Part shown: one piece after another, positions 1 through 64,000 of the stretch
How positions within the stretch are numbered: the first letter of the stretch is position 1
How the letters are laid out: each line of letters opens with the position of its first letter
Source: a virus
Virus record (IMG/VR): IMGVR_UViG_3300050821_016057
Location: 35,862-99,861 of that record
Strand: one strand, 5' to 3'
DNA length: 64,000 nucleotides
Translations under genes and position numbers: made by a program
The notes under the pieces: generated by a model
Seen by the model: only the letters and a program-made list of their open reading frames with translations
What the model was told of the DNA's origin: nothing
Databases searched by the model: none

Positions 1-351
1 CGGACGGGCGACTGGTCGGGCGCGAACGGGCGCGACTACGTGGCGCTGTTCCAGATCCTGCACGAGCGGGTGTACGGGGTGCCGGCGAGCGAGCTGGACT
101 CGCACGGGTGCTTCTTCGCCGCCGGGATGGCCGCCCAGCTGGTGGACCGGCAGTTCGGGGGGGACCCGGGCGCGATGGTGCAGTACATGCGGTGGGTGTG
201 GGAGCGGGAGGTGGGCCGGGAGAAGTGGCGGCGCGAGAACCCCGACCAGTCGAGGGGCGGTAGGATTGGCTACCGGGCGCTGCTCACGGGCAGCTACTTC
301 CTGACCGACTACCGGATCGACGCGCAGCGCAGGAAGGCGAAGGGGCTGTGA
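1..351 (+). CDS. Hypothetical protein, 5' end cut by the window
   Basis: The frame is open from base 1 to TGA at 349-351 (116 residues visible). A GTG at 40 is in frame, but coding continues upstream of it, so the true start is probably outside the window. I do not recognise the family. The visible part is mixed charged and aromatic with no signal peptide or membrane segment. Its stop overlaps the next start in a GTGA. Confidence 0.7.
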   Translation, partial: RTGDWSGANGRDYVALFQILHERVYGVPASELDSHGCFFAAGMAAQLVDRQFGGDPGAMVQYMRWVWEREVGREKWRRENPDQSRGGRIGYRALLTGSYFLTDYRIDAQRRKAKGL

Positions 352-683
352 GCGGCGAGACGGTGGGCGAGATCGTGTCCCGGACGATCGAGAGCGGCGA
401 GACGGTGGGCGAGATCGTGGCCCAGATGGTCGAGGAAACGGCCGACCACGCGAGGATGCACCGGCACGCGGCCGGCCGGACCCGGTGGGTGATCGAGGAG
501 GTGTCGCCGGGCGGCAACGGTCGCGTCCTCTACGCGTACACGCGGGGCCGGTGGACCGCGCAGGACACCAAGCGGGTCGCCCGGGTGATGGGCCCGAGTG
601 GCGCGTTCACCCGCCGGCTGGCCACGCCCGGCGACGCCCGGTGCGCCCATACCGAGAACCGGAAGACCGAGGTGACCACGTGA
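348..683 (+). CDS. Hypothetical protein
   Basis: 111 residues from GTG at 348, overlapping the previous stop. The N-terminus holds an imperfect 13-residue repeat, SGETVGEIV twice at about residues 2-10 and 17-25. The DNA repeat is nearly exact (gagcggcgagacggtgggcg twice), so it is a recent duplication. The rest is basic and soluble. Family unknown. Confidence 0.7.
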   Translation: MSGETVGEIVSRTIESGETVGEIVAQMVEETADHARMHRHAAGRTRWVIEEVSPGGNGRVLYAYTRGRWTAQDTKRVARVMGPSGAFTRRLATPGDARCAHTENRKTEVTT

Positions 684-946
684 GGTTCAGCATCCGGAGG
701 CGGCACGGCCTGGCCAGCCTGGACGGGGTGTACGTGGGGCACACGGGCGGGACGTTCGAGGTGTTCGACCCGCCCTGGTGGCACGTGCGGAGGTGGTGGC
801 GGTGGTGGCGGTCCAAGCGGGCCAAGGGGGAGGTCGAGTTCAAGACGTTGCTGACGGCCGGGGGGGAGGTGGTGCGGGTGGTGCGGGTCTGGGAGGTGGT
901 GCCGGTCCCGCGCCGGAGGGTCGAGGACCAGTTCAGGATTCGCTGA
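680..946 (+). CDS. Small basic hypothetical protein
   Basis: 88 residues from GTG at 680, which overlaps the preceding TGA. A Trp/Arg-rich stretch (WWHVRRWWRWWR, about residues 33-44) is the main feature and could contact membrane or nucleic acid. No family recognised. The stop is 8 nt before the helicase start. Confidence 0.65.
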   Translation: MRFSIRRRHGLASLDGVYVGHTGGTFEVFDPPWWHVRRWWRWWRSKRAKGEVEFKTLLTAGGEVVRVVRVWEVVPVPRRRVEDQFRIR

Positions 947-954
947 GGCGAGAC

Positions 955-2478
955 ATGCGCAAGAGGTCGGAGGAGGAGAAGGCAGAGGAGCGCCCGCGTT
1001 CGAAAGAAGCCGATATAATTCATGACATAATCAACGAGCAGGCGGTGATCGCCGCGGTGCTGGCCGACTGGGGCGGGGAGGCGGCGAAGCTGCTCGACAA
1101 GTACCAGCCGGACACGTTCCTGGCCGAGGAGCACCGGGCCGGGTGGGCGGCCCTCCAGGAGCTGCGCAGGCGCAAGCTCGAGTACGACCCGGCCGCGCTC
1201 GCCCGGTACGCGGGGCCCAAGTGCGACGTCGAGTACCTGGGCAAGCTTTCGGCGCTGCGGCCGGACGCGCTGGGGTCGGCCGACCTCGGGCACTTCGTGG
1301 ACGGGCTGCTCTGGGACAAGCAGCGGGCGAGCGCGGTCACGGGACCGATCAGCGCGCTGCTCGAGGCGGTCCGGGACCCGAGGGCCGACCAGGCCAGGGT
1401 GCGCGCGCTGGCCCGGCACGTCGGGGAGGCGTTCGAGGGCGGGACGGGCCGGGGCCGGTACCTGCACGACGGGGCCGAGCTGGTCAGGAGCCAGATGGGG
1501 GAGATCCGCAAGCGAGTGGCCGGCCACGCCACGTACAGCTACGGGATCGACGGGCTGGACACCAACCTGGAGACGGGCGAGCGGCGGATGCTCCCCGGTC
1601 CAGCGCCCGGACAGATCACCGTCTTCACCGCGGTCAGCGGAAGCGGGAAAACTACTGCGGCCGGCCGCGCCACCCTGGGGATCGCCCGGCAGAGGAAGCG
1701 GGTGCTCTACGGCGCGTACGAGATGGGCGGCGGGATGACGCTGGAGCTGCTGGCGTGCATGAGCCTCGGGTGGAGCCGGAGCCGGCTGATGAGCGGGCAG
1801 ACGCAGGACACGAGCGCGCCGGCCAAGACCCCGATGGGGGCGAGGGAGCAGATCGAGCTGGAGGAGCGGATGCACTCCATCACCCCGTGGGTGCGGTTCA
1901 TGCGCAACCCGTTCCGGCAGCGGGGGGTGCAGAAGCGGTCGAACGAGCGCAACCTCGACACCATCCAGGAGCAGATTGTGGACAGCGGGTGCGAGGTGTA
2001 CGTGGCCGACCTGTGGAAGCGGTGCCTGGTCGACGCCCGGCCGGAGGCCGAGGAGGACGCGCTCAACCAGCAGCAGGCGATGGCCGAGGAGACGCGCGTG
2101 CACTGCATCCTGCTCCAGCAGCAGCGACTGAAGGACGTCGAGCAGCGTCCCGACAAGCGGCCGACCCGCGAGGGGATCAAGGGGAGCAGCGCGTGGGTGG
2201 AGGTGGCGGACACGATCGTGGGCTGGCACCTGCCCAGCCTGTGGAAGAGCGTGTCGGCCGACACCATCGAGGGGTTCGTGCTCAAGCAGCGGTACGGGGT
2301 GTACCCGCAGGGGGTCGAGTTCGCGTGGTCGGCCGAGCACGGGTCGATCACGGGCGGGACCCCGATCGAGTACAAGCACTCGCAGGAGGAGTCGGGCGGG
2401 GTGTTCGGCGGGGAGTTCCGGTCGCCCGAGCTGGGCGGGGCGGGTGGCGGTCACGGCAAGGGAAGGCGGAGGAAGTGA
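955..2478 (+). CDS. dnaB: DnaB-type replicative DNA helicase
   Basis: 507 residues from ATG at 955. An N-terminal helical domain (about residues 25-110, NEQAVIAAVL... as in the DnaB N-domain) precedes a RecA-fold motor with Walker A SGSGKTT at about 228-234 and a Walker B-like strand CEVYVADLWKR near 345. In the DnaB family this hexameric motor unwinds the fork 5' to 3' and recruits primase. The DnaG-type primase gene is 1.3 kb downstream. The open frame extends upstream to 778, but that part overlaps another gene and lacks the DnaB N-domain, so I start at ATG 955. Confidence 0.9.
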   Translation: MRKRSEEEKAEERPRSKEADIIHDIINEQAVIAAVLADWGGEAAKLLDKYQPDTFLAEEHRAGWAALQELRRRKLEYDPAALARYAGPKCDVEYLGKLSALRPDALGSADLGHFVDGLLWDKQRASAVTGPISALLEAVRDPRADQARVRALARHVGEAFEGGTGRGRYLHDGAELVRSQMGEIRKRVAGHATYSYGIDGLDTNLETGERRMLPGPAPGQITVFTAVSGSGKTTAAGRATLGIARQRKRVLYGAYEMGGGMTLELLACMSLGWSRSRLMSGQTQDTSAPAKTPMGAREQIELEERMHSITPWVRFMRNPFRQRGVQKRSNERNLDTIQEQIVDSGCEVYVADLWKRCLVDARPEAEEDALNQQQAMAEETRVHCILLQQQRLKDVEQRPDKRPTREGIKGSSAWVEVADTIVGWHLPSLWKSVSADTIEGFVLKQRYGVYPQGVEFAWSAEHGSITGGTPIEYKHSQEESGGVFGGEFRSPELGGAGGGHGKGRRRK

Positions 2479-2957
2479 TGGCGAAGTTGAAGGTTTTCAA
2501 GCTGGGCCCCAACGCGCTCCAGGGGTCGGGGAACCCCCCCTACGAGAAGGAGATGTGGGGGGCGTCGGTCGAGGGGGTGGCCCTGTGTTCCCACGGAGAC
2601 ACGGAGGACGACGCGGTTTGCCGGTTGGCCGAGGAGTTGGGCAATTGGGTGATAGGGCACCGGTCCCGCATCGTGGAGTTGGGTCAGAAACTTGGAGAAC
2701 CCCGAATGGTGTTCGAGGCCGAGGCCAAGAAGCGGGTGGAGCACTACGACAGTGGTTATTCGAGGGTCGAGGTAGACTTTCAGGGGGCTTCTGTAATTGA
2801 GGGACACCACGCGTTCATCGGTATCCAATTGGACGCGGCCGCCAGCCAGCTGGAGGAGCACCACTTCGTCCAGAAGCACGTGGTTCTGGAGGACGGCCGA
2901 ACAGTCGACTTCATCCGGAAGCGGTACCGGGTGACGCTGGAGGAGATCAAGGAGTGA
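2478..2957 (+). CDS. Hypothetical protein
   Basis: 159 residues; ATG shares a base with the helicase TGA (TGATG), so it is probably translationally coupled. Mixed alpha/beta composition without cysteines, signal or membrane segment. Base composition is a little less GC-rich than the helicase around 2600-2800. Function unknown; position suggests a DNA-replication accessory, which is only inference. Confidence 0.75.
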   Translation: MAKLKVFKLGPNALQGSGNPPYEKEMWGASVEGVALCSHGDTEDDAVCRLAEELGNWVIGHRSRIVELGQKLGEPRMVFEAEAKKRVEHYDSGYSRVEVDFQGASVIEGHHAFIGIQLDAAASQLEEHHFVQKHVVLEDGRTVDFIRKRYRVTLEEIKE

Positions 2958-2961
2958 ATCA

Positions 2962-3435
2962 GTGAGGCGCCGGGTCACGCCGCCGAGGTCGCTGGCAGGC
3001 GGTTGGGTGGACCCGTCTAGTCTGCCCCGCGGGCCCAACGGGCGGGCGCTCTGCCGGCGGTGCCTGCAGGAGGTGCCGGTCGGCCGGAGGACGTTCTGCT
3101 CGGGCGCCCAGATGGTCACCCGGTGGGCCGGTTACGGGAAGCCGAGGGTGCTCGTCGCCCCGGGGAGCGGGTGCGTGCACGAGCACATGGTGCGGAGCAA
3201 CCCCGGGTACGCGCGCAAGTGCGTGCTGGCCCGGGACGGGGGGCGGTGCGCCGAGTGCCTGATGGTGGACCCATACTGGGAGATGGACCACGTCACCCCG
3301 GTCGCGGAGGGCGGGGGATCGTGCGGGCTCGAGAACCTGCGGACGCTCTGCCGAGTCCACCACCGGCTGGCGACCGCGGCACTAGCTAGGCGGAGGGCGG
3401 AGGCCCGAAAGGAGAACCCATGCTTATCCGGTTGA
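2962..3435 (+). CDS. HNH endonuclease
   Basis: 157 residues from GTG at 2962. The C-terminal half has the classic HNH pattern: CAEC, then WEMDHVTPVAEGG, then ENLRTLCRVHH, giving metal-binding Cys/His and the catalytic His in DHV. An extra N-terminal cysteine pair (CRRC) may bind zinc. HNH proteins nick or cut DNA and occur in phages as homing nucleases or packaging partners. This copy is free-standing among replication genes and far from the terminase, so a homing or replication role is likelier than packaging. Confidence 0.88.
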   Translation: MRRRVTPPRSLAGGWVDPSSLPRGPNGRALCRRCLQEVPVGRRTFCSGAQMVTRWAGYGKPRVLVAPGSGCVHEHMVRSNPGYARKCVLARDGGRCAECLMVDPYWEMDHVTPVAEGGGSCGLENLRTLCRVHHRLATAALARRRAEARKENPCLSG

Positions 3436-3442
3436 CGCACCA

Positions 3443-3721
3443 ATGAGGCCGACACGTACGCAACTGGCACTGATTCGTATCGGGGTGCGCCAGCCGGAGC
3501 GACTGCCGCCCGTATACGGTTCTGGCGGCGGTTTCGTCGTGGCTGACCCGCGAACGATTCGGGCGCTCGTAGAGCAGGGTCTAGCGTTCCAGAAGCCGCA
3601 CTTTTGTCGCGAGGACCTGAGCCAAGCGTGGCTGACTCGGGCAGCCTTTGCGCTTGTAGGGGCGCCTCCGCTGCCAGCCGACCGCGCTCATCCGTTCAAA
3701 TCAGGCGAGGTGTGGCCGTGA
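3443..3721 (+). CDS. Hypothetical protein
   Basis: 92 residues from ATG at 3443. No clear Shine-Dalgarno sequence precedes it. Codon use is less GC-biased than that of the neighbours (more A and T at third positions from 3460 to 3660), which may mark a recent arrival together with the HNH gene. Family not recognised. Confidence 0.6.
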   Translation: MRPTRTQLALIRIGVRQPERLPPVYGSGGGFVVADPRTIRALVEQGLAFQKPHFCREDLSQAWLTRAAFALVGAPPLPADRAHPFKSGEVWP

Positions 3722-3792
3722 AGTGTATCAACCGGATAAGCATGGGAGAACCGATGAAGCACTTGACCGAGCACGACGAGCGTAAACGTTGA
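3718..3792 (+). CDS. Possible 24-residue peptide
   Basis: GTG at 3718 overlaps the previous TGA, and its own TGA overlaps the primase TTG at 3789. The frame encodes a short charged peptide (VKCINRIS...DERKR). The back-to-back stop/start overlaps match the rest of the genome and may carry ribosomes into the primase gene, so the act of translation may matter more than the peptide. Confidence 0.4.
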   Translation: MKCINRISMGEPMKHLTEHDERKR

Positions 3793-4739
3793 GCCTCACC
3801 AAGCGGGCGCTCCAGAAGCTGGGGTTGGAGGTGGTGGACAAGGGGGCGGACCGGCGCTGCTACGGGATCTGCCCGTTCCACCAGGACCGCCACCCCACCA
3901 ACTGGTTTATCCGCCTCCGGGGGGAGCGGGCCGGGCAGCATCACTGCTTCGCGTGCAAGGCCAAGGGCGGGCTGCTCGACCTGATCGCGCACCGGCGTGG
4001 CTGCTCGCTCAAGGGGGCGAGGGAGTGGCTGGACCAGCTGCGCGGGGGGGAGGAGGTGGAGGGGGTGCGGCTGCCCGAGGACGAGATCCGGCTGGTCGTG
4101 TCAGGCGTGGGCACGAGGGCGTTCCAGCTGCCTCGGGAGGTCCGGTTCGGGTCGCTGGGCAGCTGGACCCAGACGGCGCGCCGGTACGCGGAGCGGCGGC
4201 ACTTGACCGAGGCCCAGGTGGCCGACTGGGGGATCGGCTACGCGACGTCGGGCCGGCTGGCCGGTAGGATCGTGATCCCGGTGCGGGACCGGGACGGGGT
4301 CGCGTGGAGCTACATGGCCCGGACGTTCGCCGACCACCAGGCCCGGTACTACTACCCGGCCGAGCGGGAGCGGGCCGACCTGGACGTGGTCTTCGGCGAG
4401 CAGTGGTGGCCGAGGGACGGTACGCTCAGGCGGGAGACGGTCGTGGTGGCCGAGGGGGCGCTGAACGCGCTGGCGGTGGAGCGGGCGGTCGGCGGGTGGG
4501 CGTCGGTGGCCGCGCTGGGGGGCTCGGACGTGCGCCCCATCCACGTGGGCAAGCTGGCCGCGTTCGGGACCGTGCTGGTGATGACCGACGACGACCGGGC
4601 GGGCGAGGGGGCGGCCGAGGAGCTGATGGTCGGGTTGGCCAGGCATACCCGGGTGGTGCGTGTTAGCCTGGGCGCCGGGATGGACGCGGACGACATGGAC
4701 CCGGCCGAGCTGGAGGTGAGGTTGTGCCGCTCAACCTAG
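3789..4739 (+). CDS. dnaG: DnaG-type primase with zinc finger and TOPRIM domain
   Basis: 316 residues from TTG at 3789. The N-terminus has a CHC2-type zinc finger (C...CPFH...PTNWF...HHCFACK, about residues 24-60) that reads the template. The TOPRIM core follows, with VVVAEGALNAL near residue 219 and the metal-binding VLVMTDDDRAGEG near 261. It makes RNA primers for the lagging strand with the DnaB-type helicase at 955. It is shorter than bacterial DnaG and lacks the C-terminal helicase-binding domain, as is common in phages. Confidence 0.9.
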   Translation: MSLTKRALQKLGLEVVDKGADRRCYGICPFHQDRHPTNWFIRLRGERAGQHHCFACKAKGGLLDLIAHRRGCSLKGAREWLDQLRGGEEVEGVRLPEDEIRLVVSGVGTRAFQLPREVRFGSLGSWTQTARRYAERRHLTEAQVADWGIGYATSGRLAGRIVIPVRDRDGVAWSYMARTFADHQARYYYPAERERADLDVVFGEQWWPRDGTLRRETVVVAEGALNALAVERAVGGWASVAALGGSDVRPIHVGKLAAFGTVLVMTDDDRAGEGAAEELMVGLARHTRVVRVSLGAGMDADDMDPAELEVRLCRST

Positions 4740-4948
4740 GCGGGCTCCCCCGCGAGGAGAGGCGGCGGCGGATCTTGGCCGCGCTGGAGGAGACAAGCGG
4801 GGTGGTCAGGCGGGCGGCCACCAACTTGGGGATCCACAACACGCTGATCTGCTACCACATCCGGGAGCTGGGGATGCGCGGCGAGGTGGAGCGGATCCGG
4901 AACCGGTGGAGGCGATTCCTGCTAACCGGGCGCGATGGCGCGGCATAA
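4724..4948 (+). CDS. Small Fis-type helix-turn-helix protein
   Basis: 74 residues from GTG at 4724, overlapping the primase end by 16 nt. A helix-turn-helix like that of Fis/NtrC C-termini spans about residues 17-52 (LEETSGVVRRAATNLGI...LICYHIRELGM). It should bind DNA as a dimer. The next gene has a related pattern, so the two are probably diverged duplicates. It is one candidate reader of the dispersed 18-bp palindrome. Confidence 0.7.
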   Translation: MPLNLGGLPREERRRRILAALEETSGVVRRAATNLGIHNTLICYHIRELGMRGEVERIRNRWRRFLLTGRDGAA

Positions 4949-4949
4949 G
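4940..4949 (+). promoter_or_regulatory. GCGGCATAAG promoter box
   Basis: Exact box inside the end of the preceding gene. ATG of the next gene follows 19 nt after the hexamer, with a gggtggag ribosome site between them. Confidence 0.6.
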
Positions 4950-4968
4950 GGTAGGGTGGAGAACGACG

Positions 4969-5262
4969 ATGGACATCCCCGAGCTCATCAGGACGGACCC
5001 GGAGGAGGCCCGGCGGGCGCTGCGCGAGGCGTTCCTGAAGTCGGGGGCTCTGCAGCGGGAGGCGGCCCTGCTATACCAGGTGGGGCCCTGGACGTTCTGC
5101 CGGTGGGTGGCGCAGCTGGGGTTGTCGGAGGAGTTCAAGCAGCTGACCATGCGGGCGAAGCGGGAGGGTTGGATCAGCCCGGTGGACCAGCGGGGCAAGC
5201 GGGGGCCGGACCGGCAGAAGCGGGCCCCGAGGACGAAGAGGAAGGGACGGAGGACGAGGTGA
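4969..5262 (+). CDS. Small helix-turn-helix protein, basic tail
   Basis: 97 residues from ATG at 4969. Residues about 16-55 (LREAFLKSGALQREAALLYQV...TFCRWVAQLGL) match the Fis-like pattern of the preceding gene product. The last 25 residues are Arg/Lys-rich (KRGPDRQKRAPRTKRKGRR) and suit nonspecific DNA contact. Probably a phage transcription or replication regulator. The target is unknown. Confidence 0.7.
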   Translation: MDIPELIRTDPEEARRALREAFLKSGALQREAALLYQVGPWTFCRWVAQLGLSEEFKQLTMRAKREGWISPVDQRGKRGPDRQKRAPRTKRKGRRTR

Positions 5263-5789
5263 GCGCGGCGAGGAACCTGGAGCAGCTTTTCGCGGCGGCG
5301 AGCACGGCCAGCGCGAGCCTGATGGAGGGGCGGGACCTGGCGCGCCAGCACTCCGTCCGGGCGATCCGCGAGGTCGAGCGGCGCCTGCGTTCCGCCATCG
5401 CGGGCGACACGCTCCGCGGGATGAGCAACTTGTTCCCGGTGAGGGGGGCGATCGCCCAGCAGGCGGCGCGCGTGGTCGGCCGGGAGGGGGCGCACACCGA
5501 CTTCTTCGCCCAGGCGATGCGCAAGCTGGACGAGCCGGTGCCGTTCGGCCGGTCCGCGATGGTGCTGACCAAGGAGGGGGAGCTGATGGTTTTCGAGGTC
5601 GGGGAGCGGGGCGAGTTCTCGTCCCGGCCGGCCGAGGACGGCGAGCTGACCGCGCAGGACCTGGACGCGGTCCTGCACACCGTCCGGGCCGTGCTGGAGC
5701 GGCACGTCCAGCGGGCCGAGCGGACGGCCGCCAACTACGCGAGAATCTCCGGGATGGCCGCCCAGCTGGGCCGGCTGCTTGGCCCCTGA
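5259..5789 (+). CDS. Hypothetical protein
   Basis: 176 residues from GTG at 5259, overlapping the previous stop. Mostly helical and Ala/Arg-rich, with a small predicted beta region in the middle (MVLTKEGELMVFEVGERG). No known domain recognised. It is the last gene before a strong stem-loop and a new promoter. Confidence 0.75.
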   Translation: MSAARNLEQLFAAASTASASLMEGRDLARQHSVRAIREVERRLRSAIAGDTLRGMSNLFPVRGAIAQQAARVVGREGAHTDFFAQAMRKLDEPVPFGRSAMVLTKEGELMVFEVGERGEFSSRPAEDGELTAQDLDAVLHTVRAVLERHVQRAERTAANYARISGMAAQLGRLLGP

Positions 5790-5795
5790 AGCCTG

Positions 5796-5837
5796 CCGCC
5801 CGCGTGCCCGATCTTCCCCCGGATCGGCAGCGGGCGG
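5796..5837 (+). terminator. Nested stem-loop after the first operon
   Basis: CCGCCCGC (5796-5803) pairs with GCGGGCGG (5830-5837) and encloses a second hairpin, CCGATC/GATCGG (5808-5813 with 5822-5827). No U-run follows directly, so it could be a factor-dependent terminator or simply a stabilising 3' structure. Confidence 0.4.
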
Positions 5838-5862
5838 TGGGGCTCCAGCGGCCGAGCGGGGA

Positions 5863-5880
5863 CCCAAACCCGGGTTTGGG
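5863..5880. repeat. 18-bp palindrome, copy 1
   Basis: CCCAAACCCGGGTTTGGG, intergenic, between the stem-loop above and the strong promoter below. Its last base is 30 nt before the -35 box. Confidence 0.95.
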
Positions 5881-5900
5881 GAAAAAAGAACGAGGGGGTG

Positions 5901-5939
5901 ATAAAAAGACTTGCAGCCCAAGCGGGAAGGGTCCATAAC
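5901..5939 (+). promoter_or_regulatory. Strong sigma70-like promoter
   Basis: ATAAAAAGACTTGCA places a TTGCAG -35 box at 5911-5916; after exactly 17 bp comes CATAAC (-10) at 5934-5939. The same arrangement, with the same upstream A-rich block and downstream AAGGTT, recurs at 48243-48281. Transcription would start near 5946 and run into the DUF932 gene. Confidence 0.75.
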
Positions 5940-5945
5940 AAGGTT

Positions 5946-6102
5946 CGTAGGGCGGCGCTGAAAAGAGGGGCGCCACTCCACCACCTGATGGCATGCAGGT
6001 TCAGGATGGGGTACCCGTGAGGGCCCGGACGGTGCTTGTGACGCCCCTCTCTTCGACACCCTCGAACCAACACCCGCGCTGAGGCGCAGAAAGAGGAACC
6101 CC
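5946..6102 (+). other. Long structured 5' leader of the DUF932 gene
   Basis: About 157 nt between the predicted start of transcription and ATG 6103. AGAGGGGCG (5964-5972) is perfectly complementary to CGCCCCTCT (6042-6050), which would close a 70-nt domain. The hairpin GCGCTGAGGCGC (6076-6087) sits just before the ribosome site agaaagagg. A 29-codon frame (5993-6082) could encode a leader peptide but has no clear ribosome site. May be a regulatory leader or a small RNA; no known riboswitch recognised. Confidence 0.4.
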
Positions 6103-7260
6103 ATGCTTCACCACCACGGACCCGCAGGCACCTACGACGTCGCAGCATCCGAGGCCGCCACGCGCGCCCGCTCGCTCATGGAGCAGAAGATCGAGACCGG
6201 CAAGCAGTCGGCCATCCAGCTGTACGAGCGCGTGCACGCCGCGGTCCCGGTCGACGCGATCGTCCGCGGGCGCGGGCTCGCGTTCCAGTACGGGGTCGGC
6301 CCCGAGGACATGCCGGTCAGCGTCTCGGCGGGCGGCAGCCCGATGGGCATCCACCGGCACGCGCTCCAGCAGATGGCCGGCAAGGCCGGCATCCCGGGCC
6401 AGTACCTGGCCGAGTTGGTCGGCGCCCCCGAGGGGTGGAAGCGCGAGCTGGCGGCCCGGACGCTCACCGACCACTTCACCCGCACGCAGGTCGTGCAGCG
6501 CGAGGACCTGTCCGGGTCCCGCCACCTGGTGCGGGCGGTCAACGGGGAGGTGCGCGGCTTCCTGAGCGACCGGTACCGCCGGCTGGACTCGCGCCCGCTG
6601 CTCGAGGCGTTCGCCGAGGGCTGCCGGGAGCTGGGCGCGGTGCCGGTCGAGGGGACGACCACGGACGTGCGCGTGGCCCTCAAGGCGTACCTGCCGATGG
6701 TGTTCGAGCCCGTCCCCAACGAGGTGATGTGCCTGGGGGTCGAGTGGAGCAACAGCGACTTCGGGGCGGGCAAGCACGCGCTCCGCGCGTTCATCTACCG
6801 GCTCTGGTGCGCGAACGGGGCGGTCATGGAGGACGCGATGAGCCAGGTGCACCTGGGCGGCCGGCTGGCCGACACGATCGAGTTCAGCGACCGGACCTAC
6901 GCGCTCGACACGCGCGCCTCGGTCAGCGCGCTCCGGGACGTGGTGGCGGGCACGCTCGGGCCGAAGTCGGTCAACACCCTACTGGCCACCATCCGGGCGG
7001 CCGACGAGAAGAAGGTCGAGTGGCGCTCGGTGAGCACGCTCCTCGGCAAGAAGCTCCTGAAGGAGGAGCTGAAGGCGGCCCGGGACGCGTTCGACAGCGA
7101 GGACGTGATCAACCTGCCGGCCGGCAAGTCGATCTGGCGGGTCAGCAACGCGATCAGCTGGATCGCGGGCAAGACCGAGGACCAGGACCGCAAGTTGGAG
7201 CTGCAGAGGCTGGCGGGCGCGGTCATCCACGGCAAGAGCGAGGAGGCGGTGGCGGCCTGA
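6103..7260 (+). CDS. DUF932-family protein
   Basis: 385 residues from ATG at 6103 with ribosome site agaaagagg. The signature RGFLSDRYRRLDSRPLL (about residues 145-161) and overall length fit the DUF932 family (phage/plasmid-like TIGR03299), widespread in phages and plasmids but of unproven function and sometimes proposed to act in DNA metabolism. It is the first gene behind the strongest promoter in the window and has a long leader, so it is probably made early and in quantity. Confidence 0.8.
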   Translation: MLHHHGPAGTYDVAASEAATRARSLMEQKIETGKQSAIQLYERVHAAVPVDAIVRGRGLAFQYGVGPEDMPVSVSAGGSPMGIHRHALQQMAGKAGIPGQYLAELVGAPEGWKRELAARTLTDHFTRTQVVQREDLSGSRHLVRAVNGEVRGFLSDRYRRLDSRPLLEAFAEGCRELGAVPVEGTTTDVRVALKAYLPMVFEPVPNEVMCLGVEWSNSDFGAGKHALRAFIYRLWCANGAVMEDAMSQVHLGGRLADTIEFSDRTYALDTRASVSALRDVVAGTLGPKSVNTLLATIRAADEKKVEWRSVSTLLGKKLLKEELKAARDAFDSEDVINLPAGKSIWRVSNAISWIAGKTEDQDRKLELQRLAGAVIHGKSEEAVAA

Positions 7261-7279
7261 GTCGAGGGGGGTGGGAGAC

Positions 7280-7367
7280 CGCCCCCGCACCGCCTGATCG
7301 GCATCGCGCTCGCAACCCCTAGGCAGGGGCGGAGGGGCGCGCCGGGGTTCGACTCCCCGGGGGGCGA
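7280..7367 (+). tRNA. tRNA-like element, possibly degenerate or an att core
   Basis: CGCCCCC (7280-7286) pairs over 7 bp with GGGGGCG (7360-7366). Immediately inside lies a perfect T-arm: stem CGGGG/CCCCG (7343-7347 with 7355-7359) and loop TTCGACT, as in real tRNAs. The D-arm and anticodon arm are not canonical: position 8 is not U, and the best middle stem CCCC/GGGG leaves a 6-nt loop. No CCA is encoded. It may be a divergent tRNA, a decayed one, or an attP-like copy of a host tRNA 3' end. Confidence 0.3.
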
Positions 7368-7383
7368 CGAAGTTGCAGTGCGG

Positions 7384-7395
7384 GCGCTGAGGCGC
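7384..7395 (+). promoter_or_regulatory. GCGCTGAGGCGC leader hairpin
   Basis: Stem of six pairs when flanks are counted (GGGCGC/GCGCCC) with a TGAG loop, 35 nt upstream of the sigma-like gene and preceded by GTTGCAG. The same element is found at 6076-6087 and 48291-48302. Confidence 0.5.
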
Positions 7396-7429
7396 CCGAG
7401 GTGAAGGACAACCGAGGACGGTGACCAGG

Positions 7430-8077
7430 ATGGCGAGAGAGATCGAAGGGCCGGCGTTCCGCTTGAGGGACGGTCGGAGCACGTACGGCGAGTTCGCCCG
7501 GGAGACCCGGGAGCGCTGGGTGGCGATGGCCCGGTGGTTGATGCGGCGGTGGCGGGTGCCGGGTTGGGTGGACGTCGAGGACGTCGTCCAGGAGCTGATG
7601 ATCGGGGCGTGGCGGGGGTGCTTCGAGTACCAGGAGGGCCGGGGGACGAGGTCGCTGGGCGGGCACGTCGAGTACGTGGCCACCGACAAGGCGAAGAAGC
7701 GGATGCACAAGTGGCGGGGCGCGCTCCTGCACGGCAACCCGGACGCCGAGGACGGGCATATGGACGTCCCGTTCTGCGTGGTCGAGGACGGGGACGGTTG
7801 GGTGGACACGCTGTCGAACGTGCCGCCCGGGCAGGAGGACGCGCTGATGCGCCGGCAGAGCGGGCGGGCGGTGCTCCGGCAGTGCCAGTCGATCGAGGAG
7901 CTGCTGGTCGTGCAGGCGCTGGCCGAAACCGAGAGCTTCATCGGGTCGGCCGCCCTGATCTACGGGGACGAGGACTCGCGGCAGCTGCTCGAGCTTAGGA
8001 GCGAGGAGCACGCCGCGCAGGTGGTGGTGAGGACCGCGTACGCGGTGGTGGACAGGATTCAACTCGAGGCAGCATGA
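7430..8077 (+). CDS. Sigma-70-like (ECF-type) transcription factor
   Basis: 215 residues from ATG at 7430; an in-frame GTG at 7421 is an alternative. Residues about 20-90 look like sigma region 2: VDVEDVVQELMIGAWRG matches the D.VQE.....W pattern, followed by a VEYVATDKAKKRMHKWRG helix that would contact the -10 element. Region 4 is only weakly recognisable near residues 140-205. If real, it redirects host RNA polymerase to phage promoters, and the GCGGCATAAG boxes are its natural candidates. A non-sigma DNA-binding protein remains possible. Confidence 0.6.
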   Translation: MAREIEGPAFRLRDGRSTYGEFARETRERWVAMARWLMRRWRVPGWVDVEDVVQELMIGAWRGCFEYQEGRGTRSLGGHVEYVATDKAKKRMHKWRGALLHGNPDAEDGHMDVPFCVVEDGDGWVDTLSNVPPGQEDALMRRQSGRAVLRQCQSIEELLVVQALAETESFIGSAALIYGDEDSRQLLELRSEEHAAQVVVRTAYAVVDRIQLEAA

Positions 8078-9246
8078 GGGAGACGACCATGGAGACGAGC
8101 AAGCAGAAGACGAACGCGACGACGGGGATCATCTTGGCGATGCTGGACCGGCCCCGGATGCTGAAGGCCGCCAACGCGGCGGGGCTGATGACCGAGGGCA
8201 AGTCGGACGAGCAGCTGAGCGTGGCCCTCTTCGCCCACTACCTGAAGGGGGTGGGGAACGACTCGGCCAAGCTGGTCGAGTGCGACATGTGCCTGGGGCG
8301 CTCGCCCGAGGCGCTGGAGGGGTGCCCGTACTGCCTGGAGGACCCGGCGGCGGGCGCGAAGGGGTCGCCGAAGGCGGCCGAGACTGGTAAGGGTCAACAC
8401 CCCAAGGAGAAGGCGCACATGAACAAGACGACGACGAAGGAAGAGGCCCCGCAGAAGTCGCTGATGCTGGCCGGCGGCACCGGGCTGGCGACCGTCACCC
8501 CGATCGGCAAGGACTTGTCGAAGCTGACCGAGAAGACGCTCGACCACGCGGTTAAAGAGGTGCAGGTCGCCAAGGCGGAGGCGAGCGGCTCGATGTGGAA
8601 GCTGGGCGGGAAGATCGCCGCCATCTACGACGGGCAGCTCTGGAAGCTCCGCAGCGAGGACGGCAAGCCGCGCTACAAGACGCCGGACGCGTTCTGCGTG
8701 GCCGAGCTGGGGATGTCGGTCACCCACGCGTGGTCGCTGATGGACCTGCACAAGAAGTTCACCGAGGCCGAGGTGGCCAAGTTCGGGACCAGCAAGCTGG
8801 GCCTGCTCCTGCAGGCGCCCGAGGCGGCCCGCCCGGCCATCCGGGAGTCGATCGAGAAGGGGGCGACCAAGCAGGCGGTGGCCGCCGAGGTCAAGCGCGC
8901 CAACCAGGGCAAGGAGACGGTCCAGCGCCGGGACGGCAAGGAGCAGAAGAGTTCCGCCCCGACCCGCGCCAAGAACCGCGCTGAGGGCAAGAAGGAGAAG
9001 CCGGCCCTGAGGGCGGGCCGCGCCACCATCACGATCGCCAACATGACGGGTAGCCAGACGATCCCGATGTGGAAGAAGGCGAGCATGGTCGGGGACGACA
9101 AGAAGGAGTGGGTGCGCGCCAAGCGGATCGCGGACGTGCCGACCTGCCGGATGGAGCTGGCCAACGACGTCGTGCAGGACTTCACGCTGGTCGAGCACAC
9201 GGACGGCACGCTCAAGCTGAAGATCGTCACCGCGCGCGCCGAGTAG
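8074..9246 (+). CDS. Hypothetical protein with Cys4 motif
   Basis: 390 residues from ATG at 8074 (ATGA overlap); ATG 8089 has a better-placed gagggag and is an alternative start. CDMC...CPYC near residues 70-91 probably binds zinc. A central helical region (about 125-270) is followed by a Lys/Arg-rich linker and a small beta-rich C-terminal domain. Family not recognised. Its neighbours, a sigma-like factor and the polymerase, suggest a DNA-related role. Confidence 0.75.
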   Translation: MRETTMETSKQKTNATTGIILAMLDRPRMLKAANAAGLMTEGKSDEQLSVALFAHYLKGVGNDSAKLVECDMCLGRSPEALEGCPYCLEDPAAGAKGSPKAAETGKGQHPKEKAHMNKTTTKEEAPQKSLMLAGGTGLATVTPIGKDLSKLTEKTLDHAVKEVQVAKAEASGSMWKLGGKIAAIYDGQLWKLRSEDGKPRYKTPDAFCVAELGMSVTHAWSLMDLHKKFTEAEVAKFGTSKLGLLLQAPEAARPAIRESIEKGATKQAVAAEVKRANQGKETVQRRDGKEQKSSAPTRAKNRAEGKKEKPALRAGRATITIANMTGSQTIPMWKKASMVGDDKKEWVRAKRIADVPTCRMELANDVVQDFTLVEHTDGTLKLKIVTARAE

Positions 9247-9248
9247 GA

Positions 9249-9266
9249 CCCAAACCCGGGTTTGGG
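9249..9266. repeat. 18-bp palindrome, copy 2
   Basis: Three bases after the stop codon of the preceding gene and just before a GCGGCATAAG box; centre-to-CATAAG distance about 20 bp. Confidence 0.95.
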
Positions 9267-9272
9267 GGGCGG

Positions 9273-9282
9273 GCGGCATAAG
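9273..9282 (+). promoter_or_regulatory. GCGGCATAAG promoter box
   Basis: Directly downstream of palindrome copy 2. A terminator hairpin begins 6 nt after it, so transcripts from here would be attenuated before the polymerase gene at 9341. Confidence 0.5.
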
Positions 9283-9287
9283 AGAAG

Positions 9288-9323
9288 GGCTCCACCCATT
9301 GGGGGTGGGGCCTTTTCTCGTTT
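9288..9323 (+). terminator. Intrinsic terminator before the polymerase gene
   Basis: GGCTCCACCC (9288-9297) pairs with GGGTGGGGCC (9303-9312; one G-T pair), loop ATTGG, followed by TTTTCTCGTTT. It ends the upstream operon or attenuates the transcript that starts at the box just above it. The polymerase start codon is 18 nt further on. Confidence 0.65.
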
Positions 9324-9340
9324 CGTGCGATGGAGCCCGG

Positions 9341-12300
9341 ATGGCGAAGGACAGGGAGTACGTGAACGCGTTCGTGGACGGGCAGGACCTGGTCCGGCTG
9401 TTCCGGGAGCCGGGCGGTCAGGTGATGGCGGTCCGGAAGCCGGCCGAGTGGAGCGGGTTCATCCGCAGGGACGAGGTGGCGCCCGAGCTGGTCCGGGAGC
9501 TGAGGACGAGCGCGGTCATCCGGGGGATCCGGGAGGAGGGCGCGCACCTGCGGCTGACGTGGACGAGCCCGGAGGTGCGCCGGCAGTATTGCACCCACCC
9601 CGAGTCGCCGCTCCAGAAGGGCGGGGTGACCGTCTACGAGGGGGACGTGGACCCGGTGCGCCGGCACTTCACCGACACCGAATCGAGGATCGCCCGGCCG
9701 CGCCGCTGCTACCTGGATATCGAGACCGACAGCCGGGTGCCGTTCAGCCGGAAGGAGGAGATGCGCCTGCTCAGCTGGGCGGTGGTCGACCACGACACGG
9801 GCGAGCGGTGGAGCGGGGTGCTGGGCGAGTGGAGCGACCGGTCGGAGCGGGAGCTGCTCAAGGGGATGTGGGCCGCGCTGGGGCCGTTCGACCAGGTGTG
9901 CGGGTGGTACCTGGACGGGTTCGACGCGCCGGTCGTCTTCGCTCGGTCGGCGCTCCACAAGCTGCCGACGGACGCGCGGCGGTGGCTGTGGTTGGACCAC
10001 CTGGAGGTGTTCCGGAAGATGAACCAGCACTCGGCCGAGTCTGGTGATGAGAAGCGGAGCATGCGCCTGGAGGACATCGGCCAGTCGGTGACCAAGCGGG
10101 GCAAGCTCAAGACCCCCGACTGGGTGGTGGCCCGGTTCGGGGACCGGAGCATGGGCGAGCTGTCCTACCAGCTCTGGGAGGCGGGGGGCGAGTTCCGGGA
10201 CCTGCTGGTCCGGTACAACGAGGAGGACACGGACCTGCTCCGGCTGATCGAGCTGGAGACCGGGTACCTGGACCTGTTCGGGACGCTCTGCGAGGCGTGC
10301 CGGCTGTTCGCCGACACCCGGAGCCTCAACCCGACCCAGCAGATGGACGGGTTCATGCTGCGCCTCGGGTCGCGGCGGGACTACCGGTTCCCGACCAAGC
10401 TGTTCAATAACGCGGGCGTGAAGTTCAAGGGCGCGTTCGTCATGCAGCCCACCGTGCTCGACAAGGGCTGGAGGGACGAGCACGGGATGCGGGACGGGAT
10501 CCTTCGCAACGTGCACGTGTGCGACTACTCGGCCATGTACCCGTCGATCATCCTGACTTGGAACATGAGCCCGGACACCAAGGTGTGGAGCGGGCCGGCC
10601 AACGGGCCGATCCCGGAGGGGATGTGCCGGGCGCCGCTCACCGGGATCTGCTTCCGGACCGGGGTGGAGGGGATCCTGCCCACCGCGATCAAGGAGATGC
10701 TCCGACTGCGGAAGTACTGGAACGACTTGAAGGCGAGCCTGCCGCCCGGGACGCCCGAGTGGCATGACGCCGACCGGAGGAGCACCGCCTACAAGGTGGC
10801 GGTGAACGCGTTCTACGGGGTGGTGGGGAGCCCGTTCAGCCGGTTCTTCGACAAGCAGATCGCCGAGTCGGTCACGCAGTGCGGGGTGTGGCTGCTGAAG
10901 CGGACCTTGCACGAGGCCGAGCAGCGCGGGTTCCAGGCCGTGTACGGGGACACCGACTCGGGTTTCGTGGCCGGGGTGGACCGGCTGGTGTTCGCCGAGT
11001 TCGTCCGGTGGTGCAACGACGAGCTGTACCCGGGGATGCTGGCCGGCCAGCAGTGCACCGAGAACCACGTCAAGCTCGCGTACGAGAAGGAGTTCGACCG
11101 GATCGTGTTCACGTCGGCCAAGAGATATTGTGGTAATTTCCGACATTATAAGTGGTCGACCACCTGCACGTGCGACGTGACCAAGAAGGGCAAGACCCAG
11201 CCGGGCGCGCTCGACGTCAAGACGATGACCTGCAAGGACTGCGGGACCCGGCACGACGTCCTGCCCCCGATCCGGAGCGAGCCGGAGATCAAGGGGATCG
11301 AGTACAAGCGGGGGGACGTGCTCAAGATGGCGGCCGACCTGCAGGCGGTGGCGATCGACATGCTGGTGGGGGGGCTGCAACGGTCGGAGTCGGGCGTGAC
11401 CGAGCGGATGGAGGACTACCACGGGGTGCTGAGCCGGATCCGGCAGCGCGTGCTCGAGCACCCGCTCGAGCTGGGGGACGTCAAGCTGTCCAAGGGGCTC
11501 AGCAAGCCGCTCAAGGAGTACGTGGCCAAGAAGAAGCAGGACGGGGAGGACGCGGGCCAGCCCCCGCACGTGGTGGTGGCCCACTTGCTGAAGCAGCGCG
11601 GGCAGGACGTGCAGCCCGGGACGCGCATCGACTACTTCGTGCAGGACGGGGCGGCGAGCCCGATGCGGGTGTTGCCGGCCGAGGACTGGAAGGGGGAGTG
11701 CGACCGGTACTACCTGTGGGAGTCGCTCGTGTACCCGCCGACCCAGCGGCTGCTGGAGGCGGCGTTCCCGGACCGGGGGTGGGACGAGTGGGCGAAGGTC
11801 CGCCCCAAGAAGCCGACGAGGGCCGAGCTGAAGGCGGCCGCCCAGCCCGACCTATTCGCGCCCAAACCCAAGGCCTCGGCGACCCCCGGGAGGGCTCTGG
11901 CGACCCGGAGGCGCCCTACCCCCCAGGTGGAGCTGCCGGAGGCTCCTAGGGTCATCCAGGCGCCAGCAGCGGGCCCGCCGGCTGCCGCCGATCGCCCCGT
12001 ACTGGCCGAGGTGCTGCCGGCTGAGTCGTTGCTGCCTACTGAGCGGGAGATGTTCCAGGCGCTGAGGGACGCGCCGATCCCGACCTTTCGGGAGCTGTAT
12101 CACCTACCGGAGCCGTACGTGCTCCGGGTGGACGAGGCGTCGCTGGGGGACAGCCCGGTCGCGTACGAGAGCATGCTGCTGTCGCTGCGGGCGGTCTTGC
12201 TCCGCCACCCTGGCGAGCATCCTTTGGACCTGGTTCTGCGCCTTCGGTCGGGCGCGGAGGCGGTGCTGTCGCTGCCCTACCGGGTTCGGGTGTCGCCCGT

Positions 12301-12403
12301 GCTGGAAGACGAGCTGTCTGGGTACCGGGCGCGGCATAAGGGTACTCATGAAGAAGCGGAGCGAGGTGGGAAAGGCGCTGGAGGGGGCTCAGAAGCTGGT
12401 TGA
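9341..12403 (+). CDS. Family B DNA polymerase with 3'-5' exonuclease
   Basis: 1020 residues from ATG at 9341. Exonuclease motifs are DIETDS (about 126), GWYLDGFDAP (near 188) and YNEEDTDLL (near 293). Polymerase motif A is CDYSAMYPSI (Asp 395), motif B is KVAVNAFYG, and motif C is YGDTDS (535-540). After the palm comes a Cys insertion (TCTC...CKDCG), a likely zinc knuckle. The last 170 residues are Pro/Ala-rich linker plus a small extra domain not typical of the family. The 3' end overlaps the next gene by 56 nt. This is the phage replicative polymerase. Confidence 0.93.
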   Translation: MAKDREYVNAFVDGQDLVRLFREPGGQVMAVRKPAEWSGFIRRDEVAPELVRELRTSAVIRGIREEGAHLRLTWTSPEVRRQYCTHPESPLQKGGVTVYEGDVDPVRRHFTDTESRIARPRRCYLDIETDSRVPFSRKEEMRLLSWAVVDHDTGERWSGVLGEWSDRSERELLKGMWAALGPFDQVCGWYLDGFDAPVVFARSALHKLPTDARRWLWLDHLEVFRKMNQHSAESGDEKRSMRLEDIGQSVTKRGKLKTPDWVVARFGDRSMGELSYQLWEAGGEFRDLLVRYNEEDTDLLRLIELETGYLDLFGTLCEACRLFADTRSLNPTQQMDGFMLRLGSRRDYRFPTKLFNNAGVKFKGAFVMQPTVLDKGWRDEHGMRDGILRNVHVCDYSAMYPSIILTWNMSPDTKVWSGPANGPIPEGMCRAPLTGICFRTGVEGILPTAIKEMLRLRKYWNDLKASLPPGTPEWHDADRRSTAYKVAVNAFYGVVGSPFSRFFDKQIAESVTQCGVWLLKRTLHEAEQRGFQAVYGDTDSGFVAGVDRLVFAEFVRWCNDELYPGMLAGQQCTENHVKLAYEKEFDRIVFTSAKRYCGNFRHYKWSTTCTCDVTKKGKTQPGALDVKTMTCKDCGTRHDVLPPIRSEPEIKGIEYKRGDVLKMAADLQAVAIDMLVGGLQRSESGVTERMEDYHGVLSRIRQRVLEHPLELGDVKLSKGLSKPLKEYVAKKKQDGEDAGQPPHVVVAHLLKQRGQDVQPGTRIDYFVQDGAASPMRVLPAEDWKGECDRYYLWESLVYPPTQRLLEAAFPDRGWDEWAKVRPKKPTRAELKAAAQPDLFAPKPKASATPGRALATRRRPTPQVELPEAPRVIQAPAAGPPAAADRPVLAEVLPAESLLPTEREMFQALRDAPIPTFRELYHLPEPYVLRVDEASLGDSPVAYESMLLSLRAVLLRHPGEHPLDLVLRLRSGAEAVLSLPYRVRVSPVLEDELSGYRARHKGTHEEAERGGKGAGGGSEAG
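12331..12340 (+). promoter_or_regulatory. GCGGCATAAG box, leaderless type
   Basis: Lies inside the polymerase C-terminal coding region. ATG 12348 follows after 7 nt. Confidence 0.65.
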
Positions 12404-12944
12404 GGAGACGTCGGGGGTGGTGGTGGACCGGAAGGTGGAGGCTAAGCAGCACCCGGTCGAGTTCCCGTCGGCCAACCGGGCCCGGGAGGTGCCGCTGGAG
12501 CCCCAGTTCGAGTGGGTGCTCGAGCAGGTGTTCGTCAAGGACATCCGGGGCGCGTACCAGCGGGTGATCGAGTTCGTGAACCGGAAGGGGGGGCGGACCA
12601 AGCTGGACGTGGACGAGGCCAACACACTGCTCAGGAAGGCGCACGACCTCCTGATGACGGCCAGGCGCGAGCGGTACCGTTGGGAGCTCGACAACAAGGT
12701 CGTGTTCGCGGCCTGCTACGAGCGGGCGGTGCTGGACCTGCAGCGCGAGAAGGCCTCGGGCGAGCGGTCCAAGCAGATCACGGACGCCGACACCGAGAAC
12801 CGGTTCGCGCTCATGTACCCGGACGAGTGGCGCCACCAGGAGCTGAAGAAGCGGGAGGTGAAGATCCTGGAGGAGTCGATGGCCAATCTCGTCCAGGTCA
12901 TGGAGCAGACGTGCAGGAACATGGGCTTGACGGTCAAGCCGTAG
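12348..12944 (+). CDS. Hypothetical helical protein
   Basis: 198 residues from ATG at 12348, predicted leaderless. Highly charged and mostly alpha-helical, with no cysteines except two scattered ones and no membrane segment. Located between polymerase and the SSB-like gene, so a replisome accessory is plausible but not shown. Family unknown. Confidence 0.75.
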   Translation: MKKRSEVGKALEGAQKLVEETSGVVVDRKVEAKQHPVEFPSANRAREVPLEPQFEWVLEQVFVKDIRGAYQRVIEFVNRKGGRTKLDVDEANTLLRKAHDLLMTARRERYRWELDNKVVFAACYERAVLDLQREKASGERSKQITDADTENRFALMYPDEWRHQELKKREVKILEESMANLVQVMEQTCRNMGLTVKP

Positions 12945-12958
12945 GGCAAACGAAGGAA

Positions 12959-12976
12959 CCCAAACCCGGGTTTGGG
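12959..12976. repeat. 18-bp palindrome, copy 3
   Basis: Intergenic, 15 nt after a stop and 16 nt before the next ATG, so it overlaps or abuts the ribosome-binding region (gagaaaga) of the SSB-like gene. Confidence 0.95.
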
Positions 12977-12991
12977 AGAAAGACGACAGAC

Positions 12992-14419
12992 ATGGGTATC
13001 GACGATTTCCTCTCGCACCGGTCCAGCGACCGGGGCGCCTACCTGACCAAGTGGAAGGATGACGGGAAGGTGAACACGTGGATGCACTGCGAGCGGCTGC
13101 CGATGGCGGTGTGGCGGCACGGCGGCATCCCCAAGGTGGTGGTGCTGGAGGACAAGAAGACGGGCGAGTCGGTCCGGCACGTCTGGTCGGGCGAGTACGT
13201 GTGCCACGAGGACGAGAGCGTGCTCAAGAAGCAGTACAAGCTGAACCCGGACGGGTCGCGCGAGGTGCCGCCCGAGTACTGCCCGGACTGCCGGCTGGCC
13301 GACTACGCGCGGCGCCTGGTGGGGAGCGGGCGCAAGAGCTGGATGGACCCGCTGTTTGAGTGGGAGGCGGACGACCCCAAGGAGAACCTGACGCTCACGG
13401 CGGGCGGGATCTTCATGTCCAGGAAGGCGTTCGACGAGCTGGAGCTGGACGAGGACGACACGAAGGAGATGCGGAAGCGGGGCATCGTCATCAAGGACAT
13501 GTGGAAGCAGAACGTGTTCGCGAAGATGAGCTACCTGTTCTGCGTGGTGGATGACGCCCACCCGGAGTCGGGCGTCCAGAAGGCGTTCAATCCGCAGTCG
13601 CTCGGGGACGCGGTCAAGGACGTGATCGCGGACCGGAGGGAGTCGCTCGGCCTGGAGGAGGGGGACCCGACTCTCAACCCGTACTGCATCCAGTGGCAGT
13701 ACCGGGAGAAGGAGAAGAACTTCAAGGACAAGTACCACGCGCTCGTGATGGAGAAGATCAAGCTGACGAGCGCGGTCGAGCGGCTGATCACCGGGCCGGC
13801 CCCCGACATCTCGCGGGACACCCAGCCGTTCAACATCGTCGAGCACCGGGCGTTCCTGGAGGAGGCGGCGGCGGTCAAGCTGCCGTGGGACCAGATCTTC
13901 GACGTCAAGAAGCGGGTGGTCCGGGAGGCCGAGGAGGAGCCGCGCCCGCCTCGCGCGTCTAAGGCGAAGCCAAAGGAAGACGAGCCCGAGCCCCGGCCGT
14001 CCAAGCAGGTGAAGGGGAAGAAGCGGTCGCCTATCCCGGATGAGGACGATGAGAACGCGGTGGCGTGCGAGGCCCCGATGGAGAACGGGGAGGAGTGCGG
14101 CCGGCCTATGTGGGCGGACGACCTGGACTGCCCGCACTGCGGGGCCCACTACGACGAGTCGGGTAAGCTGATCGAGAAGGAGAAGCCGAGGGGCAAGCTT
14201 CGCAAGCGGAGCGAGGCGGCGGAACCCGAGGAGGAGAAGCCGGCTGCCAGGGCGTCCAAGAAGGCCAAGCCGGCGCCCGATCCCGAGCCGAGCAAGCCCA
14301 TGCGCGAGCCCGGGGACGACTCGGAGGAGGACGACGATCCGTTGCCTTTTGCTTGGTGTGAGGTCGGCCCCGGGGAACGTTGGAATGCGGAGCGGTTGCC
14401 GCGGTGGTTGCGCGGATGA
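12992..14419 (+). CDS. Probable gp32-like single-stranded DNA-binding protein
   Basis: 475 residues from ATG at 12992. The N-terminal 150 residues pair aromatic/basic strands with a Cys/His set (WMHCERLP...YVCHEDES...YCPDC) reminiscent of the zinc-containing OB core of T4 gp32-type proteins. The C-terminal 150 residues are acidic and Lys/Pro-rich, with a second zinc-like pair CPHC. Near the end is EEDDDPLPF, resembling the acidic SSB tip that recruits repair proteins, although 24 residues follow it. Its place between polymerase and recombinase supports the call; similarity is by pattern only. Confidence 0.45.
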   Translation: MGIDDFLSHRSSDRGAYLTKWKDDGKVNTWMHCERLPMAVWRHGGIPKVVVLEDKKTGESVRHVWSGEYVCHEDESVLKKQYKLNPDGSREVPPEYCPDCRLADYARRLVGSGRKSWMDPLFEWEADDPKENLTLTAGGIFMSRKAFDELELDEDDTKEMRKRGIVIKDMWKQNVFAKMSYLFCVVDDAHPESGVQKAFNPQSLGDAVKDVIADRRESLGLEEGDPTLNPYCIQWQYREKEKNFKDKYHALVMEKIKLTSAVERLITGPAPDISRDTQPFNIVEHRAFLEEAAAVKLPWDQIFDVKKRVVREAEEEPRPPRASKAKPKEDEPEPRPSKQVKGKKRSPIPDEDDENAVACEAPMENGEECGRPMWADDLDCPHCGAHYDESGKLIEKEKPRGKLRKRSEAAEPEEEKPAARASKKAKPAPDPEPSKPMREPGDDSEEDDDPLPFAWCEVGPGERWNAERLPRWLRG

Positions 14420-14462
14420 AGTGCTGTCCCGCGCACCACGGGCTCCACCATCGAAAGAAGTA

Positions 14463-14472
14463 GCGGCATAAG
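14463..14472 (+). promoter_or_regulatory. GCGGCATAAG promoter box
   Basis: Upstream of the recombinase gene; a 23-nt leader contains the ribosome site gaggga. Confidence 0.65.
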
Positions 14473-14495
14473 GGGCTGAACCGAGGGAGACGAGA

Positions 14496-15668
14496 ATGGC
14501 CAGGAAGCCGGTGCGGTCGAGCAAGAGGGGGGCGCGGGAGTTGACCGCGCTTCAGGAGGTCAGGCAGGCGTTCGCCGGGTTCCGCCCGGCGAGCGAGGTG
14601 CTGACCGAGGTCAGGGCCGTCCCGACTTGCTTCATCCAGGTCGACCACGCGCTCAAGGTCGGCGGCTGGCCGATCGAGCGGTTCACGCTCGTCCACGGCC
14701 CGAGCAACCACGGCAAGACCCTCTTCTGCGCCGGGCTGGTGATGTCGTTCCTGCGCCGCGGCGGGCAGGCGCTCTGGCTGGACGCGGAGCGGACCAGCCC
14801 GATCACGTGGTTTCGCACGCTGATGGGCGAGTGGGCGGACTCGGCCGACTTCCACGCGCAGCGGCCCGACACCTACGAGGGGGTGATCGCGGACGTGCGC
14901 AACTACCTGAACGCGGTCATCCGGCTGAAGCAGGAGGGGAAGATGGACCGGGACCGACCGGTCATCCTGGTGTGCGACAGCCTGAGGAAGCTGGTGCCCA
15001 AGAACATGATGAAGGAGATCCTGGAGGCCGAGAAGCAGGCGACCGAGTCCGGGATCAAGGGCGGTCAGGACCGGTCGGGACAGCTGCGGGCCAAGATGAA
15101 CGCGGCGTGGATGGACGAGCTGGTGCCGCTGCTCGAGAAGGCGGGCGGGGTGATGGTGGCGATCGCCAGGGAGATGCAGGACCCGGACGCCGACCCGATG
15201 AGCCGGAAGTGGGGGAACGACTACAAGATCGGCGGGGGCGGGGCGATCTACTTCGACAGCTCGGTGGTGGCCCGGGTCGAGCGGGCCTCGTTCGTCAGCC
15301 ACGGCGAGCAGAAGGACAAGCGGGTCTACGGGGAGCGCCACCGGGTGACGATCAAGAAGACCAAGGTGGCGGCCAAGGACGACAAGGTGCAGGTGGGGTA
15401 CTTCCACTCGAGCAACGGCAAGCTGGTGCCCGAGGGGTTCGACCGGGCCCGGGACGTGCTCGAGCTGGCGATCCGGTTCGGGATCGTCCGGCTGGCGGGC
15501 GCCAACTACTCGCATGCTGGGAGGAAGATCGCGTCGGGCGCGCACAACGCGGTCGTGCAGCTGACCGACAGCCCGGACTGGCTGGACGAGATCGAGGCGG
15601 AGGCGCGCGAGCAGCTGGGCGCGCACAAGCCGCCCGAGGAGAACGAAGTCACCGGGGAGGTGGAGTGA
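14496..15668 (+). CDS. RecA/UvsX-like recombinase
   Basis: 390 residues from ATG at 14496. Walker A is GPSNHGKT (about 68-75); a Walker B-like strand is VILVCDSLRKL (near 158); a flexible loop rich in Gly and polar residues lies near 180-250. These fit phage RecA/UvsX proteins that coat ssDNA and drive strand exchange. It is followed directly by the SbcD/SbcC pair, the same order of functions as T4 recombination-dependent replication. Confidence 0.85.
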   Translation: MARKPVRSSKRGARELTALQEVRQAFAGFRPASEVLTEVRAVPTCFIQVDHALKVGGWPIERFTLVHGPSNHGKTLFCAGLVMSFLRRGGQALWLDAERTSPITWFRTLMGEWADSADFHAQRPDTYEGVIADVRNYLNAVIRLKQEGKMDRDRPVILVCDSLRKLVPKNMMKEILEAEKQATESGIKGGQDRSGQLRAKMNAAWMDELVPLLEKAGGVMVAIAREMQDPDADPMSRKWGNDYKIGGGGAIYFDSSVVARVERASFVSHGEQKDKRVYGERHRVTIKKTKVAAKDDKVQVGYFHSSNGKLVPEGFDRARDVLELAIRFGIVRLAGANYSHAGRKIASGAHNAVVQLTDSPDWLDEIEAEAREQLGAHKPPEENEVTGEVE

Positions 15669-16408
15669 TGAAGATGCTCCTCACCTCCGACTGGCACGCC
15701 GACGCCAAAACCCTGGGCAGGTCCAGGTTCGGGGACGTGGACCGGGCGGTCCGGCAGACCGTGGACGCGGCGATCGAGCGGCGGGTGGACTGCTGGTGCT
15801 TCCTGGGCGACCTCTGCGACCCGGACAGCGGGAGTGCGGCGTTCCGGTCGGTCGAGCTGGCGGTGAGCACGGCGATGGAGTTGAGCCGGGCCGGCATCAT
15901 CAACATCTGGGTGGCGGGTAACCACGACGTGATCGAGGACGGGTCGGGCGACACGACGCTGAGCCCGCTGCGCCCGCTTTACATGGAGGGGTCGTTCACC
16001 AAGCTGTTCGAGCGGCCCGGCCACCACATGCTCGCACCCGGCTACCCGGAAGGGGTGACCGTGCACGCGCTCCCCTACACGGCGACCAGCCACCCCTACA
16101 GCCCGGCCGGGGAGTTCGACGGGGTGGACCTGCGCAGGGGCAGGCACGTCGTGCTCGCCCACCTGATGGTCCGGGGGGTGGAGCCGGGCGAGGAGACGAA
16201 CGAGATGCCGCGGGGCCGGGACGTCGTGTTCCCGCGGGACCTGTTCCCGACCGACATGTCGTGCGTCCAACTGGCGAACGGGCACTACCACCGCCAGCAG
16301 GTCCACGAGGTGTCGGGGCGGCGGCCCGTCCTGATCCCGGGGGCGGCGGCCCGGTTCACGTTCGGGGAGGGGCAGAACCTACCCGGCTACATGATCGTGG
16401 AGGTCTGA
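15668..16408 (+). CDS. sbcD: SbcD/gp47-like metallophosphoesterase nuclease subunit
   Basis: 246 residues from ATG at 15668, sharing a base with the recombinase stop. Calcineurin-like motifs in order: TSDWHAD (residues 6-12), FLGDLCD (near 45), AGNHD (near 83), then HLMV and GHYHRQ near the C-terminus. With SbcC it forms the Mre11/Rad50-type complex that trims DNA ends for recombination. About the size of T4 gp47 without the long C-terminal capping region. Confidence 0.9.
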   Translation: MKMLLTSDWHADAKTLGRSRFGDVDRAVRQTVDAAIERRVDCWCFLGDLCDPDSGSAAFRSVELAVSTAMELSRAGIINIWVAGNHDVIEDGSGDTTLSPLRPLYMEGSFTKLFERPGHHMLAPGYPEGVTVHALPYTATSHPYSPAGEFDGVDLRRGRHVVLAHLMVRGVEPGEETNEMPRGRDVVFPRDLFPTDMSCVQLANGHYHRQQVHEVSGRRPVLIPGAAARFTFGEGQNLPGYMIVEV

Positions 16409-16409
16409 G

Positions 16410-16907
16410 GTGGCGAGGAAGAAGAAGGACTTGGGCCCGATAAAGATCCGGCCGTTCGGGGACTTGGTTATCGCAGCTGAAGTGCCGTTCCCAAACCCGG
16501 GTTTGGGGGCGAGAGTTCCCGCGTGGGGAGCGTTCGAGCTGGTGGGGTTTGACACCCCGCTCGCGCTGACGATCGGGAAGGACAGCGTGATGTGGGTCGA
16601 TTCCGAGTCGTGGCTGTCGACCCCCCCGAGTCTCGGTGGCGCGTACGTGAGGATCGACCCGCCCGCATGGGCGACCGACGAGCAGGTGGAGCGGGCCCGG
16701 TTCCTGGTCGCGCAGGCCGGGGCGTGCGCGGTGAGGGTGCTGCCCCGCCCCAGGGCGGCCCCGATGGTCCGGGAGGCCCGGGAGCCCGCCCGGGCCCGGG
16801 AGACCCTCAGGGAGGCCGTCCTGGCGGTCAGCGGGGGGGTGGCGTCGAGCGACCGGGCCGCGCTGGACCGGGTGGTCGAGGGAGTGCTGGGAAAGGTGGG
16901 TCTTTAA
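16410..16907 (+). CDS. Hypothetical protein carrying a palindrome-encoded insert
   Basis: 165 residues from GTG at 16410, between the two nuclease-complex genes. Residues 28-33 (PNPGLG) are encoded by an exact copy of the 18-bp palindrome, which sits in frame between two short beta-rich parts. The C-terminal half is Ala/Arg-rich helix. Function unknown; conserved placement would suggest a partner of SbcCD. Confidence 0.7.
   Translation: MARKKKDLGPIKIRPFGDLVIAAEVPFPNPGLGARVPAWGAFELVGFDTPLALTIGKDSVMWVDSESWLSTPPSLGGAYVRIDPPAWATDEQVERARFLVAQAGACAVRVLPRPRAAPMVREAREPARARETLREAVLAVSGGVASSDRAALDRVVEGVLGKVGL
16490..16507. repeat. 18-bp palindrome, copy 4 (inside a gene)
   Basis: In frame within the 16410 gene, read as PNPGLG; no frame disruption. 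Confidence 0.95.
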
Positions 16908-16908
16908 G

Positions 16909-18855
16909 GTGCATGTGTCGCTGCTGCGGTTCTCGAACTGGAAGTGCTTCGCGGGTGAGCAGGAGGTCCGGCTGAAGCCGCTCGCCTACTCGGTGGTGGC
17001 CCGCCGGGTCGGGGAGGAGGAGCGGTCGAACTGGGGCGGCAAGACCACGTTCCTCCGGGGCGTCCACTTCCTGCTGTTCGGCGAGCACGGGGAGGCGACC
17101 GAAGACGGGTGGATCACGCGCGGGGAGGACGCGGGCGAGGTGGCCGGGCAGCTGTCGGACGGGTCCAGGCAGCTGTTCGTCCAGCGGCAGAGACGGCGGG
17201 GCAAGAGCACACAGTTGTTGGTCCGCGAGCTGCCGGACGGTCCGCCCATGAAGGGGGACGAGGCGCAGCGGTTCCTGGACGGGTTGGTGGGGATGGGCCG
17301 GGAGGACTTCCAGGCCACCTGCTACTTCGAGCAGCGGCAGATGGCCCGGCTGGTGCTGGCCCGCCCGCAGGAGCGGATGGACGTGATCGCGGCGTGGATG
17401 CGCCTCGGGCAGCTGGTCGAGGGCGAGGAGCTGGTGCGCAAGGAGCTGGGGGACGCCAGCTACGCGCTGCTTACTGAGCGGTCACGGCTGCAGGACGAGG
17501 AGCGGAAGATCGCCAACCTGCTGGGAGAGCGGGACCGCACCCAGCTGGTCGGGGAGTCGGGGTTGGCGGACGTGGGGCTGCTCCGCGCGCGGGACGAGTA
17601 CGAGGAGGCGCTGCAGCGGGCGGAGGCGGGCCGGCTGGCGGCGGGCACGCGGGTCCGGGTGGAGAGCTACGAGCGGATCGCCCGGGAGGGGAGGGAGCTG
17701 GCCGAGCGGCTCAAGGGGATGGACCTCGAGCAGCTGGCCCGGGCCGAGCAGCAGATCGAGGGATTGGTCAGGGCGGCGGCGGCCGACCTGGGCTCGGCCA
17801 AGCAGGAGGCGACGGAGCGGCGCAGGGTCGCGCTCGGTCAGTTCGACGGCCGGTGCCCGGTCGCGGGGGTGACGTGCCCGGTCAAGGACGACATCAACAA
17901 CCAGGGGGTGCGGTCCAGGAAGGCGCTGGAGGTGGCGGCCCAGAACGTGGCCAGGGAGGAGGGCGCGTACAACGAGGTGGTGGCCCGGCTGACCCCGGCG
18001 AAGGCGGCCCACCAGGAGGCGCTGCGGCTCAAGGCGAGGATCGACACGCTGCGCGAGCAGATCGAGCCGTTCCACCGCGAGTACCGGAGGGCGAGGGAGC
18101 AGACGCCGGTCGACATGGAGGCGCTCAACCGGGAGGTGAGCGGTTGCCTCCAGCGGGTGTCCGAGGCCGAGCGGGTGGTGGGCGCGCTCCAGCGCGGGCT
18201 GGCCGAGCTGGACCGGGCGCTGGCCGAGCGGGAGCGACTGCGGGGCGTGGTGGCCGGGATGGAGGCGGCGTGCGCCACCCACCGGGAGGCCGCGCTGGTG
18301 TTCGGCAAGCAGGGGGCGCAGCGGAGGGTGGCCGAGCTGGCGCTGCGCGGCATCGAGGACGGGGCGAACGCGATGCTGCGCGAGTGCGGGATCGACCTGT
18401 CGGTGGAGGTCCGTTGGAGCCGGGAGGGGCAGGGGCTGGCCAAGGCGTGCGACGCGTGCGGGAGCCCGTTCCCGGCGAGCGCCCGGGTGAAGCGGTGCGA
18501 GCGGTGCGGGGCCGAGCGCGGCCAGCTGACCGTGAACCGGCTGGAGCTCGACTTGTCCGACCGGAGCGGGGCGGCCGAGGACCTGGCGGGCGCGGCCATC
18601 CAGCTGTCGGCCAGCGCGTGGCTGCGGGGCGAGCGGGCGAGCGGCTGGGGGACGGCGCTGCTGGACGAGCCTTTCGGCCAGTTGGACGCGGCGAACCGGC
18701 GGGCGTTCGCCACCCACCTGGCGGCGATGCTGCGGGGCCGGTACGGGTTCGAGCAGGCGCTGGTGGTCAGCCATACCGCCGACACCACCCACATGCTGCC
18801 CGGTCGAATCGAGATCACCAACGACGGGGGGCGCGCTACCGTCAGGGTGGCATGA
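16909..18855 (+). CDS. sbcC: SbcC/gp46-like ATPase nuclease subunit
   Basis: 648 residues from GTG at 16909. The ABC-type ATPase is split: N-terminal RFSNWKCF and a shortened Walker A (NWGGKTTF, about 41-48), two coiled-coil arms (about 150-300 and 330-500), and C-terminal Walker B LLDEPFGQLD (584-593). The hook between the arms is CPVAGVTCP, wider than the usual CXXC. A further CDACG...CERCG zinc ribbon lies near 513-535, just before the signature region. Rad50-like partner of the 15668 nuclease. Confidence 0.88.
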   Translation: MHVSLLRFSNWKCFAGEQEVRLKPLAYSVVARRVGEEERSNWGGKTTFLRGVHFLLFGEHGEATEDGWITRGEDAGEVAGQLSDGSRQLFVQRQRRRGKSTQLLVRELPDGPPMKGDEAQRFLDGLVGMGREDFQATCYFEQRQMARLVLARPQERMDVIAAWMRLGQLVEGEELVRKELGDASYALLTERSRLQDEERKIANLLGERDRTQLVGESGLADVGLLRARDEYEEALQRAEAGRLAAGTRVRVESYERIAREGRELAERLKGMDLEQLARAEQQIEGLVRAAAADLGSAKQEATERRRVALGQFDGRCPVAGVTCPVKDDINNQGVRSRKALEVAAQNVAREEGAYNEVVARLTPAKAAHQEALRLKARIDTLREQIEPFHREYRRAREQTPVDMEALNREVSGCLQRVSEAERVVGALQRGLAELDRALAERERLRGVVAGMEAACATHREAALVFGKQGAQRRVAELALRGIEDGANAMLRECGIDLSVEVRWSREGQGLAKACDACGSPFPASARVKRCERCGAERGQLTVNRLELDLSDRSGAAEDLAGAAIQLSASAWLRGERASGWGTALLDEPFGQLDAANRRAFATHLAAMLRGRYGFEQALVVSHTADTTHMLPGRIEITNDGGRATVRVA

Positions 18856-19079
18856 CCACCCACGACTGGTACGGGATCGCCGTCTACTGCGTGGTGTTCG
18901 TCGTGCACTTCTACTCGTGGGCGGACGGGGCCAAGAAGGGGTACCGGCTGGCGCTCAAGCACGTGGGCGACGAGCACGCGCGCGACCTGCGGGGCATGTT
19001 CCGGTGGGAGGTGCCCCGGACCCCCTGGGAGATCGTGGAGAAGTTGATGGCCGAAGACCTCGTGGACCGTGGGCGATGA
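18852..19079 (+). CDS. Small membrane-anchored hypothetical protein
   Basis: 75 residues from ATG at 18852 (ATGA overlap). One hydrophobic helix at about residues 7-20 (YGIAVYCVVFVVHFYSW) followed by a charged cytoplasmic tail. Not recognised. Overlaps the resolvase gene by 11 nt. Confidence 0.65.
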   Translation: MTTHDWYGIAVYCVVFVVHFYSWADGAKKGYRLALKHVGDEHARDLRGMFRWEVPRTPWEIVEKLMAEDLVDRGR

Positions 19080-19686
19080 GTTCGACCCGGATTGCCCCGA
19101 GGACCGGGTGGACGGCGGCGCCTGGTACGGGTGGTGGGCGGTGAGGGGACCCAAACCCGGGTTTGGGGTCGGGCCGGCCGTGCTGGGCCTGGACCTGTCG
19201 CTGCGCGGGGCGGGGGCGGTGGTGCTGCCGGGCTGCTGGGACCCGTCCCGCCCCAACGCCGGGGTGGTGGCGCACCGGTTCACCGAGGAGGGTCGGCTGG
19301 AGGGGAGGGAGCGGCAGGCGGCGATCGTCCGGGGGGTGTGGCGGCTGGCCGTCCAGCAGGCGGTCAAGTGGGCGTTCGTGGAGGAGCACTCGTTCAGCAA
19401 GGGGCTGATGAAGCACGCGTACGCGCGGGCCGAGCTGGTGGGGGCGGTCAAGAACGACCTCTGGTCGCAGCTGGGGATCGAGGTCGTGCCCGTGGTGGCG
19501 AGCAGCGCGCGCAAGCTCCTGTTCGGCCCGCAGCGGCGGATGACTTCCCGTGAGTGGAAACAGTTCATCCAGGCCGGCTTCGGGGACATGGGGCTCGACC
19601 TGCCCGACGAGGACACCCGGGACGCGATGGTGGTGGCGAACGCGGGCCGGCACGTCCGCGGACTGGTCTGCCTGTCCGCGGGGTGA
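19069..19686 (+). CDS. RuvC-like Holliday junction resolvase
   Basis: 205 residues from GTG at 19069. After a 37-residue N-terminal extension comes the RNase H-fold start VLGLDLSLRGAG (catalytic Asp), then VEEHSF (Glu) near 105 and a C-terminal DEDTRDAMVVANA with paired Asp, the RuvC arrangement. It would resolve recombination branches before packaging. The extension includes PKPGFG encoded by the 18-bp palindrome; an in-frame GTG at 19180 after it is a possible shorter start. Confidence 0.75.
   Translation: MGDEFDPDCPEDRVDGGAWYGWWAVRGPKPGFGVGPAVLGLDLSLRGAGAVVLPGCWDPSRPNAGVVAHRFTEEGRLEGRERQAAIVRGVWRLAVQQAVKWAFVEEHSFSKGLMKHAYARAELVGAVKNDLWSQLGIEVVPVVASSARKLLFGPQRRMTSREWKQFIQAGFGDMGLDLPDEDTRDAMVVANAGRHVRGLVCLSAG
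19150..19167. repeat. 18-bp palindrome, copy 5 (inside a gene)
   Basis: Read as PKPGFG in the N-terminal extension of the resolvase, just ahead of the catalytic core. If translation starts after it, the site would instead be in the leader. Confidence 0.95.
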
Positions 19687-19711
19687 CGGGAGACTCGCGC
19701 GGGCGAGTTTG

Positions 19712-19721
19712 GTGACATAAG
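19712..19721 (+). promoter_or_regulatory. GTGACATAAG, variant promoter box
   Basis: CATAAG preserved but the GCGG block is GTGA. A 20-nt leader with ggagga precedes ATG 19742. Confidence 0.5.
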
Positions 19722-19741
19722 GTTCTTGCTGGAGGAACGCG

Positions 19742-20293
19742 ATGGCTAAGTCGGGACTGTCGATGTGGGCTGAGCGCGGTGGATACTCCGCCGAGGATCG
19801 TCGCGTCGGTTCCAGGATGCGCGCGGGCATCCAGCGGGAGGAGCGGGAGGCCGCCGCCAGGGACGCGTCCGGGGAGAAACCCAAGGAACCCACCCCGCAG
19901 GAGCGGGCGGATAAACACGCCGCGGAGTCCAACAGGCTGCGGGGCATCGCCGCGGCCAAGTTGGCCTCGGGCGGCAAATACGCGGAGGAGGACAGCGAGA
20001 ACGTGAACCGGCTGGCCCACGAGGAGAGGCAGAAGGCGGAGGCCTGGAAGTCAACGGTCGCGGCGAACAGCGCCAGCGAGAAGGCCCGCGACAGTGGCAC
20101 CCGGGACGACCACGCGAGCGCGGCGGCCGCGCACGACACCGCCAAGTCCCAGCACGCTCAGTTGAACACGACTGCGCCGGCCAGCGCGCAGCAGGAGAAG
20201 GTCCACAGGCAGGCGGCGGCCGAGCACCGCGCCAAGTCCGCGGGCGGGGACGACCACCCGCGGGACGACCACGGGCGGTTCGCCGCCAAGTAG
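19742..20293 (+). CDS. Ala/Lys-rich helical protein with HPRD-GRF tail
   Basis: 183 residues from ATG at 19742. Long, highly charged, alanine-rich helix without hydrophobic core, ending DDHPRDDHGRFAAK. The motif HPRD..GRF..K also opens the protein at 46947, and alanine/His/Arg-rich composition is shared with the 46685 and 46947 proteins. Could be a DNA- or capsid-associated scaffold-like protein; this is inference. Confidence 0.7.
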   Translation: MAKSGLSMWAERGGYSAEDRRVGSRMRAGIQREEREAAARDASGEKPKEPTPQERADKHAAESNRLRGIAAAKLASGGKYAEEDSENVNRLAHEERQKAEAWKSTVAANSASEKARDSGTRDDHASAAAAHDTAKSQHAQLNTTAPASAQQEKVHRQAAAEHRAKSAGGDDHPRDDHGRFAAK

Positions 20294-20329
20294 TCAAAGC
20301 GTGTTAGAGCTTGTGCCTCGGAGGCGCGA

Positions 20330-21763
20330 GTGAGGAAGACCAAGGCGGCGGTGCCCACCGGGCACGAGCGGGTGGAGAAGCCGTTCATCCGAAAGTTCAA
20401 CTCGGCGAACAGGAAGGCCCGCCCGGGCAAGCCGTCGCCCACCATGATCAGCAACGCGCCGGACACCGCCCCTCTCGTCCGAGAGGGGCCCATCGCGGGC
20501 GACGGCGCGTACGCGGGGCTGCTGTCGCGCGAGCTGCCCCGGGAGGCGCCCGCGGCCCGCGGGATGACGCTGGCCAGCTTCTTCTGCTGCGGGGGCGGGA
20601 TCGACCTGGGTTTCCGCTCGGCCGGCTTCCGGACCGCGTTCGCCAACGACATCCACCAGGCGGCGGCCGACACGTTCGCCGACAACCTGGGCCACCGGCC
20701 GCTCCTGCGGACAATCCGCGAGGTCGGCCCGGCCGACTACCCGGGGGGGCCGGTGGACGTGGTGACGGGCGGGTTCCCGTGCGTGACGTTCAGCATGGCG
20801 GGCCGGCGGGCCGGCGTGACCGACGACGAGAACGGCAAGCTGTACCTGGAGCTCTGCCGGGTCATCCGCGAGCTGAACCCCAGGTACTTCGTGGCCGAGA
20901 ACGTGAAGGGGATGCTGAGCGCGAACGGCGGGCAGGCGGTCAAGCTGGTGCTGGCCGCGTTCCTGCGACTCGGATACCGGACCCAATACGAGATGGTCAA
21001 CATGGCCGAGCACGGGGTGCCGCAGACGCGCGAGAGGGTGATCTTCGTCGGGGTGAGGGTCGACCAGTGGCGGGGCTCGTTCCTGTTCCCGCGGAGGACG
21101 CACCGGCTGCGGGACGACAGGCGCGCCAAGATGTGGCTGCCGGTGGCGAGGACGCTGGCGGAGGCGGTGGGCGACCTGGGCCCGCCCGGCGAGCGGCTAA
21201 GGGGGATGATGCACGCGGACGCGGCCGCCAAGGTGGGCAAAGTGGGGATCACCAACGGGTTCCAGAACAGCCGGCCTAGGAGCCCGGTGGACCCGTCTCA
21301 CTCGCAGACCAGCTCGGGGGCCAACGTGCTGATCGTGGACGCCAACCACGCGCGCAACGACGAGCCGGTCAGCGCCACCTACGCGATGAGCAAGCGGGTG
21401 GCCAGGCGTGGGCGACCGTCACCCACGCTCGTGAGCGAGGCCGCCAACGTGCAGCCCTTCATCAGGGACGGCCGCGACGTCGTCGCGGCGAGGAACCCCG
21501 ACTTCCACAACCCGCTGCGGGCGGCCAGCGGTCCGTCGCCGACCATGACCTCGGGCGGGCAGACCGAGGTGGTGGAGCGGTCGGGCGGGATGCGCAGGAT
21601 GACGGCCCGCGAGTGCGCGCGCGTGCAGAGTTTCCCGGACTGGTACGAGTTCGCGGGCAGCCAGGCCGACCAGTACAGGATCATCGGGAACGCCGTGCCC
21701 CCGCTCTACGCGAAGGCCCTGGCGCTGGCGCTCATCGAGTACGACGGAAGGGAAAAGGCGTGA
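20330..21763 (+). CDS. DNA (cytosine-5) methyltransferase
   Basis: 477 residues from GTG at 20330 with ggagg. C5 motifs in order: I FFCCGGGIDLGF (near 84), IV GGFPCVTFS with catalytic Cys (near 147), VI VAENVKG (near 188), VIII QTRERVIFVGV, IX RMTARECARVQSFPDWY (near 424), X IIGNAVPP. The target-recognition stretch (280-410) and the N-terminus hold repeated PSPT.(I/V/T)S elements. It probably protects phage DNA from host restriction; the recognition sequence is not predictable here. The next gene is a ParB-like partner. Confidence 0.92.
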   Translation: MRKTKAAVPTGHERVEKPFIRKFNSANRKARPGKPSPTMISNAPDTAPLVREGPIAGDGAYAGLLSRELPREAPAARGMTLASFFCCGGGIDLGFRSAGFRTAFANDIHQAAADTFADNLGHRPLLRTIREVGPADYPGGPVDVVTGGFPCVTFSMAGRRAGVTDDENGKLYLELCRVIRELNPRYFVAENVKGMLSANGGQAVKLVLAAFLRLGYRTQYEMVNMAEHGVPQTRERVIFVGVRVDQWRGSFLFPRRTHRLRDDRRAKMWLPVARTLAEAVGDLGPPGERLRGMMHADAAAKVGKVGITNGFQNSRPRSPVDPSHSQTSSGANVLIVDANHARNDEPVSATYAMSKRVARRGRPSPTLVSEAANVQPFIRDGRDVVAARNPDFHNPLRAASGPSPTMTSGGQTEVVERSGGMRRMTARECARVQSFPDWYEFAGSQADQYRIIGNAVPPLYAKALALALIEYDGREKA

Positions 21764-22551
21764 TGGCTACCAAGAAGGTGAGGCAGAAGGTGTCGGCGTC
21801 GAAGCCGGAGGGGCTCAAGGTGCCGGTCCCCCAGCAGGTCAAGCTGGCCGATCTGCAGTTCGCCCCCTACAACCCACGCAGCATCTCCCGGGAGGTGATG
21901 GGGGCGCTCAAGGCCAGCCTGCGGAAGCACGGGATGGTCCTGACGCTGGTGGTGCAGAAGCTGAGCGGGGCCCACGGGCCGATGGTGCTGATCGGCGGGC
22001 ACCAGCGGGTGCGGGCCATGCGGGAGCTCTGCGCGGCCGAGGGGTGGCCGGAGCCGGCCGAGGTGTCGGCGGTCGTGCTGGACGTGGGGGACGCGGAGGC
22101 CAAGCAGCTCAACGTGTCGCTCAACAACATCGAGGGGGAGTTCGACCCCTACAAGCTGGGCGAGATGTTCCGCGACATCCGCCCCGCCATGACCATGGAC
22201 GACGTGCTGGCCACCGGGTTCGCCCCGGTGGAGATCGACGAGATGATCAACCTGCTGGCGAGCCCGGACGACGCGGCGCGCCTGCTCGAGGAGAACATCG
22301 GCGACCTGGGCGGGTTCGGTTCCAGCATCACGCTGAGCATCGAGTTCGCGACCGTGGAGTCCAGGGACGAGGCCAAGTCGATTCTGAAGGCGGCCGCCCA
22401 GCACTCGGGCAAGAAGCCCGGGGACCTGATGCTCCGGGCGGTGAAGGCGTCGGACGTGCTCGGCAAGCTGGGCGGCCCGCGGCATAAGGGTGGGGATGGC
22501 AAGTCGAAGGCGAAGGGCGCCCCTAGGGCAGCAGCACCTCAGCGAGCGTAG
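21763..22551 (+). CDS. ParB-like nuclease-domain protein
   Basis: 262 residues; ATG shares a base with the methyltransferase stop. The ParB N-terminal fold is clear: LADLQFAPYNPR (near 29), then LIGGHQRVRAM (near 76) and SLNNIEGEFD. In phages such proteins often accompany DNA methyltransferases. No central helix-turn-helix of true ParB is seen, so plasmid-type partition is unlikely. The Lys/Ala-rich tail overlaps the next gene. Confidence 0.8.
   Translation: MATKKVRQKVSASKPEGLKVPVPQQVKLADLQFAPYNPRSISREVMGALKASLRKHGMVLTLVVQKLSGAHGPMVLIGGHQRVRAMRELCAAEGWPEPAEVSAVVLDVGDAEAKQLNVSLNNIEGEFDPYKLGEMFRDIRPAMTMDDVLATGFAPVEIDEMINLLASPDDAARLLEENIGDLGGFGSSITLSIEFATVESRDEAKSILKAAAQHSGKKPGDLMLRAVKASDVLGKLGGPRHKGGDGKSKAKGAPRAAAPQRA
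22479..22488 (+). promoter_or_regulatory. GCGGCATAAG box, leaderless type
   Basis: Inside the 3' end of the ParB-like gene; ATG 22496 follows after 7 nt. Confidence 0.65.
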
Positions 22552-23002
22552 CCGGCCCCGGGCGGTGCTGGTCGACGAGGACAACCCGTACTCAACGGAC
22601 CCGCGGTACGCCCTGTACCCGTACCCGGTCAACAGCGCGGGTCACCGCCTGCAGAGCAAGGTCATGGGCGCGTCGCTGTCCGACTATCTGGCCATGGGTC
22701 GGGAGAACCTCTGCCTGAGCAGGTGGTCGACGGCCGGCGCCAGGGATGGGGTGGCGCGCGTCGTCGGTGCGTACCACCCCGACGCGCCGCTGGTGCTGCT
22801 GGGGGTGAAGGTGGCGAGGGCGTTCGGGCTCCGCGGGGCGCCGTTCACGTGGGGGTGCCACCCCGTGCCCGCCGCGGGCGGCCCCGAGCGGAGGGTGGTG
22901 GTGTTCCTCCCGCACCCGAGCGGCAGGTGTCGGGCGTGGAACGACCCCGACTCCTACGAGTCGGCCAGGCGCGCCCTCAGGGGGGCCGGGGTGGTTGATT
23001 GA
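22496..23002 (+). CDS. Hypothetical protein
   Basis: 168 residues from ATG at 22496, overlapping the ParB-like gene by 56 nt. Central alpha/beta region (VVGAYHPDAPLVLLGVKVARAFGL...VVVFLPHPSGRCRAWN) resembles a small Rossmann-like or uracil-glycosylase-like fold (LPHPSG.CR.WND near the C-terminus), but catalytic residues are not secure. Treat as unknown. Confidence 0.7.
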   Translation: MASRRRRAPLGQQHLSERSRPRAVLVDEDNPYSTDPRYALYPYPVNSAGHRLQSKVMGASLSDYLAMGRENLCLSRWSTAGARDGVARVVGAYHPDAPLVLLGVKVARAFGLRGAPFTWGCHPVPAAGGPERRVVVFLPHPSGRCRAWNDPDSYESARRALRGAGVVD

Positions 23003-23403
23003 CACCCTTCGGCAGGATGGTTCGCCGGCTGCTCGAGCGGGCGGCGGGGGCGCTGGACGACGGGCCGGAGGCGCCGGCCCGCCTGGGCGAGATGGTGATC
23101 GCGTACGCGAACAGCGCCCCGCACGCGACCCGGGCCGAGTGGATCGCGTACGCGATGGCGCACTCGGCCGAGTGCTACCGGTCCGGCTACCGGCGGGGGC
23201 GCGAGGAGGCGGAGCGGCCCGAGCTGGACCCGGACCGGGTGGCGGACGAGCTGGACCCGGACTGGCGGTGGTCGCCCGACATCCGGCTGGTCGGGGACGC
23301 GGGCGTGGTGGTGATGGAGGAGAACGACCAGGGGGAGCTTGAGAGGCGGGAGATAGACGGTTACCAGTCTTGGGTGCAGTGGCGGAACAGGAGGCGAGGA
23401 TGA
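22999..23403 (+). CDS. Hypothetical protein
   Basis: 134 residues from TTG at 22999 in a TTGA overlap. Acidic and helical with a central Tyr/Arg-rich segment (AECYRSGYRRGREEAE). No domain recognised. Confidence 0.65.
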   Translation: MTPFGRMVRRLLERAAGALDDGPEAPARLGEMVIAYANSAPHATRAEWIAYAMAHSAECYRSGYRRGREEAERPELDPDRVADELDPDWRWSPDIRLVGDAGVVVMEENDQGELERREIDGYQSWVQWRNRRRG

Positions 23404-23843
23404 CTGACGAGCAGATGCCGGACACCGAACCGGAGTCGAAGTACCAGTGGGCGGAGGACCTGGCCGAGCAGAAGGCGTGGGTGCTTCACACGCCTTCCCG
23501 GGCGGTGTCCCGGGTCAAGGCGTTCTATGACGGGGTCGCGCGCGTGATGGTTTCGGAGATCAACCGGCTGCCCGTGAAGGGGCCGGTGGTCGAGCTGGAG
23601 GACGGGAACACGTTCGTGGCCGAGCAGCGGTGCTTCGTCGCCATGGAGCCGCGCGAGGTCGACTACTACCAGGCCGCGCAGAAGACGGTCGGGCTGGCCG
23701 CGAAGGCGGCGGCCGAGAACGCGGCCGCGCGCGGGATCCCGAAGACGACCGCGCTGATGCTGCTCGGGGTGGCGCTGCGCGCGACCGCCCGGGTGACCGA
23801 CGTGGTCTCGGCCGCACCCTCGACGATGCCCAGGGGGTCGTGA
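23400..23843 (+). CDS. Hypothetical protein
   Basis: 147 residues from ATG at 23400. Charged N-terminal half, then an alanine-rich helix pair (about 95-140) that is amphipathic rather than membrane-spanning. Family unknown. Confidence 0.65.
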   Translation: MTDEQMPDTEPESKYQWAEDLAEQKAWVLHTPSRAVSRVKAFYDGVARVMVSEINRLPVKGPVVELEDGNTFVAEQRCFVAMEPREVDYYQAAQKTVGLAAKAAAENAAARGIPKTTALMLLGVALRATARVTDVVSAAPSTMPRGS

Positions 23844-24241
23844 TGGACCAGCAACCCACCCCACCGATCTCGACGTTGTCGGCGGCCGCCGCCCACAGCA
23901 CCGTGATCGCGATGGCCAACATGTACTCGGGGGTGATCGCCGACTACGAGCGGCAGCTGCAGATGATGCAGGCGATGGTCCGGGCCACCAAGGCGGGCGA
24001 GCAGGCGGCCGACCAGAAGATCAAGGAGCTGGAGGGGATCATGAGGGAAGGCCGGACGGCCAACTCGGCGCTGGTCGACCGGCTGAACGCCAGGGCGCCG
24101 GCCGGGATCCCGGACGCGCTGGCCAGCCGGCTGATGGCGCTCCTGCCCGCCGGGGAGACGGGGGTGCTGATCTGCTCGGACGAGGAGCTGGTCGAGCGGC
24201 TGGAGGCGCTGGTGCGCCCGCGGGTGGGGCACGGGGGATGA
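23843..24241 (+). CDS. Hypothetical helical protein
   Basis: 132 residues; ATG shares a base with the preceding stop (TGATG). Contains a coiled-coil-like stretch (about 32-75: YERQLQMMQAMVRATKAGEQ) and a C-terminal leucine-rich helix region. Unknown. Confidence 0.65.
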   Translation: MDQQPTPPISTLSAAAAHSTVIAMANMYSGVIADYERQLQMMQAMVRATKAGEQAADQKIKELEGIMREGRTANSALVDRLNARAPAGIPDALASRLMALLPAGETGVLICSDEELVERLEALVRPRVGHGG

Positions 24242-24576
24242 GGAGGCGCCGCGACATCCTGGTGGACGAGCCGCTGGCCGTGTCCCGGCTGCTCGACCCC
24301 GAGGAGGTGATCAAGCGGGACGGGCCCAAGGCGTCGGCGTGGCTGGTGGCCCGGTACCGCCGAAAGCTGCGCCGGGAGGGGGAGGCGCAGTTCCACATCG
24401 ACGTGAACGCCCGCACGCCGCCGTGGTTCATGGTGGCGGTCGAGTTCCTGAAGCGGCGGGTGGGCTGGCAGGTGGTGGTGCTCGAGCAAGCGGGCCGGCG
24501 CACCTACCGGGTAGTGTGGTTGGGCAAGGTGAGGTTCGGCAGGCAGAAGGAGGTCAGGCTATGGCGGAGGAACTGA
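24238..24576 (+). CDS. Hypothetical basic protein
   Basis: 112 residues from ATG at 24238. Strongly basic, with a beta-rich C-terminal half (WQVVVLEQAGRRTYRVVWLG). Overlaps the next gene by 16 nt. Unknown. Confidence 0.65.
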   Translation: MRRRRDILVDEPLAVSRLLDPEEVIKRDGPKASAWLVARYRRKLRREGEAQFHIDVNARTPPWFMVAVEFLKRRVGWQVVVLEQAGRRTYRVVWLGKVRFGRQKEVRLWRRN

Positions 24577-24821
24577 GCGGTTGGCAGGAGTACGTGCCCC
24601 GGTACGCCGAGCACGTGAAGGGCCGGTACACGCGGGTGACGGTCGAGGACGGCAGGCGCCAACCCCAGCTCGTCGAGGCCCGGTGCGAGCGGTGCGGGGC
24701 CTGGTACCGGAACGAGTGCCGGCAGGGCAGGCCGCGCCAGCACGTGGCGCTGTTCGCCCGGCAGCACCTGCACCCGGCCGGGCTCCAGGACAAGCGGGCC
24801 AACTTGCCGGTGCCCAGGTGA
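24561..24821 (+). CDS. Small zinc-ribbon-like protein
   Basis: 86 residues from ATG at 24561 (ggaggtc upstream). CERCGAWYRNECRQ and a later HVALFARQH suggest a Cys/His zinc site. Probably a protein- or DNA-binding accessory; no family assigned. Confidence 0.6.
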   Translation: MAEELSGWQEYVPRYAEHVKGRYTRVTVEDGRRQPQLVEARCERCGAWYRNECRQGRPRQHVALFARQHLHPAGLQDKRANLPVPR

Positions 24822-25171
24822 GCGGCGAGGCGAAGAGGGTGCCGGTGGACTTCCGGTACGACGCCCTGAACCCGGCGTTCCTGAAGTGGATGGCGCGGAT
24901 CGGGTCCTACGCGGCCGACAAGTACGGCTCGTGGGAGCAGTACCGGGAGACCCGGCTGGTGGGCGAGAAGTCGCCCGTCAACCACATGTACGAGCACCTC
25001 CGGCAGTACCAGGTGGGCGAGCCGCACGACCACTTCGACGGGGACGTGCGCTGGCACCTGGTGGCCGTCGCGTACAACGCGATGATGGAGTTCTACTACT
25101 GCACCCGGTGGGGCCACCCCGAGCACCCGCTGGAGGTCCCAAACCCGGGTTTGGGAGACGGGGCGGCATAA
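24818..25171 (+). CDS. DUF5664-like (dATP/dGTP diphosphohydrolase N-terminal type) protein
   Basis: 117 residues from GTG at 24818. The pattern FRYDALNPAFLKWMARI.SYAADKYGSWEQY, then HMYEHLRQY and WHLVAVAYNAMMEFYY follows the phage family annotated DUF5664, an all-helical MazG-like nucleotide phosphohydrolase fold. It would cut selected dNTPs, for pool balancing or base exclusion. The last residues include PNPGLG from the 18-bp palindrome, which therefore lies inside the gene next to its stop. Confidence 0.6.
   Translation: MSGEAKRVPVDFRYDALNPAFLKWMARIGSYAADKYGSWEQYRETRLVGEKSPVNHMYEHLRQYQVGEPHDHFDGDVRWHLVAVAYNAMMEFYYCTRWGHPEHPLEVPNPGLGDGAA
25138..25155. repeat. 18-bp palindrome, copy 6 (inside a gene)
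   Basis: Encodes PNPGLG near the C-terminus of the preceding protein, then a GCGGCATAAG box follows 7 nt later. Confidence 0.95.
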
Positions 25172-25172
25172 G
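25163..25172 (+). promoter_or_regulatory. GCGGCATAAG promoter box
   Basis: Overlaps the stop of the DUF5664-like gene; 18-nt leader with cggagg before ATG 25191. Confidence 0.65.
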
Positions 25173-25190
25173 GTCGTCGGAGGTGACGCG

Positions 25191-25385
25191 ATGGACCGAG
25201 ACGGGGCGAAGAAGAAGGAGGCGACGACCAAGTACCTGCGGGCCGTGTTCGGGCTGGAGTCGGCCGTGAAGGCGGCCGAGCTGCCGAGCAACCAGCACAA
25301 CCACCACGCTGAGCAGCTGGTGCGGGCGAGCCGGGAGCTGGTAGACATCCTGATCGCTGACCTGGAGAGGGAGCCTCGCCGATGA
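25191..25385 (+). CDS. Small helical hypothetical protein
   Basis: 64 residues from ATG at 25191. A single amphipathic helical bundle pattern (FGLESAVKAAELP...HAEQLVRASRELVDILIADL). First gene of a new transcript. Unknown. Confidence 0.65.
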   Translation: MDRDGAKKKEATTKYLRAVFGLESAVKAAELPSNQHNHHAEQLVRASRELVDILIADLEREPRR

Positions 25386-25660
25386 ACGACGTGATGGTGG
25401 GAGGGGAGCGGCTGCCGACCGACCTGGGGTGGCTGGGGAGCCGGCGGCAGGTGGACGAATGGGTGACCCGGTACGCGCCGCACATGCTGGTCGAGTTCGG
25501 GAACGCGCTGAGGAAGTACGAGCTGGCCGGCCAGGTGATGGTGCCGATCGGCCTCCAGGTGAACGTGGAGGGGGAGTGGCGGTTGCTGGCCGTGGAGCTG
25601 CTGGGCGGGGGCGGCCGGGCGGTGGCCTCGTCGCAGCGCGCGATCAGGTTGCCCGAGTGA
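25382..25660 (+). CDS. Hypothetical protein
   Basis: 92 residues from ATG at 25382 (ATGA). A helical N-terminal half and two beta strands (GLQVNVEGEWRLLAVELLG). Unknown. Confidence 0.65.
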   Translation: MNDVMVGGERLPTDLGWLGSRRQVDEWVTRYAPHMLVEFGNALRKYELAGQVMVPIGLQVNVEGEWRLLAVELLGGGGRAVASSQRAIRLPE

Positions 25661-26106
25661 GCCGCCGGGACGACTGGACGCAGGCGCTCTGCGTGGCGCT
25701 CGTGAAGGACCGCGGTGTGACGGCCGCGGACGCGCTGCGCGTGCTCGAGCTGGCGGCCGCGCTGCCCGACGACAGCTTCCCCGAGATGACCGCGGCCGGG
25801 GTGGTGGCGTTCGTCCAGCACGGGCTGCGGGAGGGCGCGGCGCCCGGGTGGGTGGCGGAGGTCCGGGAGGGGGAGGCGCGGAACATCCGGGTGACGTCCA
25901 CCGGGACGGCGTCGTCGAACTGGACGCTGGCGGCCCGCCAGCTCTACGACGAGCTGCCCGAGGTGTTCCACCCGCTGTTCGTCGGCAATTCGATGGTCCG
26001 GTTGACCAGGGACGAGTGGGACGAGCTGGTGGCCTGGGTGCGCGGGGTGCCGGGCTGGCAGCAGGGCGATGCGCCCTTCATCGCGATCGCGGAGCGCAAG
26101 CCGTGA
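25657..26106 (+). CDS. Hypothetical protein
   Basis: 149 residues from GTG at 25657. Helix-rich, with an internal RLTRDEWDELVAW segment. No recognisable catalytic or metal site. Confidence 0.65.
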   Translation: MSRRDDWTQALCVALVKDRGVTAADALRVLELAAALPDDSFPEMTAAGVVAFVQHGLREGAAPGWVAEVREGEARNIRVTSTGTASSNWTLAARQLYDELPEVFHPLFVGNSMVRLTRDEWDELVAWVRGVPGWQQGDAPFIAIAERKP

Positions 26107-26774
26107 GGGACAGCTCGCTGGGCAAGCTGGTCAGGCTCTCGGAGAAGGAGGACCGGGACGCCGAGGACCTGGCGTTCGACCCGACCGTCAAGCGGCTCTG
26201 CGACCGGGACGGGTGCCAGAACGACGGCGAGCTGCGCCCCGTGCTGCTGCTCCAGCCGGGCCGCGACTACACGGGCAAGCCGATGAGGGTGCCGCTCGGC
26301 ATCGTGGTGTGCCCCACCCACGCGGAGCGGTCGCCCGACCGCTACATGAGCGACGAGATGTGGCAGGACATCGTCGGCGGGTTCAAGGCGCGGGACCTCG
26401 CCCCCCCGCACCGGTCGAGCACCCGGCTGGACTTCGACCCGCACCCCGGGTCGGTGGTGGCGGCGTCGGAGGGGGAGCGCTCGCCCGAGCGACTGGCCAT
26501 GGAGGCGACGGTCGACTACGTGGCCGGGGACGCGACGGTGTCGAACGCGCCGGCCGGGCTGACCCTGGAGGAGCGGAGGGTCGAGGTGCGCAGGCTGGGG
26601 CTCCAGCAGGCGGTGGAGAAGATGCGGCGGGTGATGCCCCGGGGCGGGTTCACGGTCGTGGACACGACGACCGACCAGGAGATCGACCAGGGGAAGTTCA
26701 AGTGCCGGGTCCAGTCGGAGACGGTGGGCGGGCCGGGCGTGATCGTCCCGGTGGCCCGCGGCAAGACCGACTGA
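26103..26774 (+). CDS. Hypothetical protein with Cys residues
   Basis: 223 residues from GTG at 26103. The first third resembles a small zinc or barrel domain (LCDRDGCQND...IVVCPTHAE), a Cys2-Cys-His arrangement; the middle is low-complexity and the end is beta-rich. Family not recognised. Confidence 0.7.
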   Translation: MRDSSLGKLVRLSEKEDRDAEDLAFDPTVKRLCDRDGCQNDGELRPVLLLQPGRDYTGKPMRVPLGIVVCPTHAERSPDRYMSDEMWQDIVGGFKARDLAPPHRSSTRLDFDPHPGSVVAASEGERSPERLAMEATVDYVAGDATVSNAPAGLTLEERRVEVRRLGLQQAVEKMRRVMPRGGFTVVDTTTDQEIDQGKFKCRVQSETVGGPGVIVPVARGKTD

Positions 26775-26785
26775 CGGGCCTGTGG

Positions 26786-26791
26786 TAGCTT
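26786..26791 (+). promoter_or_regulatory. TAGCTT -10 box, leaderless type
   Basis: TANNNT box with 7 nt (CCCGGGC) to ATG 26799. No convincing -35 box. Confidence 0.5.
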
Positions 26792-26798
26792 CCCGGGC

Positions 26799-27194
26799 AT
26801 GGCGCGAGTCTGCCCTGCTAGCCGAACCGTCCCGGGCGAGTGCTGGTGCGCCAGGCACCGGAGCGGGGACGCGGTCGAGGACCGCCACCGGCAGCAGGTC
26901 GGGGAGGCCCGTTGGGAGTTCAAGGGCGGGGAGGCGCTCCACGTGTTCGTATCGTCCAAGCAGGGCGGGGAGGTCAGCCTGTGCAACCTCCGGCAGGCCG
27001 CGCCCGAGGAGGCGGCCCTGCGCCGCCGGCAGGGGCACCCGGACCCGACCGACCGCTGCCTGCAGTGCCGCCGGACCCTGACCAGCCGGGTGCCCAACGC
27101 CCGGATGCGCCGGTACCTGGCGGAGGCGGCCAGCCGCCCCCAGGAGCGGTCGGGGGTGAGGATGAGGACGATCGGGCGGTCGGGGGTCGGCTAG
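26799..27194 (+). CDS. Hypothetical Cys-rich protein
   Basis: 131 residues from ATG at 26799. Cysteine sets C...CWC near residues 5-17 and CLQC near 88 suggest zinc binding; basic C-terminus. Unknown. Confidence 0.6.
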   Translation: MARVCPASRTVPGECWCARHRSGDAVEDRHRQQVGEARWEFKGGEALHVFVSSKQGGEVSLCNLRQAAPEEAALRRRQGHPDPTDRCLQCRRTLTSRVPNARMRRYLAEAASRPQERSGVRMRTIGRSGVG

Positions 27195-27216
27195 CCCTTC
27201 CTGGGGTGACGTCGCG

Positions 27217-27226
27217 GCGGCATAAG
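27217..27226 (+). promoter_or_regulatory. GCGGCATAAG box, leaderless type
   Basis: ATG 27234 follows after 7 nt. Confidence 0.65.
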
Positions 27227-27233
27227 GGGTCCC

Positions 27234-27512
27234 ATGGGAAGGCGAGAGAGGAGGCAGGCGACCGCGCTGGCCCGGAAGCACCCGGACCGGTTCGAGGCCC
27301 GGCAGTTCCGGTCGACGTGCTGGGCGTGCGGGCGGTTCAGGACCTTGTTCGCGGAGGGCGGGCAGATCCGGCTCAGGAACGACTGCGCGTGCCTGCCCGA
27401 GGGGGGGCGGGACGGGACCTGCCCGACGTGCGACGTCGTGGGGGGCCACGCGCACCTCTGCCCCAAGGTGGCCAAACCCAAGGGAGACGCAGGTGGACCT
27501 TCGGGAGGGTGA
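27234..27512 (+). CDS. Small zinc-finger-like protein
   Basis: 92 residues from ATG at 27234. Three Cys pairs: CWAC, CAC and CPTC, plus C at 76 and nearby His, enough for two zinc sites. The N-terminus is Arg-rich. Possible nucleic-acid-binding or adaptor protein. Confidence 0.6.
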   Translation: MGRRERRQATALARKHPDRFEARQFRSTCWACGRFRTLFAEGGQIRLRNDCACLPEGGRDGTCPTCDVVGGHAHLCPKVAKPKGDAGGPSGG

Positions 27513-27515
27513 GGA

Positions 27516-27533
27516 CCCAAACCCGGGTTTGGG
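27516..27533. repeat. 18-bp palindrome, copy 7
   Basis: Three bases after the stop of the preceding gene. Here the symmetry extends to 24 bp (GGA...TCC on the flanks), the longest version seen. Confidence 0.95.
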
Positions 27534-27542
27534 TCCCGGGTG

Positions 27543-27552
27543 GCGGCATAAT
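27543..27552 (+). promoter_or_regulatory. GCGGCATAAT promoter box
   Basis: Variant ending in T (closer to TATAAT). A 33-nt leader has the hairpin GGGGC-TGAG-GCCCC and ribosome site ggaggag. Confidence 0.6.
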
Positions 27553-27585
27553 GTGGGCGGGGCTGAGGCCCCGGAGGAGACCGAG

Positions 27586-29223
27586 ATGGGCGAATACGTG
27601 CCGAACGAGGAGCAGCAGGCGGTCCACGACGACGTGGAGTCGGGCGAGGGCAACACGGTGGTGAGCGCGCGGGCCGGGGTGGGCAAGACCGCCACGATCA
27701 AGAGCGCGCTCCACCTGGTGGACACCGACCGGGAGTCGACCATCCTGGTGGCGTTTAGCTCGGACATACAAGTGGCGCTCTCGAGGGGACTGCCGCCGAA
27801 GGTGGAGTGCCGGACCCTGCACTCACTCGGGCTGGGCGCCTGCTACAAGGCGTTCGGGGGCTCGTTCAAGGGGGTGGACAAGGAGCGGGGGCTTCGGATC
27901 GCCCGGGAGGTGAGCGGGGCCGACCAGAGCCAGCGGGGGCGCGACTACGCGTGGTCGCTCAAGGAGGTGGTGTCGAGGTGCAAGGCCACCCTGTCCCGGA
28001 CGCCCGGCGACGTGGACGACGTGATCCGGCTGATGCTGCCCGACCACCCCGAGGACCCGTCCTGGGTGATGCAGTGCGCGACGTGCGACCGGCAGGAGCC
28101 GATGGTCAACGACGCGTACGCGCCGACGCCGGGTAGGGAAGTACTTCCCTACCCGGCGCCGTGCGGGCACGCGGGCTGTAAGGGGAGGATGTTCCGCGTG
28201 TGGCACGACCCCAGGCCGAAGTTCATCGAGCACGTGCTGGCGTGCCTGGAGCGGTCCACGTACGACATGCACCCGGCGGACGTGCCGGGCGAGCCGGAGG
28301 AGCGCGGGTTCCCGAGGTCGGCCGACTTCGATGACATGTGCTGGTTGCCGGTCGCAATGGGGTTGAAGATGAAGAAGTACACGAGGGTGTTCGTGGACGA
28401 GGCGCAGGACTTATCCAGTGGTCAGGTTCAATTGGTGATGGGGAGCCTGGCGAGGGGTGGGCGCATCTTCGCGGTTGGGGATCCTTTTCAGGGCATTTTC
28501 GCGTTCCGCGGCGCCGGCCGAGGGGTGCTCGAGCGGATGAAGCAAGAGATCCATGCCAAGGAGCTGAAGATGACCACCACGTACCGGTGCGGCCGGGCGA
28601 TCGTCCGGGAGGCGCAGAAGCTGGTGCCCGACTTCCAGGCGGCGCCCGGGCAGCACGAGGGGGAGGTGGAGGACTGGGTGCCGCCGGCCCGGATGGCCAG
28701 GGAGGCGAGGGCGGGCGACTTCATCCTGAGTCGGACCAACGCGCCGCTGATGCGCCTCTGCCTGGGCTTCCTGCGCGAGGGGCGGCGGGCCAACATCAAG
28801 GGGCGGGACATCGGCAAGAAGCTGTCCGCGCTGGTGCGCCGGTCGAAGGCCGAGACGGTCGAGCGGCTGGACGCTTGGGTGGCCGGGTGGGCGGCCAAGG
28901 AGTCGGAGCGGCTCCTGGCGAAGGGGGAGAGCGACGCGATCGTCCAGGACACGCGTGCGTGCCTGCAGGTGCTGATGGAGGGGATGGTGACCGTCGAGGT
29001 GGTCCAGCAGCAGATCGAGCGGATGTTCTCGGACGACGACGACCTGCAGCGGATCACGCTGTCGACCACCCACCGGGCCAAGGGGCTGGAGCGCGACCGG
29101 GTGTGGCTGCTCCGGGACACGTACATGCGTTTCAACCAGGGGGACGAGCAAGAGCGCAACTTGCTCTACGTCGGCATCACGAGGGCGATCCACAACCTCT
29201 ACCTGGTGCGGGGGGCGGCGTGA
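27586..29223 (+). CDS. UvrD/Rep-like superfamily 1 helicase
   Basis: 545 residues from ATG at 27586. Motif I is SARAGVGKT (27-35), motif II VFVDEAQDL (near 269), motif III VGDPFQGIFAFRGA, motif IV TYRCG, motif VI YVGITRA (528-534). Between motifs Ia and II is an insertion of about 50 residues with CATC...CGHAGCKG, a likely zinc ribbon. 3'-5' DNA translocase likely in recombination or replication restart. The DNA encoding the insertion holds a perfect 32-bp inverted repeat. Confidence 0.88.
   Translation: MGEYVPNEEQQAVHDDVESGEGNTVVSARAGVGKTATIKSALHLVDTDRESTILVAFSSDIQVALSRGLPPKVECRTLHSLGLGACYKAFGGSFKGVDKERGLRIAREVSGADQSQRGRDYAWSLKEVVSRCKATLSRTPGDVDDVIRLMLPDHPEDPSWVMQCATCDRQEPMVNDAYAPTPGREVLPYPAPCGHAGCKGRMFRVWHDPRPKFIEHVLACLERSTYDMHPADVPGEPEERGFPRSADFDDMCWLPVAMGLKMKKYTRVFVDEAQDLSSGQVQLVMGSLARGGRIFAVGDPFQGIFAFRGAGRGVLERMKQEIHAKELKMTTTYRCGRAIVREAQKLVPDFQAAPGQHEGEVEDWVPPARMAREARAGDFILSRTNAPLMRLCLGFLREGRRANIKGRDIGKKLSALVRRSKAETVERLDAWVAGWAAKESERLLAKGESDAIVQDTRACLQVLMEGMVTVEVVQQQIERMFSDDDDLQRITLSTTHRAKGLERDRVWLLRDTYMRFNQGDEQERNLLYVGITRAIHNLYLVRGAA
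28127..28158. repeat. Perfect 32-bp palindrome inside the helicase gene
   Basis: CGCCGGGTAGGGAAGT at 28127-28142 is followed at once by its exact reverse complement. It encodes part of the inserted zinc-ribbon region. The mRNA could fold into a long hairpin, or the DNA into a cruciform. Confidence 0.95.
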
Positions 29224-29537
29224 TGCAGGACTTCAAGAAACCGCTGTCGGGCTCGGTCCAGCTGGGCGAGTTCAAGCTGAAGTTGCCGGAGATCAAGCTG
29301 CCGGACCCGCACGAGGCGGCCCGGCTGGCCGGGATGAAGGACGCGGACCTCGAGAAGTTGGAGGAGGAAGAGGAGGAGCGGGCCAAGGAGGAGGAGCAGA
29401 AGGAGGAGAAGACCGAGGAGGAGGTGCAGCAGGCGGCCGAGGCCCGGGCGGAGGCGCGGCGGCGGCGCAGGTGCATCTGCTTCTGCGGCGCGAGCGAGTG
29501 CCGGATCGGCCCGTTCACGAAGGTGGTGGACGAGTGA
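29223..29537 (+). CDS. Glu-rich small protein with Cys-rich tail
   Basis: 104 residues; ATG shares a base with the helicase stop. Basic/hydrophobic N-terminus with repeated LPEIKLPD-like strands, then a long Glu/Lys helix (about 45-80), an Arg run, and CICFCGASEC near the end that could bind zinc. It is translationally coupled to the proteasome-type ATPase downstream. A substrate adaptor is conceivable; it does not resemble Pup in sequence and lacks the terminal Gly-Gly-Gln/Glu. Confidence 0.65.
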   Translation: MQDFKKPLSGSVQLGEFKLKLPEIKLPDPHEAARLAGMKDADLEKLEEEEEERAKEEEQKEEKTEEEVQQAAEARAEARRRRRCICFCGASECRIGPFTKVVDE

Positions 29538-32089
29538 CGGCTGGCAAGATGAAGGGCGACTCGTTCGAGGGGGGCAACCCGTTCGAGGGGGGCAACCCGT
29601 ACGAGGCCGAGGCCCGGGCCACGATGGAGCGACTGCAGCTGCTGGCCGAGGCGGCGGGGCGCGGTCCCGCGAGCAAGCGGTGGGACCAGTTCAAGGAGGT
29701 GCTGCGGGCGGTCTTGTTCGCGATGAGCATCCCGGAGGCCGACCCGCCCACCCAATACGATGACCGGTTTGAGAACCTTCAGCAGGTGCTCCGGGAGGTC
29801 TACGGGGCGCAGTCGAGGGTGCCCTCGGCCGAGCTGAGCCGGGCGCTGGACGAGATCCGGTCCGAGCGACGGTCGATCGACCGGAACAACTTGGTGGTGG
29901 GGGCGGACGAGCCGATGCGGGTCGGCGCGCGGGTCGACGTCACCAAGCTCGCGATGGAGTATCTGAGCAGCATGACGGTGAGCGCGATGGACGCGCTCCA
30001 ACTCCAGCAGCCGCTGGGTCCCAATTTGAGCGGGATTTTGAGCGGGATGGAGAAGATAATGGGCGAGACGGTGAAGAGGCTCGACGCCAAGGTGGTCAGG
30101 CTGTTCGTGGACGGGCAGGAGGTGCCGATCACCGAGCAGGACATCGACATGTCGTTCGTCCGGGCGTCGCTGGGGGCGGGCGGGGGGATGAGTGTGCTCG
30201 ACCCGGAGAAGATGCTGAGCGAGATGACCCGGCAGTACGGGCTGCCGGCCGCGCAGGCGTTCAAGAAGTACTGCGCGGGCACGCTCCGGGGGGCGATCGT
30301 CCCCACCACCGCGCCGGTCGGTGACCCGCGCGACCAGCAGAAGATGCTGGAGCTGCAGGTGCAGGTGAGCAACCTGAAGGGCTCGGTGATCGAGGAGAGC
30401 CGGAATCGGCAGGACGCGCAGGAGAAGCTGCAGGCCGCGCAGGAGAAGCTGCAGGCCGCGCAGGAGAAGCTGCAGGAGTACGTCGCGGTGGTGACCCAGC
30501 TGCGCGCCAGCCCGCAGCCGCATGCGACGGTGCTGTCGGTCGGCCGGGAGACCGTGACCATCAACAGCGGGGGGCGGACGGTCGAGGTGGGGGTGCCGAA
30601 GTCGCTGAATGGTGCGGAGCCGCCCAAGCTGAGGGTCGGGGACGAGGTGGTGGTGCTGGCCGACACCCTGCAGATCATGGGGGTGGCCGAGACCCTGCGG
30701 GCCGGCCCGGTGCTGCCCGTGACGCGCGTGCTGGACGGGGGGACGTGCGAGGTCGACCAGCTGGGCCAGCAGCGCACGGTCGTGTTCGGGGAGGAGGTGG
30801 TGGGCCGGGTGGAGGAGGGGGACCGGGTGGTGCTCGACTTCTCGGCCAGCGTGGTGATCAGCAACCTGGGCAAGCCGGCGGACCAGAACGTGATGGGGGA
30901 GGCGACGGGCGTCTGCTGGGACGACATCGGCGGGCTCGAGCGGGCGAAGGTGGAGCTGCGCGAGGCCCTGGAGGCGCCGGTCCTGCACGCGGACCGGCTT
31001 TCCCGTTACGGCAAGCGGCCCAGCAAGGGGGCGCTGCTGTACGGCGGGCCCGGCCTGGGCAAGACCCTGCTGGCGAAGGCGGCCGCGACCGCGCTGGCCG
31101 AGCTGCACGCCCGGCAGGAGACGAGGTGCGCGCACTGCGGGGCCGACATGCTCGACCTGGTGGTCGAGATGGCCGAGGACCCGGAGAAGCCCAAGTCGAA
31201 GTGCGGGGAGCGGCGCACCCCGGACGGGTCGACCGAGCACGAGTGGGAGAAGGTGAGGGTGCCGACGCTGGGTGGGTTCTTCTCCGTGAAGGGGCCGGAG
31301 CTGCTGGATAAGTTCGTCGGCCAGACCGAGGCGAGCGTGCGCCGGTTGTTCGCCCAGGCGCGCGCGTACAAGAAGCGCACCGGCTACCCGGCGCTGATCT
31401 GCATCGACGAGGCCGAGGCCGTCCTGGGGCCGCGCGGGGGCGGGCAGAACACGACCCGCGGCTTCCTCAGCCAGACGGTGGTGCCGCAGTTCCTCAGCGA
31501 GATGGACGGGATGGAGGACTCGGGGGCGTTCGTGCTCCTGCTGACCAACCGACCGGCCAGCATCGACAGCGCGATCATCCGGGACGGGAGGATCGGCCGG
31601 AGGATCCGGGTGGGCCGGCCCACCGGCGAAGAGGCGGAGGCGATCGCGCGCCTGCACCTGCGGGGCAAGCCGCTGGCGTGCGGGCACGAGCACGCGGCCT
31701 CGTTCCTGGTCGGGGAGCTGTACGACCCCGGGCACGTCCTCTACCGGGTCCGGAGGCGGTCCTCGGTCGGGGCCGGGCAGGCGCTCACGCTGGGCCACAT
31801 GGCGAGCGGGGCGATGATCGCCGGGGTGGTGGACCGGGCGACGTCGGCGGCGATGCGGAGGTCGCTCGAGGACGAGGCGGCGGCCGAGCTGCTGGCGGGC
31901 GTGCGGGACGCGGAGGAGCGGGCGCGGGTCACGCTGGCCGACATCCGGGACGCGGTCCGCCAGGTGCTGGACGAGTCCCGGGACGTCAACCACGAGCAGG
32001 AGATCGCCGAGTTCACGGACGGGTGGGAGGACGAGGTGGTGGGGGTGACGCGCGAGCGGGCCCGGCACGCGGACGCGCGGGCGTCGTAG
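29534..32089 (+). CDS. ARC/Mpa-like proteasome-activating AAA ATPase
   Basis: 851 residues from GTG at 29534 (GTGA overlap); ATG 29549 is an alternative. Order: N-terminal helical region of about 280 residues, heptad coiled coil QEKLQAA repeated (293-316), two OB-type beta modules (about 326-443), AAA domain with Walker A GGPGLGKT (504-511), Walker B LICIDEAEA (621-629) and arginine-finger region RDGRIGRRI (near 684), then a helical lid. Coiled coil, double OB and AAA is the layout of actinobacterial ARC/Mpa. A zinc-like insertion CAHC...KCGER follows Walker A. It ends ADARAS, without the GQYL/HbYX docking tail, and is about 240 residues longer than Mpa. Confidence 0.8.
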   Translation: MTAGKMKGDSFEGGNPFEGGNPYEAEARATMERLQLLAEAAGRGPASKRWDQFKEVLRAVLFAMSIPEADPPTQYDDRFENLQQVLREVYGAQSRVPSAELSRALDEIRSERRSIDRNNLVVGADEPMRVGARVDVTKLAMEYLSSMTVSAMDALQLQQPLGPNLSGILSGMEKIMGETVKRLDAKVVRLFVDGQEVPITEQDIDMSFVRASLGAGGGMSVLDPEKMLSEMTRQYGLPAAQAFKKYCAGTLRGAIVPTTAPVGDPRDQQKMLELQVQVSNLKGSVIEESRNRQDAQEKLQAAQEKLQAAQEKLQEYVAVVTQLRASPQPHATVLSVGRETVTINSGGRTVEVGVPKSLNGAEPPKLRVGDEVVVLADTLQIMGVAETLRAGPVLPVTRVLDGGTCEVDQLGQQRTVVFGEEVVGRVEEGDRVVLDFSASVVISNLGKPADQNVMGEATGVCWDDIGGLERAKVELREALEAPVLHADRLSRYGKRPSKGALLYGGPGLGKTLLAKAAATALAELHARQETRCAHCGADMLDLVVEMAEDPEKPKSKCGERRTPDGSTEHEWEKVRVPTLGGFFSVKGPELLDKFVGQTEASVRRLFAQARAYKKRTGYPALICIDEAEAVLGPRGGGQNTTRGFLSQTVVPQFLSEMDGMEDSGAFVLLLTNRPASIDSAIIRDGRIGRRIRVGRPTGEEAEAIARLHLRGKPLACGHEHAASFLVGELYDPGHVLYRVRRRSSVGAGQALTLGHMASGAMIAGVVDRATSAAMRRSLEDEAAAELLAGVRDAEERARVTLADIRDAVRQVLDESRDVNHEQEIAEFTDGWEDEVVGVTRERARHADARAS
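30413..30478 (+). repeat. 21-bp tandem repeats in the coiled-coil code
   Basis: CAGGAGAAGCTGCAGGCCGCG is a 21-bp unit repeated nearly perfectly three times, each coding one heptad of the AAA ATPase coiled coil. The identity at DNA level points to recent unit duplication. Confidence 0.85.
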
Positions 32090-32091
32090 GA

Positions 32092-32109
32092 CCCAAACCC
32101 GGGTTTGGG
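32092..32109. repeat. 18-bp palindrome, copy 8
   Basis: Three bases after the AAA ATPase stop and about 200 bp before the XRE-type regulator gene. Confidence 0.95.
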
Positions 32110-32124
32110 TGGCGGGAGGTGAAG

Positions 32125-32310
32125 GTGGGATACCGGGCAAAGTGCAGTCGGCGCAGGTGGTTGAATGAATTGGTCTGCGTGGCGATCGGTGGCGGTGGGA
32201 GGCTTGCCCGCTCGATGGAGGATGGGTTGTACGTTCCTCGGTGGTTCTGGTTGAGTCTGGCCCGGAAGAAGCGCCCGCCCCGAGCGGCGGGTCTGGAGGC
32301 GCGATGGTGA
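32125..32310 (+). CDS. Small basic hypothetical protein
   Basis: 61 residues from GTG at 32125, preceded by gggagg; GTG 32119 is in frame too. Basic, with a short hydrophobic stretch (LNELVCVAIGGGGRLA) and a Trp-rich end. Overlaps the next gene by 7 nt. Unknown. Confidence 0.5.
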   Translation: MGYRAKCSRRRWLNELVCVAIGGGGRLARSMEDGLYVPRWFWLSLARKKRPPRAAGLEARW

Positions 32311-32555
32311 CCTTGAGGGAGATGGCCAAGATGGAGCGCGGCAATGCTTGCGCGATGATTAGGGTGGTGATGACGGGGGGTCGGCTGCGTTACGCCAGGA
32401 AGGCGCTCGGCCTCACCCAGGTGCGGCTGGGGGAGCTGCTCGGGTACGCGGGCGAGACCGTGTCCAGGTGGGAGAACGACCAGGCCGAAGTACCACCGGT
32501 GGTCAGACTGGCGATGATCGGGCTCCTGACCTACCCGCCCCTGGGCGCGGCATAA
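32304..32555 (+). CDS. XRE-family helix-turn-helix regulator
   Basis: 83 residues from ATG at 32304 with tggaggcg upstream. RYARKALGLTQVRLGELLGYAGETVSRWEND (about 30-60) is a textbook Cro/CI-type HTH, with TQ..L and TVSRWE signatures. No dimerisation or protease domain, so Cro-like. A copy of the 18-bp palindrome lies about 200 bp upstream, making it a good candidate for the protein that reads that site. Confidence 0.82.
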   Translation: MVTLREMAKMERGNACAMIRVVMTGGRLRYARKALGLTQVRLGELLGYAGETVSRWENDQAEVPPVVRLAMIGLLTYPPLGAA

Positions 32556-32556
32556 G
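32547..32556 (+). promoter_or_regulatory. GCGGCATAAG promoter box
   Basis: Overlaps the stop of the XRE gene; 17-nt leader with tggagg before ATG 32574. Confidence 0.65.
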
Positions 32557-32573
32557 GGGTCTGGAGGCCGACG

Positions 32574-33452
32574 ATGGGATACGACGCGAAGATAGTTGCC
32601 GACTCGGTGGGGCCGAACGGGGCCCGGGTGACCACGTTCGAGCTGACGATGCCGCGCATCGTGCTGGCCGAGCACAACACGCACCGGATGTTCTCCCGCA
32701 ACGCGGCGAGCAGCCGGGCCATCCCGGTCGAGAAGCTGCTCGGGCGGGTCGAGGAGGACCCGATGCTGCCCGCGTTCTGGGGCAAGAACCAGTCGGGCAT
32801 GCAGGCCGCGGAGGAGCTTCAGGGTGACGAGCGGGAGGACGCGTGCCACCTTTGGCTCGTGGGGCGGGACCGGGCGCTGGACCTGGCTAGGACTCTGGCG
32901 AAGATCGGCCTGCACAAGCAGATCGCCAACCGGGTGGTGGAACCGTGGATGTTCACCACCGTGGTCTGCACCGCCACCGAGTGGGACAACGCGTGGGCGC
33001 TGCGCGTCGACCCGATGGCCCAGCCCGAGTACGAGCGGACGATGCGGATGGCGTACGACGCCTACCGGGCGAGTGAGCCCCGCGTTCTCGCGATGGGTGA
33101 GTGGCACCTCCCGTACGTGTCGTTCGACGACGAGATCGGGAAGTGGAACGAGCGAGAACTATGCATGATTAGCGCGGGTAGGTGCGCGGCCGTTACGTAC
33201 TTGAACCAGGGGCAGGCGGACGCGGTCGGGGACCTAGCCCGGGCGGCTAAGATTTTGAAGAGCGGGCACATGAGCCCGTTCGAACACCAGTGTCGAGCGA
33301 TGACGGAAAGTGAGTGGAACCGGTATGCACGTGAAGCGGCAGAGGCGTGGGTGGCCGACAGGGTGCCGGTCGGCAACATCTGGGGGTTCCACCAGTTCCG
33401 CAAGGAGCTGGCGAACGAGCACAACTACCAGCTGATCAAGGGGGCGCGGTGA
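32574..33452 (+). CDS. thyX: ThyX-like flavin-dependent thymidylate synthase
   Basis: 292 residues from ATG at 32574. The core motif reads HRMFSRNAASSRA (about 37-49) in place of the usual RHR.......S signature, keeping the Arg-Ser-Asn-Ser-Arg spacing with an altered start (THR for RHR). Later features GQADAVG, SPFEHQCRAM and NIWGFHQFRKEL fit the family fold. It makes dTMP from dUMP using FAD and folate. Flavin and dUMP residues have not been verified individually. Confidence 0.78.
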   Translation: MGYDAKIVADSVGPNGARVTTFELTMPRIVLAEHNTHRMFSRNAASSRAIPVEKLLGRVEEDPMLPAFWGKNQSGMQAAEELQGDEREDACHLWLVGRDRALDLARTLAKIGLHKQIANRVVEPWMFTTVVCTATEWDNAWALRVDPMAQPEYERTMRMAYDAYRASEPRVLAMGEWHLPYVSFDDEIGKWNERELCMISAGRCAAVTYLNQGQADAVGDLARAAKILKSGHMSPFEHQCRAMTESEWNRYAREAAEAWVADRVPVGNIWGFHQFRKELANEHNYQLIKGAR

Positions 33453-33703
33453 CGGACCCGCTGCTCGACCTGCCCGGGTGCCAGCCCCCGCCCGCGGTGC
33501 GCGAGTGGGAGGCCGAGGGGTGGACGGCGCACGCCTGCTGGTGGGAGCCGGACGGGCTGCGCGGGCACGCGCTGCTCGAGCGGGGCGGGCAGTGGGCGGT
33601 GGGTCGTTGGCTGCCCGGGTGGAGGAGCGTGGCCCGGATGAGCGAGCGGGACTGCCGGGAGCACCTGCGCGGGCAGGAGCCGGCGCTTGTGCCTCAGCCG
33701 TGA
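33449..33703 (+). CDS. Hypothetical protein
   Basis: 84 residues from GTG at 33449. Trp-rich (AREWEAEGWTAHACWWEPDG). Possibly a small beta-sheet protein; no family recognised. Confidence 0.65.
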   Translation: MTDPLLDLPGCQPPPAVREWEAEGWTAHACWWEPDGLRGHALLERGGQWAVGRWLPGWRSVARMSERDCREHLRGQEPALVPQP

Positions 33704-34005
33704 AGTTGTTGAGCAAGGCGGAGGTGTACGGGCTGGAGGACGGTGAGCTTTGCCGGGTGTTGATGATGTTTCAAGCGAGCCCGGCCGCCGCAAGCATCCT
33801 CGCCACCCCGTGGGAGCGCCGGTTCGCCGAGGGGGTGGCCGATTATTACGTGCGCAAGGGCGGGCTGACTTGGCAACAGCGGAGGGCTGCCCGAGGTATC
33901 GTCTGCAAGTTCGTGGAAGAGCAGGCCCGCCGGGCCGAGGTGCAGGTTCCGGTGTGCGCCCCCGAGAAGGTCACGCGACGTGATTCAGATCACGAGGACG
34001 ATTGA
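33700..34005 (+). CDS. Hypothetical protein
   Basis: 101 residues from GTG at 33700. Helical; LTWQQRRAARGIVCKFVEEQARRA is amphipathic. The phrase YVRKGGLTWQQR is seen in some phage proteins next to nucleotide-metabolism genes, but no function is known to me. Confidence 0.65.
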   Translation: MKLLSKAEVYGLEDGELCRVLMMFQASPAAASILATPWERRFAEGVADYYVRKGGLTWQQRRAARGIVCKFVEEQARRAEVQVPVCAPEKVTRRDSDHEDD

Positions 34006-34016
34006 AGGAGGTCGAG

Positions 34017-34310
34017 ATGGGCGGCAAGGGATCGGGCAGGAGGAAGGTGGCCGGGCTGTCGGAGGCGCGCGAGCAGTTCATCGGGACGCTGGACCGGCTG
34101 TCGGACGCGGCGGTCGGCTGGGTGGTCGCCCAGAGGAGCGCGCAGTCCCTCTCCACCAACCCCGCCGAGATCTCGCTCAAGAGGGCGGCGGCCGAGCACG
34201 CGGGGGCGAGGAGGGCGTTGGAGCGCCTGACGGGCGAGCGGGACCGGGAGCTGAAGGCGATCTTCGAGGGACCCGGCTACCAGGTGTCGGAGCCACCGCT
34301 CAAGCCGTGA
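34017..34310 (+). CDS. Hypothetical protein, MGGKGSGRRK start
   Basis: 97 residues from ATG at 34017, chosen because aaggagg lies 5 nt upstream; TTG 34002 would add five residues. Basic N-terminus, then two long helices. Unknown. Confidence 0.7.
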   Translation: MGGKGSGRRKVAGLSEAREQFIGTLDRLSDAAVGWVVAQRSAQSLSTNPAEISLKRAAAEHAGARRALERLTGERDRELKAIFEGPGYQVSEPPLKP

Positions 34311-34681
34311 AGGCCGCGGTCGCGCTGATCCGCCGGGGGCCGAAGGTGCTGGTCTGCTGGAACCGGTCGGTGCCGGGCGGGGGTTGGAGCTTGCCGGGCG
34401 GCAAGGTGGAGCCGGGCGAGCAGATCCAGGACGCGCTCTCCCGGGAGCTGATGGAGGAGGTGGGGCTCCGGGTGGCGAGGGCCGAGCTCATCTACCACGC
34501 GCCCGGCAGCGTCGACCCGACGTGCGAGGTGTTCTGCTTCGCCGTGCAGGCGGACGGGGCCCCGCGGGCGGTGGAGGAGGGGTGCCCGATCGATTGGATG
34601 TCGCTGGACCGGCTGATCGAGGGCTCGCCGTTTGGCCCCTACTACGCGGGGATGCTACACCACCTGGAGGGGTACCGATGA
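34307..34681 (+). CDS. Nudix hydrolase
   Basis: 124 residues from GTG at 34307. Nudix box GGKVEPGEQ... through SRELMEEVGL (about 32-55) keeps the G, E, REL and EE positions that bind Mg. The fold around it is complete. Such phage enzymes clean oxidised nucleotides or cut dinucleotide polyphosphates; the substrate is not predictable here. Sits with ThyX in a nucleotide-metabolism group. Confidence 0.9.
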   Translation: MKAAVALIRRGPKVLVCWNRSVPGGGWSLPGGKVEPGEQIQDALSRELMEEVGLRVARAELIYHAPGSVDPTCEVFCFAVQADGAPRAVEEGCPIDWMSLDRLIEGSPFGPYYAGMLHHLEGYR

Positions 34682-34746
34682 CGACCAGCCGAGTGGATCA
34701 CGGACATCGGAGCAACACAGTAACCTACATCCAAAGGAGAAACGTC

Positions 34747-35019
34747 ATGAGCTGGAGCATTTCAACCGCAAGCAAGAACAAGGAAGAGACCCTCAAGGAG
34801 ATCCGCTCGCAAGCCGTTACCGCGAGCGCGAACTACAAGCCTGGCACGCCGGAGGGCGACGACATCGTGGCCGCCGTGGCGCGGGTCGAGGCGCTCGTCG
34901 CCGCTCTCGTATCGTCCGACAACGTCAATGTCTCTGTCTCTGCGTACGGGTCTCACTCGAGGACGGACGCCGGGATCACCAACGCGAGCTTCAGTGTGAG
35001 CGTCGGCGTCGCGAGCTGA
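34747..35019 (+). CDS. Hypothetical protein, lower GC
   Basis: 90 residues from ATG at 34747 with aaaggag; an in-frame ATG at 34678 would add 23 residues. Ser/Thr/Val-rich C-terminus (VNVSVSAYGSHS...SFSVSVGVAS) suggests beta structure. Codons are less GC-biased than the neighbours, and this is the last gene of the early block. Confidence 0.65.
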   Translation: MSWSISTASKNKEETLKEIRSQAVTASANYKPGTPEGDDIVAAVARVEALVAALVSSDNVNVSVSAYGSHSRTDAGITNASFSVSVGVAS

Positions 35020-35068
35020 CAGTGACCCTCCGCCTCCTCCCCGCCCTCATATTTGAGGTTTGCACCTG

Positions 35069-35131
35069 ATGGCGGAGGTGCTGAGGGGGGCGGGTGAGGA
35101 GGTGGCTTGGGGGGCGCCCGCGTTCAAGTGA
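35069..35131 (+). CDS. Possible 20-residue peptide
   Basis: ATG at 35069 to a TGA that overlaps the next GTG. No ribosome site apart from a distant gaggt. Listed only because the stop/start chain is the rule in this genome. Confidence 0.25.
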   Translation: MAEVLRGAGEEVAWGAPAFK

Positions 35132-35262
35132 GCAAGTCGAGGCGGGCCAGGAACCGGCAGCGCGAGTGGTGGGCGAGGCACCGGGAGTGGGAGAGGTGGA
35201 AGAGGCGCCCGGTGGTCGCGCCGCCCGACCCCGGGCCGGTCGAGGACGGGCAACCCTGGTGA
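35128..35262 (+). CDS. Small Trp/Arg-rich protein
   Basis: 44 residues from GTG at 35128: SRRARNRQREWWARHREWERWKRR then a Pro-rich tail. In frame beyond its TGA lies a strongly hydrophobic stretch (next entry). Unknown. Confidence 0.45.
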   Translation: MSKSRRARNRQREWWARHREWERWKRRPVVAPPDPGPVEDGQPW

Positions 35263-35271
35263 CCCTGGTGG

Positions 35272-35385
35272 GTGTGGCTGGTCGTCGTCCCGCTGGTCCC
35301 GCTGGTCCCGCCGCTGCTCGTCGCGGCGTGGGCTTGGTGGGCGACCAGGAGGGTGAGGAGATGGCTGACGCGCGAAGGCGGGTAG
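35272..35385 (+). CDS. Possible single-span membrane protein
   Basis: 37 codons from GTG at 35272: VWLVVVPLVPLVPPLLVAAW is an ideal membrane helix, followed by a basic tail. It is in the same frame as the 35128 gene after one TGA, so the two may be one readthrough product or a split gene. No ribosome site. A small holin-like protein is possible. Confidence 0.35.
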   Translation: MWLVVVPLVPLVPPLLVAAWAWWATRRVRRWLTREGG

Positions 35386-35407
35386 TCGAATAGATCGCGC
35401 GGGCGCT

Positions 35408-35437
35408 TTGACCGGGCGGCCGGCTGCTTGGTACAAG
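35408..35437 (+). promoter_or_regulatory. Promoter of the late block, TTGACC - 18 bp - TACAAG
   Basis: TTGACC at 35408-35413 and TACAAG at 35432-35437; ATG 35445 follows after 7 nt, so the transcript is probably leaderless. It is placed exactly where packaging genes begin. Confidence 0.65.
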
Positions 35438-35444
35438 TGGGGGT

Positions 35445-36065
35445 ATGGCGCCAGGTAAGAAACAGGCCGCGCGGGCAAAAGCGCTGGCCAAAGCGGGCTT
35501 GAAACCAGCCACCCGGTCACCGTCCCGGGTGGGTGGTGGTGGCAGCGGGGTGGTGTGGTCGAGAACCGAGACCGAGGAGCAGCTGCAGGCAGTCGAGCAG
35601 CTGCTGCGGTCGATGGTGAGCCCGCGGGACATCGAGCAGGTCCTGCGGAAGAAGTTCGGCCCGGTCGGCCGCATCCGGACGATGCGCCTGATCGCGCGCA
35701 CGTACGAGCGCTGGCGGGAAGACGACAAGAACGCGGTCCCGCACCAGAAGGCCGCGCAGTCGCGCCGCATCGCCCAGTACCTGCAGCAGGCCCGGGGGGT
35801 GTTCGAGAACGGCCGGTGGACGGTCAAGCCGGACTGGAAGGCGGTCGCGATGTTCGAGAACATCCTGGCGGACGTGCAGGGGACGCGCGCCCCCATCGAG
35901 GTGAACGTGGACGCGCGGGTCAGCCAGTCGCTCCAGGCGATCATCGCGAGCATGACGCCCGAGCAGATGGCCGAGCGGCTGGCGGTGGTGCGCCAGCGGC
36001 GCGAGCTGGCCGAGCAGGCCAGGCGACCGCCCGAGCCACCCGAGCCGCCGGTCACCGTCCAGTGA
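35445..36065 (+). CDS. Probable terminase small subunit
   Basis: 206 residues from ATG at 35445. Basic N-terminus, then a helical region (MVSPRDIEQVLRKKF near 55-70 and RRIAQYLQQARG near 110) compatible with a DNA-binding and oligomerising small terminase. It lies two small genes upstream of TerL and heads the late transcript. No sequence match is claimed; a generic DNA-binding protein is the alternative. Confidence 0.45.
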   Translation: MAPGKKQAARAKALAKAGLKPATRSPSRVGGGGSGVVWSRTETEEQLQAVEQLLRSMVSPRDIEQVLRKKFGPVGRIRTMRLIARTYERWREDDKNAVPHQKAAQSRRIAQYLQQARGVFENGRWTVKPDWKAVAMFENILADVQGTRAPIEVNVDARVSQSLQAIIASMTPEQMAERLAVVRQRRELAEQARRPPEPPEPPVTVQ

Positions 36066-36469
36066 CCCACTGCTCGCACCGGCAGAACCCGATCGCGTGC
36101 CTGGAGTGCTGGAAGGCGTGCCCGGTCGGGCCCGACCCCAGGCCGGAGGCCCAGACGGGCACGCAGGTCGCGCACGCGCCGTGCGGCTGCCGGCTGAGCG
36201 TGAGCTACTCGACCGGCGAGGTGATCAGCTGGCACCCGTGCCAGGCCGGGCACGACCCGCCCGAGCGGGACGGCAGGAGCCGGGCGCCCCGGGAGCGGGT
36301 CACCGCCCAGCGGTTCTGGGCCTCGGTGCGCGACCTGCCCAGCCTGGTGCTCCACTCGCTGGCCGAGCGGGCCGAGTGCGACGACGAGCGGTGCCGGGAG
36401 GCGGCCCGGCGGGTCGACCGGGCCCGGGCCCGGCGGGGACCCAAACCCGGGTTTGGGAGGGAGGGGTGA
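36062..36469 (+). CDS. Cys-rich hypothetical protein
   Basis: 135 residues from GTG at 36062. Nine Cys in the first 60 residues (CSH, CLEC, CPVG, CGC, CQAG) suggest two zinc sites. The end of the protein, PKPGFGREG, is encoded by the 18-bp palindrome. Confidence 0.65.
   Translation: MTHCSHRQNPIACLECWKACPVGPDPRPEAQTGTQVAHAPCGCRLSVSYSTGEVISWHPCQAGHDPPERDGRSRAPRERVTAQRFWASVRDLPSLVLHSLAERAECDDERCREAARRVDRARARRGPKPGFGREG
36440..36457. repeat. 18-bp palindrome, copy 9 (inside a gene)
   Basis: Encodes PKPGFG three residues before the C-terminus of the Cys-rich protein, and 9 nt before the next GTG. Confidence 0.95.
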
Positions 36470-36807
36470 GCGGGGCGGCCGAAGGAGCCCGCGTGCTGGC
36501 GGGGGAGGTCCGTGGCCTGCTGGAGCAGCTATGTTCCCAACCCCACTGGGCGAGGGTGACGATTCTCAGGTTGCTGGAGACCGTCGAGTCGATGGCCGCG
36601 AAGGACGAAGGAGTGATGATGGAGATTGAGGACGCGAACGGTAAGCCGAGGTCTCGGGAGGATATCGAGGCGGCGCTCAAATACGTGGTTGCCGAGATGA
36701 TCGTCAACCCTATGAGGATGGGTGCCAGTGACACTGGGCCGGCCGTCCTCCACTACATGGTGATCCGGGAGCTGCTCTTGGCCGAGTTGGGTAGAAGGTC
36801 CGAGTGA
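36466..36807 (+). CDS. Hypothetical protein
   Basis: 113 residues from GTG at 36466. Mostly helical, Met- and Glu-rich, soluble. Its position directly before TerL makes a packaging partner possible. It shares bases with the terL start (GTGATG). Confidence 0.65.
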   Translation: MSGAAEGARVLAGEVRGLLEQLCSQPHWARVTILRLLETVESMAAKDEGVMMEIEDANGKPRSREDIEAALKYVVAEMIVNPMRMGASDTGPAVLHYMVIRELLLAELGRRSE

Positions 36808-38624
36808 TGGCGCAGCGGGAGTGGTTGGCGGACGAGACGCGGGTCCCGAGCGTGGGTGGCACCGCGTCGTGCACGGCCGAGGAGCAGCTGGACCTGGTGG
36901 ACGACCTGCTGCTGCGGGCGGCGGACGCCCGGGAGGACTTCCTGACATTCTTCGAGTTCGTGATGCGGGAGGAGATCACGAGCCGGCCGGTTAAGGCGGC
37001 CCCGCACCAGCGAGTGATCCTCAAGTTCGTCCAGGACCACGACCGGTGCGTGCTCATGCTGCCGGTCGGTCACTCGAAGAGCTTCGTGTTGGTCGCGTAC
37101 ACGCTCTGGAGCCTGGGTCGGAACCCGAGCCTCCGGGGCGCGATCGTCTCGGCCACGCAGGGGCAGGCCGAGAAGATGGTCCGGATGGTGCGCGACTACA
37201 TCGAGAGCTCGATGGAGCTGCACCTGGTGTTCCCGGGGCTGTCTCGGAGCCCCCGGTCGGGCGACCACTGGACGCAGACCGAGCTGGTGGTCGCCCGACC
37301 GGCCGGCATCCGCGACCCGTCGCTGATCGCGTTCGGGATGGACGGGGCGATCGGCGGCAGCCGGCTCAACTGGGTGATCGTCGACGACATGCTGAACGCC
37401 GAGAACACGCGCACCAAGGAGGCGCGCGAGAAGGTCGGCAAGTGGATCAAGACGTCGGTCGAGGACCGGATGGACCCGACGATGAGCAAGTTCGTGTTCA
37501 GCAACACGCCCTGGCACCCCGACGACCTGGTGATGCGGACGATCAAGGCGGGCTGGGCGACGCTGAAGATGAACGCGCGCGGGTTGATCTGGGTCCGGGA
37601 CGACGTCGAGCGCGTGCTGGCTTGGGAGCGGGAGAACGAGCGGCGGGCCGCCCTGGGCGAGTACGGGCTGGACTTCGAGCCGTGGGACTCGGACGAGCTG
37701 GTGCCGGCGGTCGAGTTGGACAAACCGAAGATGAACCCGGTCGACCTGGCCGCCACCCCGCTCGTGCTGGCCGCGCACGCGGGCGTGCCCGACGCCGAGA
37801 GGACGCTCTGGTCGGACCGGATCAACCACGTGCAGCTGGAGGCGATCCGTCGCCGGTCCGGCAACGCGCAGGCGTTCAACCAGTCGTACATGTGCGAGTG
37901 CATCCCGGAGACCAGCTGGTGCAAGGAGGAGTGGATCGAGGCGAGCAAGAGCTTGGCGCGCGAGCTTGGCCACCTCGGGATGACGAGCGCGTACCAGCAG
38001 GCGTACGTGAGCGCGATCGCGCGCAAGCTCGCCCGGCAGATGGGGTTCCCGCTGGACGGGCTGGGCGGGCCCTACCCGTGCTTCACCGGGCTCGACCCGG
38101 CGTTCACCAAGGAGGACAAGGGGGACGACAGCGCGTTCTTCACGTACTGCGCGCTGCCGACCGGGCACCGGCTGATCCTCGACATCGAGATCGGCAAGTG
38201 GGACGTGCCCACGCTGGTCGAGATGCTGATCAGGAAGTGGCGGGCGTTCAACTCGATCCTGACCGTCGAGAACAACGGGGCCCAGCGGGCGATCCGGCAG
38301 GTGGCGCTGCGCAAGCAGGTCACGCTGCCCGTGAAGGCGCTGGAGACGGGGCGGAACAAGAGCCACCCCGAGTACGGGATCGCGAGCGTGTTTGCCGAGG
38401 TGGAGAACGGGGCGTGGCTGATCCCCAACGACAAGTTCGGCCAGGTGCACCCGCACGTGCAGACCTGGGTCGACGGGCTGATGTTCTACCAGCCGAGTGC
38501 GCACACCGCGGACGCCCTGATGGCGATGTGGTTCGCGCGCGAGCAGGCCCGGAAGCTGGGCATGCTGGGGGGCGGGCAGAACGGGGCCGACCTGGCGGGC
38601 CTGGGCGGGTTCAACGACCGGTAG
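36807..38624 (+). CDS. terL: Terminase large subunit
   Basis: 605 residues from ATG at 36807. N-terminal ATPase: Walker A-like LPVGHSKSF (85-93), Walker B WVIVDDMLN (near 189), coupling motif FSNTPWHPDD. C-terminal RNase H-like nuclease: GLDPAFTKEDKGDD (near 428) and TADALMAMWFA (near 572). It powers DNA packaging into the prohead and cuts the concatemer. The divergent Walker A (GHSKS) is usual in terminases. Confidence 0.92.
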   Translation: MAQREWLADETRVPSVGGTASCTAEEQLDLVDDLLLRAADAREDFLTFFEFVMREEITSRPVKAAPHQRVILKFVQDHDRCVLMLPVGHSKSFVLVAYTLWSLGRNPSLRGAIVSATQGQAEKMVRMVRDYIESSMELHLVFPGLSRSPRSGDHWTQTELVVARPAGIRDPSLIAFGMDGAIGGSRLNWVIVDDMLNAENTRTKEAREKVGKWIKTSVEDRMDPTMSKFVFSNTPWHPDDLVMRTIKAGWATLKMNARGLIWVRDDVERVLAWERENERRAALGEYGLDFEPWDSDELVPAVELDKPKMNPVDLAATPLVLAAHAGVPDAERTLWSDRINHVQLEAIRRRSGNAQAFNQSYMCECIPETSWCKEEWIEASKSLARELGHLGMTSAYQQAYVSAIARKLARQMGFPLDGLGGPYPCFTGLDPAFTKEDKGDDSAFFTYCALPTGHRLILDIEIGKWDVPTLVEMLIRKWRAFNSILTVENNGAQRAIRQVALRKQVTLPVKALETGRNKSHPEYGIASVFAEVENGAWLIPNDKFGQVHPHVQTWVDGLMFYQPSAHTADALMAMWFAREQARKLGMLGGGQNGADLAGLGGFNDR

Positions 38625-38625
38625 G

Positions 38626-38635
38626 GCGGCATAAG
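38626..38635 (+). promoter_or_regulatory. GCGGCATAAG box, leaderless type
   Basis: After the terL stop; ATG 38642 follows after 6 nt. Confidence 0.7.
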
Positions 38636-38641
38636 GTGTCC

Positions 38642-39088
38642 ATGACCGAGCTGGAGGACCTGAAGGTGGTGATGAGCGAGCGGGCGCTGGTCATGCTGGC
38701 GGCCGATCGGCGGCGGTGGCTGGCCGGGCGGGAGCTGGAGCGGGCCGACCTGGTCGTGGACGCGTACCCGTCCGGCTACCTGGTCCTCAAGGACCGGAGC
38801 CGGCCGTTCCCGTACATGCTGCGGGGCGCGCTGAAGGACGACGCGCTGGTCCAATACATCGTCCAGGGGGCGCGCCGGGTCCTGAAGGGGGCCGGCCCCG
38901 CCCCGGGTAGCATCTTCTCCGGCTCCTCGGTGACGAACGCGCGCGTCCTGACCGTCTATTACCGGGTGGCGTTCGCGTACGCGCCCGAGACCGAGTTCGC
39001 GGGCATCCGGGACGCGCCGGCCAGCGAGTGGGTGCACGACCACGAGAAGGTGCGGGAGTTCCTCCGGATGTCGCGGGGCGCCAAGTGA
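38642..39088 (+). CDS. Hypothetical protein
   Basis: 148 residues from ATG at 38642. Alpha/beta pattern with a beta-hairpin (YPSGYLVLKDRSRPFPYMLRGAL). Unknown. Confidence 0.7.
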   Translation: MTELEDLKVVMSERALVMLAADRRRWLAGRELERADLVVDAYPSGYLVLKDRSRPFPYMLRGALKDDALVQYIVQGARRVLKGAGPAPGSIFSGSSVTNARVLTVYYRVAFAYAPETEFAGIRDAPASEWVHDHEKVREFLRMSRGAK

Positions 39089-39432
39089 GCTGGGGCGAGG
39101 TGGTGGTGCTGAGCACCGGCATCGTCACCTGGGGGGTGGTGGCGGTGTTCCGCGGGGCGCTCAAGTTCGCGCAGGACCACCGGGCCCGCGAGGGGCGGCG
39201 CGCGCCCGAAGAGAGGTTCGAGAACCTGCCCGACGAGGACCCGCGGAGGGTGCGGCTGGCCAAGCTGATAGACGAGTGGCAGAAGGCCGAGATGGACCTG
39301 GCGCTGAGCTTCGACAACACGCCGTCCGGCGAGCTCAGGAACGCGCTGCGGTTCCGATTGGACGAGGTGCGGGAGACGCTGAAGGTGCTGCGGGATAAGC
39401 GGGACAACCCGGCCATGGGCCGCGAGTCCTGA
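39085..39432 (+). CDS. Membrane-anchored hypothetical protein
   Basis: 115 residues from GTG at 39085. One N-terminal membrane helix (VVVLSTGIVTWGVVAVF, about 5-21) and a charged helical cytoplasmic part. Unknown. Confidence 0.65.
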   Translation: MSWGEVVVLSTGIVTWGVVAVFRGALKFAQDHRAREGRRAPEERFENLPDEDPRRVRLAKLIDEWQKAEMDLALSFDNTPSGELRNALRFRLDEVRETLKVLRDKRDNPAMGRES

Positions 39433-39434
39433 AG

Positions 39435-39444
39435 GCGGCATAAG
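39435..39444 (+). promoter_or_regulatory. GCGGCATAAG box, leaderless type
   Basis: ATG 39453 follows after 8 nt, the longest leaderless gap of this class. Confidence 0.65.
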
Positions 39445-39452
39445 GGGCCACA

Positions 39453-40166
39453 ATGGACGACGAGGCGCTGCGGAGGATGAAGAACAGGCACGTGGCCAAG
39501 GTCGACATCGCGGTCGTGCTGGGCCGGCTGGACGCGGGGGACCGGCTGCCCGTGATGCGCGAGCTGCTGGTGGAGATGGAGAAGGGGGTTGTTCGGATCG
39601 AGGCGCCGCGGGGGCCCGCCACCAGGAAGGGGGGCGGGATCGGGGAGGTGCTGCCGCTGATCGTGGGGGCGGGTCGGCCGATCGGTGCCGAGGAGATCCG
39701 GAGGACGTCCGGCCTGCACCTCGACACGGTGCGATCCTACCTGAGCAAGCTGACCAGCCAGGGCCTGATCGCCCGCGTCAGTCACGGGCTGTACCAGTCG
39801 CTCCCAAACCCGGGTTTGGGGGGCCGACCGTCGGGGCAGGACCCCGCCGAGGCCCCGCCGCCCGCCGACGTTGGCCCAGGACGCGCCCCGGGAGCCGCCC
39901 CCGCCCAACCCCCAACCCGGGAGTGGGGGAACGTCCTGGGGGCGGCCCGGCTGGTTAGCGGGTCGGCGGTGGATGAGGCGTTGCCCGACCTCGGCAACAT
40001 CGAGCTCACCAAGCTCCTCAACGACGCGGCGCTCGTGCGCGACTTCCGGGATGTGCCGGTAGGCGAGGTGCCTGGCGGGTGGAAGGCGCCCGAGCCGGTC
40101 GTCTACGAGCCGGGCAAGCCGCTCCCCAAGGAAGCCAAGGACCCGCGGCCAGGGGGGAAGTGGTGA
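39453..40166 (+). CDS. Winged-helix DNA-binding protein
   Basis: 237 residues from ATG at 39453. A winged HTH at about 65-110: EIRRTSGLHLDTVRSYLSKLTSQGLIARV then SHGLYQ as the wing. The linker right after the wing is PNPGLG, encoded by the 18-bp palindrome, and the rest is Pro-rich and disordered before a small C-terminal domain. A regulator that carries the dispersed palindrome inside its own gene is a candidate for autoregulation through that site. Confidence 0.72.
   Translation: MDDEALRRMKNRHVAKVDIAVVLGRLDAGDRLPVMRELLVEMEKGVVRIEAPRGPATRKGGGIGEVLPLIVGAGRPIGAEEIRRTSGLHLDTVRSYLSKLTSQGLIARVSHGLYQSLPNPGLGGRPSGQDPAEAPPPADVGPGRAPGAAPAQPPTREWGNVLGAARLVSGSAVDEALPDLGNIELTKLLNDAALVRDFRDVPVGEVPGGWKAPEPVVYEPGKPLPKEAKDPRPGGKW
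39803..39820. repeat. 18-bp palindrome, copy 10 (inside a gene)
   Basis: Encodes PNPGLG directly after the winged-helix domain, at a domain boundary. Confidence 0.95.
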
Positions 40167-40432
40167 GCGAGGAGCTGACCTATGACCCGAGCGTCGACAT
40201 CACGGCGGGGGAGATCCGCGCCATGGGGTGGCCGGTGCCCGAGGACATCCCCGACTGCGCGCACACCCCGAGGAGCTCGCTCCGGTGGAAGAGCGGCGGG
40301 GCCAAGATGGACGAGAGCGACCCCGGGAAGATCGTTTTCAGCCTGGGGCTGGAGTTCACGATGCCGTTCCAATGGATATCGATCACCGCGACGATCGACG
40401 ACAACGCGACGATCGACGAGGTGGTCGAGTGA
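40163..40432 (+). CDS. Hypothetical protein
   Basis: 89 residues from GTG at 40163. Acidic with beta-rich C-terminus (QWISITATIDDNATIDEVVE). Unknown. Confidence 0.65.
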   Translation: MSEELTYDPSVDITAGEIRAMGWPVPEDIPDCAHTPRSSLRWKSGGAKMDESDPGKIVFSLGLEFTMPFQWISITATIDDNATIDEVVE

Positions 40433-40665
40433 GTACCCAGCGCGAGCAGGCCAGGCGCGCCCTGCAGGCGCTGAGGAGCGTGGTGCCGGTCGTGGAGAGC
40501 CAGGCGGCGCTGCTCACCGGCGCGCTCGAGGACGCGAGCCCGTCGTTCGCCGAGTGGGACGGGAGCCTGTCGGCGGACGAGTACCGGGCGCTCACCGACA
40601 TCGAGGACGCGGTGCGGGCGCTCGGGAAGGTGATCGACCGGTACGTGCGCGACTTCCCGAAGTGA
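40429..40665 (+). CDS. Small helical hypothetical protein
   Basis: 78 residues from GTG at 40429. All-helical, soluble. Followed directly by a promoter box. Confidence 0.65.
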   Translation: MSTQREQARRALQALRSVVPVVESQAALLTGALEDASPSFAEWDGSLSADEYRALTDIEDAVRALGKVIDRYVRDFPK

Positions 40666-40675
40666 GCGGCATAAG
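40666..40675 (+). promoter_or_regulatory. GCGGCATAAG box, leaderless type
   Basis: Abuts the preceding stop; ATG 40682 follows after 6 nt. Confidence 0.7.
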
Positions 40676-40681
40676 GGGGGC

Positions 40682-40852
40682 ATGAGCGATCGGGAGAACG
40701 TTTACGCGACCGGGGCCCGGCCCCAAGACCTGCGCACATTCACCAACGAGGAGCTGGAGCGGATGCTACCCGAGGCCGGGCTGAGCAACCCGTACCCGCT
40801 GGAGTGGATCGAGGAGGAGCTTCGGCTTCGCGCCCAGCGGGTGTCCCGGTGA
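40682..40852 (+). CDS. Small hypothetical protein
   Basis: 56 residues from ATG at 40682. Acidic and helical (NEELERMLPEAGL...EWIEEELRLRAQR). Overlaps the next GTG. Good promoter placement supports it. Confidence 0.6.
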   Translation: MSDRENVYATGARPQDLRTFTNEELERMLPEAGLSNPYPLEWIEEELRLRAQRVSR

Positions 40853-41049
40853 GGGCGGGGGAGCTGAGGTGGCCCACCTGGGCGGTGGCCACGTGGGGGG
40901 CGTTCTGCGCGCTGACCGGGATGCTGGTCGAGCGGTCGCTGAAGACGCCCACCCACGCCATCTGGTGCCCGGAGCCGGCGTGCCCGCCCCCGCCGAGCGC
41001 CAGCCAGGCGTTCGACCTGAGCGGTGGGCGGGACTGGCGGGGCCGGTAG
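40849..41049 (+). CDS. Small membrane protein
   Basis: 66 residues from GTG at 40849. One hydrophobic helix (TWAVATWGAFCALTGMLV, about 11-28), then a Cys/Pro-rich outer part. Could be a holin or superinfection-exclusion type protein; unproven. Confidence 0.55.
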   Translation: MRAGELRWPTWAVATWGAFCALTGMLVERSLKTPTHAIWCPEPACPPPPSASQAFDLSGGRDWRGR

Positions 41050-41050
41050 G

Positions 41051-41068
41051 CCCAAACCCGGGTTTGGG
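41051..41068. repeat. 18-bp palindrome, copy 11
   Basis: Begins one base after the preceding stop and ends 4 bp before the promoter box; centre-to-TATAAG distance about 17 bp, the same as copy 12. Confidence 0.95.
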
Positions 41069-41071
41069 TGG

Positions 41072-41081
41072 GCGGTATAAG
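41072..41081 (+). promoter_or_regulatory. GCGGTATAAG box, leaderless type
   Basis: TATAAG version; ATG 41089 follows after 7 nt. The palindrome occupies the region where a -35 element would be. Confidence 0.7.
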
Positions 41082-41088
41082 GGCGGGC

Positions 41089-41451
41089 ATGGACATTCTC
41101 ACGCAGGACGACATGGACGCGCGCATCTCCTCGGCCCGGCCGCTCTCGGCGACGGGACCCCGCCCGCTACCGCCGGCGACCCCGAGCCCCGAGGGCCTCT
41201 GGAACATCGAGTGCCCGTGGGAGCCGGGCACGTTCGTATCGGTCATGTGGGCCCGGCTGTACGCGGCGCAGCTGCTCCAGCGGGTGGCGGAGTCGGAGAA
41301 GCGGAACTTGCAGCGGGAGTTCAAGCGCGAGCAGGAGCGGAACAAGGAGACCACCCACCAGTACACCACGGTCTCCGACGAGTGTTTCGTCCTGCGGGGC
41401 GAGGTGGCCGCGCTGAAGAGGCGCCTCCAAAACAAGCGGGCGAAGCGATGA
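41089..41451 (+). CDS. Hypothetical protein with coiled coil
   Basis: 120 residues from ATG at 41089. Pro-rich first third, then a long charged helix (about 65-120) of coiled-coil type. Unknown. Confidence 0.65.
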   Translation: MDILTQDDMDARISSARPLSATGPRPLPPATPSPEGLWNIECPWEPGTFVSVMWARLYAAQLLQRVAESEKRNLQREFKREQERNKETTHQYTTVSDECFVLRGEVAALKRRLQNKRAKR

Positions 41452-42062
41452 GCGCCACCACCAGGAAGCGGGCTGACGGTAGCGAGTACGCCCGGGAGGC
41501 TGAGGACTACTACCGGACGCCCGCCTGGGCGGTCCGGGTCATCCACCCGTACTTGCCGCCGGACAGCGACAACCTCAGCGTTCTTGACGCGGGTGCGGGT
41601 GACGGGGCGATCGCGGACGCGCTCCCGTACGGACTGCGGACGCTTTGCTCGGAGCAGAACGCCCACAAGCGGGAGGCGCTGTGCGAGAAGGGTTACAACC
41701 TCGTCGGTTGGGAGGGGGAGGCTGATTTCTTCAGCACGTGTACGTGCTTCGACCTCGTCGTCATGAACCCACCCTACGCGCAGGCGATGGAGTTTGTCCG
41801 GCACGCCATCAAGATCACCGAGGAGGAGAACGGGATGGTGGCGGCGCTGCTCAGGCTCCCGTGGCTGGCCAGTCAGGTGCGAGCCTCGTTCCACCGGGCG
41901 CATCCGGCACAAGTGCTGGTGCTACCTCGTCGCCCGAGCTTCACCAAGGACGGTAAGACCGACGCGACCGACTACGCGTGGTTCTGCTGGGGGAACAACT
42001 CGGGGGCTCGGCGACCCACCTTGGCTGGCACGTGGGAGATCCTCGAAGTGGAGGGCAAGTGA
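41448..42062 (+). CDS. DNA N6-adenine methyltransferase
   Basis: 204 residues from ATG at 41448. Motif I is LDAGAGDGAIADAL (near 46) for SAM binding; motif IV is VVMNPPYAQA (near 103), typical of adenine-N6 enzymes. No separate target-recognition domain, so short. Modifies phage DNA alongside the cytosine enzyme at 20330; recognition site unknown. Confidence 0.85.
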   Translation: MSATTRKRADGSEYAREAEDYYRTPAWAVRVIHPYLPPDSDNLSVLDAGAGDGAIADALPYGLRTLCSEQNAHKREALCEKGYNLVGWEGEADFFSTCTCFDLVVMNPPYAQAMEFVRHAIKITEEENGMVAALLRLPWLASQVRASFHRAHPAQVLVLPRRPSFTKDGKTDATDYAWFCWGNNSGARRPTLAGTWEILEVEGK

Positions 42063-42265
42063 GCAACGATAACGATTGCGAACCGGATTGTTGGGAACCG
42101 GGGTTTCAGGTCCTAGAACCCGGGAACCACTGCGGACCGCCAAACATGTGGGCTGTCATGGAGGCCGAGTGCGCGGAGGTCTGCTACGCACACAACAAGA
42201 AGGCCGCGCAAGCCATCGCGGACGCGCTCAACCGAGAGTGGGACGACGAGGAGAAGCACCCGTGA
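42059..42265 (+). CDS. Small acidic hypothetical protein
   Basis: 68 residues from GTG at 42059. Asp/Cys-rich N-terminus (CEPDCWEPG) and helical end. Unknown. Confidence 0.55.
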   Translation: MSNDNDCEPDCWEPGFQVLEPGNHCGPPNMWAVMEAECAEVCYAHNKKAAQAIADALNREWDDEEKHP

Positions 42266-42417
42266 TGCCCGATGAGAAGTTCTGGCCGGTCGTCCTGGCG
42301 ATCGCGGTGGCGGTCGGGTTTGGCGGGTGGTGGTGCGCCGCCTACTCGGAATGCGACCGGCGCGGCGGGGCGTTCGTCGACGCGGTGTACACCTACGAGT
42401 GCGTGGAACGGCGATGA
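42265..42417 (+). CDS. Small membrane protein
   Basis: 50 residues from ATG at 42265 (GTG at 42262 also possible). A single N-terminal membrane helix (FWPVVLAIAVAVGFGGWWC) and a short outer tail with Cys. Unknown. Confidence 0.55.
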   Translation: MPDEKFWPVVLAIAVAVGFGGWWCAAYSECDRRGGAFVDAVYTYECVERR

Positions 42418-42572
42418 TTGTACGGATCCCGAAGGACCTGGAGGAGTGGATCAAGAAGGTGCAGCGGGACATGCAGGAGCGGTGCTGCATGACCGAGCCG
42501 CTGCCCGTCGCGTACCTGGCGGTCGAGATGCTCCGGCGCGGGCTGGCTGACATGGAGAAGCTGTCGCGATGA
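42414..42572 (+). CDS. Small hypothetical protein
   Basis: 52 residues from ATG at 42414. Pattern IVRIPKDLEEWIKK then LAVEMLRRGL resembles small ribbon-helix-helix proteins, so DNA binding is possible. Confidence 0.55.
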   Translation: MIVRIPKDLEEWIKKVQRDMQERCCMTEPLPVAYLAVEMLRRGLADMEKLSR

Positions 42573-42778
42573 TCATCAAGCTGACAGCGCCGGCCGCGCC
42601 CGGCGGGCACATCTGGATGAACATCCGCTTCATCGCGATGGTGGAGCGCGACCATGGGAACGGGTCGGAGGGGTCGATCGTGACGATGGCCTCGGGCCAG
42701 GGGGTGGTCGTCCGAGAGAGGGTCGAGGAGGTGCTGGCCAAGGTGCCGCCGGCCGGTCACCACGTGCCCGGCGGGTGA
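42569..42778 (+). CDS. Small hypothetical protein
   Basis: 69 residues from ATG at 42569. Beta-rich (IWMNIRFIAMVERD...SIVTMASGQGVVV). Similar tiny proteins of phage genomes have no known role. Last gene before an 88-bp gap. Confidence 0.6.
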   Translation: MIIKLTAPAAPGGHIWMNIRFIAMVERDHGNGSEGSIVTMASGQGVVVRERVEEVLAKVPPAGHHVPGG

Positions 42779-42816
42779 CGGGCTGCCCGAAGTAGCGCGT
42801 CGGTCGGGAGCGCGTG

Positions 42817-42822
42817 TACCTT
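42817..42822 (+). promoter_or_regulatory. TACCTT -10 box with leader
   Basis: TANNNT box in the gap after 42778. A 44-nt stretch with gaaggga runs from the box to ATG 42867. No clear -35. Confidence 0.4.
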
Positions 42823-42866
42823 GGGCGGGCGCCGGACGACCGGCCTCCACCCGAAGGGAACCGACC

Positions 42867-43511
42867 ATGACGACGCAAGTGCTCCTCGCCACCACCACCA
42901 TCACCTACCAGGGTCAGGCGCTCGTCGTGCAGGCGGGCGAGAACGTGTCCGACACGTCCATCCAGGCCGAGCTGACCGCGGCGGGCGCGACGTTCGCCCC
43001 GACCGGCGACGCCAACGTGGCGGCCGCCCAGCTGGTCGTGCAGAAGCTGCGCAGCCACGGGGCGAACGAGCAGACGTGCACCAACGTGATGGCGGCGGCG
43101 GCCGCCCAGACCGCGTACGCGGCGGCGCCCGTGCACGTGACGATCGACATCCCGCTGGCGACCATCCAGGCGCAGACGAGCGGCACCGCGTTCAACGTGG
43201 GGTCGGCGCTGCCCGCGAACGCCAAGCTGCTCTCGGCGGACATCAACGTGCTGACCGCGCTGTCGGGCGGCAGCGCCGCGTCGGCGGTCGCCACCCTGCA
43301 GGGCGGGTCGGACAGCGCGGGGAGCATCATCGCCTCGACCACCGTGTTCACCGGGGCGGCCACCCCGATTGCGACGCCGGGCAGCAACCCGTACACGGCG
43401 CGCGGCGGGCAGCAGCTCAAGATGACCATCACCGGGGACGGCACGCACGCGCTGTCCACGCTGACGGCCGGCCACCTGAGCGTCGACGTGGTCTACAGCG
43501 TCCTCGCCTGA
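42867..43511 (+). CDS. Putative structural (decoration or tail) protein
   Basis: 214 residues from ATG at 42867 with gaaggga. Ala/Thr/Gly-rich, beta-type, few charges: typical of virion surface proteins. The first 90 residues are related to the start of the 54463 protein (GA.FAP....AA..V..LR..GA.E......M.AA in both). Own promoter and terminator-like box after it suggest separate expression. Major capsid is not excluded but it is short for that. Confidence 0.6.
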   Translation: MTTQVLLATTTITYQGQALVVQAGENVSDTSIQAELTAAGATFAPTGDANVAAAQLVVQKLRSHGANEQTCTNVMAAAAAQTAYAAAPVHVTIDIPLATIQAQTSGTAFNVGSALPANAKLLSADINVLTALSGGSAASAVATLQGGSDSAGSIIASTTVFTGAATPIATPGSNPYTARGGQQLKMTITGDGTHALSTLTAGHLSVDVVYSVLA

Positions 43512-43513
43512 GC

Positions 43514-43523
43514 GCGGCATAAG
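43514..43523 (+). promoter_or_regulatory. GCGGCATAAG promoter box
   Basis: Two bases after the preceding stop. The 38-nt leader has a hairpin CCTCGGG...CCCGAGG and ends in gaggagg. Confidence 0.65.
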
Positions 43524-43561
43524 GGTCCTCGGGTGGCGAGCGGCCGCCCGAGGAGGACGCG

Positions 43562-43774
43562 ATGCCGAGAGCGAACGGTTTGACCGTGGGGAGCCTGAGG
43601 GCGCTGATCAAGGACGTGAGGGACGACACGGTCGTGCTGGTGCCGGCGCCCGACCACTCGTACGAGCGGGCCACCGCGAGTCTCCGCGAGGTGGCGCACG
43701 AGGGGACCAACCGGTACGCGGAGGTGGACCCGGCGGGCGGGCCGGTGTCGGTGACCGCGCTGGTGATCTCGTGA
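43562..43774 (+). CDS. Small protein, member 1 of a tandem family
   Basis: 70 residues from ATG at 43562. LTVGSLRALIKDVRDDTVVLVPAP follows the pattern TV..L...L.....D..V...., seen in small phage and plasmid proteins. The next two genes are paralogs. Function unknown. Confidence 0.65.
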   Translation: MPRANGLTVGSLRALIKDVRDDTVVLVPAPDHSYERATASLREVAHEGTNRYAEVDPAGGPVSVTALVIS

Positions 43775-44019
43775 ACGCGTGGCTGACGGTCGGGCAGCTC
43801 CGGGAGGCGCTGACCCGGCTGGGCACGGCGGACGTGCCGGACGACGCGCTCGTGGTGACGGACGACGGCGGGGGGTTGCTGGACGTGCGGGTGGGGGTGG
43901 AGGTGGTGGTGGTGGTGGAGGCGGCGAGGTTGTGCGACGCGACCGTGCTGGTGCCGTGCAACGGTTCGGTGGACGTGCCGGCGGGCAGCCGGGTCGTGAA
44001 GGTGCTGGTGATCCGGTGA
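43771..44019 (+). CDS. Small protein, member 2 of a tandem family
   Basis: 82 residues from GTG at 43771. LTVGQLREALTRLGTADVPDDALVV matches the previous protein. A valine/glutamate repeat (VGVEVVVVVEAA) is encoded by a GGTGGT-rich simple stretch near 43895-43920. Confidence 0.6.
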   Translation: MNAWLTVGQLREALTRLGTADVPDDALVVTDDGGGLLDVRVGVEVVVVVEAARLCDATVLVPCNGSVDVPAGSRVVKVLVIR

Positions 44020-44228
44020 ACATCAAGCAGGTGCTGGGTCGGTTGGTGCAGCTCCGGTACGAGGGGGTGCCGGAGGACGCGGAGGTGGTGATCGAGACGG
44101 TCCGCGGTTCCGAGACGGTTGCCGAGGTCAACGCGACCTGTAGGCACGACAAGAAGCGGCTCACCGTGGTCGTCCAGTCCAGGGAGCTGATCGACGACCT
44201 GGGGCGGCCGAGGAAGGTGATTCGATGA
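44016..44228 (+). CDS. Small protein, member 3 of a tandem family
   Basis: 70 residues from GTG at 44016. IKQVLGRLVQLRYEGVPEDAEVVIE keeps the family pattern with a shorter C-terminus. Translationally coupled to the Ntn hydrolase gene that follows. Confidence 0.6.
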   Translation: MNIKQVLGRLVQLRYEGVPEDAEVVIETVRGSETVAEVNATCRHDKKRLTVVVQSRELIDDLGRPRKVIR

Positions 44229-44818
44229 CGACGGTGGCGTGGGACGGCAAGACGCTGGCGACGGACAGCCAGGGGACGACCGAGGCCGGGTTCAAGTCCC
44301 GGATGACCAAGTTGTTCGTGAGCGCGGACAAGAAGCGGGCGTTCGCGGGAACGGGGAGCCGGGCCGAGATCCACGAGCTTCAGGACTGGCTGATCCGGAT
44401 GAACCGCGACTCCGACAACCGTCCCACCCTAACGGATGACGCCACCCACGGGATCTACGTGGACGAGTACGGGGCGTACTACGTGGAGGGCAAGCGTCCG
44501 GTGCTGATCCCGGTCGAGGACACGGTGACCGGGGTGGGGTCCGGGCGCAACATGGCCATCGCGGCGTTGAGGTGCGGGAGGACGGCCGAGCAGGCGGTAT
44601 TGTTGGCCGAGGAGTTCGACGCGTGGTCGTCGGGTCCCGTGCAGACCTGGGAGGCGCCCGAGAGCGAGGTATTCGGGCCCATCAAAGTCGAGACCAAACC
44701 GGCCCCCGACCCCGACACGGGCGAGCACGACCCGTGGTGCGCCGAGTTCGACCCGACGGCGGGCCCGATCGAGTACCGGGACCTCCAGGCGATCGAGGAC
44801 GCGGGGTGGGTCCGATGA
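44225..44818 (+). CDS. HslV/proteasome-beta-like N-terminal-threonine hydrolase
   Basis: 197 residues from ATG at 44225. After Met comes TTVAWDGKTLATDSQ, aligning with the HslV start (catalytic Thr1, Asp near 13), MTKLF gives the Lys (position 28, as Lys33 of HslV), AFAGTGSRAEI matches the AGFAGG.AD.. strand, and GVGSGRNMAIAALRCGRTAEQA gives the conserved GSG. The core therefore looks catalytically intact. In the family this acts as a dodecameric or heptameric peptidase fed by an AAA unfoldase. A C-terminal extra 50 residues is unique here. The ARC/Mpa-like ATPase is 12 kb upstream. Confidence 0.8.
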   Translation: MTTVAWDGKTLATDSQGTTEAGFKSRMTKLFVSADKKRAFAGTGSRAEIHELQDWLIRMNRDSDNRPTLTDDATHGIYVDEYGAYYVEGKRPVLIPVEDTVTGVGSGRNMAIAALRCGRTAEQAVLLAEEFDAWSSGPVQTWEAPESEVFGPIKVETKPAPDPDTGEHDPWCAEFDPTAGPIEYRDLQAIEDAGWVR

Positions 44819-45030
44819 TCGACATCACTTACCGCGGGGCGGCGTTCGAGCAGGCCTACCGGGACCTGGAGGATAGGATCAAGTTCAACCACCACAACGC
44901 CGCCATGCACGCGCGGAGTGGCGACCTGGAGGGGCAGCTCGAGTCGGCGAGGAGCATGGCGCGCGCGGAGGCGTACGAGCTGGCGCTGTGGAACCTGAAG
45001 CGAATCGCGAAGGAGCACGGGTTCGGCTAG
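44815..45030 (+). CDS. Small helical hypothetical protein
   Basis: 71 residues from ATG at 44815 (ATGA). Helical, His-rich in the middle. Possibly a partner of the upstream hydrolase because of coupling. Unknown. Confidence 0.6.
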   Translation: MIDITYRGAAFEQAYRDLEDRIKFNHHNAAMHARSGDLEGQLESARSMARAEAYELALWNLKRIAKEHGFG

Positions 45031-45033
45031 CCT
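45028..45033 (+). promoter_or_regulatory. TAGCCT -10 box, leaderless type
   Basis: Box overlaps the preceding stop; 7 nt to ATG 45041. Confidence 0.5.
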
Positions 45034-45040
45034 GCCAGGC

Positions 45041-45394
45041 ATGGCCCTGGACCCGTGCAGCACCGCCCAGCTCGTCGCGTGGCTGACCGAGCGGGCCGAC
45101 GACCGGCAGTTCGTCCTGGAGAGCGCGGACACGTTCTGGAGGCTGGCGCCCGGCAGGTTCCCGGCCGCGCTGTCGCTGGCCCCGGCGGCGGGCGAGCGGG
45201 CGCTGATGGTCGCGTACGCGATGCTCTACCGCCGGCAGACGTTCCGGGGCTGCATGGTGGTGGGGCGCGCCTACCTGACGATCGCGCAGGGGCTGCTCGC
45301 CCAGGACGCGCGGTTCCAGGTCCAGCTGTACGACCTGCGCAACCCCGTGACCCCGTACACGCCGGGCGGCCGCGGGGTGGTGGGCGGCCCGTGA
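45041..45394 (+). CDS. Hypothetical protein
   Basis: 117 residues from ATG at 45041. Helical globular pattern (LVAWLTERADDRQFVLESADTFWRL). Unknown. Confidence 0.65.
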   Translation: MALDPCSTAQLVAWLTERADDRQFVLESADTFWRLAPGRFPAALSLAPAAGERALMVAYAMLYRRQTFRGCMVVGRAYLTIAQGLLAQDARFQVQLYDLRNPVTPYTPGGRGVVGGP

Positions 45395-45395
45395 G

Positions 45396-45413
45396 CCCAA
45401 ACCCGGGTTTGGG
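45396..45413. repeat. 18-bp palindrome, copy 12
   Basis: Immediately after the stop codon, with the same spacing to the next promoter box as copy 11. Confidence 0.95.
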
Positions 45414-45416
45414 TGG

Positions 45417-45426
45417 GCGGCATAAG
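45417..45426 (+). promoter_or_regulatory. GCGGCATAAG box, leaderless type
   Basis: ATG 45433 follows after 6 nt. Confidence 0.7.
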
Positions 45427-45432
45427 GGGGGG

Positions 45433-45591
45433 ATGGTGATCTTCTGGACGGGCGTGGGGGTGGGGACGGTGTCGACGCTGCTGGTGGGGCTGTTCCTGTC
45501 GGCGGCCAGGGGGGCGTGGGCGGACCGGCCGAGCCGGCGGTCCCTGACCTACCGGGGTAAGCTGTGGGAAGACCGAGGAGACGACCGATGA
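45433..45591 (+). CDS. Small membrane protein
   Basis: 52 residues from ATG at 45433. Membrane helix VGVGTVSTLLVGLFLSAA (about 7-24), then a basic tail. Unknown. Confidence 0.6.
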   Translation: MVIFWTGVGVGTVSTLLVGLFLSAARGAWADRPSRRSLTYRGKLWEDRGDDR

Positions 45592-46013
45592 ACGGACTAT
45601 GCGAGCACAACCAGAACCCTAGGACGTGCCTGACCTGCTTCCGGAAGCCGAAGGTGAACCAGCAGCAGGCCCAGGCCCCCCAGCAGGGGCCGGACGTGCC
45701 CAGGAACGCGCTGGGGGCGCCGGTCGTGCGCGGGTACGGGGCCAAGCCGCCCCTGCGCACCGGGGACCGCACGGGGAGCAATGTCGGCCAGCCCGGCAAG
45801 AGCCAGCCCGAAGTCTCGGAGGCCGAGCGGGAGGCGTACCGGTACCCGCAGGGACGCCCCGCGTTCCAGCCTGGCGCGCTCGTCACCCAGCCGGTCGCGC
45901 ACACGACCGAGAGCCCGGGCACGTACGACCGGGACGGGCTGTGGCAGCCGGCCGAGAAGCCGCAGCTGATGGACCAGCTGCCCAGCCACCCGAAAGCGCC
46001 CCCTCCCCGATGA
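45588..46013 (+). CDS. Hypothetical protein
   Basis: 141 residues from ATG at 45588. An N-terminal CEHN...CLTC zinc-like knuckle, then Pro/Gln-rich low-complexity sequence. The N-terminal phrase CEHNQNPRTCLTCF is reminiscent of short phage tail-adaptor zinc motifs but not assigned. Confidence 0.6.
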   Translation: MNGLCEHNQNPRTCLTCFRKPKVNQQQAQAPQQGPDVPRNALGAPVVRGYGAKPPLRTGDRTGSNVGQPGKSQPEVSEAEREAYRYPQGRPAFQPGALVTQPVAHTTESPGTYDRDGLWQPAEKPQLMDQLPSHPKAPPPR

Positions 46014-46318
46014 AACAGCCCCGGTATCACGTGCACGGTGCCGCTTATCACTTTGAACTTCTGCCGTACGAGGCTCGGGAGTTGAACGAGGATGGCACCA
46101 CTTCAAGGGAGCTGCCTTCGGCCAAGTTCAGTACCCCTAAGCAGATCGGGGCGATGGTGGCGGCGCTGGTCGAGCAGGCGCACGTCTCGCAGGTGCTGTT
46201 CACTCGGCATGGTTGCTGGGCTTACGTGGGTGTCCCAGACGACCCAGAGATGACGGTTCGGGACCACCTGAGGGCGCTCCAGAAGGTGGTCACCGACGCG
46301 TGGGAGGCGGCCAAGTAG
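46010..46318 (+). CDS. Hypothetical protein, lower GC
   Basis: 102 residues from ATG at 46010. Beta-alpha pattern (YHVHGAAYHFELLPYEAR). Codons less GC-biased than neighbours. Unknown. Confidence 0.65.
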   Translation: MKQPRYHVHGAAYHFELLPYEARELNEDGTTSRELPSAKFSTPKQIGAMVAALVEQAHVSQVLFTRHGCWAYVGVPDDPEMTVRDHLRALQKVVTDAWEAAK

Positions 46319-46320
46319 TG

Positions 46321-46692
46321 ATGCCCGCGGTCGTGACCCGGCGAATGATGCCGCCGTGGGAGCTGTTCAAGGCGCACCTGAGGCGGGCCAGCCGCCCCCA
46401 CCTGGAGCGGCTGGCGGCCTGGCTGGGGATGCGGGACGCCCCCGCGTGGAGCGACCGGGCGCTGGTCAGGCGGGTGCGCCGGGTGACCCGGAGGGACCAG
46501 CGGCCCAGGCGAGTCATCCAGGAGCGCCACCTCAGGGAGGCCAGGCCCGAGGACCTGCGGCGGCTGGCCGACTACCTGGGGATCAGCGCTGCCGGGTGGA
46601 GCCCCGAGTCGATCGTGCAGCTCACGTGGGAGAAGGTGGACGCGCGCGCCGGTCAGGATAACGTGGGTCCGGAGGAGCAAGACGATGGCTGA
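46321..46692 (+). CDS. Hypothetical basic protein
   Basis: 123 residues from ATG at 46321. Arg-rich (about 20 percent), with repeated helix units LERLAAWLGM and LRRLADYLGI, each like a SAP/LEM-type DNA-binding helix pair. DNA binding is plausible. Confidence 0.6.
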   Translation: MPAVVTRRMMPPWELFKAHLRRASRPHLERLAAWLGMRDAPAWSDRALVRRVRRVTRRDQRPRRVIQERHLREARPEDLRRLADYLGISAAGWSPESIVQLTWEKVDARAGQDNVGPEEQDDG

Positions 46693-46936
46693 CTACCAGA
46701 AGGCGTGCAGCGCGGCCGACGCCGCGACCGAGAAGGCGAACGGGAGCAAGCAGAAGGGCGACCACGACGCGGCCGCCAGGGCGCACCGGGCGGCTGCCAG
46801 CGCGCTGTTCGCCTCGGGCAAGCCCGACGAGGCCAAGACGCACTCGGCCAAGGCGAAGGCGCACGCCGCGAAGGGCGGGGGGTCGGCGCCGGGCGCGGGC
46901 CTGGCCGCCTGGGCGAAGAAGGGCAAGAAGAAGTAG
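46685..46936 (+). CDS. Ala/Lys-rich small protein
   Basis: 83 residues from ATG at 46685. Almost half Ala, Lys and His in helical repeats (ARAHRAAASALFASGK), a TPR-like or histone-tail-like composition; ends KKGKKK. Related in style to 46947 and 19742. Confidence 0.6.
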   Translation: MADYQKACSAADAATEKANGSKQKGDHDAAARAHRAAASALFASGKPDEAKTHSAKAKAHAAKGGGSAPGAGLAAWAKKGKKK

Positions 46937-46939
46937 GCT
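46934..46939 (+). promoter_or_regulatory. TAGGCT -10 box, leaderless type
   Basis: Box overlaps the stop of the preceding gene; 7 nt to ATG 46947. Confidence 0.5.
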
Positions 46940-46946
46940 TCCCGTC

Positions 46947-47426
46947 ATGGGCGAGTTCAACGAGGACGAGCACCCGCGCGACGCCGGCCGGTTCACCGCG
47001 AAGGGCGGTGGGCAGCACGTGCGGGGGGCCGAGCGGGCCGCGTCCCTGAAGGTCCAGGCGGGCGAGCACCGCGAGCAGGCGGGCAAGCTGCGGTCGGCCG
47101 CCCGGGCGCACCGGGAGGCGGCCAAGAAGGCCACCGACCCGGCCCAGCGGGGCGAGCACCAGGCGCGGGCCAACCAACATGACGAGCGGGCGGCCCGGCA
47201 CGAGCAGGAGGCGGCCCGGCACGAGGGGGCGGCATCCGCGCACGGCCGGCCGAGCGCGTCCCGGGAGCCGCGGGAGCGCCGGGAGCGGGGCGAGAAGGGG
47301 GAGAAGGGCGAGGGGTTGGCCCGGTGGGCGGCCGAGAAGCTGGAGGGGGCCAAGGAGGGGGTGGAGCGGGCTGGCGAGCGGGTGAACGCCCTGGAGGAGG
47401 AACAGCTGAGGGAGGGGGGCCGGTGA
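46947..47426 (+). CDS. Ala/Arg/His-rich helical protein with HPRD-GRF start
   Basis: 159 residues from ATG at 46947. Begins EDEHPRDAGRFTAKGG, sharing HPRD..GRF.AK with the end of the 19742 protein. The rest is a long charged helix with AREHREAAKK-type repeats. In other phages similar N-termini belong to head-maturation or scaffold proteins; here it is inference. Confidence 0.6.
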   Translation: MGEFNEDEHPRDAGRFTAKGGGQHVRGAERAASLKVQAGEHREQAGKLRSAARAHREAAKKATDPAQRGEHQARANQHDERAARHEQEAARHEGAASAHGRPSASREPRERRERGEKGEKGEGLARWAAEKLEGAKEGVERAGERVNALEEEQLREGGR

Positions 47427-47911
47427 GCAACGGGCTGTCGGAGTGGAGCGGGAGGAGGGGCCCGGACGTCAGGCAGGCGATGATCCGGTTGGAGTCGCTC
47501 CCGCAGGCCCGGCACGGGGTGAGGCCGCCTCCCCCGCTGGTCGTGGACCAGAAGGACCGGTACCACCAGGCGTGCGCGCGGGCCGGCAACGGCGGGCACC
47601 TGTCGCCCGAGATCAAGCGGGCGCCGATCGAGGTCGTGCAGCTGGACGGGGTGCACACCATCCAGGGCTCGGTCAACCCGACCCGTGTGCTCCAGTACCT
47701 GCGCGACCCCGAGCTGACCCCGCGCGACGCGGTGGGGCCGCACGGCGGGCCGGTCGGCTACCCGATCGTCGTCCGGGCCGGCGGCATCCGGTGGCTGCAC
47801 GACGGGCACCACCGGGTGGTGGCCAACCTGCTCCGGGGCGAGCGGTCCATCCGGGCCCGGTACCTGGACCTGGACGCCCGCACCCCAAACCCGGGTTTGG
47901 GAGTCCGATGA
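47423..47911 (+). CDS. ParB/sulfiredoxin-fold protein
   Basis: 162 residues from GTG at 47423. PIEVVQLDGVHTIQG...WLHDGHHRVVANLLRGERSIRARY (about 75-150) follows the ParB-like pattern with DGHHR in place of GERR. Probably a DNA- or nucleotide-binding enzyme of the ParB/Srx fold, different from the 21763 protein. The C-terminus is PNPGLGVR, encoded by the palindrome. Confidence 0.6.
   Translation: MSNGLSEWSGRRGPDVRQAMIRLESLPQARHGVRPPPPLVVDQKDRYHQACARAGNGGHLSPEIKRAPIEVVQLDGVHTIQGSVNPTRVLQYLRDPELTPRDAVGPHGGPVGYPIVVRAGGIRWLHDGHHRVVANLLRGERSIRARYLDLDARTPNPGLGVR
47884..47901. repeat. 18-bp palindrome, copy 13 (inside a gene)
   Basis: Encodes PNPGLG right before the C-terminal VR and stop of the ParB-like protein. 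Confidence 0.95.
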
Positions 47912-48144
47912 AGGACGACATCCGCCCCCGCGGGACCGTACAAGTCCAGTGCCACAAGTGCACCTGGCACTTCTGGGTGGGCGCTCTTGATGCGCGCTTG
48001 CCTGATGGACCCTTCGAGTGCGACTCGTGTGAGAAGGGCCTCGTGTTCCACGCCCAATGCTTGGACTGCAAGGCGAAGGCAGCCGCGGGGCTCATCCCCG
48101 GGGGACCGGACAGCAAGTGCGCCTGTGAGGAGAAAGCGTCATGA
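47908..48144 (+). CDS. Small zinc-ribbon protein
   Basis: 78 residues from ATG at 47908. CHKC...CDSC and CLDC...CAC give two Cys4 sites. Probable nucleic-acid or protein-binding ribbon. Confidence 0.6.
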   Translation: MKDDIRPRGTVQVQCHKCTWHFWVGALDARLPDGPFECDSCEKGLVFHAQCLDCKAKAAAGLIPGGPDSKCACEEKAS

Positions 48145-48209
48145 CCCAGCCTACAACCAGCTACACCACAACCGAGTGGCAGCCGAAACCAAGCCAGGAC
48201 GGCCGGTAG
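48141..48209 (+). CDS. Possible 22-residue peptide
   Basis: ATG at 48141 overlaps the preceding stop; Thr-rich peptide ending at TAG 48207. Good overlap but too short to be sure. Confidence 0.35.
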   Translation: MTQPTTSYTTTEWQPKPSQDGR

Positions 48210-48215
48210 GTGGAC

Positions 48216-48233
48216 CCCAAACCCGGGTTTGGG
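48216..48233. repeat. 18-bp palindrome, copy 14
   Basis: Only 332 bp after copy 13, the closest pair. It ends 19 bp before the -35 box of the second strong promoter, similar to copy 1. Confidence 0.95.
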
Positions 48234-48242
48234 GGCCGGCGG

Positions 48243-48281
48243 ATAAAAAGACTTGCACAACCGACTCGAGTAGGGGATAAC
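48243..48281 (+). promoter_or_regulatory. Second strong sigma70-like promoter
   Basis: ATAAAAAGACTTGCA then TTGCAC (48253-48258), 17 bp, GATAAC (48276-48281), AAGGTT. Near-duplicate of the promoter at 5901; both lie behind a palindrome copy. Confidence 0.8.
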
Positions 48282-48290
48282 AAGGTTGCG

Positions 48291-48302
48291 GCGCTGAGGC
48301 GC
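48291..48302 (+). promoter_or_regulatory. GCGCTGAGGCGC leader hairpin
   Basis: Starts about 3 nt after the predicted transcription start and is followed by gggagg. GGCGC/GCGCC stem with a TGAG loop. Confidence 0.6.
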
Positions 48303-48318
48303 CCGGGAGGATGTCCAG

Positions 48319-48540
48319 ATGACCGGTGGGGAAGTGCGCGAGGAGTTGAACGGTTGCCGTAACCTGCTGACGACGGCGATCCGCATCTACGGGGAACCGG
48401 GGTTCGAGGAGCACGTGCAGGAGGCGGCGACCCGCCTCCAGGAGCTGCTCCGCCACATCCGGGCCGAGCAGGCCGCCGTCAACGCGGCGGGTGCGGCCGG
48501 GGCCATCGAGGCGCTGGACCGGATCGGGGGTGGGAGGTGA
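48319..48540 (+). CDS. Small helical protein
   Basis: 73 residues from ATG at 48319. All-helical and Ala-rich (CRNLLTTAIRIYGEPGFEEHVQEAATRLQELL). First gene of a strongly driven operon. Unknown. Confidence 0.7.
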   Translation: MTGGEVREELNGCRNLLTTAIRIYGEPGFEEHVQEAATRLQELLRHIRAEQAAVNAAGAAGAIEALDRIGGGR

Positions 48541-49127
48541 GCGGCTACGAGGCGGCACCCGCCACCCTGCTGCTCGCCACCCACTGCTGCGCGTGCGGCC
48601 GCCCGCTCGTGGACGCCGACTCGGTCGAGGCCGGGATGGGACCGGACTGCCGCGCGAAGCACGGGTACGGGGTCCCGCAGGGGGAGCCCGACTTCTCGGC
48701 CGCCATGCGGGCGCTGGCCGCGCTGGAGCCGGACGGGGTGCCGGTCGCGTGGACGGTCGAGCTGGGGGCGCGCGAGCTGGCCAACAAGCTGGTCCACCGG
48801 GTGGCGACCAACCGGGACGACCTGGCGGGCCGGACCGCGCTCTGCATCGCGGTCAGCTGCCTGGGGTTCACGACCCTGGCGGGCCGGCTGCTCAGCCGGT
48901 CCAACGGGGTGACGGTCACCGAGGAGGGGGGGATGCTGACCGTGCGGGCGCCGTTCAACCCAACCTTCAACGAGGCGGTCCGGCGGGTGCCTGGGCAGCG
49001 TTGGGTGGCGGAGGCGAAGGCGCGCCGGGTCCCGGCGACCAGCCGCCGGCAGCTCTGGGAGGCGCTCAAGGCCAGCTTCCCGGCCGGCACCCCGGTGGTG
49101 GGCTCGCGAGGGGCGGTGTCGCTGTGA
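48537..49127 (+). CDS. DUF6011-like zinc-motif protein
   Basis: 196 residues from GTG at 48537. N-terminal CCACGRPLVDADSVEAGMGPDCRAK is the Cys-type motif often seen on phage nucleases and helicases (CxxCGR.L.......G.GP.C). The C-terminal half has a beta-alpha module LTVRAPFNPTFNEAVRRV followed by RRQLWEALKASFP, resembling substrate-recognition domains of SNF2/HARP-type proteins. No motor is present. Confidence 0.6.
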   Translation: MSGYEAAPATLLLATHCCACGRPLVDADSVEAGMGPDCRAKHGYGVPQGEPDFSAAMRALAALEPDGVPVAWTVELGARELANKLVHRVATNRDDLAGRTALCIAVSCLGFTTLAGRLLSRSNGVTVTEEGGMLTVRAPFNPTFNEAVRRVPGQRWVAEAKARRVPATSRRQLWEALKASFPAGTPVVGSRGAVSL

Positions 49128-49276
49128 GCGACAAGGAGCTGGCCCGGCAGGAGCTGCTGAAGTGCGTGACCCTGCTCAGGTCGAAGGAGCTGAGCGCCGA
49201 CGTCCTGGACACGTTCCTGGACGCGGTGGCCGAGTACCTGGAGGCCGACGCGCCGCCCGCCCGGGTGTCGTCGTGA
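49124..49276 (+). CDS. Small hypothetical protein
   Basis: 50 residues from GTG at 49124. Helical (KELARQELLKCVTLLRSKEL). Unknown. Confidence 0.55.
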   Translation: MSDKELARQELLKCVTLLRSKELSADVLDTFLDAVAEYLEADAPPARVSS

Positions 49277-49701
49277 TCACCCTGTACGCGGCCGTGGACG
49301 TGGCGGCCGGGCGGGTGTGGGGGATCGGGACGTGCGAGTACCGGGCCGCCCTGGACGCGGCCGAGCAGATGGACGGGCACCGGTCGTCCCCGCCGCCGCT
49401 CGAGTTCTTCGTCGTCACGGTCGCGGAGGCCCGGGCGATCGCCGGGGGGTCGGTCCACTGGCCCCGCCGCCTGCCGACGTTGACCCGGGGCGCGCCCGCC
49501 GCCCCCGGCCCACCCGAGGGGCAGCTGCCCACCTACCGGCCGTCCTGGCTTGGTTTCGCGCCGGCCTCGTGCGGGCCGATGACCCTGCCGCAGGTGCTGG
49601 AGCGGTGCGGGGAGCACGGGGTGGACGCGGAGCTGTACGACGAGCGCGGGGAGCTGGTCGGGCACGCGCGGGCGAACGGCGACTGGAGGATGGGCTCGTG
49701 A
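49273..49701 (+). CDS. Hypothetical protein
   Basis: 142 residues from GTG at 49273. Alpha/beta start (VITLYAAVDVAAGRVWGIG), Pro-rich middle and small C-terminal beta domain. Unknown. Confidence 0.6.
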   Translation: MITLYAAVDVAAGRVWGIGTCEYRAALDAAEQMDGHRSSPPPLEFFVVTVAEARAIAGGSVHWPRRLPTLTRGAPAAPGPPEGQLPTYRPSWLGFAPASCGPMTLPQVLERCGEHGVDAELYDERGELVGHARANGDWRMGS

Positions 49702-50423
49702 GGGTGAAGATGGACGACCGGGAGATCCCGCTGGAGCCCGGCGAGGTGTCGGCCAGGGCCCCCGGGTTCGCGTGCCCGCACTGCGGGGGGGAGTTGGTCG
49801 TCCAGGGGAGGAACACGCGGGACAGCCAGGACGACCGCGCGCTCGAGGCCGACGCCTACACGGCGTGCTGCGGGCAGGTCGGCATGGCAGCTCAAGTTAC
49901 CCTTCTGAAAAGTCGGTGGCAGTTGTCCAGTAGTTCGGACCGTCGAGCGCTGGATGTGGTCGACGGTACGGGGCCACATGAGGGACTCGGGCCGCACTAC
50001 TCTCGGCGCACGCCGGGCTCCAAGACGTTCACGGGCGTGGGTCGAGAAATCGTCCTCGTGACCGACGACGGCAAAGCCGTGTGGGCATGCATCTACCAGC
50101 GCACACCGTCCGCTCGCGGTACGGGTGGTAGCCGCGGGCGCACCGGCATCGCGGACGCAAAGCCTCGTTACCTCTGGCGAAACATGATGTTTCGCAACCT
50201 TGGCGCAGGCCTGAGCTCGTGGTTGATCCAAGACGCGACCGAGGAGACTTACCGCCAGTGGATCGCCCGCTATGGCGCTCTGCCGCCGGAGAGACTCCGA
50301 ACCGAGATCGGCGTGAAGTCGGTCCAGTCGAAGAACCCCGGATACTGCTACGAGCGGGCAGGATGGGAGCGCGGAGAGACTCGCAACGGAAAGCTCTTCT
50401 ACTGGGCACCGGAGAGGGCCTGA
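49698..50423 (+). CDS. Conserved phage protein with Zn motif and GNAT-like C-terminus
   Basis: 241 residues from GTG at 49698. CPHCGG near 27 with CCGQ near 56 is a likely zinc site. The C-terminal domain follows the pattern MFRNLGAGLSSWLIQDA and SKNPGYCYERAGWE, a widespread phage family that I believe has a GNAT-like fold (not proven). From about 49890 onward the codons become clearly less GC-rich than anything nearby, so the C-terminal part and the next fragment look like a recent import. Confidence 0.6.
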   Translation: MRVKMDDREIPLEPGEVSARAPGFACPHCGGELVVQGRNTRDSQDDRALEADAYTACCGQVGMAAQVTLLKSRWQLSSSSDRRALDVVDGTGPHEGLGPHYSRRTPGSKTFTGVGREIVLVTDDGKAVWACIYQRTPSARGTGGSRGRTGIADAKPRYLWRNMMFRNLGAGLSSWLIQDATEETYRQWIARYGALPPERLRTEIGVKSVQSKNPGYCYERAGWERGETRNGKLFYWAPERA

Positions 50424-50426
50424 GCC

Positions 50427-50549
50427 ATGACTACCGATCTCCCCTTCCCGAAGAGCCTCCCCGACTTTCAGCGCCTCTTCCCGGATGACACGATCTTCGG
50501 CCTGCGCGAGGACCGGGCGGTCCTGCAAGGTCGGTGCAGGGTCTACTAG
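50427..50549 (+). pseudogene. IS1595/ISXO2-type transposase N-terminal fragment
   Basis: ATG at 50427 opens a 40-residue frame starting MTTDLPFPKSLPDFQRLFPDD, which matches the start of IS1595-family transposases (FP.SLP.FQ..FPD). The rest of the transposase, including the Zn ribbon and DDE catalytic core, is missing; the frame ends in unrelated sequence. It is a remnant of an insertion in the lower-GC patch. Confidence 0.6.
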
Positions 50550-50576
50550 GAAGTCGCGCGCCACCCGCCCCTGGCT

Positions 50577-50582
50577 TATCTT
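50577..50582 (+). promoter_or_regulatory. TATCTT -10 box, leaderless type
   Basis: 7 nt to ATG 50590; lies just after the transposase remnant. Confidence 0.45.
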
Positions 50583-50589
50583 CGGGGGC

Positions 50590-52485
50590 ATGAGCACCCC
50601 CGTCATCGTCGTCCCCACCACGTTCGACATGTGGACGGCCGCCCGGGCGGCCCGCTCCTGCGGGCACCCGCCCCCCCAGCGGCTGGTCGAGCCGCTCCGG
50701 TTCTTCCGCGGCGACACCGCGCAGGTGCCGTTCCAGGTGGTGAACGCGCTCAACGGCGGGCCGCTGAACGTGTCCGGCTGGACGTTCTGGCTGACGGCCA
50801 AGTACGCGGTCCCCAACCCGGACGCGCGCGCGCCGGTGGCGATCGACAACATCGCGGGCGGGCGGGGCGGGGTGACGGTCCTGGACGCGCCGACCGGGAT
50901 GGTGGTGGGGGTGATCCCGGCGCTGGCCACGCGCGGGTTCGCGGACGGGCCGACCGCGCTCGAGTACGACGTCCAGGGGCAGGACGGCTCCGGGGTGGTG
51001 ACCACGCTCCAGCGGGGGGTGATGGTGTTCGAGCCCGACGTGACCCGGGCGGTCGCGCCCGAGCCCTACACCCCCCCGCCGTGCCCGACCCCCTACCAGC
51101 CGCCGTGCCCGCCCGCGCCCCCGAGGTTCCGGCCGATCAGCCAGGTGACCTGGTGGGTGGACCCGGTGGGCGGCAACGACCTGGCGGACGGGCTGACGAG
51201 CCGCACCCCGATCAAGACGTGGACGAGCAAGCCGGACGGGACCCCGGGCTGCTACGTGAGCCGGACCGGCCCCGACCCGTTCATCAACCAGCCGGTCAAC
51301 TACTACCTGATGGGCGACCTGCCGGTGACCGACCAGATGTCGCTGCTGGGCGTGATGGGGCCGGGCGGGCAGGTCCTGGTGCACGGGGTGCCGGGCGTGA
51401 AGCGGACTGGCACGCTCGGGACGGTGATGCAGCGCGACCCGTCCACCAACACGCGCGACCAGCTGACCGACGCCAACGGGGCGGTCGACTGGACGGGGGA
51501 CGTGGGGCTGCTGGTGGAGGTGCAGGCGTCGACCGTGCGCTCGTTCGAGGGGCAGAGCGTGTCGGGCCCGACCAGGGGGTGGATCGCGAAGGCCGAGCTG
51601 GGGCCCAACCTGGCCGACATGTCGGTCATGTGCTCGAGCGCGTACACGCCGTTCACCCCGTACCAGGGCCCGCTGCCAGGCCCGTTCGAGGCGGGCGACA
51701 GCTACTCGGTGCTGGTCCTGCCCAAGGTGTACAACCTCGTCGTGGACCCGAGGCTCGGCCTGAACAACGTGTCGGGCCCCAACTTCGCCGAGCTGGTCGA
51801 CTTCCAGGGGAGCTCGACCGCCGGGTTCCAGGTCATGAGCGCCATCCAGGACTGGGCGTTCAGCGACTGCAACACCAACTTCCTGTTCGCGCAGGGCGGG
51901 TACTTCTGGGACTGCCAGTTCACGAGCGGGTTCGTCTGGGAGATGCAGGTCACGACGACGTTCGGGCTCGTCCCGGCCGGTGGGTTCTGCCTGTCGGACG
52001 GCGGCGTGCTCTTCACCTACGGGCTGATGCTCCAGGGGCCGGGCACGCAGATCTCGTGCGACGGCGCGGGCGGCAACGGCGAGCTGGCGTGGATCCAGAA
52101 CCACCACCAGAGCTACGGGCTGGGCATCTACGACTGCGACACCCCGCTCATCCTCGGGGCCGGCTCGATGCTGGGGTGCGAGGCCTCCCTGTACGGGACG
52201 GGCATCACCACGTGCGTGATCAACCTCGCCCAGGGAGGGGCGGTCTACGACGCGGACGCGTACACGATCGGCCGGCCGTACTGCGTGGCCACCGGGGCCC
52301 CGAGCGACATCATCATCAACAACCAGACCTCGCTGCCGGCGATGGACCCGACCACGTACGCGCTGACGGGCCTGCGCGCGCTCACGTTCGCCAACCTGTT
52401 CAGGACCGTGGTGGCGGGGGGGTTCGAGGGGGTGGCGTTCGACCCCCGGAGCCCGGGCACCCGGTACGAGTTCGCCCACCCGTAG
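50590..52485 (+). CDS. Tail spike / receptor-binding-type beta-helix protein
   Basis: 631 residues from ATG at 50590. Residues about 35-155 (FFRGDTAQVPFQV...) look like the baseplate/BppU-like attachment module also found in the 59784 protein. Then, after a Pro-rich linker (about 165-180), WWVDPVGGNDLADGLT begins a right-handed beta-helix typical of pectate-lyase-fold tail spikes. Rich in Gly/Asn/Thr. Probably binds or cuts a host surface glycan; no catalytic residues are assigned. Confidence 0.72.
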   Translation: MSTPVIVVPTTFDMWTAARAARSCGHPPPQRLVEPLRFFRGDTAQVPFQVVNALNGGPLNVSGWTFWLTAKYAVPNPDARAPVAIDNIAGGRGGVTVLDAPTGMVVGVIPALATRGFADGPTALEYDVQGQDGSGVVTTLQRGVMVFEPDVTRAVAPEPYTPPPCPTPYQPPCPPAPPRFRPISQVTWWVDPVGGNDLADGLTSRTPIKTWTSKPDGTPGCYVSRTGPDPFINQPVNYYLMGDLPVTDQMSLLGVMGPGGQVLVHGVPGVKRTGTLGTVMQRDPSTNTRDQLTDANGAVDWTGDVGLLVEVQASTVRSFEGQSVSGPTRGWIAKAELGPNLADMSVMCSSAYTPFTPYQGPLPGPFEAGDSYSVLVLPKVYNLVVDPRLGLNNVSGPNFAELVDFQGSSTAGFQVMSAIQDWAFSDCNTNFLFAQGGYFWDCQFTSGFVWEMQVTTTFGLVPAGGFCLSDGGVLFTYGLMLQGPGTQISCDGAGGNGELAWIQNHHQSYGLGIYDCDTPLILGAGSMLGCEASLYGTGITTCVINLAQGGAVYDADAYTIGRPYCVATGAPSDIIINNQTSLPAMDPTTYALTGLRALTFANLFRTVVAGGFEGVAFDPRSPGTRYEFAHP

Positions 52486-52508
52486 TGGACGGTCGCCCGG
52501 GGGGCCGT

Positions 52509-52514
52509 TAGCCT
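52509..52514 (+). promoter_or_regulatory. TAGCCT -10 box, leaderless type
   Basis: 6 nt to ATG 52521. TGGACG at 52486-52491 gives a -35-like box with 17-bp spacing. Confidence 0.5.
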
Positions 52515-52520
52515 CCCAGC

Positions 52521-53282
52521 ATGACCACCCCCACCACGCTCTCCAACTCAGGCGGCCGCCAACTCTCCTTCGTGCTCTGCGACCAGTCCACGCTCGCGGA
52601 CGCGTCGCACGGGGGGCCACTCACCCCGGCCGTCCTCCAGACGATCTGCGACGCGGTGAGCGAGCAGATGAACGGCGAGTTCCGGACCGAGTGGGGGGGC
52701 ACGTACAGCTTCCGGGTCGGGAAGGGCGACGCCAGCGACGTGCAACCCAACGAGGTCGCGTGCGTCATCAAGGACTCGCTAAAAGAAGCGCCGGGCGCGG
52801 CCGCCTACCACACCACCCTGCCCAACGGCGCACCGGTCTGCTACTTCGCCCGCGAGGACTACACGAGCCACCTGGACGGCTCGGAGTCGCTCTGCAACGA
52901 CGTCAGCCACGAGTGCTGCGAGACCGCGGGCGACCCCGGGGGCAACCGGTGGTCCGACCAGGCCAGCGGGCAGTCCGAGAAGGCGCTGGAGACGTGCGAC
53001 CAGGTGCAGAACAGCAACTACCGGGCGTGCAACGGGGCCACGGTCAGCAACTGGCTGCTCCAGTCGGCGTTCGACCCGGGCGCGGCCGGCCCGTGGGACT
53101 ACCTGAAGGTGATGACCAGCCAGGACGACTACAGCCAGGGCTACATGATCACCCGGGTGGTCGACCAGCAGGCGGCCGACCAGCAGCCGGGCTCGAGGGG
53201 TCGGAGGATCGTCGTGCTGGGCGCGCCCCGCCCCAGGCAGAAGAACGCCCACCACTCGCGCGCGGGCCGGCGTCTCGCGTGA
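52521..53282 (+). CDS. Putative zinc protease-like protein
   Basis: 253 residues from ATG at 52521. DVSHECCETAGDPGG near 130 carries an HExxE-type core (HECCE) with a downstream Asp, like the SHE..E...DP motif of a phage and bacterial zinc-peptidase family. A basic C-terminal tail (SRGRRIVVLG...) follows. It begins the lysis cassette; a role in wall or envelope processing is inferred. Confidence 0.6.
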   Translation: MTTPTTLSNSGGRQLSFVLCDQSTLADASHGGPLTPAVLQTICDAVSEQMNGEFRTEWGGTYSFRVGKGDASDVQPNEVACVIKDSLKEAPGAAAYHTTLPNGAPVCYFAREDYTSHLDGSESLCNDVSHECCETAGDPGGNRWSDQASGQSEKALETCDQVQNSNYRACNGATVSNWLLQSAFDPGAAGPWDYLKVMTSQDDYSQGYMITRVVDQQAADQQPGSRGRRIVVLGAPRPRQKNAHHSRAGRRLA

Positions 53283-53563
53283 GCACCTACCGGGTCCTCG
53301 TGCTGGCGCTCGCGCTGACCGGGCTGGGTGTGTGCCTGGTGCTCGGGATGACGACGTGCCTGACCGGGTGCTCGAAAGGCACCCACCTGGCGCCGGTCGA
53401 CCAGCAGCTCGTGGTCGGGGCCATGCGGGCCAACGCGTTCGGGGTGACCCGGCTCGACGGGGGCAGCCCGTCGGCCAACCGGGCGCTCGACCGGAGCAGC
53501 TGCGGCAACTTGACCATCGTGATGAGGCACGCCGGTGCGGACGCGGGGCTGCAGTGCCCCTGA
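53279..53563 (+). CDS. Predicted lipoprotein
   Basis: 94 residues from GTG at 53279. A hydrophobic signal (VLVLALALTGLGVCLVLGM) ends in a lipobox LTGC (Cys about 31). The mature part is soluble. Position between protease-like protein and holin-like protein suggests a spanin-like or envelope role. Confidence 0.6.
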   Translation: MSTYRVLVLALALTGLGVCLVLGMTTCLTGCSKGTHLAPVDQQLVVGAMRANAFGVTRLDGGSPSANRALDRSSCGNLTIVMRHAGADAGLQCP

Positions 53564-53826
53564 GCGAGCAGGTGGACGAGGACGCGATGGTGATGCTGGT
53601 CCAGGCGGGCCCGCTCCAGACCCCGCAGGGGGTGGCGGACTTCCTGGACGGGACCGACGAGGAGCGGGCGCTCATCATCAGCAACTGCCAGCTGCAGGGG
53701 GTGGCGCCGACCTCGTCCAGCTGGGACCAGTTCCTGGCCGTGATGGGGGCGGTCCTGAGCGTGGCCGGGGCGGTCACGGGCATCACCAGCGCGATCACGG
53801 GCGCGTACGCGCTGAAGTCGCTATGA
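53554..53826 (+). CDS. Holin-like membrane protein
   Basis: 90 residues from GTG at 53554. Charged N-terminus, then one C-terminal membrane stretch (FLAVMGAVLSVAGAVTGITSAITGAYAL). Directly followed by the glycoside-hydrolase-like protein, the usual holin-endolysin order. Only one clear helix, so class III-like at best. Confidence 0.5.
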   Translation: MPLSEQVDEDAMVMLVQAGPLQTPQGVADFLDGTDEERALIISNCQLQGVAPTSSSWDQFLAVMGAVLSVAGAVTGITSAITGAYALKSL

Positions 53827-54422
53827 GGGCCGCGACCGCCACCGTGGGCGCGAGGGTGGTGGACTGCGTGACCCTGCTGACCAACGGGGTGGCGACCGCA
53901 ATGAGCGACTCCGGGGTGGACGGGGCGTTCCAATACTTGGGCAGCGTGACCCCGACCAGCCTGGCCGGGCTGATGGTGGCCGGGCTGGCGTTCATGCCGG
54001 TCACGTACGCGGACCGGTTCGACGGGGCGTCGACGGTGGCGGAGCTGCGCGTGCTGTCGATCCCGCGCGGGGTGACGGTCTGGCTGGACGTCGAGGGGGT
54101 GACGGGCGTCTCGTCGGTCAGCCTGATCCAGCAGATCAACGACTGGGCGCAGGCCGTGCTCGCCGCCGGCTGGGAGCCCGGGCTGTACGTGGGCGCCGGC
54201 TCGGTCCTGACGAGCGCGGAGCTGTACCAGCTGAAGGTGGTCCGGTACTGGCACGGCATGAGCCGCGTGGTGGACCGGAACGGGGAGGTGGCCGAGCCGA
54301 TGTGCGGGTGGTGCTGCCACCAGCTGTTCGACACCCAGCAGCTGGCCGGGGTGCCGGTCGACTACAACTTCGTCCAGAAGGACTGGAGCGGGCGCCTGCC
54401 CACCTGGGCGGTGGCCGGCTGA
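53823..54422 (+). CDS. DUF1906 glycoside-hydrolase-like protein
   Basis: 199 residues from ATG at 53823. The fold pattern YLGSVTP (start strand), VWLDVEGVTGVS, WEPGLYVG and C-terminal DYNFVQKD follows the DUF1906 family (Rv2525c-like), related to GH25 lysozymes. It may cut peptidoglycan or a host glycan during lysis. No signal peptide; export would rely on the holin. Confidence 0.65.
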   Translation: MRAATATVGARVVDCVTLLTNGVATAMSDSGVDGAFQYLGSVTPTSLAGLMVAGLAFMPVTYADRFDGASTVAELRVLSIPRGVTVWLDVEGVTGVSSVSLIQQINDWAQAVLAAGWEPGLYVGAGSVLTSAELYQLKVVRYWHGMSRVVDRNGEVAEPMCGWCCHQLFDTQQLAGVPVDYNFVQKDWSGRLPTWAVAG

Positions 54423-54450
54423 CTTACTCGCCGGGCGGTCGGGTTGTGTG

Positions 54451-54456
54451 TACGGT
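54451..54456 (+). promoter_or_regulatory. TACGGT -10 box, leaderless type
   Basis: 6 nt to ATG 54463. Confidence 0.45.
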
Positions 54457-54462
54457 TCGGGG

Positions 54463-55146
54463 ATGTCCGCACTCATCCTGATCAACACGACGACCGTCAT
54501 GGTCAGCGGCGCCTCGAGCAAGCGGTTCCCTGGCGAGACCGTGACCGACCCGGCCCTCCAGTCGACGATCGCCGCCTCGGGCGGGCAGCTGGTCGCGCCG
54601 AGCGCGGGGCTGACGGCGGCGGCCGCCCTGGCGACCAAGCTGCGCACGCAGGGGGCGGACGAGACCCAGCTGCTCTCGGTGATGCTGGCCGCCTACACGG
54701 CCTACGTGGCCACGCTGGCGGCGGCCGAGACGGCGGCCGCGGTCGCGTACGTGGACGGGGCGCCCGCGTTCGGGTCGACCAACGTCCAGGGGGCGCTGGA
54801 CGCGGTCAAGGCCGACCTGACCGCCATCGACAGCTCGGTCACGACGATCGAGGGGGACATCACGGCCATCGACGCCAACATCGCCGCCCTGCCCACCTTC
54901 CAGAGCGGGGGCGGGACGCTGACCTCGGGGGCCAGCGGGAACATCGCCGCCACCATCACCGCGTCCTCCCGGATCGTCGTCACCCGCACGGCCGTCAACG
55001 CGTCGACCGCGCTGGGCGAGCTGGCGGTGACGAACAAGAGCGTGGGGGCGCCCGGCCACTTCGTGGTGGACGCGCTCACCCCGGCCACGCCCGGCACCCC
55101 GCTGGCGTCGGACGTGTCGTCGTTCGACTGGGTGGTCATGGACTGA
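54463..55146 (+). CDS. Putative structural protein, paralog of 42867
   Basis: 227 residues from ATG at 54463. The first 90 residues align in pattern with the 42867 product. A helical stalk repeat (DLTAIDSSVTTIEGDITAIDANIA) then leads to a beta-rich end, an arrangement seen in tail fibres: attachment domain, trimeric stalk, tip. Confidence 0.6.
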   Translation: MSALILINTTTVMVSGASSKRFPGETVTDPALQSTIAASGGQLVAPSAGLTAAAALATKLRTQGADETQLLSVMLAAYTAYVATLAAAETAAAVAYVDGAPAFGSTNVQGALDAVKADLTAIDSSVTTIEGDITAIDANIAALPTFQSGGGTLTSGASGNIAATITASSRIVVTRTAVNASTALGELAVTNKSVGAPGHFVVDALTPATPGTPLASDVSSFDWVVMD

Positions 55147-55149
55147 GGA

Positions 55150-55167
55150 CCCAAACCCGGGTTTGGG
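55150..55167. repeat. 18-bp palindrome, copy 15
   Basis: Three bases after the preceding stop; nearest promoter box is TAGGCT at 55197. Confidence 0.95.
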
Positions 55168-55196
55168 AGGATTGTGGACAGGGGCCGGGCCGCGCG

Positions 55197-55202
55197 TAGG
55201 CT
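55197..55202 (+). promoter_or_regulatory. TAGGCT -10 box, leaderless type
   Basis: 6 nt to ATG 55209. TGGACA at 55175-55180 is a -35-like box with 16-bp spacing. Confidence 0.5.
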
Positions 55203-55208
55203 GAGCCC

Positions 55209-55475
55209 ATGAAGACCAGCCACTCGAGCCTCGGGCCGATCCCCTGCCACGGGTGCCAGGAGTTCACCCCCGTCTCGACCAAGTTCGGGGTCCCGATCGC
55301 CTGCAAGTGCGGGGTCCAGCACTCGGCCGTCGAGGTGATCGTGGCGTCGGGCGAGGACCTGCCCAAGCCGCCGGCCGAGCTGACCGAGGCGGACGTGGCC
55401 AAGATGTCGCCGGCCGAGATCCTGCGCCGGCTCCACATGGGCGGCAGCGCGGCGTTCGCGGCGGGGATCAAGTGA
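55209..55475 (+). CDS. Small zinc-type protein
   Basis: 88 residues from ATG at 55209. CHGC and CKCG near 13-34 suggest a zinc knuckle; acidic helical C-terminus. Unknown. Confidence 0.6.
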   Translation: MKTSHSSLGPIPCHGCQEFTPVSTKFGVPIACKCGVQHSAVEVIVASGEDLPKPPAELTEADVAKMSPAEILRRLHMGGSAAFAAGIK

Positions 55476-55813
55476 CCCAGCCGGCGGGCCGCATCGTCGA
55501 GATGGCGGTGAACATGAACCCGACCGGGTTCCTGAAGACCGTCCTGGACGAGACCAAGGAGCGGGTGTTGGCCCACGGGGCCGTCCACCCGGACCGGCCG
55601 CGCATCGGCACGGGCGCGATCGAGCTAAGGGTCGCGAAGGCGCCACCCCACATGGGGATGCCGCAGGGCTGGTACTGCTGGGGGGTGGTGGAGAACTACC
55701 CGTCCGGCCACCAGGAGATCCTGATCGGCGGGGGCAAGCCCACGGTCGTTGAGGCGTCGGTCGAGGGTTCGGCCGCGCTCGAGTCACTCCTGAACACGAG
55801 AGGTGGTCGCTAA
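55472..55813 (+). CDS. Hypothetical protein
   Basis: 113 residues from GTG at 55472. Beta-rich; GWYCWGVVENYPSGHQEIL. Probably structural by position. Unknown. Confidence 0.6.
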   Translation: MTQPAGRIVEMAVNMNPTGFLKTVLDETKERVLAHGAVHPDRPRIGTGAIELRVAKAPPHMGMPQGWYCWGVVENYPSGHQEILIGGGKPTVVEASVEGSAALESLLNTRGGR

Positions 55814-56238
55814 TGGCTTCGGGCAAAGCGCAGTACTGGTCGTGGCGGCTGCTCAACATGCTGAACGGGGCGACCGGCACGATCGCCACCCCGCTCTTCC
55901 TGGCGCTCTACACGGTCGCGCCCACGCTCACGACGGCGGGGACGGAGGTCACGAACGCGGGCTCGTACGCGTCCTTCTCGATCACCGGCAACACCACCAA
56001 CTGGCCCACCATCTCGTCGGGCTCGACGATGTCGAGCGGGACGATCTTCTTCGGGGTGACGGCGGCCACCGCCGACTGGAGCAGCGCGGCCAACATCGTG
56101 GCGGCGGCGCTCAAGGACAGCGGCACCAACGGGGCGGGCAACCAGTACTACTTCGGCGCGCTCACCGAGGCGAAGCCGGTGCTCAACGGCGACACGCCGA
56201 GCTTCGCGGTCGGAGCGGTCACGATCCAGGAGTTGTAA
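55813..56238 (+). CDS. Tail-associated protein
   Basis: 141 residues; ATG shares its A with the TAA of the previous gene. The pattern LFLALYTVAPT...GTEV...GSYASFSI is that of a common phage tail or fibre-tip protein family (LYLALFT..P...GTEV...Y.R). Beta-rich, Thr/Ser-rich. Confidence 0.68.
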   Translation: MASGKAQYWSWRLLNMLNGATGTIATPLFLALYTVAPTLTTAGTEVTNAGSYASFSITGNTTNWPTISSGSTMSSGTIFFGVTAATADWSSAANIVAAALKDSGTNGAGNQYYFGALTEAKPVLNGDTPSFAVGAVTIQEL

Positions 56239-56241
56239 GCC

Positions 56242-56595
56242 GTGTCCGGCCTCAAGTACGTCGACCGGGTGCAGGAGACGTCCTCGACGTCGGGCACCAG
56301 CGACTTCGTGCTGGCGGGCGCGGTCACCGGCTACCAGGCGTTCTCGAGCGCGTTCGTGACCGGCGAGCAGGCCTACTACTCGGCCAACGACGGCACCAAC
56401 TGGGAGGTGGGGCTGGGCACGTACACGCTCGGTACCACCACGCTGGCTCGAACGCAGGTCCTCTCCTCGAGCGCGGGAGGGACCACCAAGGCCAGCTTCT
56501 CCGGCACGGTCAAGATCTGGGTCGACATGCCGGCCGAGGTCATCGCGGATCGGGCCATGACGACCGCGTTCGCAAGTCACGTCGTCCCGCAGTGA
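56242..56595 (+). CDS. Tail-associated protein
   Basis: 117 residues from GTG at 56242. DRVQETSSTSGTSDFVLAGAVTGYQ and WEVGLGTYTLGTTTLARTQVL follow a well-known phage tail protein pattern. Predicted beta-sandwich; pairs with the preceding protein in other phages. Confidence 0.7.
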   Translation: MSGLKYVDRVQETSSTSGTSDFVLAGAVTGYQAFSSAFVTGEQAYYSANDGTNWEVGLGTYTLGTTTLARTQVLSSSAGGTTKASFSGTVKIWVDMPAEVIADRAMTTAFASHVVPQ

Positions 56596-56604
56596 GGTCA
56601 CCCC

Positions 56605-57054
56605 ATGAGTGGTAACGCGCAGCCGCAATTCACTCGGAACGGGAACGTCCAGAGCGTCGCCGTCACGGCGGCTAATACCTCCTCGGAGGGCGGCGGGACG
56701 ATCGGCACGAACATCTTCCAGGCGTTCTTGGCCGACGCGACCAACGGGTCGTTCGTCGACTTCCTCCGGTTCATGCCGACAGCCAGCGCGACGACGACGA
56801 CGACGGCCACGATCGGCCGTGTCTTCGTGTCCTCGCAGTCGGGCACTTCGGCGACGACATCGGCGAACACGTGGTGCATCGGGGAGGTCGTTCTCCCGGC
56901 AGTGTCGGCCGACAGTTCGAGTGCGGCGCTTTCCCCCATCGACTTCCCGCTCGGGTTTCGGCTGCCCGCCGGCTATACGATCCTGGTCACCAACTACGTG
57001 ATCCCGCAGACGAACACGCAGTGGCAGTGCACGGTGTTCGGCGGTGACTATTAG
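56605..57054 (+). CDS. Putative structural protein, lower GC
   Basis: 149 residues from ATG at 56605. Ser/Thr-rich beta protein. Less GC-rich than flanking genes, so mosaic origin is likely. Confidence 0.62.
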   Translation: MSGNAQPQFTRNGNVQSVAVTAANTSSEGGGTIGTNIFQAFLADATNGSFVDFLRFMPTASATTTTTATIGRVFVSSQSGTSATTSANTWCIGEVVLPAVSADSSSAALSPIDFPLGFRLPAGYTILVTNYVIPQTNTQWQCTVFGGDY

Positions 57055-57057
57055 GTT

Positions 57058-58041
57058 ATGCCCGATCCGCTGCTAGGCGCGCTTGGGTTCGCCCCCCGAC
57101 GAGCGAAGGAGCTCACTCTCCTTGGTTCGGTCGGGGCGGGCAACACCATCCAGGGATGGGCGGTCCCGAAGAACGCCTCCATGGTGTTCATGCTCTGCAT
57201 CGGCGGAGGCGGAGGTGGTGGTGGTGGTTTCTCCGCCGCCAGCGGGTCGGCCAAGGCCGGCGGCGCGGGGGGCGGTCCCGGGGCGACTTGCCGGATGATG
57301 ATCCCGGCGTACTTTCTCCCGAAGCAGCTCTACCTGTGGGCCGGGAACGGGGGGGTCGGTGGTTCGGGCAGCGGCGTGGCGGGTGTCGGCGGCACGCACT
57401 CGTTCATCCAGGACACGGGCGGGACGACCGCGGTCAACGGCACGGAGGATCTGATCATCTGCTCGGGGATCAACGTGGCCGGGGGCGGTGGGGCCGGCAC
57501 CGCTTCCTCGAGCACCGGTGGGGTTGCCGAGACCGTGTTCTCGACGGCGGCGTCGACCGTGTACGCGGGGGTCGGCATCTGGCTCGCGCACGCCGGGCAG
57601 TCTGCGGGTATCGCCGGCAACATCACGGGCACGCCCGGCGGCGTCACGTGGGGGGCGCAGGGGAGCAGCAACCCGAGCATCTGCACGGCCGGCGGCGCGG
57701 GGGGCGGGGCGACGGCCTCTAACGCGGCATTTTCTGGGAGCCAGGTATCGCTATTTCAGAACGGGTCGAGCGGCGGCTATACCGCGACGGGGGGCGCGGG
57801 GGTGGCGGGCGGCCCGGGTGGCAACGCGCAAGGCGGTGGGTTTAGGATGGGCGGCCGGACCGGCTTGGGAGGGTGGTGCTTCGGGGGCGGCTCCGGCGGT
57901 GGAGCGTGCGCGACGGCGGGCACGGGCGGTAGCGGGGGCAACGGCGGGCCGGGTTGCGGCGGAGGCGGCGGAGGAGCGGGCGTCACCGGGGGCGCGGGCG
58001 GTAACGGTGGGCCGGGCCTGATCTACATCGCGTGGTGGTAG
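57058..58041 (+). CDS. Gly-rich tail protein
   Basis: 327 residues from ATG at 57058. A short N-terminal domain, then long glycine tracts (GGGGGGGGG near 50 and GGNGGPGCGGGGGGAG near the end) separated by small hydrophobic strands. Such sequences form polyglycine helices in phage tail adhesins. Probably a host-recognition tip, with variable Gly tracts. Confidence 0.65.
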   Translation: MPDPLLGALGFAPRRAKELTLLGSVGAGNTIQGWAVPKNASMVFMLCIGGGGGGGGGFSAASGSAKAGGAGGGPGATCRMMIPAYFLPKQLYLWAGNGGVGGSGSGVAGVGGTHSFIQDTGGTTAVNGTEDLIICSGINVAGGGGAGTASSSTGGVAETVFSTAASTVYAGVGIWLAHAGQSAGIAGNITGTPGGVTWGAQGSSNPSICTAGGAGGGATASNAAFSGSQVSLFQNGSSGGYTATGGAGVAGGPGGNAQGGGFRMGGRTGLGGWCFGGGSGGGACATAGTGGSGGNGGPGCGGGGGGAGVTGGAGGNGGPGLIYIAWW

Positions 58042-58044
58042 TCG

Positions 58045-59787
58045 ATGCCCCTCGGGCTAGGACCCATCTCCAACTCCCCGATCGCCGGTCTCTCTGGAGG
58101 AGACCACGGCGGCGCGTTCTACGCAGTCATCGTGGGTGGCGCCACGCTCGTGGAGCTGATGGCGGTCCAGCGCGCGCTCGCCTCGGCGGTGGCCGGGCAA
58201 GCGACGGTCGGCGTGTCGATGAGGGTGAAGCGCGCCCTCGCGACCTCGGTGGCGGGGCAAGCCGCCGTTGCCGACACGATGAGCGTCAAGCGGGCGCTCG
58301 CTGACGCGGTCGTCGGGCAGGCCGCGGTGTCGGCGGCGTTCACGGCCAAGCGCCCGCTGGCCGCGGCGGTGGTCGGGCAGGCGACGGTGGCCGACACGAT
58401 GCGGGTCGCGCGGCCGCTGTCGGCGGCGGTGCACGGGGCGGCGGCGGTCACCGACGCGATTTTGGTCAAGCGTGGGATGGTCGACGCCGTCCTGGGGTCC
58501 TCGGTGGTGGTGGACGCGTTCAACTTGAAGCGCGCGCTGGCCGAAGCGGCGGTCGGCCAGGCGGGTGTGGTGGTCAACTTCACGGCCAAGCGGCCGCTGG
58601 CCGCGGCGGTCGCCGGGGGCGCGGTCGTCTCCGACGCGATGGCGGTCAAGCGGGTGATGTCGGTGCCGACCATCGCCGGGGCGGCCACCTTGTCCCCGGT
58701 GCCCATGCAGGTGAGGCGGGCGCTCCTCGAAGCGGTGTCGGGCGCGGCCACCCTGTCCCCGATGCCCGTGCGGGTCAGGCGCGCTCTCGCGCTGGCGGCG
58801 GTCGGGGACGCCGCGGTGTCGGCCGCCTGGACGGCCGACCGACTGCTGTCGGCGGTGGTGCTGGGTCGGGCGGCGGTCGCGGACCAGATGGCGGTGCGCC
58901 GGTCGGCGTCCTCCTCGGTCTCGGGGCAGGCCGCGGTGTCGGCGGCGCTCGGCCGGAAGGTCGCGCTCGTCCTGACGGTCGACTCGTTCGCCGTCTTCCT
59001 GGCCGCGATGGACGTGTCGGGCGGTGGGGGCGGGACGGTCGTGTTCGAGATGGACGCGTCGGGCGCGGCCGCGCTCGACCTGGTCGGGGAGGTCCGGCGC
59101 TCGATGGTCGCCCACCAGCAGGGCGCCGCGACGGCGACGATGGGCTGGGGGATGCGGCGGGCGCTGCGGGCGGCGCTGATCGGGGACGCGGTGGTGGGCG
59201 CGCAGCTGGGGGCCGGGCGGCCCCTGTCCGCCTCGGTGGCCGGCCACTCCACGCTGGTCGGGCTGCTGTCGAGGCGCCGGCCGGTCGCGCTCGTCACCGG
59301 GGGCTCGTCCTCGCTCGAGTTCGAGCTGGGGCGGTCCCGGCGGGTGGCCGCGGGGGTGTCGGGGGAGGCGGCCGTCCGGGCCGTCCTGGAGCTGTCCAGG
59401 GGGCTCGGCGCCGGCCTGGTGGGCGAGTCCTCGGTGGGGGCGGCGGTCGCCGTCGCCAAGGGGCTGCGGGCCGGGCTGGTGGGCGGGTCGACCCTGGAGG
59501 CGCTGCTCACCCGGTCGACGCCGTTCCGGGTCGCGATCCTGGCGGGCGGGTCGCTGGAGGCGTTGCTCACGTTCGCGATCCTCGGGGCCGCCGGGTCGGC
59601 GGTGGAGAGCCAGGCCGCGGCCGGTGCCGCGGTGAGCCCCGGCGGCCCCCAGGGCGCGTCCCTGGCCGCCGCCCAGGCCACCGGTGGGTCGTCGCTCGCG
59701 GGCGCGCCCGGGGGCAACGTCGTTGTGGTGGTGGGGCTGGTCGGCGGTATGCTGGTCGTGCCGGTGCCCACCGGGAGGACCCAATGA
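58045..59787 (+). CDS. Long repeat protein of the virion
   Basis: 580 residues from ATG at 58045. From about residue 30 to 500 the protein is a run of units of roughly 18-20 residues with consensus like VKRALAxAVVGQAAVxDxM, each with Ala/Val core and an Arg. No cysteine. This suits a solenoid or fibrous stalk. No signal peptide. Unit identity decays from N- to C-terminus. It is unlike any family I recognise. Confidence 0.7.
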   Translation: MPLGLGPISNSPIAGLSGGDHGGAFYAVIVGGATLVELMAVQRALASAVAGQATVGVSMRVKRALATSVAGQAAVADTMSVKRALADAVVGQAAVSAAFTAKRPLAAAVVGQATVADTMRVARPLSAAVHGAAAVTDAILVKRGMVDAVLGSSVVVDAFNLKRALAEAAVGQAGVVVNFTAKRPLAAAVAGGAVVSDAMAVKRVMSVPTIAGAATLSPVPMQVRRALLEAVSGAATLSPMPVRVRRALALAAVGDAAVSAAWTADRLLSAVVLGRAAVADQMAVRRSASSSVSGQAAVSAALGRKVALVLTVDSFAVFLAAMDVSGGGGGTVVFEMDASGAAALDLVGEVRRSMVAHQQGAATATMGWGMRRALRAALIGDAVVGAQLGAGRPLSASVAGHSTLVGLLSRRRPVALVTGGSSSLEFELGRSRRVAAGVSGEAAVRAVLELSRGLGAGLVGESSVGAAVAVAKGLRAGLVGGSTLEALLTRSTPFRVAILAGGSLEALLTFAILGAAGSAVESQAAAGAAVSPGGPQGASLAAAQATGGSSLAGAPGGNVVVVVGLVGGMLVVPVPTGRTQ

Positions 59788-60173
59788 CCCAGAGCGCGTG
59801 CCAGCCGACCGGCAAGTCGATCTTCAGGATGACGCGGGGCGACACCCGGACGTTCACGCTGACGGTGGTGCTGGCCGGGCAGCGGGTGAACCTGACGGGC
59901 TGCAAGCTCGCCTGGGTGGCCAACAGCTACCACCCGGACGACAACTCGCGGATCACCCACTCGACCGACGACGGCGGGGTGGTGATCTCTTCCGGGCAGA
60001 GCCCCGCGTCCCCGACGACCGGGCAGGCCACGCTGGCGCTCCACCCGCCCGACACCAACCAGTTCGCCAACGAGTGGATCCGGTTCAAGACCAACTGGGT
60101 GCTGACCGACCCGTCGGGCAACGTGACGACGATCGACCGCAACGAAGAGATCCACATGGCGCCGAACGTCTAG
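59784..60173 (+). CDS. Baseplate attachment-domain protein
   Basis: 129 residues from ATG at 59784 (ATGA). FRMTRGDTRTFTLTVVLAGQRVNLTGCKLAW matches the RGDT-type attachment module at the N-terminus of the 50590 protein and BppU-like proteins. Probably docks a fibre to the baseplate. Confidence 0.65.
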   Translation: MTQSACQPTGKSIFRMTRGDTRTFTLTVVLAGQRVNLTGCKLAWVANSYHPDDNSRITHSTDDGGVVISSGQSPASPTTGQATLALHPPDTNQFANEWIRFKTNWVLTDPSGNVTTIDRNEEIHMAPNV

Positions 60174-60193
60174 CTGGTCGTTCGGGCGACTCC

Positions 60194-60203
60194 GCGGCAT
60201 AAG
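60194..60203 (+). promoter_or_regulatory. GCGGCATAAG promoter box
   Basis: 20-nt leader with ccggagga before ATG 60224. Confidence 0.65.
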
Positions 60204-60223
60204 GGCCGCCGGAGGAAACGGCC

Positions 60224-60679
60224 ATGCCTCACCTGATGATTCTCTACCTCGTCGGCTTCGTGCGGGCGTGGTGGCCCGGGATCCACGGCGCCCAGGAGCG
60301 CGACATGTGGTCGGTCGCGGCCGAGGTGGCCGCGCTCCCCACCACGGCGGGCAAGAAGCTCCGGCTGATGAACATCGCCGCCATGGAGAGCGGGTTCCGC
60401 CGGGACGCCAGGGGCAAGCTGGGGGAGTGCGGGGCCTGGCAGGTCATGCCCCCCTACCGGAGCTGCGGGGCCGACGAGGCGCTGCGCCGGATGGACGGGC
60501 AGGGGATGGTCGCGTACGTGGGGTGCAGGCGCGCCGAGGACGTGGTGGAGGTCCGGGGGGCGCGGGTCACGTGCGCCCAGATGGTCGCCAACCGGGTGGA
60601 CCGGGCCGACACCTACCGGATGGCGTTCGACCCGCCGGACGAGCCGGCCCCCGACCCCGGCCTGCTGGCCGGCCGGTGA
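60224..60679 (+). CDS. Lytic-transglycosylase-like lysozyme protein
   Basis: 151 residues from ATG at 60224. AAMESGFRRDARGKLGECGAWQVMPP (about 51-76) has the catalytic Glu in the ES.F pattern and the GxWQVMP segment of lysozyme-like transglycosylases. The beginning is hydrophobic (LMILYLVGFV), possibly a signal or anchor. Likely helps entry or lysis by cutting peptidoglycan. Confidence 0.75.
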   Translation: MPHLMILYLVGFVRAWWPGIHGAQERDMWSVAAEVAALPTTAGKKLRLMNIAAMESGFRRDARGKLGECGAWQVMPPYRSCGADEALRRMDGQGMVAYVGCRRAEDVVEVRGARVTCAQMVANRVDRADTYRMAFDPPDEPAPDPGLLAGR

Positions 60680-60681
60680 GA

Positions 60682-60699
60682 CCCAAACCCGGGTTTGGG
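60682..60699. repeat. 18-bp palindrome, copy 16
   Basis: Three bases after the transglycosylase stop; a TAGGGT box (60703) follows. Last copy in the window. Confidence 0.95.
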
Positions 60700-60702
60700 T
60701 GG

Positions 60703-60708
60703 TAGGGT
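60703..60708 (+). promoter_or_regulatory. TAGGGT -10 box with short leader
   Basis: 24 nt to ATG 60733, with ctggagg as ribosome site. The palindrome lies where a -35 would be. Confidence 0.45.
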
Positions 60709-60732
60709 TGCCGCTGGAGGCGAGGCGCGCAC

Positions 60733-61272
60733 ATGGACCTGATCGTCGTTGAGGACCCGAAGGGCGAGTACTACGAGGGCTCGCTGGTGACCGAGCAGAG
60801 GGCCGCCCAGCTGAGGGCGCGCGGGGTGGCGATGCTGCCCGTGGACCCTCAGCTGTTCAAGCTGTCGGGGGCGGGCGGGTACTTCAAGCGCTCGTGGGGG
60901 GCGGGCTGGCCGCTCGACACCCCCTACCCGGTGATGGCCGCGAAGATGATCCTCTACTGCGACCAGACCCACCTGCAGCTCCACTGGCTGGCCCGGCTGG
61001 CCCCGCAGGAGGACGGCAAGAACCTGGGGGCCGCGCACGGGGCGCTGCGCCTGGCGGCCGACACCGGCCAGCGGGCCAACAACATGAAGCTCACCCCGGT
61101 CGGGATGCCGGTCGACGTGCGCCTGCTGGGCGAGCCGGACGAGCGGGGCGGGTGGACGGTGGGCGGGCTGTCCCGGATCGCCACCCCGGGGGACGGGCAC
61201 TACGGGCTGGCCCTCTACGGGAACGCGCCCGGCCTCACGCTGTTGTGGGCAGCGGTCACCAACACCAAGTAG
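60733..61272 (+). CDS. Hypothetical structural-region protein
   Basis: 179 residues from ATG at 60733. Mixed alpha/beta, two Gly-rich loops; soluble. Family not recognised. Place among tail genes suggests a virion role. Confidence 0.62.
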   Translation: MDLIVVEDPKGEYYEGSLVTEQRAAQLRARGVAMLPVDPQLFKLSGAGGYFKRSWGAGWPLDTPYPVMAAKMILYCDQTHLQLHWLARLAPQEDGKNLGAAHGALRLAADTGQRANNMKLTPVGMPVDVRLLGEPDERGGWTVGGLSRIATPGDGHYGLALYGNAPGLTLLWAAVTNTK

Positions 61273-61275
61273 AGT
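61270..61275 (+). promoter_or_regulatory. TAGAGT -10 box, leaderless type
   Basis: Overlaps the preceding TAG stop; 7 nt to ATG 61283. Confidence 0.45.
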
Positions 61276-61282
61276 CGGTGCT

Positions 61283-61744
61283 ATGAAATTCCCCGCGTCG
61301 TTCACCAGGTGGGTTGGTACCGCTCCCGCGGGGGGCAAGGCGCTCGGCACGGCCGACGCCACGCTGCCCACCGGGCGGGCCTCGGCCGAGCTGGACAACT
61401 GCCTGTTCGCCAAGTTCTCGAACATCAACGGGTGGCCGGTCCAGCGGATCGCGGTCACGTACGCGGGGCCGGCGCTCGCGCCCACCGTGACGGCCCGGAT
61501 GTGGTTCTACGAGGACTCGACCGGGCAGTGGTACAAGGTCGGGGCCGACGTGATGATGGCGCCCAGCACGGTCTCGTTCTTCGACGTGATCGCCATCCTG
61601 GAGATGTCCAACACGCTCGCCCAGCTGGACCAGGCGACCTCCGGGAGCGTGGCCCAGTTCCTCCAGGTCGACCTGCCGGGCGGCTCGCCGGCCGACGGCG
61701 CCTACGTGTTCGCGATGGCCCCCGATCTGACCAGCCAGGCCTGA
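61283..61744 (+). CDS. Putative structural protein
   Basis: 153 residues from ATG at 61283. Beta-rich, few charges; ARMWFYEDSTGQWYKVGADV is a typical jelly-roll-like stretch. Unknown function in the virion. Confidence 0.62.
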   Translation: MKFPASFTRWVGTAPAGGKALGTADATLPTGRASAELDNCLFAKFSNINGWPVQRIAVTYAGPALAPTVTARMWFYEDSTGQWYKVGADVMMAPSTVSFFDVIAILEMSNTLAQLDQATSGSVAQFLQVDLPGGSPADGAYVFAMAPDLTSQA

Positions 61745-61781
61745 AGAAACGGGAGACTGGACCGTGGGGGGGTAGCCAGCC

Positions 61782-61787
61782 CATCAT
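61782..61787 (+). promoter_or_regulatory. CATCAT -10 box, leaderless type
   Basis: Weaker match; 6 nt to ATG 61794. Confidence 0.35.
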
Positions 61788-61793
61788 CCGCGG

Positions 61794-63128
61794 ATGGGCG
61801 ACTCGGCGATCAACTTCACCCAGGGGGTGAGCACGGGCGGTCCCGGGGTCGCGCTGATCGGCGTGGACGGGACGCTGGTCGTGGTCTCGAACGGCGACGA
61901 CAGCAACATCGTTAACTGGAAGTTCACGGTGGTCGACGTCGGGTTCGGGAGCGCGGTCTCGCAGGGGGTGGTGCAGAACGGGGGCACCCCCACCTGGTCG
62001 TTCACGCCGGACGTGAGCGGCAGCTACGTGGTCGACCTGGTCACGACCGACAACCAGGGGAACCTGTTCGAGGACCGGCGGGTGTTCGCCGTGCTGGAGA
62101 CGAACGGGCTGCTCATCCCCAGCTTCACGGCCGACGCGGGCTCGCTCAACTTCTCCGGGCAGACCAAGGGGTGGAGCCCGTACCTGAACGCGTGGCTGAA
62201 GCTGGTCCTCTCGGGCGGCAGCGGCACGGTCACGTCGGTCACGGGCACGCTCCCCGTCTCCAGCACGGGCGGCTCCACCCCGGTGATCTCGATCCGGGCC
62301 GCCGCTGCCGGGTTGAGCGGCTCGATGAGCGGGGGCGACTACAACTTCCTCCACTCGCTGTTCCACTACTACGGGCAGCCGGTCCGGTTGAACTTCAGCA
62401 ACACCGGCCAGACGCTCACCCCGGCGGTCAGCGACCAGATGATCAACTGGTTCCTGATCGACGACACGAGCGGGGCGACCGCGTTCGACATGAGCGCGGC
62501 CAACATGCCGGCCGCGTTCCAGGACGGGGCGATCTGGATCCTCCAGGACGACGCCCCCGGGGGCTCGTGGGGGGTGGAGGGGCCGCCCGTCCTGTCGAGC
62601 ACTGACGGGACGCTGTTCCAGGTGCCGGGCACGCCCGACAAGACCTCGACCACGATCACGTGCCCGCCCCTGAACGGCGGGGTGATCGCGCTCGGGTGGG
62701 ACCTCACCAGCACGACGTGGCGCGTCCTCTGGATGTCGGCGGCGGGCAGCCTGACCGTGTCGGTGCCCGGGCCGGCGGCGGGCGTGACCGGCAACCTGCT
62801 GATGGTGCCGGCCCCGCTGGGCCGGAGCGCCACCTACGAGGTCACGGCGACCATGCGGGTCACCTCGACGACGGGCGGCTCGGAGGCGGTGGGCGACACG
62901 TACATGAGCCACGGGGTGTTCACGTGGAAGAACCTCGGGGGCACGCAGTCGGCGGTCCCCAACCAGGCCGGGCAGCCGACCAATAACATCGACACCAACC
63001 TGAACGGCGACCCCACGGCCGGCTTCACCCAGGTGTCGAGCGGGATCGGCTACCAGCTGCCCGCCACGCTGGACGCGTCGACCGTCGTTGAGGTGACCAT
63101 CAGCTACGCGCCCAAGGGGACCACATGA
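61794..63128 (+). CDS. Large tail-fibre-type structural protein
   Basis: 444 residues from ATG at 61794. Ser/Thr/Gly/Val-rich beta protein with several sandwich-like segments (TWSFTPDVSGSYVVDLVTTD is Ig-like; GTVTSVTGTLPVSSTGG.TPVISIR is a common tail-fibre repeat). Few charged residues; likely surface exposed. Confidence 0.68.
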   Translation: MGDSAINFTQGVSTGGPGVALIGVDGTLVVVSNGDDSNIVNWKFTVVDVGFGSAVSQGVVQNGGTPTWSFTPDVSGSYVVDLVTTDNQGNLFEDRRVFAVLETNGLLIPSFTADAGSLNFSGQTKGWSPYLNAWLKLVLSGGSGTVTSVTGTLPVSSTGGSTPVISIRAAAAGLSGSMSGGDYNFLHSLFHYYGQPVRLNFSNTGQTLTPAVSDQMINWFLIDDTSGATAFDMSAANMPAAFQDGAIWILQDDAPGGSWGVEGPPVLSSTDGTLFQVPGTPDKTSTTITCPPLNGGVIALGWDLTSTTWRVLWMSAAGSLTVSVPGPAAGVTGNLLMVPAPLGRSATYEVTATMRVTSTTGGSEAVGDTYMSHGVFTWKNLGGTQSAVPNQAGQPTNNIDTNLNGDPTAGFTQVSSGIGYQLPATLDASTVVEVTISYAPKGTT

Positions 63129-64000
63129 GGAAGCTGTTCCTGCTGCTGACGACGCTGCTGGTGGTCGGGTGCCACCGGGCGGCCCCCGAGGTCCTGTCGC
63201 GGGCCGGATCGCCCGCCGTGCTGGCGGCCGGGTTCCCGGCGAGCGTGCCGCTGTCGAGCCTCCAGCAGGGCGGCGCGTCCTCGGCCGACGTGCTGGCGTG
63301 GAACGGGTCCGCGTGGGCCCCGACGGCGGGCGGCACCTTCACGGCGGGCGGCGACCTCTCGGGCACCAGCTCGAGCCAGACGGTGGTCGCGCTCAAGGGC
63401 GGGGTGTGGGCGATCACGACGGGCGGGCCGGGGCTGATCGGCGCCTACCAAAGTGCTGGAGCGTTCGTCACACAGGGGATCCCCACTTCCGACCTGGCCA
63501 CTCAGACGTTCTCGGTCGCCGCGATGTCGGCCTATGCGGGCGCTACAGTCAACACGACGGGCGGTGAGCTCGACCTCTACGGAGGACCAGGGTCAACCAG
63601 CAACGGCACGAGTGGCGATGTTTCGCTCATCGTTAGCCCGCCGAGTGGAAGTGGTTCCGAGGCGTTTGTGACTGTTGATCGAACGAAAGGAACGCATCTT
63701 CTTTGGTTCGGCCCATACCCCTCTGGGGGTGGGTCTACGCTTGGCGCCATTTATTTCGCTGGGAACAACCCTGTCTCCACTCCGAATAACTACGGTTTCT
63801 TGGGCGGGGCCTCTTATTCAATCTTGAACGCGCCGGCTTCGGGGACCGCGTATATGGCGGTCGGAAATTCGTTACTAGTTGCACTGACCACTGCCTCATT
63901 TGCTGTCTCATCTGCGAACGTCACCAACCTGACCAGCACGGGCAACGGCATCTACACGGCCCAGCTCTCGGTCCAGACCACCACCGCGACGCCCAACAGC
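63125..64000 (+). CDS. Fibre-like protein with lipobox start, cut by window end
   Basis: ATG at 63125 (ATGA); open to base 64000, 292 residues seen. The first 16 residues form a lipoprotein signal ending VVGC. Then GGTFTAGGDLSGTSSSQTVVALKGG follows the tail-fibre pattern AGGDLSGT...V. From about 63440 the codons turn distinctly AT-richer, which suggests that the distal part was exchanged with another phage. Confidence 0.62.
   Translation, partial: MRKLFLLLTTLLVVGCHRAAPEVLSRAGSPAVLAAGFPASVPLSSLQQGGASSADVLAWNGSAWAPTAGGTFTAGGDLSGTSSSQTVVALKGGVWAITTGGPGLIGAYQSAGAFVTQGIPTSDLATQTFSVAAMSAYAGATVNTTGGELDLYGGPGSTSNGTSGDVSLIVSPPSGSGSEAFVTVDRTKGTHLLWFGPYPSGGGSTLGAIYFAGNNPVSTPNNYGFLGGASYSILNAPASGTAYMAVGNSLLVALTTASFAVSSANVTNLTSTGNGIYTAQLSVQTTTATPNS

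Follow-up and report, generated by a model that had tools for sequence, protein, structure and literature searches.

The window analyzed here is a stretch of 64,000 nucleotides that corresponds to bases 35862-99861 of a 99,861-base IMG/VR virus contig. Genes on the contig encode a portal protein (phrog_64), a major head protein (phrog_1357), baseplate hub and wedge proteins (phrog_46, phrog_6), a family B DNA polymerase, and a DnaB-like helicase, together with two proteins assigned by gene order without a confirming family match: a large one at the place of the sheath and a 145-residue one in the tube position. Because of the latter two proteins and the baseplate genes, the gene content suggests that the phage is contractile-tailed. 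Near the right contig end, in a fiber/lysin cassette, lies an intact open reading frame with its ATG at 58045 and its stop at 59787 on the plus strand; it encodes a 580-residue repeat protein, as an earlier note on this DNA had claimed, which we call P0001. The frame looks coding by its codon-position G+C content (0.77/0.59/0.97, scored from an internal start), and the long antisense ORFs at this gene are mirror ORFs of high-G+C coding DNA that do not speak for further genes. The features of the cassette and of the repeat gene are as follows.

53859-54422: glycoside-hydrolase-like lysin, a member of the P0001 cassette
55813-56238, plus strand: Gp80-like fiber subunit, 141 residues (Pfam PF23140, 'Podophage GP4 fiber I protein gp80', E 4.9e-16, above the curated cut-off)
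56242-56595, plus strand: 117-residue protein between the Gp80 and repeat genes, with no convincing family match in Pfam or PHROGs; judged by eye, a probable small structural or adaptor domain
56605-57054, plus strand: 149-residue protein with a weak PHROG tail match (E 0.043)
57058-58041, plus strand: 327-residue Gly-rich protein whose gene ends 3 nt before the repeat gene (Gly_rich_2 match, sub-threshold)
58045-59787, plus strand: repeat protein P0001, 580 residues, proposed rope or backbone of a Gp80-type fiber
58045-58134, plus strand: N-terminal non-repeat segment of P0001, residues 1-30, with the motif LGLGPISNSPIAG
58135-58983, plus strand: first repeat array, residues 31-313, 14 units of 20 residues (two steps of 21), consensus GQA(A/T)VxDxMxVKR(A/P)LAAAVx
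58984-59061, plus strand: degenerate Gly-rich break, residues 314-339 (pLDDT below 50)
59062-59604, plus strand: second repeat array, residues 340-520, nine more divergent units
59605-59787, plus strand: C-terminal low-complexity tail, residues 521-580, and the stop codon (predicted without order, pLDDT 26-36)
59784-60173, plus strand: 129-residue protein overlapping the stop of the P0001 gene (weak PHROG 1084 match)
60224-60679: weak SLT domain, a member of the P0001 cassette

Self-comparison of P0001 gave z scores of 15.4 at a lag of 20 residues, 11.4 at a lag of 40, and 9.8 at a lag of 60, and the largest z among 300 shuffled sequences was 3.8. The signal at lag 10 was also raised but weaker (z 4.5), in agreement with a pair of short strands in each unit. 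The DNA shows a 60-nt register that matches the protein period. We counted ~24 units, comprising 23 recognizable ones (starting at residues 31, 51, 71 ... 294 and 340 ... 500) and the one degenerate Gly-rich stretch, so that the figure of about 25 in the earlier note was a fair estimate; its unit length of 18-20 residues was too loose, as the units are exactly 20 residues long with two steps of 21. The unit consensus is G-Q-A-(A/T)-V-x-(A/D)-x-(M/L)-x-V-K-R-(A/P)-L-A-A-A-V-x, and Arg occupies position 13 in 19 of the 23 units. The odd positions (G, A/S, V/L, A/D, M/L/F, V, R, L, A, V) form an unbroken alternating β pattern. By eye only, the N-terminal LGLGPISNSPIAG resembles the N termini of the repeat proteins of locus L078 (LGIASTPIASGPISG) and of Burkholderia phage BcepIL02 (gp56, LYALNETPINGW).

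P0001 had no usable match in Pfam, PHROGs, or the PDB sequences. A tblastn search of INPHARED phages found none either, the repeats probably being masked by the low-complexity filter, and no related locus was found in searches with P0001 or with the gene 3' of it; low complexity and divergence apparently put the protein beyond the reach of ordinary searches. Relatives were recovered with DNA patterns. A pattern of three G-x-[AS]-x-[VI] cores spaced 60 nt apart, which makes no reference to Gp80, matched at least 120 IMG/VR contigs, and among the matches listed 74 of 80 candidate ORFs showed a period of 20 with z > 6. A second pattern that additionally required the Arg codon gave the closest relatives, such as the protein of locus L171, the units of which are near-identical to those of P0001 (GQASVSSVFARQRALEAAVT). 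A stricter two-unit pattern had no match in IMG/VR, and one scan of genome contigs with a tighter pattern returned two chance matches only, in 18-19-residue frames. Among the matches listed, the relatives in IMG/VR amount to 112 proteins in 65 clusters.

Family membership was assessed with a profile built from ten relatives with P0001 left out. This profile gave P0001 a score of 72.8 bits (E 5e-22 with 602 sequences tested), as compared to -59 bits for reversed P0001, -7.1 for the best of 300 shuffles, and -4.8 for the best of 300 column-permuted sequences. Since the column-permuted control keeps both the composition and the period of 20, what the profile recognizes is the unit itself. We placed no trust in BLAST scores between repeat proteins, as even reversed P0001 gave a match (E 3.7e-9). 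P0001 thus belongs to a large, very common, and unnamed phage repeat family, and the earlier note's statement that the unit matches no known family holds for Pfam, PHROGs, and the PDB but not for the 112 IMG/VR relatives. These proteins (from loci L171, L172, L178, L111, L085, L168, and ~105 more) share with P0001 the 20-residue register and the G-x-A-x-V core; they differ in that their arrays range from ~6 to >30 units, some carry other N-terminal domains, and many are Ser/Thr-rich rather than Ala/Val-rich. A broad profile from mixed Ser/Thr-rich relatives left P0001 unrecognized (-51 bits), which means that the sub-groups differ strongly in sequence. In one relative (L101:14139-14852, minus strand) the 20-residue repeats and a Gly-rich stretch are fused in a single ORF, whereas in the window they are the separate adjoining genes 57058-58041 and 58045-59787. 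The PDB matches of another locus, L007, to designed propellers were taken as composition artefacts.

The window contains exactly one Gp80-like ORF, which lies 1.8 kb upstream of the P0001 gene on the same strand and in the same cassette, with three genes between them. Gp80-like genes recur beside the repeat family. They were present in 55 of 74 loci of the first set and in 31 of 47 of the second (among the matches listed), and most of those in the first set lay directly upstream or 515 nt upstream of the repeat gene on the same strand. When counted by repeat-protein cluster, again among the matches listed, a Gp80-like gene was found upstream on the same strand in 47 of 65, and within 600 nt in 36; nine of the 18 clusters that lack one have <1 kb of upstream sequence. 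As a control, kin-phage loci that had been selected through other genes contained no Gp80-like ORF, the sole match (L049) having been fetched by Gp80. Short proteins (~90-130 residues) come after the repeat gene in many relatives, and the counterpart in the window is encoded at 59784-60173. The Gp80 family itself is much wider than the podophage of its Pfam name: Gp80-like proteins turn up in 41 records of Mycobacterium phages and in many further isolates, mostly under the annotation 'hypothetical' or 'head protein'.

P0001 had no match in 21 kin phages that have the major head protein in common with this phage and hence is not a core gene of the lineage. Kin phages that share the head genes are without matches to both P0001 and Gp80, which means that the lineage can do without the appendage. 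The neighboring genes at 60733, 61283, and 61794 and the portal gene are conserved in the kin phages whose fiber region was fetched; with P0001 relatives missing there, the repeat gene and Gp80 behave as an appendage cassette that can be exchanged. Kin phages encode, close to where the window has its fiber/lysin cassette, what look by eye like papain-like cysteine peptidases (SSCVGWALAQAI ... GGHELHLVGF; L037:890-1654, L040:12589-13431, L042:11070-11855, and L039:11669-12178). Related proteins that appear ThyX-like by eye are encoded at 32574-33452 of the window, in its replication half, and at L045:10478-11377, inside the fiber region of a kin phage. The portal ORF of kin phage G013 (L042:2343-4484, minus strand) opens with a stretch that ends in YDLSVPGCESFVAGGAYVHNC, immediately ahead of the conserved portal sequence, and that resembles the C-terminal portion of a portal-protein intein.

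The same gene order occurs in isolate phages, a repeat gene following Gp80 in BcepIL02 (gp55-gp56), JC1 (gp53-gp54), POI1126 (gp15-gp16), and Itty13 (gp16-gp15). BcepIL02 gp56, a 285-residue protein encoded directly 3' of gp55 (Gp80), has a period of 20 (z 8.3) and no match among PDB sequences, and gp16 of the Ochrobactrum phage POI1126 shows the same period (z 6.8), most of its units carrying an Arg-rich pair; the period is weaker in JC1 gp54 (z 4.3) and Itty13 gp15 (z 2.6). Gp80 is a particle protein: its homologue is noted in the particle proteome in the record of Sinorhizobium phage phiM5, and mass spectrometry of JC1 virions found gp53 (Gp80), whereas the repeat protein gp54 was not among the detected proteins (PMC9144972). 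For the repeat protein in virions there is one annotation in favor, BcepIL02 gp56, which like gp55 is annotated virion-associated, and two non-detections, namely JC1 gp54 and phiM5_18, the protein following the phiM5 Gp80 homologue, which carries no proteome note. A low abundance of the rope, at roughly one for many copies of Gp80, could account for these non-detections. The gene after the repeat gene in BcepIL02 and POI1126 encodes a short virion-associated protein.

Structure prediction yielded models of low confidence. The AlphaFold2 monomer of P0001 contained strands only in the arrays (pLDDT ~50-68), with no order at the N terminus, in the central break, or in the last 70 residues. An AlphaFold model of a relative, made with 24 aligned sequences, reached pLDDT values of 57-73 in mid-array, and two strands per 20-residue unit were predicted in this protein as well as in the second half of P0001. 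A Foldseek comparison of the low-confidence models with BFVD mostly returned unnamed phage proteins, and PDB structures resembling the model of the relative were mostly β-solenoids (tapirin, GlmU, SufBD, SRRP, and hemolysin A), with none significant (best E 0.17). The model of P0001 is all-β and solenoid-like at this low confidence, and it is compatible with a solenoid that stands by itself as well as with an extended rope that would fold only when bound to Gp80.

These features could describe a free-standing shaft in which the 24 units coil as one β-helix with 20 residues per turn, giving a rigid rod without Gp80. Twenty residues is a common coil length for solenoids, and the two predicted strands per unit and the β-helical look-alikes are consistent with such a rod; the low model confidence and the absence of a significant PDB match speak against it, and it leaves the tight linkage to Gp80 unexplained. 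We regard it as possible but rather unlikely. From the solenoid or fiber reading proposed in the earlier note we retain an all-β, repetitive virion appendage as the best reading, whereas none of the solenoid look-alikes is significant. A trimeric fiber shaft, whether a triple β-spiral or an interleaved β-prism, appears quite improbable: the alternating hydrophobic residues fit β-shafts in general, but the period is 20 rather than the 15 of the triple β-spiral, and no fiber family in Pfam or PHROGs was matched. In the adenovirus-type spiral, the 15-residue repeat has a conserved Gly/Pro turn, and lag 15 was outside the 15 best lags of P0001; the trimeric stalk suggested at the outset is unsupported. 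Another initial suggestion, a tail tape, was rejected and must be considered extremely improbable. P0001 is long and repetitive, as a tape measure protein is, but such a protein is expected to be mostly α-helical and encoded after the tail tube gene, whereas P0001 is predicted to be all-β and sits in the fiber/lysin cassette. A different gene (L002:18114 onward into L003, ~75 kb away on the contig) is the tape-measure candidate; it comes immediately after those in the sheath and tube positions.

The recurrent position of the repeat family next to a known phage fiber gene leads us to favor a different role, in which P0001 is most likely the backbone of such fibers. GP4 fiber I was reportedly described by Zheng and coworkers in 2023 as five dimers of gp80 that are joined by a long 'rope' protein. 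A Gp80 relative matches chain a of PDB entry 8jou (E 3.5e-8), which holds ten copies of this chain and is presumably the structure from that GP4 work. The recurrent neighbor of gp80 with an extended repeat would be the obvious candidate for the rope, and we infer that P0001 is probably a virion protein that forms the elongated repeat backbone of a side fiber together with the Gp80-like product of 55813-56238. Every unit of 20 residues would offer an alternating hydrophobic β segment (A3, V5, M/L9, V11, R13, L15, A17, V19) along with a conserved basic pair, and Gp80-like subunits may be strung along the array by binding to it. The spacing of the genes counts against this assignment, since the Gp80 and repeat genes adjoin in many relatives but are three genes apart in the window, as do the lack of matches to both genes in kin phages and the two non-detections of the repeat protein in virions.

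Where on the particle such a fiber would sit is a separate question, and the rope model also allows a capsid- or neck-decorating fiber associated with the head rather than the tail. The neighbors of the repeat gene in L111 and L178 resemble, by eye, genes for the head and the head-tail connector, the RefSeq name for the Gp80 family is 'head protein', the BcepIL02 pair comes shortly after the major capsid gene, and in GP4, fiber I sits on the head, at the edges of its tail vertex. Against this, the pair in the window belongs to a fiber/lysin cassette at the contig end, and elsewhere the Gp80 gene comes after tail tube or baseplate genes (phiM5, DB2, PVJ1). We regard a head or neck location as rather unlikely.

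If Gp80-like subunits are strung along the units, the unit number would set the fiber length. We tentatively extend the rope model to the prediction, attractive but more speculative and rather unlikely as a general rule, that 20-residue arrays are widespread molecular rulers with one Gp80-type subunit per unit across podo-, sipho-, and myophages. Repeat number would then set both the subunit number and the reach of the fiber, with ~24 for the phage of the window, and fiber length could evolve by a simple model of repeat gain and loss. Annotators of phages have mostly labeled such repeat proteins 'hypothetical' or of 'unknown function'; a link to the Gp80 fiber subunit gives the whole repeat family a testable role at once, and a recurrent two-gene fiber module becomes nameable in many phage genomes.

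Among known systems, the six-fold β-flower of Bflower_3 (PF21786) resembles P0001 in having β-hairpin repeats, but β-flowers are closed barrels of 8-12 strands and not long arrays (PMC10584680). Membership in this family was rejected, as P0001 had no match and the relative L080 was sub-threshold (E 4.9e-5, 23.7 bits versus a cut-off of 34). The proteins BcepIL02 gp56, JC1 gp54, and POI1126 gp16, each encoded directly downstream of a Gp80-like gene, are like P0001 in their period of 20 (22 in parts) and in the conserved basic pair found in many units. They are unlike it in their length of 280-291 residues and in having some units longer than 20, and they have diverged from P0001 beyond the reach of profile detection. 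With fiber I of the Ralstonia podophage GP4 (gp80 and its 'rope'; PDB 8jou; PF23140), the window has in common a Gp80-like gene; unlike GP4, its phage is contractile-tailed by gene content and has three genes between Gp80 and the repeat gene. P0001 has ~24 units as compared to ~11, counted by eye, in the Burkholderia equivalents, and the latter number is close to the ten gp80 chains of their GP4 relative, an agreement that is at most suggestive.
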